Assembly: GCA_010672825.2 (NCBI GenBank)
Contig: JAAHFU020000009.1
Span: 1 to 38,608 of the forward strand
Source: Leptolyngbya sp. SIO1E4
GTDB lineage: Bacteria > Cyanobacteriota > Cyanobacteriia > Phormidesmidales > Phormidesmidaceae
DNA length: 38,608 nucleotides
Direction: 5' to 3'
Shown: one piece after another, positions 1 through 38,608 of the stretch
How the letters are laid out: each line of letters opens with the position of its first letter
Position numbering within the stretch: the first letter of the stretch is position 1
Made by a program: the position numbers and the translations under genes
Notes under the pieces: generated by a model
Databases searched by the model: none
Told to the model about the DNA's origin: nothing
The model's input: the letters and a program-made list of their open reading frames with translations, nothing else

Positions 1-1722
1 TCAGGGCTCGACAGAGTTGACAAAGCGCGAAAAGCCAGAGGATGGAACAAGTCTGATCCGAACTGGGCCGAGGCTGCCACTGTGTCAGTCCCTACTCTGA
101 AACGGTTTTGGCGAAGAACAGCCATTACTCAAGAATCATTTGTCTTAATATGCCAAGCTCTGGATCTGGACTGGCAAGAAATCACAGATCTAGGATCAGC
201 AAATCTAGAGGACCTGATCCATCAGGGGGTTGATGTTTGGAATGAATGGAAACACAATCACCCACCTCAAGGGTACAACCTCGCTCATATGGATCTGCGG
301 GGTATGGACCTGCAAGGTGCTGACCTGAGCAACACCTCTCTAGCAGGCAGCAATTTTAGTAGTTGCAAACTCAATGGAGCAAGCCTGGCAGGAGCTGATT
401 TAACCAACGCTAATTTCAACAGCGCTGATCTGAGAGAAGCCAATCTTTCAGCTACTCAGGCAATCGGCACAATTTTCACAGGCGCTATGTTTACAGGTGC
501 CTGTATCGAGAACTGGAACATAAACGCAGATACACATCTTGAGAACATCACCTGTACCTATGTGTACCTCCAGGCCCCTAAAGGCGAGAGGCGTCCTAGA
601 CAAGGAATTTTTAAACCTGGTGAATTTACAGCATTATTTCGACAGGCAATCGAGACTGTAGACCTGATTTTTAAGGACGGTATCGATTGGCAGGCATTCT
701 TCCAATCATTTCAAGCTCTCCGTAGCCAATACGCCGATCAAGATATTTCTATCCAAGCTATCGAGAGAAAAGGTGAAGCATTCATCGTTCGACTAGCAGT
801 ACCTGATGGTGCAGATGACAAGACTGTTGGAAACCAAGCTAAGAGGCTCTACAGGGCTAATCAAGACAAGTCATCGAATAATGAATTGAAACAGGAAATA
901 GAGGCGGCGGTTAGAGAGCTTTACGAAACCAAGCTAATGCTGATGGAGCAGCGTTATCGCGATGTTTTACAGGCAAAAGATAGCGAGATTAGTGCTTATA
1001 GAGAACAGAGTACAAACTTGTTAAAAGTCACAGAATTGCTGGCATCAAACCCTATGCCAAGTAAGCCAAATCAAATGTTCTATGGCCCCGTTGGTAATGT
1101 TGCCAGCAGTGGCGGTCAGATATCTATCAGTAGCTATCCACAACAACAAGTATCCCTAGCCGAAGCAGCTGCGGAAATTCAGAACTTACTGAAACAACTA
1201 GAAACATCTAACCCTACAGCGACAGAAACTGACCAAACCAACTTTCTAAATTCCATGATTCCATCTACTCATCGCCAGCCATTGATCGATGCGTTGAGAT
1301 CTAGCGATAGCGCCACCATTGATAAAATTCCCTATGGGTCTGTGCTCAAAGCGTTAGTCGAAGGCTGGCAAAAGTCGAATTTCAACGAAATCAGTCGTAT
1401 TCTCTCGACACTAAACAACCAGGCCCAAGCTCTCCCTACAGACCAAAAAGATGAAGCCAATGACGTTCTCGACGATTTAGAACGTGACTTGCAAGAAAAA
1501 CAGCCCGATTCCAAACGTATCAGTCGGCGGCTGAAGAGATTAGCTGCGCTTGCAACCATCGTCACCGGTATAGCTACAGCTACTTCCACCAAGAAAGACA
1601 GTGAAATCACTGACTTTGCCAATAACATTCTTGACTTGTCCAACAAACTAGGAATTCCTATTGGCCAGGTTCAGTCTATGCAACTACCTCCAGCTGAAAC
1701 CACTCAAAGTAAAACAACTTAG
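1..1722 (+). CDS. Pentapeptide-repeat protein with HTH-like N-terminal domain (5' end outside window)
   Basis: The frame is open from base 1, so the gene begins upstream of the window; the GTG at 82 is only the first internal start-like codon. The residues read before it (GLDRVDKARKARGW, then WAEAATVSVPTLKRFWRR) match a compact HTH-like domain found at the N-terminus of many cyanobacterial signalling and conflict proteins. Counting from the GTG, pentapeptide repeats of the A(D/N)LxxAxF type cover about residues 68-140, a coiled coil about 265-320, and a typical cyanobacterial C-terminal block (GPVGNVASSGGQ, then SLAEAAAEIQNLLKQLE, then VLKALVEGWQ) about 335-450. Pentapeptide repeats fold as a right-handed beta-helix. 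The role is probably scaffold or effector in a signalling or conflict pathway; no enzyme motif is seen. The stop is TAG at 1720-1722. The family call is firm, the function inferred. Confidence 0.85.
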   Translation, partial: SGLDRVDKARKARGWNKSDPNWAEAATVSVPTLKRFWRRTAITQESFVLICQALDLDWQEITDLGSANLEDLIHQGVDVWNEWKHNHPPQGYNLAHMDLRGMDLQGADLSNTSLAGSNFSSCKLNGASLAGADLTNANFNSADLREANLSATQAIGTIFTGAMFTGACIENWNINADTHLENITCTYVYLQAPKGERRPRQGIFKPGEFTALFRQAIETVDLIFKDGIDWQAFFQSFQALRSQYADQDISIQAIERKGEAFIVRLAVPDGADDKTVGNQAKRLYRANQDKSSNNELKQEIEAAVRELYETKLMLMEQRYRDVLQAKDSEISAYREQSTNLLKVTELLASNPMPSKPNQMFYGPVGNVASSGGQISISSYPQQQVSLAEAAAEIQNLLKQLETSNPTATETDQTNFLNSMIPSTHRQPLIDALRSSDSATIDKIPYGSVLKALVEGWQKSNFNEISRILSTLNNQAQALPTDQKDEANDVLDDLERDLQEKQPDSKRISRRLKRLAALATIVTGIATATSTKKDSEITDFANNILDLSNKLGIPIGQVQSMQLPPAETTQSKTT

Positions 1723-1746
1723 ACAAATAGCTACTACTCAATTTTG

Positions 1747-2333
1747 CTACTGCCCCAACCGCTTCCTAGCTCCCCTCACACTCCCCAACTGCTTCAACGT
1801 CATCCCCGCCACCAGCGTCGCTCCGCTAAAGATGTAGAGCGACTTGTTACGGGTGCCCATGCCAATGAAGCGCACAATCCCGAACGCCATCAGGCAGGCG
1901 ACCAGGATCGGCATGATGACGATGTACTGGGTGTGCTCGGGGCGCTGGTGGCGGATACCCAAGCGCTCCTGCCGCACCACCTGGCGGGCCAGCATCGGGT
2001 TCCGCCCCGCCAGGGGTGCAGTTCGGCTAACCGCGATTCACCTCCGGTGAGGCTACGCCAACGCGACAGCTGCAGTCCTCGCCATCGGGCTTCATCCTCC
2101 ATCACCTTACGAATCGCCTGATCGCTGGGTAGCTCTAGCTCAATTTCCAGCATGTCCAGGAAGATATCCCGACCTGGGTTCACCGGCGCGAAGCACACCA
2201 CCCGGCATCCCACCGCGATCGCATCCTCAATCCAATACCGAATCGGGCTACTGAGCCGCTTGGCCTCGGGGAGAATCAGCAGCATATCTGGGTTGAGGTT
2301 CTCTAAAATCTCGTCTTGGGTCTGCTGAGTCAT
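1747..2333 (-). pseudogene. Frameshifted membrane protein, unknown family
   Basis: Two overlapping leftward frames look like the halves of one protein. The first, from ATG at 2333, begins MTQQTQDEILENLNPDMLLI and is plausible until about residue 95, where it reads through a palindromic repeat (2030-2065) into low-quality Arg/Ser/Trp-rich sequence. The second frame opens after a TGA at 2038-2040 and reads a soluble stretch, then two hydrophobic segments (IVIMPILVACLMAFGIVRFI and LYIFSGATLVAGM), ending near 1747. The intact protein would be about 190 residues with a cytosolic N-terminal half and a C-terminal membrane hairpin. It lies downstream of the relaxase on the same strand, so it may once have belonged to the transfer region. 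The family was not recognised. A sequencing error could mimic the frameshift. Confidence 0.55.
2030..2065. repeat. Short interspersed palindromic repeat inside a coding region
   Basis: The core is a hairpin, TCACC (2038-2042) and GGTGA (2046-2050) with loop TCC, followed by GGCTACGCCAACGCG. Sequence of the form GCGATTC...GGCTACGCCAACGC resembles the short dispersed repeats common in cyanobacterial genomes. Here it sits where the reading frame of the surrounding membrane-protein gene is lost. Confidence 0.5.
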
Positions 2334-2606
2334 CGCAACACCACAGAATGGGATATTCTTCTACAGTCAGTTCACCCTTTTGGAACGAGACTTTCCCATC
2401 CACAAAGATTTACTTTTGGCTCTCCTCCTCAAACCCTGATATCTCGAATCAAGCCCGAACGGAGTGAGCCGTAGGCTTGGGCTTGATGGGCCAGCCCCAC
2501 GCTACACTCTTGCGGCCACCAGGGGATATCCCTCTCTACTCAACACCAGTTCCCTATCCCTCCCCATAACATCCCCCTGGTGATGCCCAGCGGCGAGCGT
2601 CCCTCT
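2334..2606. other. Intergenic region with two inverted repeats downstream of the relaxase gene
   Basis: ATCAAGCCC (2448-2456) pairs with GGGCTTGAT (2479-2487), and CACCAGGGG (2517-2525) pairs with CCCCTGGTG (2574-2582); the palindrome GGGATATCCC lies at 2523-2532. Both hairpins follow the relaxase stop in the leftward direction and could limit transcription or protect the 3' end. Neither is followed by a clear T-run, so a classical intrinsic terminator is not shown. No gene is seen here. Confidence 0.4.
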
Positions 2607-3818
2607 TTACAGTTCCAGATTAAGGCTCCGTTTCCGGCTTCGACGCTGTCGCGCTTGTCGTTCTCGCTGCTCTTGCTCCCAGTTTCTCGCTGCTTGCTCC
2701 TGGTAGACATCGGCAGTGCTCTCATTTGTTAACGGCACCGTTTCCTTATCTTTAACTCGCCGTTTCAGATACTTCGCCTTCACCACCGGGTCATCACGTT
2801 CAGACTGATACTCAATGCCTAGTTGCTGCCGCAGGCCCTGAAACGTGTATGCCTCTCCCAGATGGGAGCCATTAATCTGACGGCCCTGGTAGCGGTAGTT
2901 GAGGCCACTCAATTTCCCACGTCGAATACTGAAACTGGGGGTGATGCCTCCGGACTCCAGCTGCTGACAAAACTCACTCAGCTGAGGATGCGTTTGAGCA
3001 ATTGAAGTGAGCTTCTGTCGTAGCTGTTCTTGGAGAGCTTCATCAGTCAGTTTGGGCTGACCTCGCTGGACATATTTGGCTTTCACCACAGGGTCATCTC
3101 GTTCAGGCTGATAGTCAATTCCATGGTGTCGCTGAAGGCCCGGAAAGCTGTACTCATTACCCAGCGTAGACCCCTGAATTTCAACGCTATCACAGCGATA
3201 GGTAATGCCGTGCAGCTGCCCCTCTCGATAAGCAAATCGAGGCGTAATACCTTGGGCCTCTAGGTGCTCAGAAAACTCGGTGAGCTGAAGGTGGGCTTGA
3301 GCCACTTCGGTGATCTGTTGCCGCAGCGCTTCCCGGAACACCTCATCCTTCTCATAGGTGATTCTTAAGCCCAGTTCTTTTTCTAACTTCCGGGTTGCCG
3401 CTTTGACCCGAGGCCGATCGCGATGCAGGTCGAAAAACTTGCCCTCATCCGACACTCGATTCACCACCACATGGACATGCTCATGGGCTTTGTCATGGTG
3501 TCGGACATAGAGGTGTTGATAGTGCCCTCGGTCTAACCCCATCTCATCTAAAAAGCGATCACAGGCCGTCTGCATCTGCGCATCGTTGAGATGCTCGTCA
3601 GGATGAAACGAGAGCGGCACATGCCACACGGGAGGTTGGGTAGTATCGGGTCGCATTCGACGATAGGGACGCACTTCGCTACTCAGTTCTTTGGCATTCC
3701 GTCCGGCCAGGTTGCCGCCAATGATATGAGCCTCTTTCGTGGGCATTGGTTCGTCTTCTTCCAGCACATAGCGGAAGACGCCATAGAACCCTTTGCCTTT
3801 GAACGATTTGCCAATCAT
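2607..3818 (-). CDS. Relaxase/mobilisation nuclease with a duplicated C-terminal module
   Basis: This 403-residue protein nicks and covalently holds plasmid DNA at oriT. The N-terminal half is a relaxase domain of the MobA/TraI type. Candidate nucleophile tyrosines are at 12 and 17 (FYGVFRY), and the metal-binding three-histidine motif is HHDKAHEHVHVVVNR at 107-121. The C-terminal half holds two copies of a module of about 87 residues (about 172-262 and 268-355). Each has the order AQxHxQLxEF, GITPxF, LGxxYxFxGL, Y(Q)xERDDPVVKAKY. The tail is basic. Its ATG overlaps the mobC stop in an ATGA, implying translational coupling. It is related to the MOBP class by motif; the exact subclass is not settled. 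The module duplication is unusual. Confidence 0.9.
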   Translation of the reverse strand: MIGKSFKGKGFYGVFRYVLEEDEPMPTKEAHIIGGNLAGRNAKELSSEVRPYRRMRPDTTQPPVWHVPLSFHPDEHLNDAQMQTACDRFLDEMGLDRGHYQHLYVRHHDKAHEHVHVVVNRVSDEGKFFDLHRDRPRVKAATRKLEKELGLRITYEKDEVFREALRQQITEVAQAHLQLTEFSEHLEAQGITPRFAYREGQLHGITYRCDSVEIQGSTLGNEYSFPGLQRHHGIDYQPERDDPVVKAKYVQRGQPKLTDEALQEQLRQKLTSIAQTHPQLSEFCQQLESGGITPSFSIRRGKLSGLNYRYQGRQINGSHLGEAYTFQGLRQQLGIEYQSERDDPVVKAKYLKRRVKDKETVPLTNESTADVYQEQAARNWEQEQRERQARQRRSRKRSLNLEL

Positions 3819-4165
3819 CTCCCGTTGCCTAGCTGCGTCTGTATCGCAATCAGCCGGTCTTGCAATTGATTCAGATGGAGCTTCAACTCCAAGGCGTCCA
3901 CCGGCTCCATCACGTTCCCCAGATTGAGATGATGCACCAGCTGATTGAGGTTGTTACCGATGCGCCCCAGGTCGCCTCGCAGCTGCTTAAACTCAGGCGG
4001 AATTTGCATCAGTTGCGTGTCCTGTTCTAATGCTTTTAGCCGACAGTAGGTGCTGGGTTTACGGCCTGCCGCTGCACACAAAGCTGACAGCTGCTTGAAT
4101 TCTTCATCGTTGAAGCGCACCTTGATAGGGTGGGTGCGGCGCTCTTCAGGGGATTTCTGATTCAT
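3815..4165 (-). CDS. mobC: MobC-like relaxosome accessory protein
   Basis: A small basic protein of 116 residues from the ATG at 4165 (MNQKSPEERR). The order is a beta strand (THPIKVRFNDEEF), a helix and turn (LSALCAAAGRKPSTYCRLKAL) and a C-terminal MobC signature (LRGDLGRIGNNLNQLVHHLN). MobC-type proteins have a ribbon-helix-helix-like fold, bind oriT and help the relaxase open DNA. The ATG at 4165 was preferred over the ATG at 4198 because it has a G-rich Shine-Dalgarno about 8 bases upstream and fits the family's start. The stop overlaps the relaxase start as ATGA. It is divergent from the traK-like operon. Confidence 0.85.
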   Translation of the reverse strand: MNQKSPEERRTHPIKVRFNDEEFKQLSALCAAAGRKPSTYCRLKALEQDTQLMQIPPEFKQLRGDLGRIGNNLNQLVHHLNLGNVMEPVDALELKLHLNQLQDRLIAIQTQLGNGR

Positions 4166-4615
4166 CGATGTCGGCCCCCAGGCAACGACACTTCTCATGG
4201 TGACGAAATCAGTTTTCAGCTGGGGGACGTCTGATACATTTGTTCACTCAGACAGAGAATTCTGACACAGGCATGTGGCTCCGGTTCGGGGGGTTGAGGG
4301 GGCTCCCTCACAAGCCTAGGGAAAAGGCACTCACATCACCAACTTTTGAATGCGAAGCCAAAATGGTGCCTTTTTCTCTGGCTTGCTCCTCTCAGCCAGA
4401 TTGGGGCCAGGGGCGGCGCGGCAATGCAGCGGCATGTGGCGGTTACAGCGAAATCATCGCGGCGGCCCACGGGCTCACCCTACCGACTCTACGGACACGC
4501 GGCAAGGTTCAGGCAACGAACCGTTACGCAATCCTTAAGCCCATCGAAACAATCTCATACCTTCAAAAATTCACGCTTCAGACTGGGTTCTCAATGGTGT
4601 TTGGGAGGTCCAGCC
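4166..4615. other. Divergent intergenic region, probable oriT and promoters
   Basis: These 450 bases separate leftward mobC-relaxase from the rightward traK/L/M-like operon, which is where oriT lies in IncP plasmids. Inverted repeats that could serve as relaxosome sites: TCAGA (4248-4252) with TCTGA (4261-4265) around the palindrome AGAATTCT (4256-4263); TGAGGG (4295-4300) with CCCTCA (4305-4310); GGTTC (4506-4510) with GAACC (4518-4522). A known nic consensus was not found, so the nick site is not assigned. Open frames crossing this region are low-complexity and judged non-coding. Confidence 0.5.
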
Positions 4616-5020
4616 ATGGCTGACGACGTCTACTCCGCCGCAAAGATTGAAGTCTGCCGCCAGGCAATTGATCAGTTAGCCCACGAACCGCGTACCCACT
4701 TCAACAAGCGGGAAGCGATCGCGGCGCTCTTTGAGGTCATTGCTCAAGCCCTGGAAAATCACACCTATGAAGAGGTCGCGGCCAGGCTCAGTGAAAATGG
4801 CATCGCCATTACTCAAGGCAGCTTGAAGCAGTACTTCTTGCAAATCAAGCGGGAACGTCAAGAGAAACCCAAGCGTAAAGCGTCCGTTAAACAGGTAAGC
4901 CAGTCTACGGAAACTCAAACACCAATCGATCAAAAACCTCAGAAGAAACCGATTGCTAAGGCTACGAAGCCGAAGAAGCCACTCCCAGAAAGCGCGGATG
5001 AAATCCAGCTCGCCTATTAA
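4616..5020 (+). CDS. TraK-like oriT-binding protein
   Basis: A protein of 134 residues from the ATG at 4616, chosen because GGGAGG lies 7 bases upstream; longer upstream frames have no coding character. The N-terminal 80 residues are helical and include YEEVAARLSENGIAITQGSL, a pattern like the DNA-binding part of IncP TraK. The last 50 residues are a Lys/Pro-rich basic tail. IncP TraK is about the same length and wraps oriT DNA to start transfer. The position, first in a traK-traL-traM-like operon divergent from the relaxase, supports the call more than sequence does. A HIP1 site lies within the gene near 4716. Confidence 0.65.
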   Translation: MADDVYSAAKIEVCRQAIDQLAHEPRTHFNKREAIAALFEVIAQALENHTYEEVAARLSENGIAITQGSLKQYFLQIKRERQEKPKRKASVKQVSQSTETQTPIDQKPQKKPIAKATKPKKPLPESADEIQLAY

Positions 5021-5032
5021 GGAGGTGAAATC

Positions 5033-5791
5033 ATGACGGCAACCACTGAGAAATCCACTCGGAAGCGCAAGGCTACAAAATCTTCTATCCACAATCGGGT
5101 GCATTTTGCCGATGGCAATAAAGGCGGCGTGGGCAAGTCGTTTTTCTGCCGCACGCTCTACCAATGGTTCCTCGATAATACGATTCCGGTCATTGGCGTT
5201 GAAGCCGATGTGAATAGTCCTGACTTCCGGGGCATCTACAGTGAGGTGATGCTCTCGCAATTCTCGGAGGATGAGACATTGGGGGCTAGGGCCAACAGCA
5301 TCATGAATACCGCTCTGGAGGCGCAAAAAAATGTCGTCGTCAACATGCCTGCCACGGTCCATGAAAGCTTTAAGCGCTGGCTCAGTGACTACAACATCTT
5401 GAGTCTGGCGGCAGATAGCCAGATCGAGTTGGTGAAATGGTTTGTCGTCACGGGTGAGTTTGACAGTCTGAAGTCTCTGGAAATCTCGTTGACGACCTTT
5501 GGGAAACAGATTCCTCACGTCGTTGTGAAGAACCAAAAGTATGCTGATTGGACCTTCTTTGAAGAATCCGAAACGTTACAGGCACTCATTCAAGAGACGA
5601 AAACTCAGGTCATTGCCTTACCCAAGTTGCCGGTAAGGGTGGCCAGCACCTTACTCCAGGAACGCCTATCGTTTGAAGCGGGGAAAGCCCACAAGGGTAA
5701 GGGCTTTGGGATCGTCGAGCAGGCGGCGGTGAAGGGCTACCTGCACACTGCCTATGAACAGTTTGAATGCACGGGGTGGTTGCCAACATGA
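5033..5791 (+). CDS. TraL/MobD-like P-loop ATPase
   Basis: A protein of 252 residues with a basic N-terminus and a deviant ParA-type Walker A (DGNKGGVGKS, about residues 28-37). EADVNSPDF at about 56-64 occupies the position of the ParA Walker A' aspartate. IncP TraL is a similar-sized ATP-binding protein encoded between traK and traM. The start follows a near-perfect Shine-Dalgarno (GGAGGTGA at 5021-5028) only 12 bases after traK stops. It probably acts at the relaxosome or in handing it to the membrane; that role is inferred. It differs from the partition ParA at 17032, which is shorter and paired with an RHH protein. Confidence 0.75.
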   Translation: MTATTEKSTRKRKATKSSIHNRVHFADGNKGGVGKSFFCRTLYQWFLDNTIPVIGVEADVNSPDFRGIYSEVMLSQFSEDETLGARANSIMNTALEAQKNVVVNMPATVHESFKRWLSDYNILSLAADSQIELVKWFVVTGEFDSLKSLEISLTTFGKQIPHVVVKNQKYADWTFFEESETLQALIQETKTQVIALPKLPVRVASTLLQERLSFEAGKAHKGKGFGIVEQAAVKGYLHTAYEQFECTGWLPT

Positions 5792-6366
5792 ACAACTCCA
5801 CAATCTCAGAGGAAGACCGACGACTGGCCGCTGAAATGGGTCTCGATGCTGACGACCCGTTGGTGCGTGTCTTAAGGCCCCAGGCAAAACTCGCCGCGAA
5901 AATTGAACTATGGACAGAAACCAATCTGGAACTCCTGAAGCTGCTCAACACCCGGACGAAGGAAACGGAGCGCTTGACTCAAAACTTCGAGCGGCTCACC
6001 AATATCTACGAAGCCTTGGACAGTCGCTACGAAACATTGCAGCTGCAAATTCAAGAATTGAGCAGAAGCTCGGCCTCGACCAGGATCACTCAGCCGCTCG
6101 ACGAGAGTATGATTCAGAAGCTCGACACCAGTCTCAAGACCCTGGCCCGTCCCATTCAGAAAGTCAGCGACCTCGACCTCGAACGAAGGGATTGGATCTG
6201 GAGCGGTAAGCTGGCGCTCAATGGCGTGACCCTCTTCTGTATCTCGATACTCGCGTTTCAGGTCGGGGCGTTAAGTCGTCAAGACACTTACATCGGGAGG
6301 CTGTTGAACTCGGTTTTGATTCGCTTGGAGCGGCTGGAGCAGAGCTCTGGGACGCTGCCGGAATAA
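5788..6366 (+). CDS. TraM-like coiled-coil membrane protein
   Basis: A protein of 192 residues whose ATG overlaps the traL-like stop (ATGA at 5788-5791), so the two are probably co-translated. Residues about 35-130 form a heptad-rich coiled coil. A single transmembrane helix (LALNGVTLFCISILAFQVGA) lies near residues 143-163 and is followed by a short tail. It is assigned as TraM-like by synteny, being third in the operon, and by its helical character; direct sequence similarity could not be tested. It may anchor the relaxosome to the membrane. Confidence 0.6.
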   Translation: MNNSTISEEDRRLAAEMGLDADDPLVRVLRPQAKLAAKIELWTETNLELLKLLNTRTKETERLTQNFERLTNIYEALDSRYETLQLQIQELSRSSASTRITQPLDESMIQKLDTSLKTLARPIQKVSDLDLERRDWIWSGKLALNGVTLFCISILAFQVGALSRQDTYIGRLLNSVLIRLERLEQSSGTLPE

Positions 6367-6389
6367 CCGGGTCGCTCGCCGCGGGGCGT

Positions 6390-6530
6390 CTCCCAGGGAT
6401 GTGACGAGGGGAATAAGGTGAGTCAGGAAAGGGGCGATCGCATCCCTGGGAGGGCGCAAGAGTGTAGCGAAGGCTGGCCCGTCAACCCTCGCCGCTGGGG
6501 CTGCGACCGCTACGCGGCGATGGGGTTGAC
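6390..6530. repeat. Two long inverted repeats downstream of the traK/L/M-like operon
   Basis: CTCCCAGGGATG (6390-6401) is perfectly inverted as CATCCCTGGGAG (6441-6452), with a HIP1 octamer at 6434-6441. A second pair is GTCAACCC (6481-6488) with GGGTTGAC (6523-6530), flanking CGCCG (6490-6494) and CGGCG (6515-6519). The repeats lie between two converging genes and may act as a bidirectional transcription block, though no T-run is present. Confidence 0.5.
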
Positions 6531-6536
6531 TCGATT

Positions 6537-6692
6537 TCACGCTACGGGGTCTTCACTCTCGGAGAGCCACTGTTCGATCAGTTCAACGACCACTTCGTTC
6601 ATGCTCTTGTCTTTCAAGGCACACTGCGCTTTGAATTTTGCTCGCAGGGTATTAGGCATCTGAACCCGAATCGCAACAATCTTGTCTGCCAT
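6537..6692 (-). CDS. Small ribbon-helix-helix repressor
   Basis: A protein of 51 residues from the ATG at 6692 (MADKIVAIRVQMPNTLRAKF). It has an N-terminal beta strand (IVAIRVQMP) and two helices (RAKFKAQCALKDKS and MNEVVVELIEQWLSE), the ribbon-helix-helix layout of CopG/Arc/ParG-type DNA-binding proteins. A longer upstream extension to 6821 is read through the operator and is judged non-coding. No toxin or ParA gene is adjacent on its strand, so it is either a solitary regulator or a decayed toxin-antitoxin or partition partner. It probably represses its own promoter through the palindromes just upstream. Confidence 0.65.
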   Translation of the reverse strand: MADKIVAIRVQMPNTLRAKFKAQCALKDKSMNEVVVELIEQWLSESEDPVA

Positions 6693-6703
6693 CATTCCAG
6701 TTA

Positions 6704-6783
6704 GTGCAACACACATTGTTGCTGACAGCATCCTTCTGCAACTTGCTTGACGTTGAAGTCTTGCATATTGTTGCAACAATGCA
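6704..6783. promoter_or_regulatory. Palindromic operators upstream of the RHH gene
   Basis: GCAACA (6706-6711) pairs with TGTTGC (6717-6722), and a perfect 14-bp palindrome ATTGTTGCAACAAT spans 6767-6780; a further half-site TGCAAC lies near 6738. The shared core TTGCAACA and the location immediately upstream of the RHH start are what an autoregulatory operator would show. Confidence 0.5.
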
Positions 6784-7216
6784 CATTCGGAAAGTTTGCG
6801 AGGCCCTGCTAAGAGCATCAATTTTTGCTAGTCTCTTGGAGATAGATAGACTGAGACTTGCAGTATATCTACTCGATATGGGTGCTCTACATGGACAGTC
6901 CGCAATATATGTAGCTGATTTAGTTGGCTATACTGCAAGGTCGCATACAGTATTTCCTTTCTGGGTGAGGTACAGCTTATCCCCTTCAGATTAGGGGCTC
7001 TAGGCCGATTTTTGCACCTCACTAGATTCAGAAATGTCGCATGTCCGGCCCATTGGGAGGGATATACGGCAAGAGCCGATCTAATAAGCGTTGGGCGGCT
7101 TTAGGTTATCTGTAAGGGCGTAGCTTGAAAATTGACTGTGAGAGTTCAGTATTAAGCTCCTGCTGAAGAACCTGTACTCCTAAATTGGTTCTGAAATAGA
7201 AATTGGAATTAAAGCA
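6784..7216. other. Non-coding AT-rich region
   Basis: This lies between the RHH operator and the CHAT-GTPase gene. No convincing gene, hairpin or repeat was seen. It marks the shift from the GC-richer mobilisation region to an AT-richer island. Confidence 0.4.
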
Positions 7217-9106
7217 ATGAATCAAAAGATCCTGACTGTGGCTGCAAATCCAAAGACTACTCCACATTTGAGGCTAGACCAAGAGGTGCGGGCGATCGAT
7301 GAAGGATTAAAGCGTTCCAGAAACCGTGATCAATTTGGATTAGAAAGCAAGTGGGCAGTGCAAACTGAAGATTTGAGACGTGCCCTACTTGATGAGGAAC
7401 CTAAATACGTACATTTTTGTGGACATGGATCTGGCGAAGAAGGAATTCTTCTGGAAGATGAATCAGGCTATCCCAAATTCGTCAAAGCAGAAGCATTAGC
7501 AAATCTTTTCAAGCTTTTTTCCAATCAAACTGAGTGCGTAATTTTAAATGCTTGCTATTCAGAAATTCAAGCTGAGGCAATCAGCCAACATATTAGATAT
7601 GTAATTGGAATGAAGCAAGCAGTTGGCGATCAAGCTGCCATTAAGTTTACAACTGGGTTTTATGACGCCATAGGAGCGGGAAGAACAATAGAAGATGCAT
7701 TTGAGTTCGGGAAGAACGCTATCGGTTTAGAGAACTTACCAGGAGAGTTAATCCCAGTCATCAAAAAAAAACAACCTAAGATGAAACTACCTTCCAGTGA
7801 ACTCCAAGCTAAGTTAGTTGACTATCAGCAAGCTATACAAGCTTTCAAGGAAATTTTGACTGAGGATGACATTGCAAAAATCCAGAAAGTTATTGACCGT
7901 CTCGAACAGCGAACCATCTCAATTTCCGCTTTTGGGGTGACTGGATCCGGTAAGTCGGCCTTGCTCAATTCACTTCTTGGCTTTGACAACGATAAGCCTG
8001 AAGAATGCCCATTTAAAGTTGATGCACAAATTAACGAGTGGTCAAATGCTGCTGCTATTAGAAATGGGCAAAGGTGGAGAGGCATTGATGATATTGAACT
8101 GGTTATTTATGATACTCCAGGAATTGGCGGTGATTTGGTCGAACATCAGAATATCGCAAGTGAAATTGCAAATGTATCAGATGTTATTCTTTTTGTTTCA
8201 AAAGATCAGGTCGCACAAGTATATAAACCAGCGTTAGATCTAATTCTTGCAGCAAGTAAACCAACTATTGCGGTTATCAATCAAATTGACAAACTAAGAG
8301 ATAGTGAAATTGTAGCAAGAAGAAAACATCTTTTACAAAATTATCCTATCAAAGAAGATATGATTATTTTAGCTGCCGGCCATCCGGCTCAAGGTTCTCC
8401 AATTATTAGAGATCTTACTGAAAAAATTATTTTTTTGATCGAGGCCGAAGGTACTGCTTTAATCGAGAAGACTATTCAAGCAGAGTTGATGAAAGGTTCA
8501 GCTAGTGCAAAAGAGATCCTTGAAGAGAGGATGAGAAAAGCCAGAGAGCGTATTGAAAAAGAACGTTATCAACAAGAAGCAACAATCGCTGCTGCCAAAG
8601 AGAATGCAGATAATTTGATTGATGGTTATGCTAAGACTGCAGCCGGAGCTGCAGCTATTATCCCATTAGCCGTTGATGCGCTAACTGATACTGTGATTTC
8701 AGGTAGGATGCTTTTCCATATTGCTGAGACATATGGAAAGACGCTTGACTTTAGAACTACTACGAATCTTGTAAAGGAACTTATTACAGCATTTTTATCT
8801 ATTCTTTTCGGTTCCGGAGCAACTTACGCTGTTTGGCTGTCTCTCAGTCAAGCGGCAAGAAGCAATCCGTTTACATACATGGCAGGCATGGCAGCAGATG
8901 GAATTTTCAGCTATTTCGTTGTAAAAGCTATAGGCAGTGTCTTTAGTGTTTATTGTGCAAATGATCTTTCGTGGGGAAATCAACAAAGCGCCAAGCGTGC
9001 GCTCCAGGATTTCGTCAAGGAAAATATTGACAAGATGTTTCTGGATAAGTTGCCTAAAAGTATGAGAAAGTCAGTAAAAGATCTTCTAAAATTTGATGAG
9101 ATTTAA
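7217..9106 (+). CDS. CHAT protease-like domain fused to a GTPase and a membrane-associated C-terminus
   Basis: A protein of 629 residues. Residues 1-185 form a CHAT (caspase-like) domain with the catalytic pair His70 in HFCGHGS and Cys113 in ILNACYS. Residues about 225-420 form an Era/dynamin-type GTPase: G1 GVTGSGKSALLNSL (240-253), G3 DTPG (299-302) and G4 NQID (355-358, a variant of NKxD). A charged coiled coil follows (about 435-460), then a DUF697-like region with several hydrophobic segments (for example AAGAAAIIPLAVDAL and LSILFGSGATYAVWLSL). Predicted role: a membrane-associated, GTP-gated protease or death effector, as CHAT proteins in bacterial immunity cleave targets on activation. 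That is inference. The gene is AT-rich and lacks HIP1 sites, unlike the mobilisation genes, suggesting acquisition. Confidence 0.85.
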   Translation: MNQKILTVAANPKTTPHLRLDQEVRAIDEGLKRSRNRDQFGLESKWAVQTEDLRRALLDEEPKYVHFCGHGSGEEGILLEDESGYPKFVKAEALANLFKLFSNQTECVILNACYSEIQAEAISQHIRYVIGMKQAVGDQAAIKFTTGFYDAIGAGRTIEDAFEFGKNAIGLENLPGELIPVIKKKQPKMKLPSSELQAKLVDYQQAIQAFKEILTEDDIAKIQKVIDRLEQRTISISAFGVTGSGKSALLNSLLGFDNDKPEECPFKVDAQINEWSNAAAIRNGQRWRGIDDIELVIYDTPGIGGDLVEHQNIASEIANVSDVILFVSKDQVAQVYKPALDLILAASKPTIAVINQIDKLRDSEIVARRKHLLQNYPIKEDMIILAAGHPAQGSPIIRDLTEKIIFLIEAEGTALIEKTIQAELMKGSASAKEILEERMRKARERIEKERYQQEATIAAAKENADNLIDGYAKTAAGAAAIIPLAVDALTDTVISGRMLFHIAETYGKTLDFRTTTNLVKELITAFLSILFGSGATYAVWLSLSQAARSNPFTYMAGMAADGIFSYFVVKAIGSVFSVYCANDLSWGNQQSAKRALQDFVKENIDKMFLDKLPKSMRKSVKDLLKFDEI

Positions 9107-9333
9107 GGAGGGCTTACTTGTAATTGCCAAGCCGTCCAATCGGGTAGCAGGGGGGTTCCCTCCTCTCGCAGCACACCACATACGGGTCCGCACGGGGCGT
9201 TTCCTCTGAGGGGTTGTTTTTTTGGCACAACCCCTCAAAAAGGTATCGTTTGCGATGAGATAGCTGAGACTCATGGAGGACTAGTTGCCCGGCGCAGCCA
9301 CCACTCCAGCAAGTTAGATAACAAACCCACACA
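9107..9333. other. Intergenic region with a strong hairpin
   Basis: TGAGGGGTTGT (9207-9217) and ACAACCCCTCA (9227-9237) form a perfect 11-bp stem with a 9-base T-rich loop. No T-run follows on either strand, so it is not a clear terminator. The GC-rich stretch 9130-9205 vaguely resembles the tail of a mobile element, but this could not be established. Confidence 0.35.
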
Positions 9334-9483
9334 CTAGATTGAATGCTGCAATCGATAGCGCTGCAACGCCTCATTGATTTTGAGGCAGGCTTGTAGGTAA
9401 CTGCAGGACTCTCGTTTTTGCATCCAAGCCACCAGGTCCGCATAACTGGCTTGTTGCTGGATAAGCTCGCCTAAATCGTTCAT
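9334..9483 (-). CDS. Small hypothetical protein
   Basis: A protein of 49 residues from the ATG at 9483 (MNDLGELIQQQASYADLVAW), helical, with the tail LQACLKINEALQRYR. The composition looks like a real soluble protein. The Shine-Dalgarno is weak (AAAAG). The neighbouring frames on this strand are Cys/Trp-rich and look non-coding. The family was not recognised; it may be a remnant. Confidence 0.4.
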   Translation of the reverse strand: MNDLGELIQQQASYADLVAWMQKRESCSYLQACLKINEALQRYRLQHSI

Positions 9484-9943
9484 CTTTTCGGTAGAAACGG
9501 GACAGCAAGCCTCGCGCAATCAATAGCCCCCAATGCGCTGGGCACCAGGGGCGGTTTGGCATAAAACATTCTGTATAGGTGCCGATGTCGCTCGACATCC
9601 TTACCTTCCTCTGAAAACAAGATTCAAGAAACCCTAGTTTCAGCAAGTTCATCAAATCGTGGATTAACCCCTCAGTCCCATGAACTTTGGGCCAAATGTG
9701 ACCTTTGTCACGGAGGCTGTCCCTATCATTTCATTAGATTAGTTTGCTATGAACTCGTCACAGAGGTAGTTGGCCTCCTCACCACACCCGAGTCAAGTCA
9801 AACGTTCTTGGGTCAAATACGACTGAATTGAGAACGTGCTCCTTGACAGCCTCGCGGCTCAGCGTGGTTCCCATACGATATCCTGTGAGACGCTACAAGC
9901 TGAGTCGGTATCTTGAAACGCCTGCGGGAATGGAGCTGATGCG
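9484..9943. other. Intergenic region, no gene supported
   Basis: Several short frames cross this stretch but none has a credible start, composition or Shine-Dalgarno. It includes the leader of the HNH gene; TGGAGC precedes that start by 8 bases. Confidence 0.35.
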
Positions 9944-10462
9944 ATGCCAATCATTCGAGAACGGTATCCCGAAAATTGGGGAGCCATCGCGGCTCAGGTC
10001 AAACAGGACGCTAACTGGCGCTGTGAAGACTGCCAGCGACCCTGCCAACAGCCGCGTGAGCCACTGACCGCTCTCCTGAAGCGCATTCAAGTTTGGCGAC
10101 AGGCTCATCCCTCTCCCCCAGCCGACTTTGCCGAGGCTCCCAGACGCTACCTGCTGACCGTCGCCCATCTCGATCAACGGCCTGAGAATCAGGCGCGCAC
10201 CAACCTCAAAGCCCTCTGTACCGTCTGTCACCTTCGGTTCGACGCTCGCTTTCGAGCTAAGCAGAAGCAACTCAAAGCCGAGTTTTATGGACAACTCCGC
10301 ATCGATGACCTAGCCGATAATGGCTTACAGTTATCACTTCTTCCAAGACAAATCGCTCCCTTCAGCTTGCCTTACCAAGGGGATGCGCCCAAAGAAGGCC
10401 GTGCCTTCCAGCAATGCCTCAAGGCACCTAGCATCAAGGCATTGGCAAACTATCGTCAGTGA
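9944..10462 (+). CDS. HNH endonuclease-like protein
   Basis: A protein of 172 residues. A split zinc site is visible: CEDC (27-30) and CTVCH (92-96). Between them is the HNH-type core VAHLDQRPENQARTNLKALC (about 73-92), with His75, Asp77 and Asn87 as likely catalytic or structural residues. HNH proteins of this kind are common on cyanobacterial plasmids and phages and cut or nick DNA. The biological role here is unknown; it stands alone on its strand. The last 70 residues carry no recognised domain. Confidence 0.8.
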   Translation: MPIIRERYPENWGAIAAQVKQDANWRCEDCQRPCQQPREPLTALLKRIQVWRQAHPSPPADFAEAPRRYLLTVAHLDQRPENQARTNLKALCTVCHLRFDARFRAKQKQLKAEFYGQLRIDDLADNGLQLSLLPRQIAPFSLPYQGDAPKEGRAFQQCLKAPSIKALANYRQ

Positions 10463-10489
10463 AAACAGAGGTGAAAAATGGATGTCGTT

Positions 10490-10681
10490 CTAGCCAGCGC
10501 TCGTCTCCAGCCAATCAAAAATCTGGTTGAGCTGATGGAGGGTCACAACCCCATACTGCCAAAGCACCATCGGTAAGAGGTTGGGCATCGATGCTGACTT
10601 CTTCAAACCTAGGGCGATCGCCTCTGTCGGAACTCCCAACTCCTTTGACAGAAAGGCAACCAGTGTAGTTTGCTCGCTCAT
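10490..10681 (-). CDS. DUF2949 family protein
   Basis: A protein of 63 residues from the ATG at 10681 (MSEQTTLVAFLSKELGVP). The start was chosen for AGGAAA about 7 bases upstream and because it matches the usual length of this cyanobacterial family. The signature LLPMVLWQYGVVTLHQLNQI and FDWLE is clear. Function unknown; the family is found widely in cyanobacterial chromosomes. It converges on the HNH gene with a 27-base gap. Confidence 0.8.
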   Translation of the reverse strand: MSEQTTLVAFLSKELGVPTEAIALGLKKSASMPNLLPMVLWQYGVVTLHQLNQIFDWLETSAG

Positions 10682-10913
10682 CGGTATTTCCTGCCCATCG
10701 CCGTGCCTTTCGGCGTAGTGTAGCGATAGATAATGAAGATGACCCATTTCCTTCCTTAGATTCAACAAAGTTTTCGCTTTTGCGCCAAGGAGGTGTCTCA
10801 GAAAGGAAGGCTTGTGACGCATTCTAAGACACATGGTAGATAGTGGTCATTCATCAAAATGCAGAATAAGATGGTCCTAATATTTTGGATAAGTAAATCG
10901 AACTTTTTAGCTC

Positions 10914-11591
10914 ATGAATGTTATGTCAGTCATTGATACGTTGATAATCTTAGGTAGCATTGCTGCTGCTGTTTTAGCTTGGGCAGCCAAGCTACAGTGG
11001 TCGAAAGAATTTAAGGAAGCCAAGGAAGCGCAGGTTCGAGCACTTAAAGGGCAAATAGACTCACTTCGCTTTGCACACGAAGAAAGGCTTAAAGCTAAAG
11101 ATGAACAGATTGCAACTCTTGAGAAAAAGCTAAAATCTTTTCATGATTTAAACTCAGAAAAAATAAGAGAATTTTTTGAATATACTAAATCTCAATTAGA
11201 ATCATACAACGACAACTTAGCTTCTAGAGTAAAAGAGCTAGAAGATTCAATCGAAGACAAAGAAAAATTAATAAGAACATTCTCTAAAAACCAATCAAAT
11301 CATGAACAAGAATTAGAAGTGTTAAAATCACAAAAAGTCTATTTACAAGCAAAGTTAGAGAGCGTAGAAAGAGAGAAAATAAATGTTGAAGCAGTTGAAG
11401 TAGCTGTTGAATCTGCAGGAAAGGATCATTCTAGCTATATAGAGGCAGACTATATAGAGGCAGAGTTCTTACCAGCGAGGGACGATAAAAATTCAATCCC
11501 CTACGCAAAGTTCGCAAAACTTGGGGCAGGTATTGCATTTCCTTTTTTATTACCTTTCGTAGTTGGACTTATTGATGCAGAAAAATCATAA
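10914..11591 (+). CDS. Membrane-anchored coiled-coil protein
   Basis: A protein of 225 residues. The N-terminal transmembrane helix is VIDTLIILGSIAAAVLAWAA (about residues 6-25). A long charged coiled coil follows (about 30-150), then a tandem YIEADYIEAEF motif (about 176-186) and a C-terminal hydrophobic segment (GAGIAFPFLLPFVVGLI, about 204-220). Both ends are probably in the membrane. AT-rich with no HIP1 site, it shares base composition with the CHAT-GTPase and TPR genes nearby and may belong to the same accessory island. No family was recognised. A second ATG four codons in could also be the start. Confidence 0.7.
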   Translation: MNVMSVIDTLIILGSIAAAVLAWAAKLQWSKEFKEAKEAQVRALKGQIDSLRFAHEERLKAKDEQIATLEKKLKSFHDLNSEKIREFFEYTKSQLESYNDNLASRVKELEDSIEDKEKLIRTFSKNQSNHEQELEVLKSQKVYLQAKLESVEREKINVEAVEVAVESAGKDHSSYIEADYIEAEFLPARDDKNSIPYAKFAKLGAGIAFPFLLPFVVGLIDAEKS

Positions 11592-11697
11592 ATTTTCCAT
11601 TATTTGTAAAACAAAAAAATCAATCTGAAAGGTAGTATATCCGACAGTCTGTGTTAAGTAGAACTGCATGAAAAAACCGAGGTAGCATCGACAACTT

Positions 11698-11807
11698 GGA
11701 CCAGCGGGGGCATTTGACCAGAAACCTACGGTTTCGCCTGAAACTCTTTCTGGACAGGGATTTCAAAGATGACTATTTCTTTGAATGTTTGCGCGGCGAC
11801 GCAACTA
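11698..11807 (+). repeat. Dispersed repeat, copy 1
   Basis: It begins GGACCAGCGGGGGCAT (11698-11713), continues with TACGGTTTCGC (11727-11737) and ends near CGACGCAACTAA. The same start, spacing and end recur at 37533-37643 (subtype A). Related copies with a different body (subtype B) are at 15528 and, inverted, at 37784. Confidence 0.65.
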
Positions 11808-11885
11808 ATCCACTGATTTCAGGACATTTGGCGCTCCTCTCCGAACGACAAACCAGCGAGTTTAGACCATAACTAGTAAGTAATA

Positions 11886-12075
11886 TAGGCCATTTTCAGG
11901 CCAAACCTTATTGGCATTTAATTCGGGTTTGTTGTCGCTATTTGCAGGCTGTTGTCAAATAATCCTGGCCGATTGGCACTTAATGTTGGTTCAAGGGGCC
12001 TCTTGTTGTCAGCTAATTCCGGTTCAAAATTGTCTTGTTTGCAGGTTTGAGGTTCACTGTTTGCAGGCCGCTACA
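11886..12075. mobile_element. Array of about eight 19-bp repeats, possible Tn7-like transposon end
   Basis: Imperfect direct repeats start at 11911, 11932, 11952, 11973, 12006, 12030 and 12051, with a weaker one near 11888. Examples are TTGTCGCTATTTGCAGGCT (11932-11950), TTGTCAGCTAATTCCGGTT (12006-12024) and TTGTCTTGTTTGCAGGTTT (12030-12048). Most are spaced 20-24 bases, about two helical turns, as for TnsB/TniA-type transposase sites at the ends of Tn7-like and CRISPR-associated transposons. A terminal-like TACA lies at 12072-12075. No transposase is in the window, so this may be a solitary or remnant end. Confidence 0.45.
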
Positions 12076-12118
12076 GCTATGAGCTAGAGCTGTGAAGAAA
12101 GTGGTAACTAAATTCCTG

Positions 12119-13279
12119 TCAATGAGGTGAAAGTACAAAGGAAGTAAGATTACATCTACTAGCTGGATTGTTTTCCTCTCCAGAAATTTCTCTGAAAACC
12201 TTGGCTGCTCTTTCTTCTGCAACAGCCTTTTCACCCTTGTGCCCAATTTTGTCAAGCAGTTGAGCTTTTATGAGTTGACAGATTCCATCGCGCTTATGAG
12301 GAGAGATTAGATTGTCTCTAATTAAGCCTGAAAGAATATCTTCGCATTTATCATATTTTCCTAATTCGATAGCGAGTGTTGCGAGCCAACTGTGCGCACC
12401 ACTTGTAACTCTGTCCCATCCTATAAGACTAGCTCTTTGCAGAATTTCACTAAAGATAGCCTCAGCCTCTGCATATTCTTCCTGAAGAAAAAATACGATT
12501 CCCTCATGGTATCGAAACGCTAGCATAAAACGCTCTTCTAGTCTTGGCAAGATCAAATCTTCTGAGAATAAAGAATTAATCTTATTTCTGCCTCTTTCTA
12601 TGTAATACTTTGCATTTTTGAGATCTTGATTGCGGATGGATATCCTAACACCATTTTCATGGGCATCCATCATTAGTTCAGAGTACAAATCTTTTCCTAA
12701 GCTATCAATAATATTGCTTTTCAGACTATTTCTCGAACTAGAGTTTTCAACAGCATCTATAAAGGAATCTAAGTCCTTCAACAAAGCATTTGCTTGACCT
12801 AAATCCTGATGAAAACCAGAAGAGGTAAAAGACCATGCTAAGGAAGATACGGATATATATGTAGTACCTTCGTCTTGTTTATTAATGGATTCCCTCTTTA
12901 ACCATGCAGAGAAATAAATACGCTCTTTTACAAGACCTGTCCACTGCAAAAGATTTCGAATCTCAAAGAAGATATCCCTAACCCCTTCGTATAAACCATA
13001 CTCAACCCCTAGATAAAGCAGTTTGCTTAAATTTGGCCACATATATTCAAACTGACTCTCGATTTTGTCCCAAAACTCAAAATCGTAATGCGGCGACCAG
13101 TCTCTCAAATAATCCAAATGTTTTTCTAGACCATCTGCAAGATTGCTAAGACTGAGATCTGTCACGATCTCTTTCCTTATTTTCTCTGTTCTGTCGGCCT
13201 GCTCTTGAGAGATGCCGATAAATTCCATTGGACCGGATAACTGAAGTGAATTACCAAACGTTTCTTTGTTGATTGACAT
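12119..13279 (-). CDS. TPR-like helical repeat protein (paralogue lacking HTH)
   Basis: A protein of 386 residues from the ATG at 13279 (MSINKETFGNSLQ), chosen because AAGGA lies 5 bases upstream; a start 7 codons earlier has no such site. It is entirely helical. The C-terminal part has TPR-like units (YHEGIVFFLQEEYAEAEAIF, then ASLIGWDRVTSGAHSWLATL, then GKYDKCEDIL). The same order and wording (LIGWxR, then SWLAT) occur in the next gene upstream, so the two are paralogues from a tandem duplication. This one lacks the N-terminal HTH. TPR proteins bind partners; no catalytic motif is seen. AT-rich, unlike the plasmid backbone. Confidence 0.75.
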   Translation of the reverse strand: MSINKETFGNSLQLSGPMEFIGISQEQADRTEKIRKEIVTDLSLSNLADGLEKHLDYLRDWSPHYDFEFWDKIESQFEYMWPNLSKLLYLGVEYGLYEGVRDIFFEIRNLLQWTGLVKERIYFSAWLKRESINKQDEGTTYISVSSLAWSFTSSGFHQDLGQANALLKDLDSFIDAVENSSSRNSLKSNIIDSLGKDLYSELMMDAHENGVRISIRNQDLKNAKYYIERGRNKINSLFSEDLILPRLEERFMLAFRYHEGIVFFLQEEYAEAEAIFSEILQRASLIGWDRVTSGAHSWLATLAIELGKYDKCEDILSGLIRDNLISPHKRDGICQLIKAQLLDKIGHKGEKAVAEERAAKVFREISGEENNPASRCNLTSFVLSPH

Positions 13280-13341
13280 GATTATCCTTCGACGATTCAA
13301 ATCTTTAAACTTTGATTGAATTCCTAATCAGATTACGAGAG

Positions 13342-14643
13342 TTATTTTTTAATTTCCAGATAGAGCTTATCGCGTATACACAAACGTTTTGGAGTTTTCG
13401 GAAGGTGCTTTTTATCAATCTTTTTTAGATATTCTAAACAGGAATCACGTTCTCCTATTTTATAAGAGGCTGTAGCTAACCAGCTATAGGCTGCTTGCTC
13501 AATCCGACCCCAACCAATTAGATTGGCATAGTGTGCAACATGATTAAATTCATTAATTGCTTCTTCATATCTTTCTTTTCGATAAAAATAAATTCCACTT
13601 TGATAGTGTAGCGGTAGTTCAAATCTTATCTTAAGACGTGGTTCCAATGATTCAAATGACTTTATTTTTTCAACTATGACTCTCGAATCAAACATTAACT
13701 TTTCGAATTTTTTGTCTGTCAAAGGGCGCATCTCTCTCTCATATAATCTAATAGCTAGTCTTAGCCTAAGCTCGCATAAAATTGCAATAGCATCCATGTC
13801 TCCATGAGGAAAATTATTTAAAAATCCATGAGCTGTGACTACTGGCCATAATTGCTTTACTAAGCCTTGAGCTTTATATAAGTTTTGCCGTTGACCATTG
13901 GATGTAAGAACCCAAGCAAGGGTTATCTTTGCTTTGATCTCAGTGATTGAATCTTTTGAAGATGAATGCGTTGAAATGAGCCATTCGGACATTTCTTCAA
14001 CAATCTCAAACTCTTCACAGAGGTGTGCTACGTGCCTGATTTCTGTAAATATAGTCTTGATTTCTGTGTATAAGTTTTCTTCCATTCCTCGTCTGATTTT
14101 TGGAATGACAATAGATGTACTTTGCTTGAACTTCTTTTTCACACGATCTAGATAGTAAAAATCGTGCTTCATATTCCATTCTTCTAAAAATTCTAAAATA
14201 TTTTCAAGACTCACTTTTGTGTCTGAAGAAAATCTGATTATTTCTAGCTGCTTGTCCACATTAGAATGAGCAGCTTCTAAGGCTTTCAGATAATTACAAT
14301 GCCATCGTTCTACATCTGTATCTTCAATTCTTTTTATATCTCTTCCTTCTAAGTATCCACAATATCCTCGAAGATAATTGAAATTATCAGCGACCTGTAT
14401 CGCAGACTCTAAATAAGTCCATCCTTTTTGATAGTTTCTATTTAAAACTGCCTCAACAAGCTTGTGTGCATTTTCGTCGGTCAAGCTATTAATACCTCTA
14501 GATATCCTAGACATGTTTCCCGGATATATCCCAGATTTCTCTGTCAGCTCTGAGAAGCTATCAAAGCCAAGCTCAGCTGCTACTTCTGCTCTCCATTGTC
14601 TAGGATTTCCTGGTTGCATATTTCTGGGATCTTCTGACGGCAT
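13342..14643 (-). CDS. HTH-TPR regulator-like protein
   Basis: A protein of 433 residues. Residues about 17-60 form a helix-turn-helix of XRE-like layout (FDSFSELTEKSGIYPGNMSR, then LTDENAHKLVEAVL). The rest is helical with TPR-like units, including YQSGIYFYRKERYEEAINEF, then ANLIGWGRIEQAAYSWLATA. HTH-TPR proteins often sense a peptide or protein partner and regulate transcription. It lies 62 bases upstream of its HTH-less paralogue on the same strand, so an operon is likely. The 59-residue membrane protein at 15220 is divergent from it and is a possible partner or target; that is inference. Confidence 0.75.
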   Translation of the reverse strand: MPSEDPRNMQPGNPRQWRAEVAAELGFDSFSELTEKSGIYPGNMSRISRGINSLTDENAHKLVEAVLNRNYQKGWTYLESAIQVADNFNYLRGYCGYLEGRDIKRIEDTDVERWHCNYLKALEAAHSNVDKQLEIIRFSSDTKVSLENILEFLEEWNMKHDFYYLDRVKKKFKQSTSIVIPKIRRGMEENLYTEIKTIFTEIRHVAHLCEEFEIVEEMSEWLISTHSSSKDSITEIKAKITLAWVLTSNGQRQNLYKAQGLVKQLWPVVTAHGFLNNFPHGDMDAIAILCELRLRLAIRLYEREMRPLTDKKFEKLMFDSRVIVEKIKSFESLEPRLKIRFELPLHYQSGIYFYRKERYEEAINEFNHVAHYANLIGWGRIEQAAYSWLATASYKIGERDSCLEYLKKIDKKHLPKTPKRLCIRDKLYLEIKK

Positions 14644-15165
14644 AAATCACTTGAGATAGTTCTAAGATGGGCCAGTTTTCAGTGAGGTCTTTAAACGATC
14701 CTGTTAGCATCAAAGATCTTTGTAGACCTACGTTTTGCACTTCTTCGGCAGTTACGGTTTACGCAGAATTGAAGGTTCGCTGCTTGGACTGTTTATCTAG
14801 AAGCGATGTAGTAAAAATTCCCTGATTCTTCTTAAGACGTTCCCTGATTCCGCTTTTGAGACTGATCTGTAAGTAACTATATGCGGAAAACCATATGGAT
14901 TTGTACTTGCGCGTGCAACTCATTATAAGTAATGGATGCTACAGAAATTAATTTTATTTGATGTACTTCTATCAGGCTTTGTGGAGTCAAGCCAGAAGTG
15001 AGAGATACCTAGCAAGTAGAACTTAGAGATAGAGCATGGGCAGAAAATCTGCTATGGCTTCTTTTCTGCTTACCTGAGATGGATTTGAGTCCTTTACCGC
15101 TTCAGTATGTTGCACGTGCATTGTTTGTGCTGAGCAAAAGTCCCCAATGCTACCAGATACATAAA
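14644..15165. other. Divergent intergenic region
   Basis: It lies between the HTH-TPR gene and the small membrane protein gene. No gene was seen. It should hold the promoters of both, but no repeat or clear sigma-70 box could be assigned with confidence. Confidence 0.35.
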
Positions 15166-15194
15166 GGACATCGGGAGAAGCAGTCCCGATGTCC
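15166..15194 (+). promoter_or_regulatory. Leader hairpin upstream of the small membrane protein
   Basis: GGACATCGGGA (15166-15176) and TCCCGATGTCC (15184-15194) form a perfect 11-bp stem with a 7-base loop, ending 17 bases before the Shine-Dalgarno. No T-run follows, so it is more likely an mRNA leader structure than a terminator. Its GGACATC/GATGTCC segments recur in the terminator at 15427. Confidence 0.5.
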
Positions 15195-15219
15195 TAATTG
15201 CATAATTACAAGGTGAATC

Positions 15220-15399
15220 ATGCCACAGAATACTAGCACTGCAACACTAGCCACAAATGCTGAGATTCTTACAGATCCATACATTCCTGAGGAGATTGAT
15301 ACTACTATCGCGCACGGTAGCATTGCTGTAGCGATTATTTTGGCCTTGTCAGTTCTAATCAGGGCTCTCGCGTCTTTAGTGAGGTCTTGTCAAGATTAA
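15220..15399 (+). CDS. 59-residue single-TM protein (family A)
   Basis: ATG at 15220 with AGGTGA 4 bases upstream. The sequence starts MPQNTSTATLATNAEIL and ends with one transmembrane helix (IAVAIILALSVLIRALASLV) and a short basic tail, RSCQD. A second protein of the same length, the same MP start and a similar C-terminal helix lies at 38041-38220, and a truncated possible relative is at 32044. Its own leader hairpin and terminator make it a discrete transcription unit. Such peptides can be toxins, membrane sensors or holin-like; the role is not known. It is near the HTH-TPR pair. Confidence 0.7.
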   Translation: MPQNTSTATLATNAEILTDPYIPEEIDTTIAHGSIAVAIILALSVLIRALASLVRSCQD

Positions 15400-15426
15400 A
15401 GCCTTGACACTATACGCATTTATTGG

Positions 15427-15466
15427 AGATGTCCTTTGTAACCGGCAATGGACATCTTCGTTTTTT
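15427..15466 (+). terminator. Intrinsic terminator after the small membrane protein
   Basis: Stem AGATGTCC (15427-15434) with GGACATCT (15450-15457), followed by TCG and six T (15461-15466), 28 bases after the stop codon. Confidence 0.75.
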
Positions 15467-15527
15467 CAGAGGCTTTCTGTGGTTGGGCTATTTAAGGCGA
15501 GTTGGTTGGAGAAAGAAAGACCAAAGT

Positions 15528-15663
15528 GGACCAGCGGGGGCATACGCGCAGAAAGTTACGGTTTTGAATATCTGGCCTATTTCCGGACTATATCGCTCGG
15601 CAGTTATACTCTAAAACCCTGGATTTCTCGTTCAGAGAATGATCTGAAACTCTCTTGAAACAT
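15528..15663 (+). repeat. Dispersed repeat, copy 2
   Basis: It begins GGACCAGCGGGGGCAT (15528-15543), then GAAAGTTACGGTTTTGAAT, then CTCGTTCAGAG, and ends CTCTCTTGAAACA. It is nearly colinear over about 135 bases with the reverse complement of 37648-37784 (subtype B). An open frame spans it in both copies, but the start and context do not support a gene. Confidence 0.7.
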
Positions 15664-16114
15664 AGGAATGGTTGCGACTTCCTGCAACCACTCGGGCGGC
15701 CACCAGGGCGGTGTAGTCCAGATACCAAAGGCGATCGCGCGGATTTTGACAAACGATCAAGGCTCAACGAGAGTTCAAGGGTTTCGGGCAACTGGCACAG
15801 GTTCTCTAGTGAACGAATAATCCAAATCTAGGCCAGGGGTTTTGGCCAACTGGCACATCCCCCCTGTTCAACCCTCTTCCGCAATCTGGATCTGCTTACA
15901 CAAAAAATTACACTATATTTGGGCGCGGGGAAGGCGGGGGTGGTGGAAAACGCGATCCGCGCCAGAGCGAAATGAGAATCCACGCTGGCGGCGTTTTCCA
16001 CGGCCCCTGCCAGGGCGTGACTTGGTGTTGATAACGGAGGGGCGATCGACCCGTTCCCCGCGACCAGTTCACGTTGGAACGCAGCCAGCATCTGTCCAGC
16101 ACAATTTCCGCCGA
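15664..16114. other. Non-coding region with a direct repeat and an inverted repeat
   Basis: A 21-bp direct repeat (19 of 21 identical, sharing CAACTGGCACA) lies at 15779-15799 and 15837-15857. A perfect 11-bp inverted repeat, GTGGAAAACGC (15943-15953) and GCGTTTTCCAC (15991-16001), follows. A HIP1 octamer is at 15731. No gene is seen; the repeats may be remnants of a mobile element or a control region. Confidence 0.45.
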
Positions 16115-16465
16115 TCATTCCTCACTGGTTTTCTGATCAGGATCGGTGATGGCTTCGTCTTGAGCAACTGCTTCAGCAAAAACCTGGTCCATGTCCCTTG
16201 AGCCATGTAAGACTCGAATGACTTCGATCCCTTCCGAAATGACCCGATAGAAAATGACATATTGCTTCACCGGAAAGCTTCTCAGCCCAGGCGCTAGTTC
16301 TTCTCGACTGCGGCCAGCATCTTGGAAGTTGGACAACATCAGAAACCGTTTGACGAGTTGGTCGATCAACTCATCTGCAGGTGCCTCATCATAATCAGCA
16401 ATATAACCCCAGATATCAGTCAGGTCTTGCTCAGCCGCGACCGATAAGCGAAACTCTCTGTCCAT
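16115..16465 (-). CDS. RelE/ParE-family toxin
   Basis: A protein of 116 residues with the ParE layout: the N-terminal strand-helix FRLSVAAEQDLTDIWGYIAD, a second helix (ADELIDQLVKRFLML), the central GRSREELAPGLRSFPVKQYV, and the core strands IFYRVISEGIEVIRVLHGSRD. ParE toxins poison gyrase and RelE toxins cleave mRNA at the ribosome; this sequence looks ParE-like. The last 20 residues (after MDQVF) are an acidic extension. It lies 6 bases downstream of its antitoxin on the same strand. It probably stabilises the plasmid next to the partition locus. Confidence 0.88.
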   Translation of the reverse strand: MDREFRLSVAAEQDLTDIWGYIADYDEAPADELIDQLVKRFLMLSNFQDAGRSREELAPGLRSFPVKQYVIFYRVISEGIEVIRVLHGSRDMDQVFAEAVAQDEAITDPDQKTSEE

Positions 16466-16471
16466 CAGAGA

Positions 16472-16816
16472 TTACGCTTCCGCCTTGCGAGCCCGTCCAC
16501 GGGCTTTGATACGATCCGCCAGTGCTCCAGCAGTGTCTTCCGTATAGGTCGCATACTCACCAGCTTCCACCTGGTCGATACCAATTTGGATATCGTGCTT
16601 GAGGGCCTCAAACTTCAGCAGTTGAAGCTGCTCTTCCAAACGAGCCAGTCTATCTTGCAGTGCTTGAAAAGCCCGTGCATCCTGGACGACGACCGCAGCC
16701 TCACCATTCACCGTCAAAACCATCGGTAGCTTGGTTTGCTGAAGCCCCTCAACATACTCTTTAGTGTTGCGGCGAAAGTCCGTCAGAGAACGGATATTCT
16801 CTACAAGAATCGTCAT
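16472..16816 (-). CDS. Phd/YefM-family antitoxin
   Basis: A protein of 114 residues. The N-terminal DNA-binding part is MTILVENIRSLTDFRRNTKE, then PMVLTVNGEAAVVVQDARAF, the Phd/YefM signature. The C-terminal half, which neutralises the toxin, is a coiled coil (LQDRLARLEEQLQLLK) and a Lys/Arg/Ala-rich tail. It is first in the pair, as usual for this class, with AAGGTG 5 bases before the ATG. It probably represses the operon through sites at 16817-16856. Confidence 0.88.
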   Translation of the reverse strand: MTILVENIRSLTDFRRNTKEYVEGLQQTKLPMVLTVNGEAAVVVQDARAFQALQDRLARLEEQLQLLKFEALKHDIQIGIDQVEAGEYATYTEDTAGALADRIKARGRARKAEA

Positions 16817-16860
16817 AAAACACCTTAAAAGGTTCTTATAAGGATCTAATTATATCCTGC
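16817..16860 (-). promoter_or_regulatory. Promoter/operator of the toxin-antitoxin operon
   Basis: Leftward -10 box TATAAT (complement of 16849-16854), with AGGAT (16841-16845) and ATCCT (16854-16858) forming a small inverted repeat around it. The -35 box is not clear. The Shine-Dalgarno AAGGTG is the complement of 16821-16826. Confidence 0.5.
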
Positions 16861-16974
16861 CACCTTGAAGGGCTTCCAACTCTTCAACACAGAGAGAACA
16901 CCACCAGCAGAATCCGCAACGAAATATAGAAGAATGTTGCCGAAAACCAACTTCTGGGGTATCTCATTATTCAT

Positions 16975-17037
16975 GTCATCTGTATTTACAGATAACCAGA
17001 TGACTGTAAAACCAGCGAACCAGATAACCAGATGACT
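16975..17037. repeat. Centromere/operator-like repeats upstream of parA
   Basis: The 15-mer GATAACCAGATGACT occurs at 16991-17005 and again at 17023-17037, the second copy containing the parA start codon. GTCATCTG (16975-16982) is inverted as CAGATGAC (16997-17004). Two more ACCAG units lie between. The same AACCAG motif recurs within the next genes and after them. This is the expected position for a parS/operator bound by an RHH ParB. Confidence 0.65.
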
Positions 17038-17634
17038 ACCATCTTGACCGTAACTGGATTCAAGGGCGGGGTAGGCAAATCAACAACGGCCATTCACCTG
17101 GCGGCTTACTTAAGCGACCTGGGCGATACCGTTCTCGTTGATGGTGATCCAAACAGGACCGCGCTCAGTTGGGCGGCTCGTGGTCACCTACCTTTCACCG
17201 TTGCTGACGAGCGCAAAGCAATGAAGGTGATTCAAGGCCGCGACTTTATCGTGATCGATACCCCTGCTCGACCCGATTCCACTGATCTAAAAGAACTGGC
17301 CGAAGGTTGTGACCTGCTGATCCTTCCCACCACTCCTGATGTAGTGTCCCTCGAACCCATGTTGGAAACAGCCATAGCTTTGGGTGAAGCATCCTATCGG
17401 GCATTGCTGACGATCGTGCCGCCAAAGCCCAGCCGAGAAGGTGAAGCCATGAGAGATGACTTGAGAGATAACGGCGTCCCCATTTTTGAAGCCATGATCA
17501 GACGAGCTGCGGGCTTCCAAAAGGCAGCGCTGGCCGGGATACCCATTAAAGCAATGACCGGACGCGATCGCCTGGGCTGGCTGGACTACGAAGCCGTGGG
17601 GAAGGAAATCATGGAGATATTGGGAAATGCCTAA
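17032..17634 (+). CDS. parA: ParA partition ATPase (short form)
   Basis: A protein of 200 residues with no N-terminal HTH, so type Ib. Deviant Walker A GFKGGVGKST is at 9-18, the Walker A'-like VLVDGDPNRTALSW about 34-47, and the Walker B region FIVIDTPARPDS about 70-81. It drives plasmid segregation by an ATP-dependent gradient on the nucleoid. The ATG lies inside a repeat unit that is probably bound by the partner protein, so autoregulation is likely. Its end overlaps the RHH gene by 8 bases. A HIP1 octamer lies near 17567. Confidence 0.9.
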   Translation: MTTILTVTGFKGGVGKSTTAIHLAAYLSDLGDTVLVDGDPNRTALSWAARGHLPFTVADERKAMKVIQGRDFIVIDTPARPDSTDLKELAEGCDLLILPTTPDVVSLEPMLETAIALGEASYRALLTIVPPKPSREGEAMRDDLRDNGVPIFEAMIRRAAGFQKAALAGIPIKAMTGRDRLGWLDYEAVGKEIMEILGNA

Positions 17635-17971
17635 ATACGGAGACATCATCAAACAGGCAAAATCTGTAAAACCAGATAGCCAGACAGATGGCTTACCAGA
17701 AGACCAGCAAACCAGACAACCATATACCCAGAACAAAAAGCAGGAGTTGCTACAGGTCGAGCAGTCAGCAAACCAGATGTCTGTAAACCCAGAAGACCAG
17801 CAAACCAGACAACCAGATGAACCGATGAAAAACCTTTGTGTGAAAGTGCCAGAATCGTGGCGTCGTCATTGGGCTGCCCAGGCCAAGCTAACTGGACGCA
17901 CCATGACCGACGTAATGGTAGAAGCTCTAAAGCAGGAATTTGGTTTACCAGATAACCAGCAAACCAGATAA
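17627..17971 (+). CDS. RHH ParB-like centromere-binding protein
   Basis: A protein of 114 residues. Residues 1-65 are low-complexity and contain the repeated peptide (P)(E/D)(D/N)QQTR (at about 24-30, 57-63 and 108-114). It is encoded by the same AACCAG repeat DNA that forms the presumed centromere. Residues about 66-106 form a ribbon-helix-helix (NLCVKVPESWRRHWAAQAKL, then RTMTDVMVEALKQEF). Overlap with parA and the RHH fold identify it as the ParB equivalent. The repeats within the gene may themselves be binding sites, which would place much of the centromere inside the coding sequence. Confidence 0.75.
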   Translation: MPKYGDIIKQAKSVKPDSQTDGLPEDQQTRQPYTQNKKQELLQVEQSANQMSVNPEDQQTRQPDEPMKNLCVKVPESWRRHWAAQAKLTGRTMTDVMVEALKQEFGLPDNQQTR

Positions 17972-17984
17972 CCAGCAAACCAGA
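17672..17984. repeat. AACCAG repeats embedded in coding sequence
   Basis: Clusters of ACCAG units lie at 17670-17722, 17769-17817 and 17946-17984. The last is ACCAGATAACCAGCAA followed by a second copy. They match the units upstream of parA and are translated as PDNQQTR-like peptides in two overlapping genes. Confidence 0.65.
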
Positions 17985-18932
17985 AACAGCTATTCAAATA
18001 CTTGTGTCGTGTACTTAACTGCTGAAGCCTTCATTGAATCCAAAACCATTCGCGATCGCCAACTCGCCAATATTGATGATGGTCGTGCTGAAGAAATCCT
18101 CAATAAAGCACAGGCACTCATCTTCAGCGCGTGGCAAGGAACGGGCATCGCTACCAATGAACAGGTTGCTGAGTTCTACGAAGTCTCAACCGATGTTTTG
18201 AAAGACAACATTAGACGCCATCGCAATGAGTTTGAATCTGATGGTCTGAAAGCATTGAGGGGTAAGGCTTTAAAGGATGCTAGTGAGATTATCTCACTAG
18301 CATCGAAAACCTCTCAGGCAACCATCTGGACACCTCGCGCAGCGCTCAGACTAGGCATGGTTTTGAGGGATTCGGCGATCGCAAAGCAAATTCGGAACCT
18401 GCTCCTTGAGATGGTGACGCAAGGAGCAGCTCAAAGTCCGACAGAGCGTGAACTTACTCTCCAGATTGAACTGCAACGCCTGAAGCAGCACTATCAAGAC
18501 ACCGGCTGGCACATCGTCCAAGCAAGCAGTCCTGCCATGTTGGCATTTATTCGTGGAGAGGCACCACTCGTTCGCACTGAAGTGCAGTACGTGGATTCAA
18601 GAACTGGCGAACCACTAGGAACGACAAGTTACCGGATTCTGCCTCAGCTCGTGGAAGATGTGGGCCTTCGCCGCAATTCTGAAGAGGATCAGCAACTGGT
18701 AAAGGAAATCCTGCTGCAAGAGTGCGGGGTGGATTGGAAAACCGGAGAAGGGCTACAGCATGGCTTCAACGTCATCAAACCACTGGTAATTCCAGAATCT
18801 TGCTACGAAGAGTACTTGTATAAGGTTGCGAAGGCCATCTATGGAGAGAAGACACTGGAGGGTTGGAAGCACGAACAACAGCTACTACCGGACTTCCTTC
18901 AGGAGCGGGGTCTTCTGCCACCAGGAAAATGA
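17940..18932 (+). CDS. Antirepressor/KilA-like plasmid protein, third gene of the partition cluster
   Basis: Up to 330 residues if the TTG at 17940 is used; the GTG at 18009 (giving VYLTAEAFIESK) is the alternative, and neither has a good Shine-Dalgarno. The N-terminal 25 residues from the TTG start are encoded by the AACCAG repeats. Residues about 55-165 resemble phage antirepressor or KilA-type domains (ATNEQVAEFYEVSTDVLKDN, then WTPRAALRLGMVLRDSAIAK, then IRNLLLEM). The C-terminal half has no recognised domain. It overlaps the RHH gene by 32 bases if TTG is used. It contains HIP1 octamers near 18052 and 18376. The role is probably in plasmid maintenance or regulation. Confidence 0.65.
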   Translation: MVYQITSKPDNQQTRNSYSNTCVVYLTAEAFIESKTIRDRQLANIDDGRAEEILNKAQALIFSAWQGTGIATNEQVAEFYEVSTDVLKDNIRRHRNEFESDGLKALRGKALKDASEIISLASKTSQATIWTPRAALRLGMVLRDSAIAKQIRNLLLEMVTQGAAQSPTERELTLQIELQRLKQHYQDTGWHIVQASSPAMLAFIRGEAPLVRTEVQYVDSRTGEPLGTTSYRILPQLVEDVGLRRNSEEDQQLVKEILLQECGVDWKTGEGLQHGFNVIKPLVIPESCYEEYLYKVAKAIYGEKTLEGWKHEQQLLPDFLQERGLLPPGK

Positions 18933-18933
18933 T

Positions 18934-18971
18934 TCTGGTTTTCTGGCCGTCTGGTTATCTGGTTTACCAGA
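18934..18971. repeat. Inverted copies of the AACCAG repeat after the partition cluster
   Basis: TCTGGTT, CTGGCC, TCTGGTTA, TCTGGTTTACCAGA: four units in reverse orientation to those upstream of parA, immediately after the stop codon of the third gene. The cluster is therefore bracketed by the motif on both sides. Confidence 0.6.
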
Positions 18972-19006
18972 AAGAATTAGAGCGTAGCCATGCCACATTA
19001 GAGACT

Positions 19007-19032
19007 ACCAGTTAGACTTAGGTCTAACTGGT
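19007..19032. terminator. Strong hairpin downstream of the partition cluster
   Basis: ACCAGTTAGAC (19007-19017) and GTCTAACTGGT (19022-19032) form a perfect 11-bp stem with loop TTAG. No T-run follows, so it is either a weak terminator or a protein-binding palindrome. Confidence 0.5.
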
Positions 19033-19107
19033 GAGGCAGCATCGACGAGATCACAAGAGTTCAATCCGCAAAGATAGATAAGAGGGTTGAACTGGTGTCG
19101 TTCCTCA

Positions 19108-19322
19108 TCATTGCCAGTTCGGCGGCTGAAGCTCTCCTGAGAGGTACTCCATCGCCAGATCAAGATCACTTTTACTCAGAATAGAATCAATTGTTTTCCC
19201 CTGAAACGCCTCGGCCATTGCCAAGATTTCGGACAGAACGGAATTCAGTTCAACGAGTGCTGGGCCATGCGCTCAAGCTGGTGGCGCTGTTCGGACGTTA
19301 ACGCTTCCCGTTGCCAGCACAT
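19108..19322 (-). pseudogene. Frameshifted small protein
   Basis: From the ATG at 19322 one frame reads MCWQREALTSEQRHQLERMA and stops at 19245. The next frame continues ALVELNSVLSEILAMAEAF, then GKTIDSILSKSDLDLAMEYL, and stops at 19108. Together they give a coherent helical protein of about 70 residues, so a single indel near 19250-19265 is likely. The family was not recognised; it may be a toxin-antitoxin or partition accessory remnant. Confidence 0.5.
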
Positions 19323-19657
19323 CACTGCTCGTCACATACGCAGTCCTTCTAATAATTTTCTTGCTATATCCTGTTGCGTTGACGTATCCATATATTCGCC
19401 TTTCAAGCTGGTTTTAGGGTTTTATGCGTTGCGCATGAAACCTTGACTCGCTGGCGAAGCGTGGGGGTAGCAGCAAGGCCGAGAACGTGGGGATACTCAG
19501 GGTCGAGCCTTTTCAAGGTTGCCTTGCAGACGCGAGGGGCAAATCCCCTTAGGCAAATAAATTAAGTCTTAGCTTTGATGCATATTTTGCCTAGCCGTTG
19601 TCTTTTATGCCGCAACACATTGGGGTTAGAAGAGTGTCTTTTCCAAAACACTTCATG
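19323..19657. other. Intergenic region, small hairpin only
   Basis: AGGGG (19535-19539) pairs with CCCCT (19545-19549), flanked by GCCTT and AGGC. No gene, tRNA or clear promoter was seen. Confidence 0.3.
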
Positions 19658-19837
19658 CTAGTCTTTCTGTTTTTTGATAGTAATATTGTCCATAAGAAAA
19701 ACCATTCTTCCGGCAAAGTTAGCGACATTATTTATGTAGCCCAGAGGATCCTCTTGATAGGAATTTCCACCAACAAGCAAAGCTATAGAAACGGCAGCGC
19801 AAGCAGCAAAAACCTTCGATTTATCAAATATTTTCAT
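19658..19837 (-). CDS. Small membrane protein, doubtful
   Basis: A protein of 59 residues from the ATG at 19837 (MKIFDKSKVFAACAAVSIAL). It has one hydrophobic segment (VFAACAAVSIALLVGG) that could be a signal or TM helix, then a polar tail. No good Shine-Dalgarno is visible, and starts further upstream are possible. No family was recognised. Confidence 0.35.
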   Translation of the reverse strand: MKIFDKSKVFAACAAVSIALLVGGNSYQEDPLGYINNVANFAGRMVFLMDNITIKKQKD

Positions 19838-20234
19838 GGCGATTAACATTGCTTGGACAATAACAACGTTAATCACCTGCAAGAGCTGCAGCAATCAAAA
19901 AAGCAATATCAACTACTTTATAAAAAGTGCCGATATCGATTTTTAGACAACAATACTTGAGACATTGAAGACTATCTGTCGATAACAATAGGAATCATCT
20001 TGTTATCAAACTTCACGCCGTTAACTGGCCAGGATGTCAAGGCCTTTAGGGAATAGCATCGGGAAACGGATAGCGTCTGTAGTTTTTCTGTACTATCTTG
20101 TACGCGTGTATCTTCCTCTCAAGCTGCATATAGAACGGCTTTGCTGTGCCCAATGCCGTTTTCCTCTCCTTACGTCATCAGGGTGTACGCAGTAAGAGAA
20201 TGCTTGTCCCTTGATCATCTATCCCACAAAAATT
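19838..20234. other. Intergenic region, no gene supported
   Basis: AT-rich sequence upstream of the PadR gene. Apart from the promoter it presumably contains, nothing distinctive was found. Confidence 0.3.
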
Positions 20235-20582
20235 ATGAACAACGTAACCACCGTAAAGCTCTCAAGACTCATGACTGCAGAGGAAATGATTTTACGTTCG
20301 CTCTTGCACGGCAGTAGCTATGGAGCGGAAATAAGTGAGAAAATCTCGTTTGCGACGGAAAAATGGCTGCCTCCTGGGACACTATATCCCAAGCTGCAGA
20401 TGCTACGAGAAGAAGGGTTAATAGAGCAAATTTCTAAACTCGAAACCTCACTCGGAGAACGCGACGGAAGACCGAGGAAATACTACAAACTAACGGCGAA
20501 AGGCCGTATGGCGCTTTCGGAGAGTGATGAATGTAGAAACAGGCTTTCTCAACCTGATCTGAGCGGCTGGCAACCCTGCTAA
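20235..20582 (+). CDS. PadR-family transcriptional regulator
   Basis: A protein of 115 residues from the ATG at 20235 (MNNVTTVKLSRLMTAEEMIL). The winged helix is typical of PadR: ILRSLLHGSSYGAEISEKI, then LPPGTLYPKLQMLREEGLIE, then the wing DGRPRKYYKLTAKGRMAL. PadR proteins are dimeric repressors; the usual long C-terminal dimerisation helix is short here. The 24 bases between TTG 20211 and this ATG are in frame, but the ATG is the better start. It lies 133 bases upstream of the large sigma-like protein on the same strand and is its likely regulator. Confidence 0.88.
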   Translation: MNNVTTVKLSRLMTAEEMILRSLLHGSSYGAEISEKISFATEKWLPPGTLYPKLQMLREEGLIEQISKLETSLGERDGRPRKYYKLTAKGRMALSESDECRNRLSQPDLSGWQPC

Positions 20583-20715
20583 CTCCAGTCGATAGCTGGC
20601 TGTTGCGTTTCGACGGCCAGCTATCGCATCACGATGTCTACTGCTATGAATCGATTACCTTTACCCGCCAATCAAACAAAGCGATTGGTGTGGTCGTTGT
20701 TACTAGGAAAACTCA

Positions 20716-22485
20716 ATGATTACCGAAAGAATCGAATACAGAAGCACATATTGCTTCATCTCTTGCCCTTTGACCGAAGACCTTCTTACAGCGCTTGCCC
20801 AGCATCTCGAGCGCCTTCGTGTTGAACCAATATATTCCTGGAACGGTTCTGATTTTTCGCTGATTGGTAATACTCCTCCTATGGATACCAGCATGGTGCT
20901 TATTGAGGATGCCGGTAACCCTGTTTACGGTCATGCTTTGGAAAACGTAATTCAATACTGCCGTAACCTGTTGCTTGGCGATCGCTCCTCAGGGCGTGTT
21001 GTCGATGGGCAACTTCCCATGATGGCCGATACAGCTATTTCCGGCTTACTGCCCGCTGCGACCATCGCTAGCACGAAGCCTACCCACTTACCCAACGGCA
21101 CGATTACACCAGCCGCAATACTTCCTTCTACGGTGGTGTCGTTCTCGCCCAAGAGCGAAAGATTGCAAGAGTGCATCAGCATGGGATCGCAAACGCCGTA
21201 CCCGGTTACCGTCACTTTTGGTTTTGGAGACACAACCGACACTCCTCTCCAGACTGTAGGTACCCCCAATGCTATTTGTCCTTGGAGCCTGACGATAGGA
21301 AGAAGCGGTACCCTGTTTCCCCATACCACCGTCAGTTGGTCAGATGTTATACCCGTGGATGAACTCGGTGCCATTACCTTGTCAGGTTTTGAAGCGACGT
21401 TGAGACAGCTTACCGATAGCAACAAAACCGTTAGAGCAGCGGTCTTTCCGTCTATTGCACCATGTCTTGTGGCAGTAGATCTTACCAGTACTGGCTTACT
21501 GCCCAGTGCAACCGTTGCTGGCACAGATATGCCTGCCAACTTAACTAGCGGCATCGATGTTGCCAGCATGATGATGCCATCCATAGTGGTGTCATCTCTT
21601 GCCGATGGCAATTCTTTCCTATATCGCAGCCGCGTAGAGCCGCAACCGTTATACCCGGTCACCACCACGCCTACCTTGCGAGACAGAACCGCTCCCCCGA
21701 ACCAGACTATCGGTGACACCAGCGAAGCTATTGAGCCTAAGATACTAACAACGACAGGAGGAACAAGCCATGCACCGCTCCCTCCCGACACCACCACGCG
21801 GGCAGATGCTACCCGCGTGGAAGAAGCCAGCGCTGTTGCCTTATTACGCTATCAAACAGCAGTGACGCAGCTTATCGATAGTAGTGACAAAGCCGGTAAG
21901 ACAAAGCTCTTTTCGTTTATCAAGCGATATCTTCGGATGTTCAAGATGAATACCCGGTACACCGCCCAGGAGATTTTCAGGGAAGCTTATTTACGTCTCC
22001 TTAAGAGCGGTCAACATGTCAACGATATCCTTGCTTGGTTAGGGCAGGCAGCGCTCAACGTTATTCGTGAGTTTGCTCGTAAAAGGGATAGAGGCACCAT
22101 CGGGCTAACGGAGCGGGAACCTGATGGCGCAACGGGTACCAGTGGAGCTGACTCCGATAGCGGACTGGATGGACTTTGCAGACTTTTTGGAACTACGCAA
22201 TTGAGAGGGAAAACAATGGAGACTTTATTGCTCAAACTGGTTGTAGCGCTGGTTGAACCGCTGGTTCCGGTTAGTTTCAGGGATGAAAGCATTGGTGACA
22301 TCCTGGAGCTCCACTACAGTATGAAGCAGCGGGGAACTGCAGGCATCCTTCGCTCGCTAATCACAGTGTGCCGGTTGTTGGACTTGCTGCGCGGGGCGTT
22401 GCATATGCGTTTGCAAGAGTTTCTGGCGACAAAGAAGGGGCGTACACTGATGACGCGCTGTGGCTTTAGTAGCGGAGGGAAATAG
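20716..22485 (+). CDS. Large protein with duplicated Thr/Pro-rich module and sigma-70-like C-terminal part
   Basis: A protein of 589 residues; AGGAAA precedes the ATG by 6 bases. Residues 1-90 look like a small alpha/beta domain (STYCFISCPLTEDLLTALAQ, then HALENVIQYCRNLL). Residues about 105-215 and 255-350 are two copies of a Ser/Thr/Pro-rich module (SGLLPAATIAST and TGLLPSATVAGT, then PSTVVSF and PSIVVSS, then YPVTVTF and YPVTTTP). Residues about 375-470 resemble sigma-70 region 2 (FIKRYLRMF, then YTAQEIFREAYLRLLKSG, then ILAWLGQAALNVIREFARKR). The last 110 residues are helical, of unknown type. The full architecture is not one I recognise. A regulatory or conflict role is inferred from the sigma-like part and the adjacent PadR gene. 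Confidence 0.6.
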   Translation: MITERIEYRSTYCFISCPLTEDLLTALAQHLERLRVEPIYSWNGSDFSLIGNTPPMDTSMVLIEDAGNPVYGHALENVIQYCRNLLLGDRSSGRVVDGQLPMMADTAISGLLPAATIASTKPTHLPNGTITPAAILPSTVVSFSPKSERLQECISMGSQTPYPVTVTFGFGDTTDTPLQTVGTPNAICPWSLTIGRSGTLFPHTTVSWSDVIPVDELGAITLSGFEATLRQLTDSNKTVRAAVFPSIAPCLVAVDLTSTGLLPSATVAGTDMPANLTSGIDVASMMMPSIVVSSLADGNSFLYRSRVEPQPLYPVTTTPTLRDRTAPPNQTIGDTSEAIEPKILTTTGGTSHAPLPPDTTTRADATRVEEASAVALLRYQTAVTQLIDSSDKAGKTKLFSFIKRYLRMFKMNTRYTAQEIFREAYLRLLKSGQHVNDILAWLGQAALNVIREFARKRDRGTIGLTEREPDGATGTSGADSDSGLDGLCRLFGTTQLRGKTMETLLLKLVVALVEPLVPVSFRDESIGDILELHYSMKQRGTAGILRSLITVCRLLDLLRGALHMRLQEFLATKKGRTLMTRCGFSSGGK

Positions 22486-22615
22486 CCCTAATTAGAGTGG
22501 CGTTATTGTACCGATACACCTAACCATACTTAGGGCTTCAGGATTAAGCATTTGGCAAAATACGTTGTTTTTGCCTTTCCTACAGCTTGAGAGCCTTGAA
22601 AATAAGGAGTATTTT

Positions 22616-22648
22616 ATGCAACAACGCACAGTAAGGCAGCTACATTAG
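22616..22648 (+). other. Ten-codon reading frame behind a strong Shine-Dalgarno
   Basis: AAGGAG ends 7 bases before the ATG at 22616; the frame reads MQQRTVRQLH and stops at 22646-22648. A strong ribosome site with such a short frame suggests the start of a gene cut off by a junction near 22650, or a leader peptide. Confidence 0.35.
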
Positions 22649-22918
22649 CCATACTCCAATAGTGTAACGAGCCCCCAAGCTGCCAGCTTTGGGGGCTCGT
22701 TCATTACTGATATGGTTAAGCGTATCGCGGCATAGCCGCCAGTTGGGCAGGAAAGTATCCATATAGTTCTTGAAGTGATCGTTATGATGGCGCTCCAACA
22801 GATGCACCAACTCATGCACCAGGACATACTCCAGGCATTCAGGAGGCTTCTTTACCAATTCCAAATTCAGCCAGATGCGCTTATCGGCAATGTTGCAGCT
22901 GCCCCACTTGGTTTTCAT
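22640..22918 (-). pseudogene. 3' fragment of a YgjP/SprT-like zinc metallopeptidase
   Basis: The frame reads MKTKWGSCNIADKRIWLNLE, then LVHELVHLLERHHNDHF with the zinc motif HELVH, then PNWRLCRDTLN. This is the C-terminal third of the YgjP-like (DUF45) family, normally about 230 residues. Upstream in frame only 21 codons are open before a TAG at 22982, and their sequence departs from the family before HFEAKKMKTKWGSC. The N-terminal two thirds are therefore missing. The last 20 residues are read through the hairpin at 22666-22701. It is probably inactive. Confidence 0.7.
22666..22701. terminator. Strong GC-rich hairpin
   Basis: AACGAGCCCCCAA (22666-22678) and TTGGGGGCTCGTT (22689-22701) form a perfect 13-bp stem with a 10-base loop. 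It lies between converging frames. A T-run is absent, so termination is plausible but not certain. Confidence 0.5.
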
Positions 22919-23014
22919 CTTCTTGGCCTCAAAGTGGCATTGCTGCGATTTGGGGCAGTTTAGTTTTTCTGTATTGCTTGACTAGTTGCAAGGCGGGCAA
23001 ACACTCTCAATCAA

Positions 23015-23063
23015 GGGAGCTGGAGGTCGTAGCGAGCAAAAGCGAGGATAGGCCCCAGCTCCC
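23015..23063. repeat. Inverted repeat downstream of the replication gene
   Basis: GGGAGCTGG (23015-23023) and CCAGCTCCC (23055-23063), spacer 31 bases, about 60 bases after the leftward replication gene stops. It may end that transcript. Confidence 0.4.
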
Positions 23064-23125
23064 ACCACAGCTCCGCCACTAAGCGTTGAAAGCTGATCAC
23101 GGAAATAGTGCAGCTGCGCATGTCA

Positions 23126-24859
23126 TCATTTTTCTGATAGCTCCTCCATCAATCGGATTTGCATTCGATAGACCAGCAATGTCACCTCATCCGGCAAGAG
23201 CTGGGAGAATCGTCTGCCTTCAAACTGCTCGGCAATGAATTGGGCCAGCTGCGGGTGTCCCCACCTTAAGCGGAAGAGGCACCGGCGCAGGGACTCTTGA
23301 TTGCAATAGCACTCCCACTCCTCTGAAGATGCTTTAGATGACGGAGGCGGCAGTGGCCGGTAGTGCTGGTCATTACTCAACTCATCAGGGTTAGCGGGCT
23401 GTGGAAAACGCTTTTCCTCCCCCCGTAGCCCCCTCTTCGGAGGATTCTTCTGAATCTGAGGAAAAACAGCCATACACTTCATAGATCTCTCTTGGGTGTG
23501 TAACAGTCCCTCTGACAAGGGTTGGGGCGGATCAGGTACTAAGGCCAGTGGTGCTGATACAGGCGGTTTTAGGACTTCAAAAAGGACTCGATCACCCTTT
23601 GGCTGGGCTGTTACACCCGTCTCTTCAGAAGGTTGAGTGTGGTCGGGGTGCCACAGGCTCAAATGCTTGTAGAGGGTCTTGAGGCTACAGTGGGCGGTTT
23701 CGGTGAGCTGTTGCACCAAGTCGCGAATTTTGTGGGGCAGGGTGCCGAGCTGCTTCAGGGTGTCAACGGCTTGGGCAATGCGATCGCGGGCATTCTCAGC
23801 GCGTTGCTGGTTCACACTGGGTTGGGGCGGCAGCTCAATGCTGGTATCTCGCGTCGGTTCGTCACCTAGGGGCCAGTAGTAGCCTTCGACGGCTTTGCAC
23901 CAGGCTTTGGCCTTGCGCTCAATTTCGTGCTGGTGGCGGCAATATTGTCGGTAGCCAGGGAGCTGCGGGACCGTCTCCAGAGTATGGGTGAACAGCTCAT
24001 CGCCGGACAGCCCCAGGAAGACGCGACCATAGCAGGCCACCGTCTTCAGCAGATGGTTGGTCTGGCCGTGACCGCTCCAGCCTGCTTCGAGTTCGGTTTC
24101 TAAATCCTGCCGCCAGGTTTCAACGGTGCTGTTGCTGGGGTAGGGAGAGCGCCTGGGCTTCTTGCGGCGATTGTCGCGTCCGATTTTGAGGGCGTGGCGC
24201 AGCTCATCCATGTCCTGGTGGCTGGCGGCTCCATCCCAGAGCCAGAAGAAGCGGTCGAGCTTGTCGCTGATCGGGTTCAGATCGTCGTCCAGCAGGTAGG
24301 AGCCGGTGCCCGGTTGCAGGGGCAGCCGGTGGCCGTTGTAGTGGATGATCTTCTCGACGCCATAGGGTTTGGGATTCGGGAAGATCTCCAGGGTGCCGTT
24401 GGCAATTTGAAAGTCCTGGGTGGTCAAGCATTCTTCGAGGGCAACGGCCAGGTCGAAGGTTTTGACGGCTTCCGGTAGCGGCAGGTAGAGGTGCAGGCCG
24501 TTGCTGTGGGTAGAGCGCAGCAACAGGGTGCGGGTGATGCCGATCGTTTCCAGGGCAGCGCGGAGCTGGGCGATCGCCTCGACGTTACAGTAGGGACTCT
24601 CAGCATCAATATCGATCAGCGCATAGGTGGTCAAACCATCGAAGCGGACGCCTATTAGGGTGTCCGGGTCTTGCCAGCGCTGCCACAGGATGCGCGGGCG
24701 CAGGGGATAGTCGGTAACAGTGCGCCACTTCGGTTTCTTGCCGGGGGCCGGGGCCGGGGCCTCGATGAAGTCCCACAAATTGCGGCCAAAGAGTTCGTGG
24801 AAGCGTTGACCAAGGGGGTCAGCGGGAAGGGGCTTCGGGGGGTGGAAGTGGGCTACCAT
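23126..24859 (-). CDS. Plasmid replication protein with archaeo-eukaryotic primase-type domain
   Basis: A protein of 577 residues; the ATG follows an AAGGAGGGG site. Residues about 55-195 carry the primase-polymerase motifs: DID at 83-85 in YALIDIDAESPY, SNGLHLYLPL at 119-128, and YNGHRLPLQPGTGSYLLD at 174-191. The middle is helical and basic (RDNRRKKPRRSPY). A helix-turn-helix-like segment is at about 370-405 (LPHKIRDLVQQLTETAHCSL), and the C-terminal part is helical. Proteins of this type are found on many cyanobacterial plasmids as the replication initiator or primase. It has a 300-base leader with signs of RNA control. HIP1 octamers lie near 23779 and 24570. Confidence 0.8.
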   Translation of the reverse strand: MVAHFHPPKPLPADPLGQRFHELFGRNLWDFIEAPAPAPGKKPKWRTVTDYPLRPRILWQRWQDPDTLIGVRFDGLTTYALIDIDAESPYCNVEAIAQLRAALETIGITRTLLLRSTHSNGLHLYLPLPEAVKTFDLAVALEECLTTQDFQIANGTLEIFPNPKPYGVEKIIHYNGHRLPLQPGTGSYLLDDDLNPISDKLDRFFWLWDGAASHQDMDELRHALKIGRDNRRKKPRRSPYPSNSTVETWRQDLETELEAGWSGHGQTNHLLKTVACYGRVFLGLSGDELFTHTLETVPQLPGYRQYCRHQHEIERKAKAWCKAVEGYYWPLGDEPTRDTSIELPPQPSVNQQRAENARDRIAQAVDTLKQLGTLPHKIRDLVQQLTETAHCSLKTLYKHLSLWHPDHTQPSEETGVTAQPKGDRVLFEVLKPPVSAPLALVPDPPQPLSEGLLHTQERSMKCMAVFPQIQKNPPKRGLRGEEKRFPQPANPDELSNDQHYRPLPPPSSKASSEEWECYCNQESLRRCLFRLRWGHPQLAQFIAEQFEGRRFSQLLPDEVTLLVYRMQIRLMEELSEK

Positions 24860-25078
24860 GCCACCCCTCCTTGACTCTGCTCAATTCTGTGTAAAAGCTG
24901 ACACGTCGCGTACTGGTGTATATGTACCAGGCTAAAAGCAAAGAAATTCATTGTTTTTGCGTTCTCTGAGGGGGCAACTAGCAAACCATGCCAACCCTGA
25001 AACGTAGGCGGCATCAGCCTTTCCAGAGGTGGGGCAGGCTTTCGCTAGAGATTAATCAAAATTGAACGTACCAACCTC

Positions 25079-25106
25079 TTGCACTGATCGATGTCAGTGC
25101 TATGAT
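25079..25106 (+). promoter_or_regulatory. Promoter with overlapping palindrome, opposite to the replication gene
   Basis: The -10 box is TATGAT (25101-25106) and the weak -35 is TTGCAC (25079-25084), with a 16-base spacer. The spacer is covered by GCACTGA (25081-25087) and TCAGTGC (25094-25100), a perfect 7-bp inverted repeat that could bind a repressor. It points rightward, away from the leftward replication gene. Confidence 0.45.
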
Positions 25107-25112
25107 GAAAGC

Positions 25113-25175
25113 GCGAAATTAATATTTGCCTGATGCAGAGCGATGACGAGGTTTGGCGGCCGTGTCATCGTTTTT
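25113..25175 (+). ncRNA. Candidate countertranscribed RNA in the replication-gene leader
   Basis: A transcript from the promoter at 25079-25106 would end at an intrinsic terminator: stem CGATGAC (25141-25147) and GTCATCG (25164-25170) followed by five T (25171-25175). The RNA would be about 60 bases. Its 16-base loop contains TTTGGCGG; UUGGCG loops are known in antisense RNAs that control IncI/IncB-type plasmids. It is antisense to the leader of the leftward replication mRNA, 250-310 bases before that start. It is a structural prediction only. Confidence 0.45.
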
Positions 25176-25180
25176 GCGTT

Positions 25181-25210
25181 TCAGGGCTTTTTTGCGTTCA
25201 CATAAGTCAT
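25181..25210 (-). CDS. Possible leader peptide upstream of the replication gene
   Basis: On the replication-gene strand a near-perfect Shine-Dalgarno, AAGGAGGTG (complement of 25211-25219), precedes ATG at 25210, giving MTYVNAKKP and a TGA at 25181-25183. An overlapping ATG at 25203 is followed directly by TGA. A strong ribosome site with no longer frame suggests a leader peptide, next to the candidate antisense RNA. Confidence 0.35.
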   Translation of the reverse strand: MTYVNAKKP

Positions 25211-25271
25211 CACCTCCTTATAGGCGCTGATCGTACAAGCTTTTCAAGAATTGGCGATCGCTTCATTGCCA

Positions 25272-25886
25272 TCATTCCACCAACATCTCAGCAGCAGTAG
25301 CATCCCAAAGCGCTAGCAGCTCTGACCGAACGGGTTGCTCTCCTTTGAATTCACCTTTGAGGGTATAAGCTCTACCATTGAGCACCCACACCGAAACCGA
25401 CTCATATCCTGGCAGCGGATTCACAACCCAATACTCGGGAATCTTGGCATCGGCATATTCGCCCACGTTGTCCTGCGTGTCTTTCTTGAGGGTTTCAGGA
25501 CTCACGACCTCAATCGTCAGCAGCGGTGGGGTGTCTTTGAGAAATAGCGCTTTGGTGAGACCTGACATCGCTTGCCACTGAGCTTTGGTGCAGATCAGCA
25601 GGTCAGGATCGCGGCTGTTGTCTGGTCGCCCAAATTGGGGAATCTGTACGCCAGGACCAGACTTCACAACTAAATCTGGAGCATGAGATCGGATGTAGGC
25701 TTTAAGTCGATCTCTCAAGTTCTCTACGATATCGATGTGTTGGGGACTTAGCTCAGTCGCATCGATAATTTCCCCATCCACGAATTCAGTCCGTCGCCCG
25801 TCGTAAGGAGTGAGCAGGTATTGCTCAAAGGTGAGCTTTTTCTGATTCGCTGCTTGCACTGAAGTCATCGCGGCCATGTCGCTCAT
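25272..25886 (-). CDS. Uma2-family protein (PD-(D/E)xK fold), possibly lacking the catalytic lysine
   Basis: A protein of 204 residues of the Uma2/DUF820 family, very common in cyanobacteria. The nuclease-fold core has RDPDLLI, then LTIEVVSPET, then VGEYADAKIPEYWVVNP. At the position before EYA where a lysine is usual, the sequence reads DNVGEYA, so the catalytic Lys may be lost. Its ATG overlaps the stop of the next upstream Uma2 gene (ATGA at 25886-25883). The family's biological role is not settled; it is annotated as an endonuclease by fold. Confidence 0.85.
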   Translation of the reverse strand: MSDMAAMTSVQAANQKKLTFEQYLLTPYDGRRTEFVDGEIIDATELSPQHIDIVENLRDRLKAYIRSHAPDLVVKSGPGVQIPQFGRPDNSRDPDLLICTKAQWQAMSGLTKALFLKDTPPLLTIEVVSPETLKKDTQDNVGEYADAKIPEYWVVNPLPGYESVSVWVLNGRAYTLKGEFKGEQPVRSELLALWDATAAEMLVE

Positions 25887-26461
25887 CCACCCAATTCTCC
25901 TTCGCGCAGCAATGACAGCAAATCGGCAACCGAGATGTTCAATCCCAGCAGCTCTAAAGTGCCGTCTTGCATCAGCCTTTCTCGATACTGACCTTCGTGG
26001 GGATGGTCATAGACTTTCAGCGTTTGGCGACTCACATCAAATACCCAATACTGAGGAATGCTCGCTTGGGCATAGAGATCTCGTTTGCGCTTAGTGGCCT
26101 CTGCTGTGCGGGTCTTGGCCACCTCAATGACTAAATGCACGTCTTCGGGGCATGGGTGGGCTTTGGCATAGCTTTTCCGCTTCACCACAGAGATGTCAGG
26201 CACGGGCGTACTGAACTCGCTGATAAAGATGGGTTTTTCCTCACGAATGCGGATGGGCTGACCTGCTAACTCTGGTTCCAAATAGTCGCGTAGTAGCTCG
26301 ATGAGCCATCCGTGCTCTGGTGATGAGATGCCCACTCTGTAAAGTATTCCGTCAATTAATTCCACTTCCGAGCCGACAAGTACCCCCGCTTCGATGGCTG
26401 CCATGCACTTGTCGAAGGTCCAGCGATAAATGTCTGGTGATTTAGTGATGGCTTGGGTCAT
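25883..26461 (-). CDS. Uma2-family protein (PD-(D/E)xK fold)
   Basis: A protein of 192 residues from the ATG at 26461 (MTQAITKSPDIYRWTFDK), chosen for GAGG 9 bases upstream. The core is VPDISVV, then LVIEVAKTRTAEATKRKRDLYA, then IPQYWVFDV, with the lysine present (KRKRDLYA) and EVA replacing the common EVS. It lies in an operon with the downstream Uma2 gene (ATGA overlap) and the upstream small protein (10-base gap). The two Uma2 proteins are not close copies of each other. Confidence 0.85.
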   Translation of the reverse strand: MTQAITKSPDIYRWTFDKCMAAIEAGVLVGSEVELIDGILYRVGISSPEHGWLIELLRDYLEPELAGQPIRIREEKPIFISEFSTPVPDISVVKRKSYAKAHPCPEDVHLVIEVAKTRTAEATKRKRDLYAQASIPQYWVFDVSRQTLKVYDHPHEGQYRERLMQDGTLELLGLNISVADLLSLLREGELGG

Positions 26462-26471
26462 AGAGATCGCC

Positions 26472-26657
26472 TCACTTATTGGCATCCTTATATGACTGTA
26501 ACCGTTCCTCAATAAGGACTCTTAGCTTCGCAGCAAGGCTTAATTGCTTCCATGCCGGATCATTCCGGCACGTTTCAATGTCTTGCTCTAAACCTTCAAT
26601 GTCTACCGACACCCTTTTAGGCACTGCTGCTTCACCACTATTTATGATCGCTTCCAT
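26472..26657 (-). CDS. Small protein, first gene of the Uma2 operon
   Basis: A protein of 61 residues (MEAIINSGEAAVPKRVSVDI, then WKQLSLAAKLRVLIEERLQS), with a short strand and two helices like a ribbon-helix-helix or antitoxin-type protein. A GGAGAGGA site lies 9 bases upstream. Small proteins of this kind often precede Uma2 genes. It may be the regulator of the operon; the fold is not certain. Confidence 0.6.
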   Translation of the reverse strand: MEAIINSGEAAVPKRVSVDIEGLEQDIETCRNDPAWKQLSLAAKLRVLIEERLQSYKDANK

Positions 26658-26696
26658 TTAACTAGATCCTCTCCAAAAAAGATCAAGAATCTTATT

Positions 26697-26756
26697 TGCA
26701 TCATTTTGCTGCATTTATGCTAGCCTGACTTCAGCATTCTGCATCATTTTGCTGCA
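26697..26756. promoter_or_regulatory. Perfect 17-bp direct repeat in a divergent promoter region
   Basis: TGCATCATTTTGCTGCA occurs at 26697-26713 and again at 26740-26756. It sits between the leftward Uma2 operon and the rightward gene at 26793, so it is a good candidate operator for a regulator encoded by either flank. The AT-rich surroundings contain several possible -10 boxes. Confidence 0.55.
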
Positions 26757-26792
26757 ATTTATATCTATCTTGAATCACTTTGGAGCTTCTTT

Positions 26793-27407
26793 ATGCAAAC
26801 CTTGAACGATATTGCTTCAAGTTTGGGGGTATCCCTTCAAACCGTTTACAACCGCAAAGCCGATGCTGAGAAGCGCTTAGGCCGCAAGATTGAAGGCACG
26901 CAGCACCCCACCGATAAGCGCAAAATTGTTTACGACGCTGAGGCAATCGCCCTAATTACTGGACAGCCGATAGCGCCCATTACGGCATTAGAAGCAGTCG
27001 CAGTGACGGTGGAGCCTGGCAACCACTGCCAGGCCATCGCTCAGCCTGAAATGAATGGGTTGGGTTTCAGCCTTGAACAGTTTCGAGCCGACGATATTGA
27101 AGCTTTGGTTTTTGAGAATCCCGACGAGGTCGCCGACCAGTTTTTAGCGGTCGCTGATCAGCTTGTAGCAGGCATGGGTGCTGATATCAAGGCCCGTGAG
27201 CAGCGCCTCAAAGCGACACGAACGGCACAGAGCAAAGTTGCTGAAAAAGCCCAGGAGTTGAAGCTAGAGCAACGTCTGTATCGAGATCGTGCCCGTGACT
27301 TAGATATAGCTCAAACAGAGCAGACACAGTCATTACAGGACACACTGCAAGCGCTGCAAGCGCTGGGAAAGCCCCAATCCGCTCCGACCGATGGCAGCGC
27401 CACCTAA
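26793..27407 (+). CDS. HTH coiled-coil protein, first gene of a membrane/ATPase gene set
   Basis: A protein of 204 residues. Residues 1-55 form a helix-turn-helix (LNDIASSLGVSLQTVYNRKA, then EGTQHPTDKRKIVYDAEAI), like the MerR/KfrA type. The middle is acidic, and residues about 120-195 form a coiled coil (REQRLKATRTAQSKVAEKAQ and following). KfrA-like plasmid proteins have this layout and bind their own promoter, here possibly the 17-bp repeats upstream. TGGAG precedes the ATG by 10 bases. Confidence 0.65.
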   Translation: MQTLNDIASSLGVSLQTVYNRKADAEKRLGRKIEGTQHPTDKRKIVYDAEAIALITGQPIAPITALEAVAVTVEPGNHCQAIAQPEMNGLGFSLEQFRADDIEALVFENPDEVADQFLAVADQLVAGMGADIKAREQRLKATRTAQSKVAEKAQELKLEQRLYRDRARDLDIAQTEQTQSLQDTLQALQALGKPQSAPTDGSAT

Positions 27408-27458
27408 TACAGGCCACCGCGATCGCCCTATCTATTCTGCTGATTTGAGGCCATCCCC

Positions 27459-28250
27459 ATGAAAGACGCGACCGAAAAGCTCTCTTCTCTCAACATCCAG
27501 AAGGCTGCACCAGGGCCGATGCAGCTCGTGTTCATAAAAGTGCAGAATGCCCCTCAACGACTGGTCTTAGGCGTTCCTCTGGCCCTGGCTGCCCTGGTGG
27601 GGGTGGGCTTCATTGTCGCCAGCAGCTTTAGAACCGCTGAGTCAGAGCCCGTCGAGTCCAATGTTTCTGACTACAACATGGTCACCTTTGACCCGCTGGC
27701 CCTAGCCGGTATTGACGAGAGCACCGACCCCGCGATCGCCGCCGTCAAGATGCGGGACATCCTGCCGGAGTATGATCGCTGGCTGCAACAGCAGATCGCC
27801 AAAGACCTCGACTATCCTATTGCCCGAGAGTCTGAACGGCTAACCGAGTTCGCCAAAAAGGAAGCCGCCGAAGGCAACATCGAACTCACTGACCCCGCTA
27901 CTGATATTGACCTCAAGGGCTGCTTAGCCGTGCTCGATGACTGGGAATGTATCATCCTGCGCTATGCCGGGGATGCCGTGGAGCAATACCGAGCGGGCAT
28001 TACCGACGATGACCCGATGCAGATGTTAGAGGGCACTGTTCGCTATCACGCCGCGATGAGAGCCTTGTTCCCCGTGCAGTATACCCGTACGAACGGGACG
28101 GAAACGCTGCAAGGGCTGACCAATCAACGCTATGCCGTCTACCTGCTGAAGCAGATGATGCCGTCAGCGCAGTTGGAACTGCAAAAGCTCCAGGCGGCAC
28201 CGGCCACGCAACCAGGGGACGCCGCCAACCTGGAGGAGGATGCCAACTGA
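27459..28250 (+). CDS. Single-TM protein of the ATPase gene set
   Basis: A protein of 263 residues with one transmembrane helix (LVLGVPLALAALVGVGFIVA, about residues 35-54) and a long soluble domain, probably periplasmic, with CLAVLDDWEC. No family was recognised. The stop overlaps the next ATG by one base (TGATG), so it is probably co-translated with the ATPase and may form its membrane partner. Confidence 0.65.
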   Translation: MKDATEKLSSLNIQKAAPGPMQLVFIKVQNAPQRLVLGVPLALAALVGVGFIVASSFRTAESEPVESNVSDYNMVTFDPLALAGIDESTDPAIAAVKMRDILPEYDRWLQQQIAKDLDYPIARESERLTEFAKKEAAEGNIELTDPATDIDLKGCLAVLDDWECIILRYAGDAVEQYRAGITDDDPMQMLEGTVRYHAAMRALFPVQYTRTNGTETLQGLTNQRYAVYLLKQMMPSAQLELQKLQAAPATQPGDAANLEEDAN

Positions 28251-29770
28251 TGAAGTATCTCAGCACATCACAGCAGCGCTGGACGGCGCGGGGGCTCTCG
28301 GGGCTCGGGCTCTCCCTGATGCTGGGCGGTGGCGTCATGGCCTATCAAAATCCTCAGTTTCAGCAAGCCGAGCAACTGCGGGCGGTCCACAAGTACGGGT
28401 CGTTGCAGCAAGCGGTGATGATTCCCCAAGACGGCATGATGGGGCGGGGCTTGGGGTTGGGACTGTTTGTGGCGGGTTTGGCCACGTCGGGCTTAGGGCT
28501 CTGGCTCAGTGATTCAGAACCCCGTGGTGTCACTCCTGAGTCGGTAGTCAAGACTGCCTTACCGAATGGCCAAACGTTGACGCTGTTTCCACCCGAGGAT
28601 GAGGTGTTGAGCAACGTGCAGCAGAAGATCTTGACGCTGCTCTCGGCCTATCCCTGGCTCAAGTCTTGTATGCAGGCTTACTGCGTCGTCATCGTCGGAG
28701 CCAGCGGCGTCGGCAAAAGCACGATCGCTAACGCTATCGCGGTCATGCGACTGCTGCTGTGGAGCTGGCCCGTGGCGATTCTCGACCCTCACGGCGACAA
28801 CAACCTGGCTCAAGGTACCTGGAGTACGGGCAGGCTTTATGGCTCCTCGCAGCTTTCTAAAGTGCCCGTGGGTGAGCAAATCGCGATCGCCTGGGAACGA
28901 CTGAAAGGCGGCTATGCCCCTTACCAAGAAAACCGCCGCCAGCGGCAAACCATCATCGTTGATGAATTTACGGGCTGGTCGGACCCGTCTGAACCGGATG
29001 AACTCAAAGCCCTGACGGCTCCGATTACGTCCCACTGCATTCGCCAGGCGCGCAAGTGCGGTAACGGCATCATCCTGTTGCTGCACGGCGATCGCAAGGG
29101 CACGGCGGGGGGTGATATACCCACGGGGGTGCTGGAGTCACTCATGAAAACGGCGGCGGTGCTGCAGATGGAGGGGCAGGCGGATGAGTTTGGCGAGTTG
29201 ACCTGGAGCGGGAAGGGCAAGTTCAAATCACCGGGGACGGAGCCTACAAACAAGCACTTTCAGCGGGTCTCGATCCCAGATTCCATCCGCCCCGGTCGGT
29301 TGCAAAAAGATATCGGCGAACTCCTGGATTATCTGGGCATCGGCTTGGATGACGATCCGCTGGATGAGGTGATTGTCAAAGGCAAGCTGGCCGAGCTGCG
29401 GGATGCTCTGCGGCGGCGCTTTGATTCCCCTGAATTCATCGACGCGCTGAATCAGATTTACGAAGGGCCCACCGCACCGAGTTCTGAGGAGGATGACAAC
29501 ACATATCCCGACCCGAAATGGGAGCTGATTCAACAGAACTCAGATACCCAAGAACTGCTCTCTTATTTATTCAGAAAACAGCTCAAAGAATCAACCGTCG
29601 ATACCCTTCGTAGCAACTGGGGTCGCCGTCGTGAATATACCTCTCGTGAAGATATCCGCTCCATTCTGGCGGAACTGGTGGCCGCCGCAATCGCGGAATG
29701 GACGGACGGTAACAAGCAAGGGTTTCGGGTGCTGCCAAATTGGGAAGATTTTCCCGACTGGCTGGCTTAA
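28250..29770 (+). CDS. Membrane-anchored coupling-protein-like ATPase
   Basis: A protein of 506 residues. Two N-terminal hydrophobic segments are at about 15-31 and 64-86. The Walker A is GASGVGKST (150-158) and the Walker B TIIVDEF (about 233-239); RQARKCGNGIILLLHGDRKG follows, the type of sensor region seen in VirD4/FtsK/HerA ATPases. The C-terminal 90 residues are helical (STVDTLRSNWGRRREYTSRE). The layout fits a type IV coupling protein or FtsK-like DNA pump that would link the relaxosome to the membrane, but sequence similarity is only moderate. HIP1 octamers lie near 28873 and 29090. Confidence 0.65.
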   Translation: MKYLSTSQQRWTARGLSGLGLSLMLGGGVMAYQNPQFQQAEQLRAVHKYGSLQQAVMIPQDGMMGRGLGLGLFVAGLATSGLGLWLSDSEPRGVTPESVVKTALPNGQTLTLFPPEDEVLSNVQQKILTLLSAYPWLKSCMQAYCVVIVGASGVGKSTIANAIAVMRLLLWSWPVAILDPHGDNNLAQGTWSTGRLYGSSQLSKVPVGEQIAIAWERLKGGYAPYQENRRQRQTIIVDEFTGWSDPSEPDELKALTAPITSHCIRQARKCGNGIILLLHGDRKGTAGGDIPTGVLESLMKTAAVLQMEGQADEFGELTWSGKGKFKSPGTEPTNKHFQRVSIPDSIRPGRLQKDIGELLDYLGIGLDDDPLDEVIVKGKLAELRDALRRRFDSPEFIDALNQIYEGPTAPSSEEDDNTYPDPKWELIQQNSDTQELLSYLFRKQLKESTVDTLRSNWGRRREYTSREDIRSILAELVAAAIAEWTDGNKQGFRVLPNWEDFPDWLA

Positions 29771-29773
29771 GGT

Positions 29774-29885
29774 CGGTGACTGGTGACGTGGTGACAGTGG
29801 GTAAATGAGGCTTTCAGCGATTGACCTTGGTCACCAGTGTCCCCACGTCACCAGTCTGTCACCACTGCTTTGGTGACGCTGGTGA
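29774..29885. repeat. Cluster of eight GGTGAC/GTCACC motifs
   Basis: Forward copies are at 29774, 29781 and 29789; reverse copies at 29829, 29846 and 29857; forward copies again at 29871 and 29880. GACTGGTGACGTGG (29777-29790) is perfectly inverted as CCACGTCACCAGTC (29842-29855). This intergenic region of about 148 bases may be a regulatory site or a DNA structure for protein binding. Confidence 0.55.
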
Positions 29886-29918
29886 CCCGTAAAACACACT
29901 CACTTAAGAGGTGAACTC

Positions 29919-30302
29919 ATGAGCAGAAAAACGGTTCGCAATTACGACATTGATATGGAGCAAATCACTTACCAACGACAGTCCTTTGTCAGCGAAATCG
30001 CTACGGGCTTCTATGGCGTTTGGTGGGCTCTAACGCATCCCTCAAAAACGCTTTTGCGGAGCTTAGGCGTGGTTGGGGGTATGGCCGCGAGCTGGTTCTT
30101 AGTTTCTGGAGTGGCTCATCTTTTGGTGGGCAATCAGGGCAGTGCTGAGGTCAGAGCCGGGGACGTCGGTTCCTGGGGGCGCGCGGCTGCGGATGTGGCT
30201 CGGCAGCCCACGGAGAATGTGGCGGCCACCATCGTCGGTACCGATGGCCGTCAGATTCCCGTGGTGATTCATACCCGCGAGTGGAGCACGGAAGAGCAAT
30301 AG
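29919..30302 (+). CDS. Small membrane protein of the ATPase gene set
   Basis: A protein of 127 residues with AGAGGTGA 6 bases before the ATG. One or two hydrophobic segments (SEIATGFYGVWWAL and LGVVGGMAASWFLVSGVAHL), then a soluble tail. No family was recognised. It lies within the same rightward set, after the repeat cluster. Confidence 0.6.
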   Translation: MSRKTVRNYDIDMEQITYQRQSFVSEIATGFYGVWWALTHPSKTLLRSLGVVGGMAASWFLVSGVAHLLVGNQGSAEVRAGDVGSWGRAAADVARQPTENVAATIVGTDGRQIPVVIHTREWSTEEQ

Positions 30303-30306
30303 CGCT

Positions 30307-30429
30307 ATGGCACTCAAGCTCATCGTGATTGCGTTGGCTTGGGGGCTAGCCATCTCGGATGCGCTGGCACCGGGTCAGTTTGTGTTCTTCAATCCCCTGG
30401 ATGCTATGGAGGTACAGGATTCGTGGTAG
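30307..30429 (+). CDS. 40-residue hydrophobic peptide
   Basis: It begins 5 bases after the preceding stop and reads MALKLIVIALAWGLAISDAL, then APGQFVFFNPLDAMEVQDSW. The first 20 residues form a signal peptide or TM helix. Its end overlaps the next gene's GTG start by 7 bases, which supports it being translated. Confidence 0.5.
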   Translation: MALKLIVIALAWGLAISDALAPGQFVFFNPLDAMEVQDSW

Positions 30430-31613
30430 TCGCGCCGATGGCATTCCAGGCCGCCAAGCAGAATAGCGGACTGGTGGGATGGTTACTGGTGGGCGTGGCG
30501 ATCGCGCCCCCAGTGGTCTTCATGCTGAGCCCGCCAGTCAACCGGGTGAGCGATGTTTGGCTCCATGAGGGCATCCGGATCGCCACACCGGAGGTCAGGG
30601 CCTTTGGTCGCACGATTGTCCCGAGTAAGACACTCTTTGAGCTGGAACCGCTGATCAAGCCCGCAGGGGAATATGTAGCCTTTGCGCCGCTGGCGATCGC
30701 CACACCGTACTTTCTCGATGAATCGCCAGCGGGCAGCTATGACCTAACCCTGATCGACCCAGTGACGGATTCAGTGCAGGTGGATGTCCCTGCGCCCTGT
30801 GGGGGAACGGTGATCGATACCGGCTGGCATGGGGGCTACGGCAATCAGGTCGATATCCAATGCCATGACGGGCATGAGATCTTCCTGGCTCATTTCTCAA
30901 AGATCTATGTGGCGACGGGGGATGCGGTGAAGTTGGGCCAGCCCATTGCTCAGCAGGGCAGCACTGGCAACAGCACGGGGGAGCATATCCATATTGAAAT
31001 CACGCCGAAAGGGGGCGAGCGCACCAACCGTGAGCAGACGCTGCCCATCATGCAGGACATCATGGCGTTCTGGGAAACGGGGTTAGAGGCCCCGGCTCTG
31101 GCTGCACTCACTCTGGATGACGAGACGCTGATGAAGGCGATCGGGAAGGCCGAGGGCACGGTCGATGGCCATCTGAATCCGGATGCGGACTATCACGGCC
31201 ACATTGATCCGGGCAATGGGGCGGCCAATCTGGGGTTCTTCTCTTATCAGCATGGAGCCAGCTCGCCCCAGGAAGCGGACCAAAAGCAGCTTAATCGGCT
31301 ACGGGATGCGGAGCGGGAGATTCAGGCGCAGGCGGTGGGCAAGTTTGGGCAACCGCTTTCGGAAGCGGCGTTACTGACGGCCCTCGATCTATGGAATCAG
31401 GCACCGCTGGCGGGGCAGGATTTTGTGACGCATCTGGCCACCCCTGACCCGAGCCCGGAGCAGATCATCGAGGCCAGGGCCAAGAGTTACATTGACCCTA
31501 CAACCGGAGTGCTGGACGCTCCTGGTTTAGGAAACTCGATGGTGAATGTGGAGGCTGACCAGCGCCGTCGCACCAAGGCCAATCTGAACGCCTTGCAGTT
31601 ACTCAGGAGATGA
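30423..31613 (+). CDS. Membrane-anchored M23/LytM-like protein with a second lysozyme-like region
   Basis: A protein of 396 residues from the GTG at 30423, chosen for GGAGGT 9 bases upstream; the ATG at 30438 is possible. An N-terminal TM helix (GLVGWLLVGVAIAPPVVFML) is followed by a LytM-like fold (YGNQVDIQ, LAHFS, GDAVKLGQPIAQQGSTG, GEHIHIEI). The usual first metal motif, H-x-G-I-D, is not seen, so the peptidase may be degenerate. The next region, AIGKAEGTV, then YHGHIDPGNG, then FFSYQHGA, with a conserved-looking Glu, resembles a muramidase-like domain common in cyanobacterial plasmid proteins. Its role is probably opening or holding the cell wall for a transfer or secretion apparatus. Confidence 0.75.
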   Translation: MVVAPMAFQAAKQNSGLVGWLLVGVAIAPPVVFMLSPPVNRVSDVWLHEGIRIATPEVRAFGRTIVPSKTLFELEPLIKPAGEYVAFAPLAIATPYFLDESPAGSYDLTLIDPVTDSVQVDVPAPCGGTVIDTGWHGGYGNQVDIQCHDGHEIFLAHFSKIYVATGDAVKLGQPIAQQGSTGNSTGEHIHIEITPKGGERTNREQTLPIMQDIMAFWETGLEAPALAALTLDDETLMKAIGKAEGTVDGHLNPDADYHGHIDPGNGAANLGFFSYQHGASSPQEADQKQLNRLRDAEREIQAQAVGKFGQPLSEAALLTALDLWNQAPLAGQDFVTHLATPDPSPEQIIEARAKSYIDPTTGVLDAPGLGNSMVNVEADQRRRTKANLNALQLLRR

Positions 31614-31617
31614 TGAG

Positions 31618-31755
31618 ATGAGAGTAACGGTACCCACTGAAGTAGCGATCGTCCTGACTCGTTTCCGCACCTTTGCCGTGCTGATGGATGACGACACCAG
31701 TGAGGTCGTGCTAGCGCTGTTGGTGCTGGCCTCGTTCCTCATTGAGGACGACTGA
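31618..31755 (+). CDS. 45-residue membrane peptide, last of the set
   Basis: AGGAG is 8 bases before the ATG; the sequence begins MRVTVPTEVAIVLTRFRTFA and ends with a short hydrophobic helix (VVLALLVLASFLI) and EDD. It starts 4 bases after the peptidase-like gene stops. No family was recognised; it is probably an accessory membrane subunit. Confidence 0.5.
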   Translation: MRVTVPTEVAIVLTRFRTFAVLMDDDTSEVVLALLVLASFLIEDD

Positions 31756-31811
31756 GTCACGCTAGCGGTGATAAACCGTCGATTCGGTGCAAGGCTGGAA
31801 AAATAGCCCAG

Positions 31812-31858
31812 GGGCTGGATTTGGACTGTATCGCTTCAGAGTTATGGTCTGAAACGCC
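31812..31858 (+). repeat. Degenerate partial copy of the dispersed repeat (copy 5)
   Basis: TTTGGACTGTATCGC, then AGTTATGGTCTGAAACGC, aligns with the body of subtype B at 15570-15620 and 37690-37740. The GGACCAGCGGGGG start is not present. Confidence 0.45.
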
Positions 31859-32043
31859 CGATGTATCGTTCCCCTCATTTTGGTGAACCCTTGCTGCATC
31901 TGGAGAGTGGTTGCCGCTGGGGGGCAGCTGTTCAGCCATCTCGCTGCCTCTGTACTAACTCTCAACTTGCTATTGAGCTTCTTCGATTGCGATTGTGGAT
32001 AATCTTTGTCAAGAGACTCGCAGATTCAAATATTAAAGATGTC

Positions 32044-32139
32044 ATGGATGCTCGCGACTATACAATTCCAGCCACACCAGCTTTAGTCCCAGCAGCTTTC
32101 ACGCCACAGGCTGCCGCTGCGTGGGCACTGGTTTCTTAA
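32044..32139 (+). pseudogene. Truncated small membrane protein
   Basis: From ATG 32044 it reads MDARDYTIPATPALVPAAFT, then PQAAAAWALVS and a TAA, 20 bases before the IS1-family element. The pattern (short polar N-terminus, Pro-rich stretch, start of a hydrophobic helix) resembles the first half of the 59-residue proteins at 15220 and 38220. The second half is missing. Similarity is weak. Confidence 0.35.
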
Positions 32140-32158
32140 AAAGACTCAACTAGAATAC

Positions 32159-32904
32159 TGGCAGTTCAGAGGGTTTCCGCCGATGAATTGTCCTTATTGC
32201 CAAGGTCAGCAGGTGACCAAACGAGGGTTTGACACCTTACAAGACGGAACCCAGTTGCAACGGTATCGTTGCTCAGCCTACGGGAAACGTTGCAACGAAC
32301 GCACCGGGACACCGATGAGCCGATTACGTACCCCGAGCATAGTTTCATTGGCGCTCCATGCGCGTACGGAAGGGGTGGGAGTGCGGTCCACCGGGCGAAT
32401 CTTGGGTAAGTCCCATACGACGATCATGGGTTGAGAACAGCGTTTAGCGAACCAAATGGGCGAGTGGTCACCTCCTGCTCCTCAAGGGGCTGAAGCGACA
32501 ATTGAAGGCGATGAAGTCTACACTCGCGTCGGCGAGAACCTCGCCCCCTCTGAATCCAAAGGCTGGACGGTGCATTTTATTGACCGTGAGAGTCGTTATT
32601 GGCTTGGGGCGCAAGCCAGACGCAAGGACGAGCAACTCTTTGCCATCAGTTCAGCATGCAGCTTTGCGAAGACGGTATAGTGCCTATCGTCGGCGAGCCA
32701 ATCTCTATGCGAAGAATCGCTCCAGTTTACAGCGAGTTTTAGACCTGCAACGGTTGGTTCATAATTGGGTCAGACCCCATTGGGGATTGGCAACAGGTGT
32801 CACCCCAGCCATGAAAATGGGCTTTTGCTCTCGTCCGTTCACGATGCTGGAATTGCTAACTAACAGAGGCGTTGCTGACATGTCCTGTTAGCAGACCACT
32901 GCCA
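32159..32904 (+). mobile_element. IS1-family insertion sequence, decayed
   Basis: Terminal inverted repeats share TGGCAGT (32159-32165) and ACTGCCA (32898-32904), giving about 746 bases, near the usual length for IS1. The transposase is broken. No target duplication is visible, so the ends may be imprecise or the site may have rearranged. Confidence 0.65.
32183..32891 (+). pseudogene. IS1-family transposase, nonsense mutation plus frameshift/deletion
   Basis: The N-terminal zinc finger is intact (NCPYCQGQQVTKRGF, then RYRCSAYGKR). At 32432-32434 a TGA replaces what is probably a Trp codon (family sequence IMRWEQ). The same frame then continues EQRLANQ and covers the catalytic region (EGDEVYT, then IDRESRYWLG) to a stop near 32680. 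The C-terminal part (RRANLYAKNRSSLQRVLDLQ, then PHWGLATGVTPAM) is in another frame from about 32660, with an apparent deletion of the sequence between. The element can no longer move by itself. Confidence 0.8.
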
Positions 32905-33017
32905 ATTCATGTCAGGCGAGCACTTTCCTTTCAGCCCTAAAGTGATTTCGCTCTCTAGTGACATTCACGGAGTTTTTGGGATAAATTGTGGGCAAAATTG
33001 CTCTTTGAATCTGTGTC

Positions 33018-33437
33018 ATGGAACATCATGAGACTCCGGGTTTGAATCGCTCTGTTCAAGTTGGAGAAGATGTCACTGGCAGTGCCATTGTTACGGGTGA
33101 CAACAATACTGTCTCGATAGAGTATCAATTGGCATCTCTACCAGAGCCGGAAGCAGTAGATATCTTAGTCGAGTTGAAAGCACTGCAATCAATTCTGATT
33201 AGCTTCAACGACCCTATCGCTGTGGGGGTCGCGCAGAAATTAGCGCAAGAGGCAAGCAAGCCCGAACCGGATAAGGGCGCGGTAGCCACAACCCTGGAGA
33301 CCGGACTGACTTACACCAAGAATTTAGCTAGCTTTGCGGAGAAAATCGACCAACTCCGGCCTCATGTAGAAGCGGTGGCAGGGTGGCTCGGAAAGCATGG
33401 TTACAAGCTACTTCCTTTGACTGGATTAGCTCTTTGA
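33018..33437 (+). CDS. Small partner protein of the nSTAND-WD40 receptor
   Basis: A protein of 139 residues. Residues 12-35 (VQVGEDVTGSAIVTGDNNTV) are a beta-rich motif also found, in variant form, at the start of the next protein (RIEGNATGNAIISGDGNTV). The remainder is helical. The gene ends 22 bases before the receptor's start on the same strand. Cyanobacterial NTPase receptor systems often have such a motif at the start of partner proteins, where it may mediate self-association. No enzyme domain is seen. Confidence 0.65.
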   Translation: MEHHETPGLNRSVQVGEDVTGSAIVTGDNNTVSIEYQLASLPEPEAVDILVELKALQSILISFNDPIAVGVAQKLAQEASKPEPDKGAVATTLETGLTYTKNLASFAEKIDQLRPHVEAVAGWLGKHGYKLLPLTGLAL

Positions 33438-33459
33438 TGGATGTCCGGAGGTAACTAGA

Positions 33460-36400
33460 GTGCAGGTTGATCGCAATATTCGCATTGAAGGGAATGCAAC
33501 CGGCAACGCGATCATTTCAGGGGATGGCAACACGGTTTATGTCATCCAGCAGACAAAAGCGCAACGACAAGAATTCCAGATAGCAGCAGCCGTTACGGAA
33601 ATTGGGCCTAATCCCTACAAGGGGTTAACCGCCTTTCAGGAGAGCGATGCAGATCGCTACTTTGGCCGAGAAGAGCAGGTTGATGACCTGATTGAGCGCT
33701 TCCAGACACTCCATAGCCAGAATTTTCAATTTCGCTTCTTGTCCATCTTAGGACCGTCAGGCTGTGGTAAGTCATCTCTAGTCCGAGCCGGATTCATCCC
33801 TGAGCTAGCGCGACGACCGCTACCCAGCAAGGAAAGGATGCGGGTGGCGGTACTGGTACCAGGCACTCATCCGGTGGAAGCCCTAGCGGGGGTCCTGGCG
33901 AAAGTCGCCACCCAAGACCCGATGCCGGCCACCAAAACGCGAGAGTTTACCGCTGAACTCAAGCTACAAACGACCGATAGGCTTTATGACGGGATGCGGC
34001 GGATCACCGACCTGATGCCCCAGATCAAAGATTCTCCGCTGGTAGTTCTGGTAGACCAATTTGAGGAAGTCTACTCGCTTTGCAAAGACCTGAACGAACG
34101 CCAAGCATTTATTGAGAATCTGCTCTGTGCTGCCAGTGCCCCCACTGGCAACCTATCAGTGGTGATTACCCTACGTAGTGACTTCTTGGGAGAAGTCCAA
34201 CGCCATCAGACACTTAACCAAATTACTGCAAAACAGAGCGTGATTGTGCCCGCGATGACGCAGTATGAATTGCGCGATGCCATTGCCAAACCGGCTCAGC
34301 AAGCAGGGTACCCCCTGGACGAGAATACAATTGACCGGCTCATTAAGGATACGGAAGGTCGGGAAGGCGCACTACCGCTACTACAATTTGCCCTGCAACG
34401 CATCTGGGAAGGATTGCGGCAAGGACAGGAGCCGATGGTGGTCTACCAGGAAATGAAAGGTGTCGGGGGAGGACTAGCCAACCAAGCACAGACTCTCTAC
34501 GAAGCACTCTCAGCAGAAGAACAGAAGATGGCCCGTCGGGTATTTGTTGGCTTAGTACAGTTAGGGGAAGGCAACCGTGTTACTCGACGGCGAATAGCAG
34601 TCGAAACTTTGCTGATCAACCAAGATGAACTAGAAACTCTAAAGCGAGTGATTCAGCAGTTTTCATCACAAAAAGCACGGCTGATTTCGCTATCCGGGAC
34701 CCAGGAGGGACAGGAAGTTGCTGAGGTGACCCATGAAGCACTGTTTGAGCACTGGCAGCAATTTCACAACTGGCTTGATAGCAGCCGCGATGATATTCGT
34801 TTCCAGCGGCGCTTAGAGTCTGCTGTGCACTATTGGAATCAGCAAGGCCGACCGGAGGGCTTGCTATGGCGCCCCCCGGACTTGGATTTGCTGCGGGATT
34901 TTCAGCAGCGAGCTGCTCAAGATATGACGGCACTAGAAACAAGCTTTTGGCAAGTTTCTCATCAAGCAGAACAGCGTCGAAAGCGGAATAAAAGTTTGGT
35001 AACCGCTGGTCTGGCCACTGGCCTAGTATTGACCACAGTGTCCTCGGGAATTGCGTTTTGGAATGTAGAAGCTGCCAACCGGAGCCGAATCGAAGCACAG
35101 CGTAATAATGTTCAAACTTTGGCTCAAACAGCCGCTGCGCTGAATGCTTCTGGAAAAAGCTTTGAGGCAAATATTGCAGGCCTAAAAGCAGCCAAACAAT
35201 TTCAGCGCAATCAGATACCGGATGCCAAAATCAGTAATGAGATTCGAGGAGAATTAGTTACAGCACAACTCGTACGAAACCGTGAAATTACCCGCCTCGA
35301 AGGTCACAGCGATTCGGTTTGGGTCGTGCGCTTCAGTCCCGATGGCACCACCCTGGCCACTGGCAGTAGTGACGGCACTGCCAAGTTGTGGCAGGCCGAT
35401 GGCACCCTCATCACCACCCTCGAAGGCCACAGCAATGCGTTAGGGGACGTGCACTTCAGTCCCGATGGCACCGCCCTGGCCACTGCTAGTAGTGACGGCA
35501 CTGCCAAGTTGTGGCAGGCCGATGGCACCCTCATTGCCACCCTGGAAGGCCACAGCGATTGGGTTTGGGTCGTGCGCTTCAGCCCCGATAGCACCATCCT
35601 GGCCACTGGCAGTCGTGACGGTACCGCCAAACTCTGGCAGGCCGATGGCACCCTCATTACCACCCTGGACGGCCACAGTGGTTGGGTGGGGGACGTGCGC
35701 TTCAGTCCCGATAGCACCACTCTTGTCACAACCAGTTTCGACGGCACTGCCAAGCTGTGGCAGGCTGATGGCACCCTCATCACCACCCTAGAAGGCCACA
35801 GCGATGTGGTTGGGGATGTGCGCTTCAGCCCCGATGGCAAGATCCTCGCCACCGCCAGTAGTGATGGCACTGCCAAGCTGTGGCAGACCGATGGCACCCT
35901 CATTACCACCCTGGAAGGCCACAGCGATGCGGTTTGGGTCGTGCGCTTCAGCCCGGATGGCAAGGTCCTTGCTACCACCAGTAGCGACGGTACTGTCAAA
36001 CTCTGGCAGGCCGATGGCACCCTCATTGCCACCCTAGAAGGCCACAGTGATGTGGTTTGGGTCGTGCATTTCAGTCCCGATGGCAATACCCTGGCCACCG
36101 CTAGTGAAGACGGTACCACCAAACTCTGGCAAGTCGATGGCACCCTTATCACTACTCTGGAAGGCCACATTGATGCGGTTTTGGACGTGCACTTCAGCCC
36201 GGATGGCAAAACCCTGGCTACTGCCAGCCGCGACGGTACCGCCAAACTCTGGCAGGCTCAAAGTATGCTCATTACCATCCTCGAAGACCACAGTAACTGG
36301 GTTTGGGATGTGCACTTCAGCCCGGATGGCAGCACCCTGGCCACCGCCAGTCGTGATGGCACTGCCAAGCTGTGGCAGGCTGATGGCACCCTCATCACCA

Positions 36401-37341
36401 CCCTAGAAGGCCACAGCGATGCGGTTGGGAATGTGCGCTTCAGTCCCGATGGCAAGATCCTCGCCACCACCAGTGAAAACGGTACCGCCAAGCTGTGGCA
36501 GGCCGATGGCACCCTCATTACCACCCTGGAAGGCCACAGCGGTCCGGTTAGAGACGTGCACTTCAGTCCCGATGGCACCACCCTGGCCACTGCCAGTAGC
36601 GACGGCACGGCGAAGCTGTGGCAGGTCGATGGCACATCCATCACCACCCTTGAGGGTCACAGCGGTCCGGTTGGGGATGTGCGCTTCAGCCCCGATGGCA
36701 CCACCCTGGCCACTACCAGTGACGACGGGACGGCGAAGCTGTGGCAGGTCGATGGCACATCCATCACCACCCTGGAAGGCCACATTGATACGGTTTGGGA
36801 TGTGCGCTTCAGTCCCGATGGCACCACCCTGGCCACTGCCAGTAATGACGGCACGGCCAAGCTGTGGCAGGCCGATGGCACCCTGATCACCACCCTCCAG
36901 GGCCACAGCGATAGGGTTTTGGACGTGCACTTCAGCCCGGATGGCACCACCCTGGCCACCGCTAGTAGCGACGGCACGGCCAAGCTGTGGCAGACCGATG
37001 GCACCCTGATCACCACCTTCGCAGACCACAGTGACTGGGTTGGGAACGTGCGCTTCAGTCCCGATGGCAAGATCCTCGCCACCGCCAGTAGTGATGGCAC
37101 TGCCAAGCTGTGGCAGACCGATGGCACCCTCATTACCACCCTGGAAGGCCACAGCGATGCGGTTTGGGACGTGCGCTTCAGCCCTGATGGCAATACCCTG
37201 GCCACCGCCAGTGGCGACGGTACCACCAAACTCTGGCCCTGGAGTTTAGATGTGCTGATGGCCCACACCTGTGAGCAAGTCCGAGGTTATTTGCAGAGTA
37301 GCCCCAATGTTCCTTCAGAGGATAAAAATCTTTGTGATTGA
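33460..37341 (+). CDS. nSTAND NTPase with TM segment and 16 WD40 repeats
   Basis: A protein of 1293 residues from the GTG at 33460, preceded by GGAGGT. Residues 1-30 carry the beta-rich GNATGNAIISGDGNTV motif. The nSTAND NTPase begins NPYKGLTAFQESDADRYFGR (about 50-70), with Walker A GPSGCGKS (98-105) and Walker B VVLVDQFEEV (about 194-203). A hydrophobic segment (SLVTAGLATGLVLTTVSSGI) lies near 510-530. From residue 613 there are 16 WD40 repeats of 41 residues, nearly identical except at a few positions. nSTAND-WD40 proteins are signal-transducing ATPases in which ligand binding by the propeller opens the NTPase and activates a partner. The ligand is unknown. Confidence 0.9.
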   Translation: MQVDRNIRIEGNATGNAIISGDGNTVYVIQQTKAQRQEFQIAAAVTEIGPNPYKGLTAFQESDADRYFGREEQVDDLIERFQTLHSQNFQFRFLSILGPSGCGKSSLVRAGFIPELARRPLPSKERMRVAVLVPGTHPVEALAGVLAKVATQDPMPATKTREFTAELKLQTTDRLYDGMRRITDLMPQIKDSPLVVLVDQFEEVYSLCKDLNERQAFIENLLCAASAPTGNLSVVITLRSDFLGEVQRHQTLNQITAKQSVIVPAMTQYELRDAIAKPAQQAGYPLDENTIDRLIKDTEGREGALPLLQFALQRIWEGLRQGQEPMVVYQEMKGVGGGLANQAQTLYEALSAEEQKMARRVFVGLVQLGEGNRVTRRRIAVETLLINQDELETLKRVIQQFSSQKARLISLSGTQEGQEVAEVTHEALFEHWQQFHNWLDSSRDDIRFQRRLESAVHYWNQQGRPEGLLWRPPDLDLLRDFQQRAAQDMTALETSFWQVSHQAEQRRKRNKSLVTAGLATGLVLTTVSSGIAFWNVEAANRSRIEAQRNNVQTLAQTAAALNASGKSFEANIAGLKAAKQFQRNQIPDAKISNEIRGELVTAQLVRNREITRLEGHSDSVWVVRFSPDGTTLATGSSDGTAKLWQADGTLITTLEGHSNALGDVHFSPDGTALATASSDGTAKLWQADGTLIATLEGHSDWVWVVRFSPDSTILATGSRDGTAKLWQADGTLITTLDGHSGWVGDVRFSPDSTTLVTTSFDGTAKLWQADGTLITTLEGHSDVVGDVRFSPDGKILATASSDGTAKLWQTDGTLITTLEGHSDAVWVVRFSPDGKVLATTSSDGTVKLWQADGTLIATLEGHSDVVWVVHFSPDGNTLATASEDGTTKLWQVDGTLITTLEGHIDAVLDVHFSPDGKTLATASRDGTAKLWQAQSMLITILEDHSNWVWDVHFSPDGSTLATASRDGTAKLWQADGTLITTLEGHSDAVGNVRFSPDGKILATTSENGTAKLWQADGTLITTLEGHSGPVRDVHFSPDGTTLATASSDGTAKLWQVDGTSITTLEGHSGPVGDVRFSPDGTTLATTSDDGTAKLWQVDGTSITTLEGHIDTVWDVRFSPDGTTLATASNDGTAKLWQADGTLITTLQGHSDRVLDVHFSPDGTTLATASSDGTAKLWQTDGTLITTFADHSDWVGNVRFSPDGKILATASSDGTAKLWQTDGTLITTLEGHSDAVWDVRFSPDGNTLATASGDGTTKLWPWSLDVLMAHTCEQVRGYLQSSPNVPSEDKNLCD
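35296..37263 (+). repeat. Sixteen tandem 123-bp WD40-coding repeats
   Basis: Units begin at 35296 and every 123 bases, the 16th at 37141. The consensus is LEGHSDxVxxVxFSPDGxx, then LATASSDGTAKLWQADGT. Variable positions are mostly those right after GHS, and the residue after FSPDGxx. Near-identical DNA suggests recent expansion and possible continued gain or loss of units. Confidence 0.9.
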
Positions 37342-37532
37342 GCTTATTGCTTGATAGTGGGGGATGGTCGAATAGTTGCCCCGCGTGCAGCCACTCCGAC
37401 CTGACCAATCAAAATTTATTCACTGGTTCAGACCCTGAGCAATCAAGTCAAGTGTCGTGGAATAGCGGACTGAGCACAGCGAGGGAGCCTATGCCGCGAA
37501 AGCACTTGACGGCCAGCCCCTTGCTACCATTT
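37342..37532. other. Short intergenic region after the receptor gene
   Basis: No gene or clear terminator is seen between the receptor stop and the dispersed repeat. Confidence 0.3.
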
Positions 37533-37643
37533 GGACCAGCGGGGGCATTTGAACAAAGAATTACGGTTTCGCTTGAAAGCCTTTCTGTATGCGAGTTTTA
37601 GAACTTCCTTTTTCCCTGATGAGTTGCCGCATCACGCAACTAA
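37533..37643 (+). repeat. Dispersed repeat, copy 3
   Basis: GGACCAGCGGGGGCAT (37533-37548), TTACGGTTTCGC (37561-37572) and ACGCAACTAA (37634-37643) match copy 1 at 11698-11807 in order and spacing. It forms an inverted pair with copy 4. Confidence 0.65.
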
Positions 37644-37647
37644 ACCT

Positions 37648-37784
37648 GTGTTTCAAGAGAGTTTCAGGTTACCCTCTGAACGAGAAATGAAGGGTTTCAG
37701 AGTATAATTGCCAAACGATGTAGTCCAATCGCAGGCCAGAAATTCAAAACCGTAACTTTCTGGGCGTATGCCCCCGCTAGTCCC
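37648..37784 (-). repeat. Dispersed repeat, copy 4 (inverted)
   Basis: On the minus strand it reads GGGACTAGCGGGGGCAT (complement of 37768-37784), then AGAAAGTTACGGTTTTGAAT, and ends at CTCTCTTGAAACA. It is nearly colinear with copy 2 at 15528-15663. Confidence 0.7.
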
Positions 37785-38040
37785 AGCTGTGCTGAGGAGG
37801 AGGGAAACGCTAACGCTCCTGCTGGCGTTTCCTCGTCGGGGGTGAATCGCGGCGTGGGTGATGGCCATCATTAATTTGAACAACCAACGCATTTACGTCA
37901 GATTGCCCAATCTGTTAATAGAAGGTCATGAGCGGCCATGACTACTGAAAGGATCAGCAAGCATAACCGCATTCACAACCTTGTTTTCAAAACCTCCTCG
38001 CTGGAATTAAACAAGCCTAGAATTATCTTGAACAGTTGAA
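37785..38040. other. Intergenic region, no gene supported
   Basis: It contains GGAAACGC (37803-37810) and GCGTTTCC (37824-37831), an 8-bp inverted repeat. Otherwise nothing distinctive. Confidence 0.3.
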
Positions 38041-38220
38041 TCAGTCAGCTCGAATCGCTTTCACCAGACGGGTAAAGCTGCTACACAAAACCGCCAGTGA
38101 CAGAATGGTTGCCACAGCAACTCCACCCTGCACAGCTAACGTTTCGGGATTTACAGCAACAGGAACGTCTGGCTGAACGACTTCAACTGCTTGCTGGAAG
38201 CAGCTTTCGTGTTCAGGCAT
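38041..38220 (-). CDS. 59-residue single-TM protein (family B)
   Basis: Start ATG at 38220 (MPEHESCFQQAVEVVQPDVP); AAGGAG is 9 bases upstream, which rules against the ATG at 38229. The C-terminal half is one transmembrane helix (GVAVATILSLAVLCSSFTRL) followed by VKAIRAD. Length, MP start and helix position match the protein at 15220. Both lie beside copies of the dispersed repeat. The role is unknown. Confidence 0.7.
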   Translation of the reverse strand: MPEHESCFQQAVEVVQPDVPVAVNPETLAVQGGVAVATILSLAVLCSSFTRLVKAIRAD

Positions 38221-38608
38221 ATGTAGCATCTCCTTTATGTGATTGCGTTGGCCATAGCACAGCAGCCCAAAAGCATCACCTTCAGATTGGAGGTAGCTAA
38301 AATCTTCGTTTGCGACAAGCTTCTAGCAATCCGTATCTAGATGTGGTGAAAACCGATAACTGAGGCTACTCCCCAACAGTAATTACTGATTCAGAGATCG
38401 TCAACAAATCGTATGGACGACGAATTCCTCTGCTTAAATTTCCTAAGCAGAGGTCGTCTGATTGCTATAAAGCTTGTCGCCATTACATACTAGCCATAGC
38501 TCACGGACAAAATTGGTTCAGCTTCCTACACAAAAGGATCAATATCCTGCTAAATTTGAGCCAAAACTGATCCTTCAATTTATGGCAGCCACCATTAAAG
38601 CATCCAAA
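38221..38608. other. Region to the right edge, with a hairpin
   Basis: CCTCTGCTTA (38427-38436) and TAAGCAGAGG (38444-38453) form a perfect 10-bp stem with a 7-base loop, with GACGA (38416-38420) and TCGTC (38454-38458) extending it after a bulge. No gene is supported before the edge of the window. Confidence 0.4.

What the first reader, a model, noticed from the sequence alone, without database searches (positions are those of the whole stretch)
24860..25219. Possible antisense-RNA and leader-peptide control of the primase-type replication gene
A promoter with TATGAT and an operator-like palindrome points against the replication gene. It would yield an RNA of about 60 bases with an intrinsic terminator, whose loop contains TTTGGCGG. 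On the opposite strand, upstream of it in the replication leader, a near-perfect Shine-Dalgarno precedes a nine-residue peptide frame. UUGGCG loops plus leader peptides are the logic of IncFII/IncI copy control, which I do not know to be described for cyanobacterial primase-type plasmids.
Basis: partly seen in the sequence, partly recalled or inferred. Interest (0 to 1): 0.75.

Follow-up and report, generated by a model that had tools for sequence, protein, structure and literature searches.

The report
Antisense RNA control of plasmid replication
A cyanobacterial plasmid appears to encode, ahead of its replication gene, a short antisense RNA whose pairing loop is rewritten between sister plasmids of the same genome, as expected if the RNA counts plasmid copies and lets related plasmids coexist.

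Summary
The antisense observation holds; its details need correction. Opposite the rep leader lie a promoter-like TTGCAC-N16-TATGAT and a terminator-like hairpin with loop TTTGGCGG, predicting an RNA of about 63 nt. A second contig of the genome (C11) carries the leader at 90% identity. Both stem arms are identical, but 13 of 17 loop columns differ, against 23 of 360 elsewhere, and the loop core is flipped to CGCCAA. That is the signature of an antisense incompatibility loop. The layout (perfect Shine-Dalgarno, start-stop, hairpin) was found at 13 loci in 7 genomes; where a gene could be seen, it belongs to three kinds of replication protein.

The nine-residue peptide is not conserved. The better-placed start codon is followed directly by a stop (AUG-UGA or AUG-UAA). 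Another reading frame overlaps the rep start and could couple translation. An IncI-type pseudoknot found no support. The Rep has a predicted AEP primase-polymerase domain.

Best reading: an antisense copy-control and incompatibility determinant that works like the IncFII/IncI systems without being a member. How pairing would lower Rep is unresolved; I favour occlusion or destabilisation of the ribosome-loaded 5' end. There are no RNA data.

The parts
23126..24859 (-). rep gene: 577-aa replication protein with a predicted N-terminal AEP prim-pol domain
   Evidence: D83, D85, S116, H123 invariant in 23 aligned homologs; AlphaFold2 model, mean pLDDT 75.8; best Foldseek and VIA match CAPP prim-pol, Z 17.9 over residues 14-232; no Pfam or NCBIfam family at E 0.001
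25230..25235 (-). probable -10 (TACGAT) of the rep leader promoter, just upstream of the Shine-Dalgarno
   Evidence: inference by reading; blastn homology to C11 ends at 25235, and C11 reads TAAGAT at the same place; no consensus -35, not called by the scan
25212..25219 (-). perfect Shine-Dalgarno AAGGAGGT near the predicted 5' end of the rep mRNA
   Evidence: part of the search pattern by which the 13 module loci were found
25198..25203 (-). start-stop codon pair ATG-TGA, 8 nt after the Shine-Dalgarno
   Evidence: 16 hits of AAGGAGGTN{6,9}ATGTRA in 63 genomes against 5 for the reversed pattern; 12 of the 16 followed by an antisense terminator, against 3 of 24 examined hits outside the family
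   Evidence: 1 nt from AAGGAGGT; nine codons only in C9 and C11 (reading)
25079..25106 (+). antisense promoter TTGCAC-N16-TATGAT
   Evidence: similar site in 12 of 13 modules; not called by the consensus scan
25081..25100 (.). palindrome GCACTGA-N6-TCAGTGC in the promoter spacer; hairpin in the rep leader or operator
   Evidence: compensatory change in C11; uninterrupted 7-bp arms in C9, C11 and G018b, 3-5 bp in nine others, G057 not scored
25113..25175 (+). predicted antisense RNA, about 63 nt
   Evidence: inferred from promoter and terminator; neither end measured
25141..25170 (+). terminator hairpin of the antisense RNA; its complement is the target hairpin in the rep leader
   Evidence: fold of the 80-nt stretch z -4.56; both stem arms identical in C11
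25148..25163 (+). specificity loop with TTTGGCGG; replaced in C11
   Evidence: 13 of 17 loop columns differ against 23 of 360 outside, hypergeometric P about 1e-11
24853..25014 (-). 53-codon leader ORF whose stop (TAG) overlaps the rep start (ATGGTAG); candidate coupled leader peptide
   Evidence: overlapping ORF of 12 or more codons in 10 of 13 close leaders, against a mean of 2.0 and a maximum of 7 in 300 shuffles; but 27 of 143 leaders overall; no strong Shine-Dalgarno by reading

Best explanation
The leader of the rep mRNA is an antisense-RNA copy-control and incompatibility module. (1, inferred) The rep mRNA starts a few bases upstream of a perfect Shine-Dalgarno. (2, seen in sequence and recurring in relatives) That site is followed by an AUG-stop pair and then, 14-37 nt on, by a hairpin. 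(3, inferred from sequence and conservation) A convergent promoter about 140 nt downstream of the Shine-Dalgarno makes a short RNA complementary to this hairpin, ending at the same hairpin read as a terminator. (4, supported by comparison) The apical loop is the recognition element: antisense and target loops kiss, with a run of 8 pairs for the cognate 8-nt core and of 2 for the C11 core, so that C9 and C11 can coexist. (5, inferred) Antisense concentration follows copy number; pairing spreads into the A-tract next to the start-stop, blocks or strips the ribosome loaded at the 5' end and exposes the mRNA to RNases, lowering Rep synthesis. The leader ORF overlapping the rep start may pass the effect on by translational coupling. 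Confidence is for steps 2-4 together; step 5 alone I put at about 0.4.
For: C9/C11: loop replaced, stem kept (13 of 17 loop columns against 23 of 360). Longest core pairing 8 for cognate pairs, 2 for C9/C11, 5 for C9/C6. Same layout at 13 loci in 7 genomes, with terminator-strand folding z below -2.6 in 12 of 13. The loop holds UUGGC or its reverse complement in 7 of the 8 modules that I grouped as C9-type, flipped in 3; the other 5 of the 13 lack it (reading). In a sister set of 25 leaders the 180 nt before rep are highly conserved except at two spots, one in the terminator loop and one just downstream of the antisense promoter; 8 of the 10 most variable of 167 columns lie there. All 13 within-genome pairs differ in these loops. 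The module precedes prim-pol, CyRepA1-type and DnaD/O-like replication proteins.
Against: No transcript data. The generic scan finds neither promoter nor terminator. Between-genome loops are never identical either (0 of 240), so the sister set shows hypervariability rather than a special within-cell rule. Two G013 leaders (C28, C29) share the first loop and differ in a second hairpin (reading). C9 and C6 loops share a 5-nt run, and the wider C9/C11 loops a 6-nt run. One module (G045) has a fold z of only -1.2. Folding predicts at most a 0.07 change in openness at the rep start on antisense binding (7 leaders), and pairing of the 5' Shine-Dalgarno region is at chance level, so step 5 lacks computational support. 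The start-stop is absent from three leaders that have a strong Shine-Dalgarno (L022, L010, L234).
Confidence: 0.75

Rival explanations
1. IncFII/IncI-type translational control in the strict sense: the antisense RNA blocks translation of a leader peptide to which rep is coupled, or blocks a loop-leader pseudoknot that activates rep.
For: UUGGCG loop; leader ORF ending over the rep start in 10 of 13 close leaders.
Against: No pseudoknot partner beyond chance for 6 of 6 loops tested with Watson-Crick pairs; with G-U pairs two loops (G018a, G013a) reach runs matched by 33 and 41 of 300 shuffles. No strong Shine-Dalgarno before the overlapping ORF (reading). Only 5 codons differ between C9 and C11 in it, 3 of them non-synonymous. 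In G036 and G057 some 750-900 nt separate module and gene.
Confidence: 0.3
2. Transcription attenuation as in pT181/pIP501: antisense binding lets a terminator form in the rep leader.
For: L021 (G013) has a sense-strand terminator about 117 nt before rep. The sister set has a weak hairpin plus T-run before rep (-7.4 kcal/mol).
Against: No sense-strand terminator found in the C9 leader.
Confidence: 0.15
3. Primer control like ColE1 or as proposed for pSYSA: the leader transcript primes replication and the antisense RNA prevents its maturation; rep expression is secondary.
For: Published model for pSYSA, where extra leader transcript raises copy number even with a stop at codon 2. The module lies upstream of different Rep kinds.
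Against: No origin mapped; nothing here tests priming.
Confidence: 0.15
4. The hairpin is only a terminator or recombination relic; no functional antisense RNA.
For: No RNA data; consensus scan negative.
Against: Loop replacement with stem retention, recurrence with start-stop at 13 loci, similar convergent promoter in 12 of 13.
Confidence: 0.08

Closest known systems
IncFII R1 CopA-tap-repA (passages of PMC5717011)
   Same: short cis-antisense RNA against the rep leader; a leader reading frame next to rep, to which rep is coupled in R1
   Different: prim-pol Rep; start-stop at a 5' Shine-Dalgarno; a CopB-like repressor gene was not looked for here; role of the leader ORF unproven
I-complex plasmids IncI/IncB/IncK RNAI-SLI (passages and reference list of PMC10724649)
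   Same: short single-hairpin RNA (60-61 nt for IncK); UUGGCG loop motif (title of its ref. 19); loop changes decide compatibility
   Different: no pseudoknot partner found; motif lies in the antisense strand in C9 and in the target in C11; Rep of another family (that RepZ is no prim-pol is recalled)
pSYSA asRNA1/ssr7036/CyRepA1 of Synechocystis 6803 (PMC9978351, abstract, passages and part 1 of 2 of section 23)
   Same: cyanobacterial plasmid; abundant antisense RNA upstream of a rep gene; leader transcript raises copy number even with a stop at codon 2
   Different: 153-nt RNA predicted with three stem-loops over a 64-aa gene; RNase E control; CyRepA1-type Rep; ColE1-like priming model
CyRepX1/CyRepX2 of pSYSX (PMC10899382, abstract and passages)
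   Same: antisense RNAs at the rep start proposed to regulate Rep
   Different: antisense starts about 25 nt inside the gene and covers the rep Shine-Dalgarno; overlaps of 249 or 285 nt

Membership tests
IncFII/I-complex antisense copy control | sequence for a short antisense RNA with terminator hairpin, complementary to the rep leader | tested here: met
   anatomy and conservation; the RNA itself was not observed and the generic scan was negative
IncFII/I-complex antisense copy control | UUGGCG-type recognition loop | tested here: met
   UUUGGCGG in C9; UUGGC or its complement in 7 of 8 C9-type loops, in 7 of all 13 modules (reading)
IncFII/I-complex antisense copy control | loop sets incompatibility | tested here: inconclusive
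   comparative signature only
IncFII/I-complex antisense copy control | leader peptide translationally coupled to rep | tested here: inconclusive
   overlapping ORF enriched; nine-residue frame not conserved; coupling untested
I-complex (IncI/IncB/IncK) | pseudoknot between target loop and a site before rep | tested here: not met
   C9: Watson-Crick run of 5, reached by 166 of 300 shuffles; six loops together 166-300 of 300
pSYSA asRNA1/ssr7036 system | antisense RNA covering a 64-aa leader gene; CyRepA1-family Rep | tested here: not met
   one predicted hairpin; Rep without NCBIfam match, fold AEP prim-pol
pT181/pIP501 attenuation | sense-strand terminator between target and rep | tested here: not met
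   none found in the C9 leader
ColE1-type priming | leader RNA primes replication | not testable with these tools
   no origin or primer data
Rfam antisense families | match to a curated model | tested here: not met
   0 gathering-level hits in the window; 5 sub-threshold hits at the site, none to a plasmid RNA family
AEP prim-pol replication proteins | AEP fold with conserved DxD and histidine motifs | tested here: met
   the motif names are recalled

The most novel reading that the evidence does not exclude
A portable antisense copy-control cassette shared by different cyanobacterial replication genes, in which a perfect Shine-Dalgarno followed by a zero-codon frame (AUG-stop) at the mRNA 5' end acts as a ribosome parking site that the antisense RNA evicts, and whose recognition loop diversifies partly by strand flipping, so that antisense RNAs of sister plasmids can also pair with each other.
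Probability: 0.35. Interest if true: 0.8.

Novelty: new variant of a known kind. Interest (0 to 1): 0.66.

Why it matters
Cyanobacteria keep many plasmids together, and how these stay compatible is little known (abstract of PMC10899382). Here a candidate answer can be read from sequence and tested by swapping about 16 bases. The recurrence of the module ahead of three replication-protein kinds and the AUG-stop element suggest a mobile regulatory cassette, useful for building compatible cyanobacterial vectors. A copy-control element built on a zero-codon frame would be new to me; the search listed none in bacteria.

Tried and rejected
Pseudoknot of the loop with the leader: no better than shuffles with Watson-Crick pairs in 6 loops of the 13 modules. 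Sequestration of the 5' Shine-Dalgarno: z between -1.3 and 2.2 in 13 modules. Change of rep-start openness on antisense binding: at most 0.07 in 7 leaders. General hexaloop code UUNNCG: a strict search hit 6 of 144 leaders, and 8 when the leaders were reverse-complemented, so dropped. Family-wide antisense terminators: 63 of 82 dereplicated leaders, but 50 of 82 also on the sense strand, so weak on its own (7 duplicate loci and leaders under 400 nt dropped beforehand, 135 left before dereplication). Stem sequence GATGAC/GTCATCG outside this genome: 13 single places in 13 other genomes of 388, none examined. Start-stop pattern outside the bacterial family: 28 places against about 51 for the reversed pattern by my count, so no signal there; 24 of the 28 were held as loci and tested. 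Within-genome against between-genome loop identity: 0 of 13 against 0 of 240, not discriminating; terminator loop alone 4 of 13 against 61 of 240 (L046 and L048 dropped as duplicates, leaving 23 leaders). Plasmids of named strains read for the Shine-Dalgarno/start-stop layout without seeing it, in 480-500 nt before rep: pSYSG, pAQ4 and T. variabilis plasmid D and two Synechococcus elongatus plasmids (the rep starts used for L149 and L236 were set by position and are guesses). Of the 15 ordinary Shine-Dalgarno sites one (L224) also scored as a terminator (-16.6).

Full report
Setting. The window is contig C9 of an 8.2 Mb, 12-contig genome. It carries a relaxase-like gene (below the NCBIfam cut-offs) and a 577-aa Rep gene, 24859-23126 on the minus strand. 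The Rep has relatives in 79 of 143 related genomes, in 46 loci of named assemblies and in 66 plasmid records. Invariant D83, D85 and H123 in 23 homologs (their reading as AEP motifs is recalled) and the predicted fold of residues 12-232 (mean pLDDT of the model 75.8; CAPP prim-pol, VIA Z 17.9, rmsd 3.3, 195 aligned) point to an AEP primase-polymerase domain. Pfam finds no family at E 0.001.

Anatomy. Read rightwards, TTGCAC (25079-25084) and TATGAT (25101-25106) are 16 nt apart. A hairpin CGATGAC/GTCATCG (25141-25170), with TTTGGCGG in its loop, is followed by T5. The predicted RNA is 25113-25175. Read leftwards, the rep leader begins with a probable -10 (25235-25230), AAGGAGGT (25219-25212), ATG-TGA (25203-25198), then the same hairpin, and reaches the rep start about 340 nt after the start-stop. 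The generic scan calls neither promoter nor terminator, so the case rests on comparison.

The decisive comparison. Contig C11 of the same genome carries the leader and the first 98 Rep codons. The blastn match between C9 and C11 ends at 25235, at the probable -10. Over 377 aligned columns 36 differ, 13 of them in the 17 loop columns (hypergeometric P about 1e-11), while both stem arms are identical. The loop core is flipped: UUUGGCGG in the C9 antisense, CCCGCCAA in that of C11. The palindrome in the promoter spacer changes in compensation. The longest core pairing is 8 for each cognate pair, 2 for C9 with C11 and 5 for C9 with the third leader of this genome, C6. Over the whole loops C9/C11 reaches 6 and C9/C6 5.

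The module elsewhere. AAGGAGGTN{6,9}ATGTRA has 16 places in 63 genomes of the bacterial family; the reversed control pattern has 5 by my count of the table. By reading, 13 places have the hairpin: C9, C11, C6; G018 C507 and C711; G013 C27, C28, C29 and C31; G036 C56; G057 C76; G045 C237; G017 C470 (G013 C31 as L132). The automatic terminator test passes 12 of the 16 (G036 fails it) against 3 of 24 tested hits outside the family. In six genomes all 24 places of AAGGAGGTGAN{3,8}ATG were considered: the 9 module places all have a stop as second codon (known), and none of the other 15 does. A convergent TTGC..TA-type promoter is found in 12 of 13 modules; the loose pattern would be met by chance in roughly a third of such stretches (my estimate). 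Three leaders with a strong Shine-Dalgarno lack the start-stop: L022, L010 and the BL0902 plasmid L234.

Different genes behind it. Downstream of the module lie the prim-pol Rep (C9, C11, C6, G017, G018 C507, G013 C27 and C31); a CyRepA1/DUF3854 protein in G036 (NCBIfam score 191 against a cut-off of 200); in G057 a protein cut by the contig end and related to plasmid proteins, some named CyRepA1 (no Pfam, NCBIfam or PHROG match of its own); and a DnaD/O-like replication protein in G045 (PHROG E 1.7e-10). The C9 Rep finds no match in these three contig stretches by tblastn at E 0.001. G018 C711, G013 C28 and C29 end before a gene can be judged. The distance from start-stop to gene is about 340 nt in C9 and about 430, 750 and 890 nt in G045, G057 and G036, taking the longest ORF.

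A sister set. In 25 leaders of one group, chosen by eye, the 180 nt before rep are nearly constant except at two places: two bases of the terminator loop and a stretch of about 8 nt downstream of the antisense promoter. Eight of the ten most variable of 167 columns fall there. All 13 within-genome pairs differ, but so do all 240 between-genome pairs.

Leader peptide. The nine-residue frame starts 1 nt after AAGGAGGT and keeps its length only in C9 and C11. A frame of 53 codons, 25014-24853, stops over the rep start (ATGGTAG). Such an overlap of 12 or more codons exists in 10 of 13 close leaders, against a mean of 2.0 and a maximum of 7 in 300 shuffles; over all leaders it is 27 of 143. Some of the 13 are near relatives, so the count overstates independence. 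C9 and C11 differ at 5 codons in it, 3 non-synonymous, so coding is not proven.

Mechanism. Seen by sequence and comparison: hairpin, variable loop, 5' Shine-Dalgarno with start-stop, promoter-like site. Inferred: transcription, kissing, repression. In silico, antisense binding hardly alters the rep start and no pseudoknot partner stands out. Because the module serves different genes at different distances, I favour an effect on the 5' end of the mRNA: ribosome loading and stability. A strong Shine-Dalgarno in a 5' leader stabilises mRNA in Bacilli, even without a start codon (passage of PMC3997798). In pSYSA the leader transcript still raised copy number with a stop at codon 2 (PMC9978351).

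Known systems. It works like IncFII/IncI control but I do not file it as a member: the Rep is of another family and the pseudoknot test failed. pSYSA and pSYSX are the nearest cyanobacterial precedents. Searches for antisense control of this Rep kind or of start-stop elements in bacteria returned no report of either (judged by titles, starts of abstracts and the passages read); subscription papers are mostly not covered.

Noticed in passing
window 33460-37341: Large protein with TolB-like and TmcD-like matches below cut-off and a DNA repeat array at 35287-37237 with spacings of about 123 nt, suggesting repeat expansion.
   Followed up: no
window 37635-37783 and 15676-15528: A 149-bp inverted repeat, 84% identical.
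   Followed up: no
window 25272-25886 (and adjoining ORF 25883-26512), minus strand: A Uma2-family gene ends about 50 nt upstream of the rep leader; a second ORF overlaps its start. The match to C11 ends at 25235, so C11 has a different upstream context.
   Followed up: partly
window 25148-25163 and L003 14319-14352: The antisense loops of C9 and C11 are complementary to each other (UUGGCGG with CCGCCAA, by reading), so the two antisense RNAs could pair and titrate one another.
   Followed up: no
L012 and 24 related leaders, -120 to -1: CCCGAGAG, CTCTCTCGGG and the rep Shine-Dalgarno AGGAGAGAG could form alternative pairings, a possible antisense-operated switch (reading).
   Followed up: no
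L150, L237, L234 (Leptolyngbya sp. BL0902 plasmids): A named strain carries two sister leaders differing at a loop position and a third leader with a similar hairpin, without start-stop, ahead of a large protein of unknown family.
   Followed up: partly
G000 C10:1-1017 and C11:14635-14928: Rep fragments at contig ends (codons 238-576 and 1-98), possibly one further plasmid broken in assembly.
   Followed up: no
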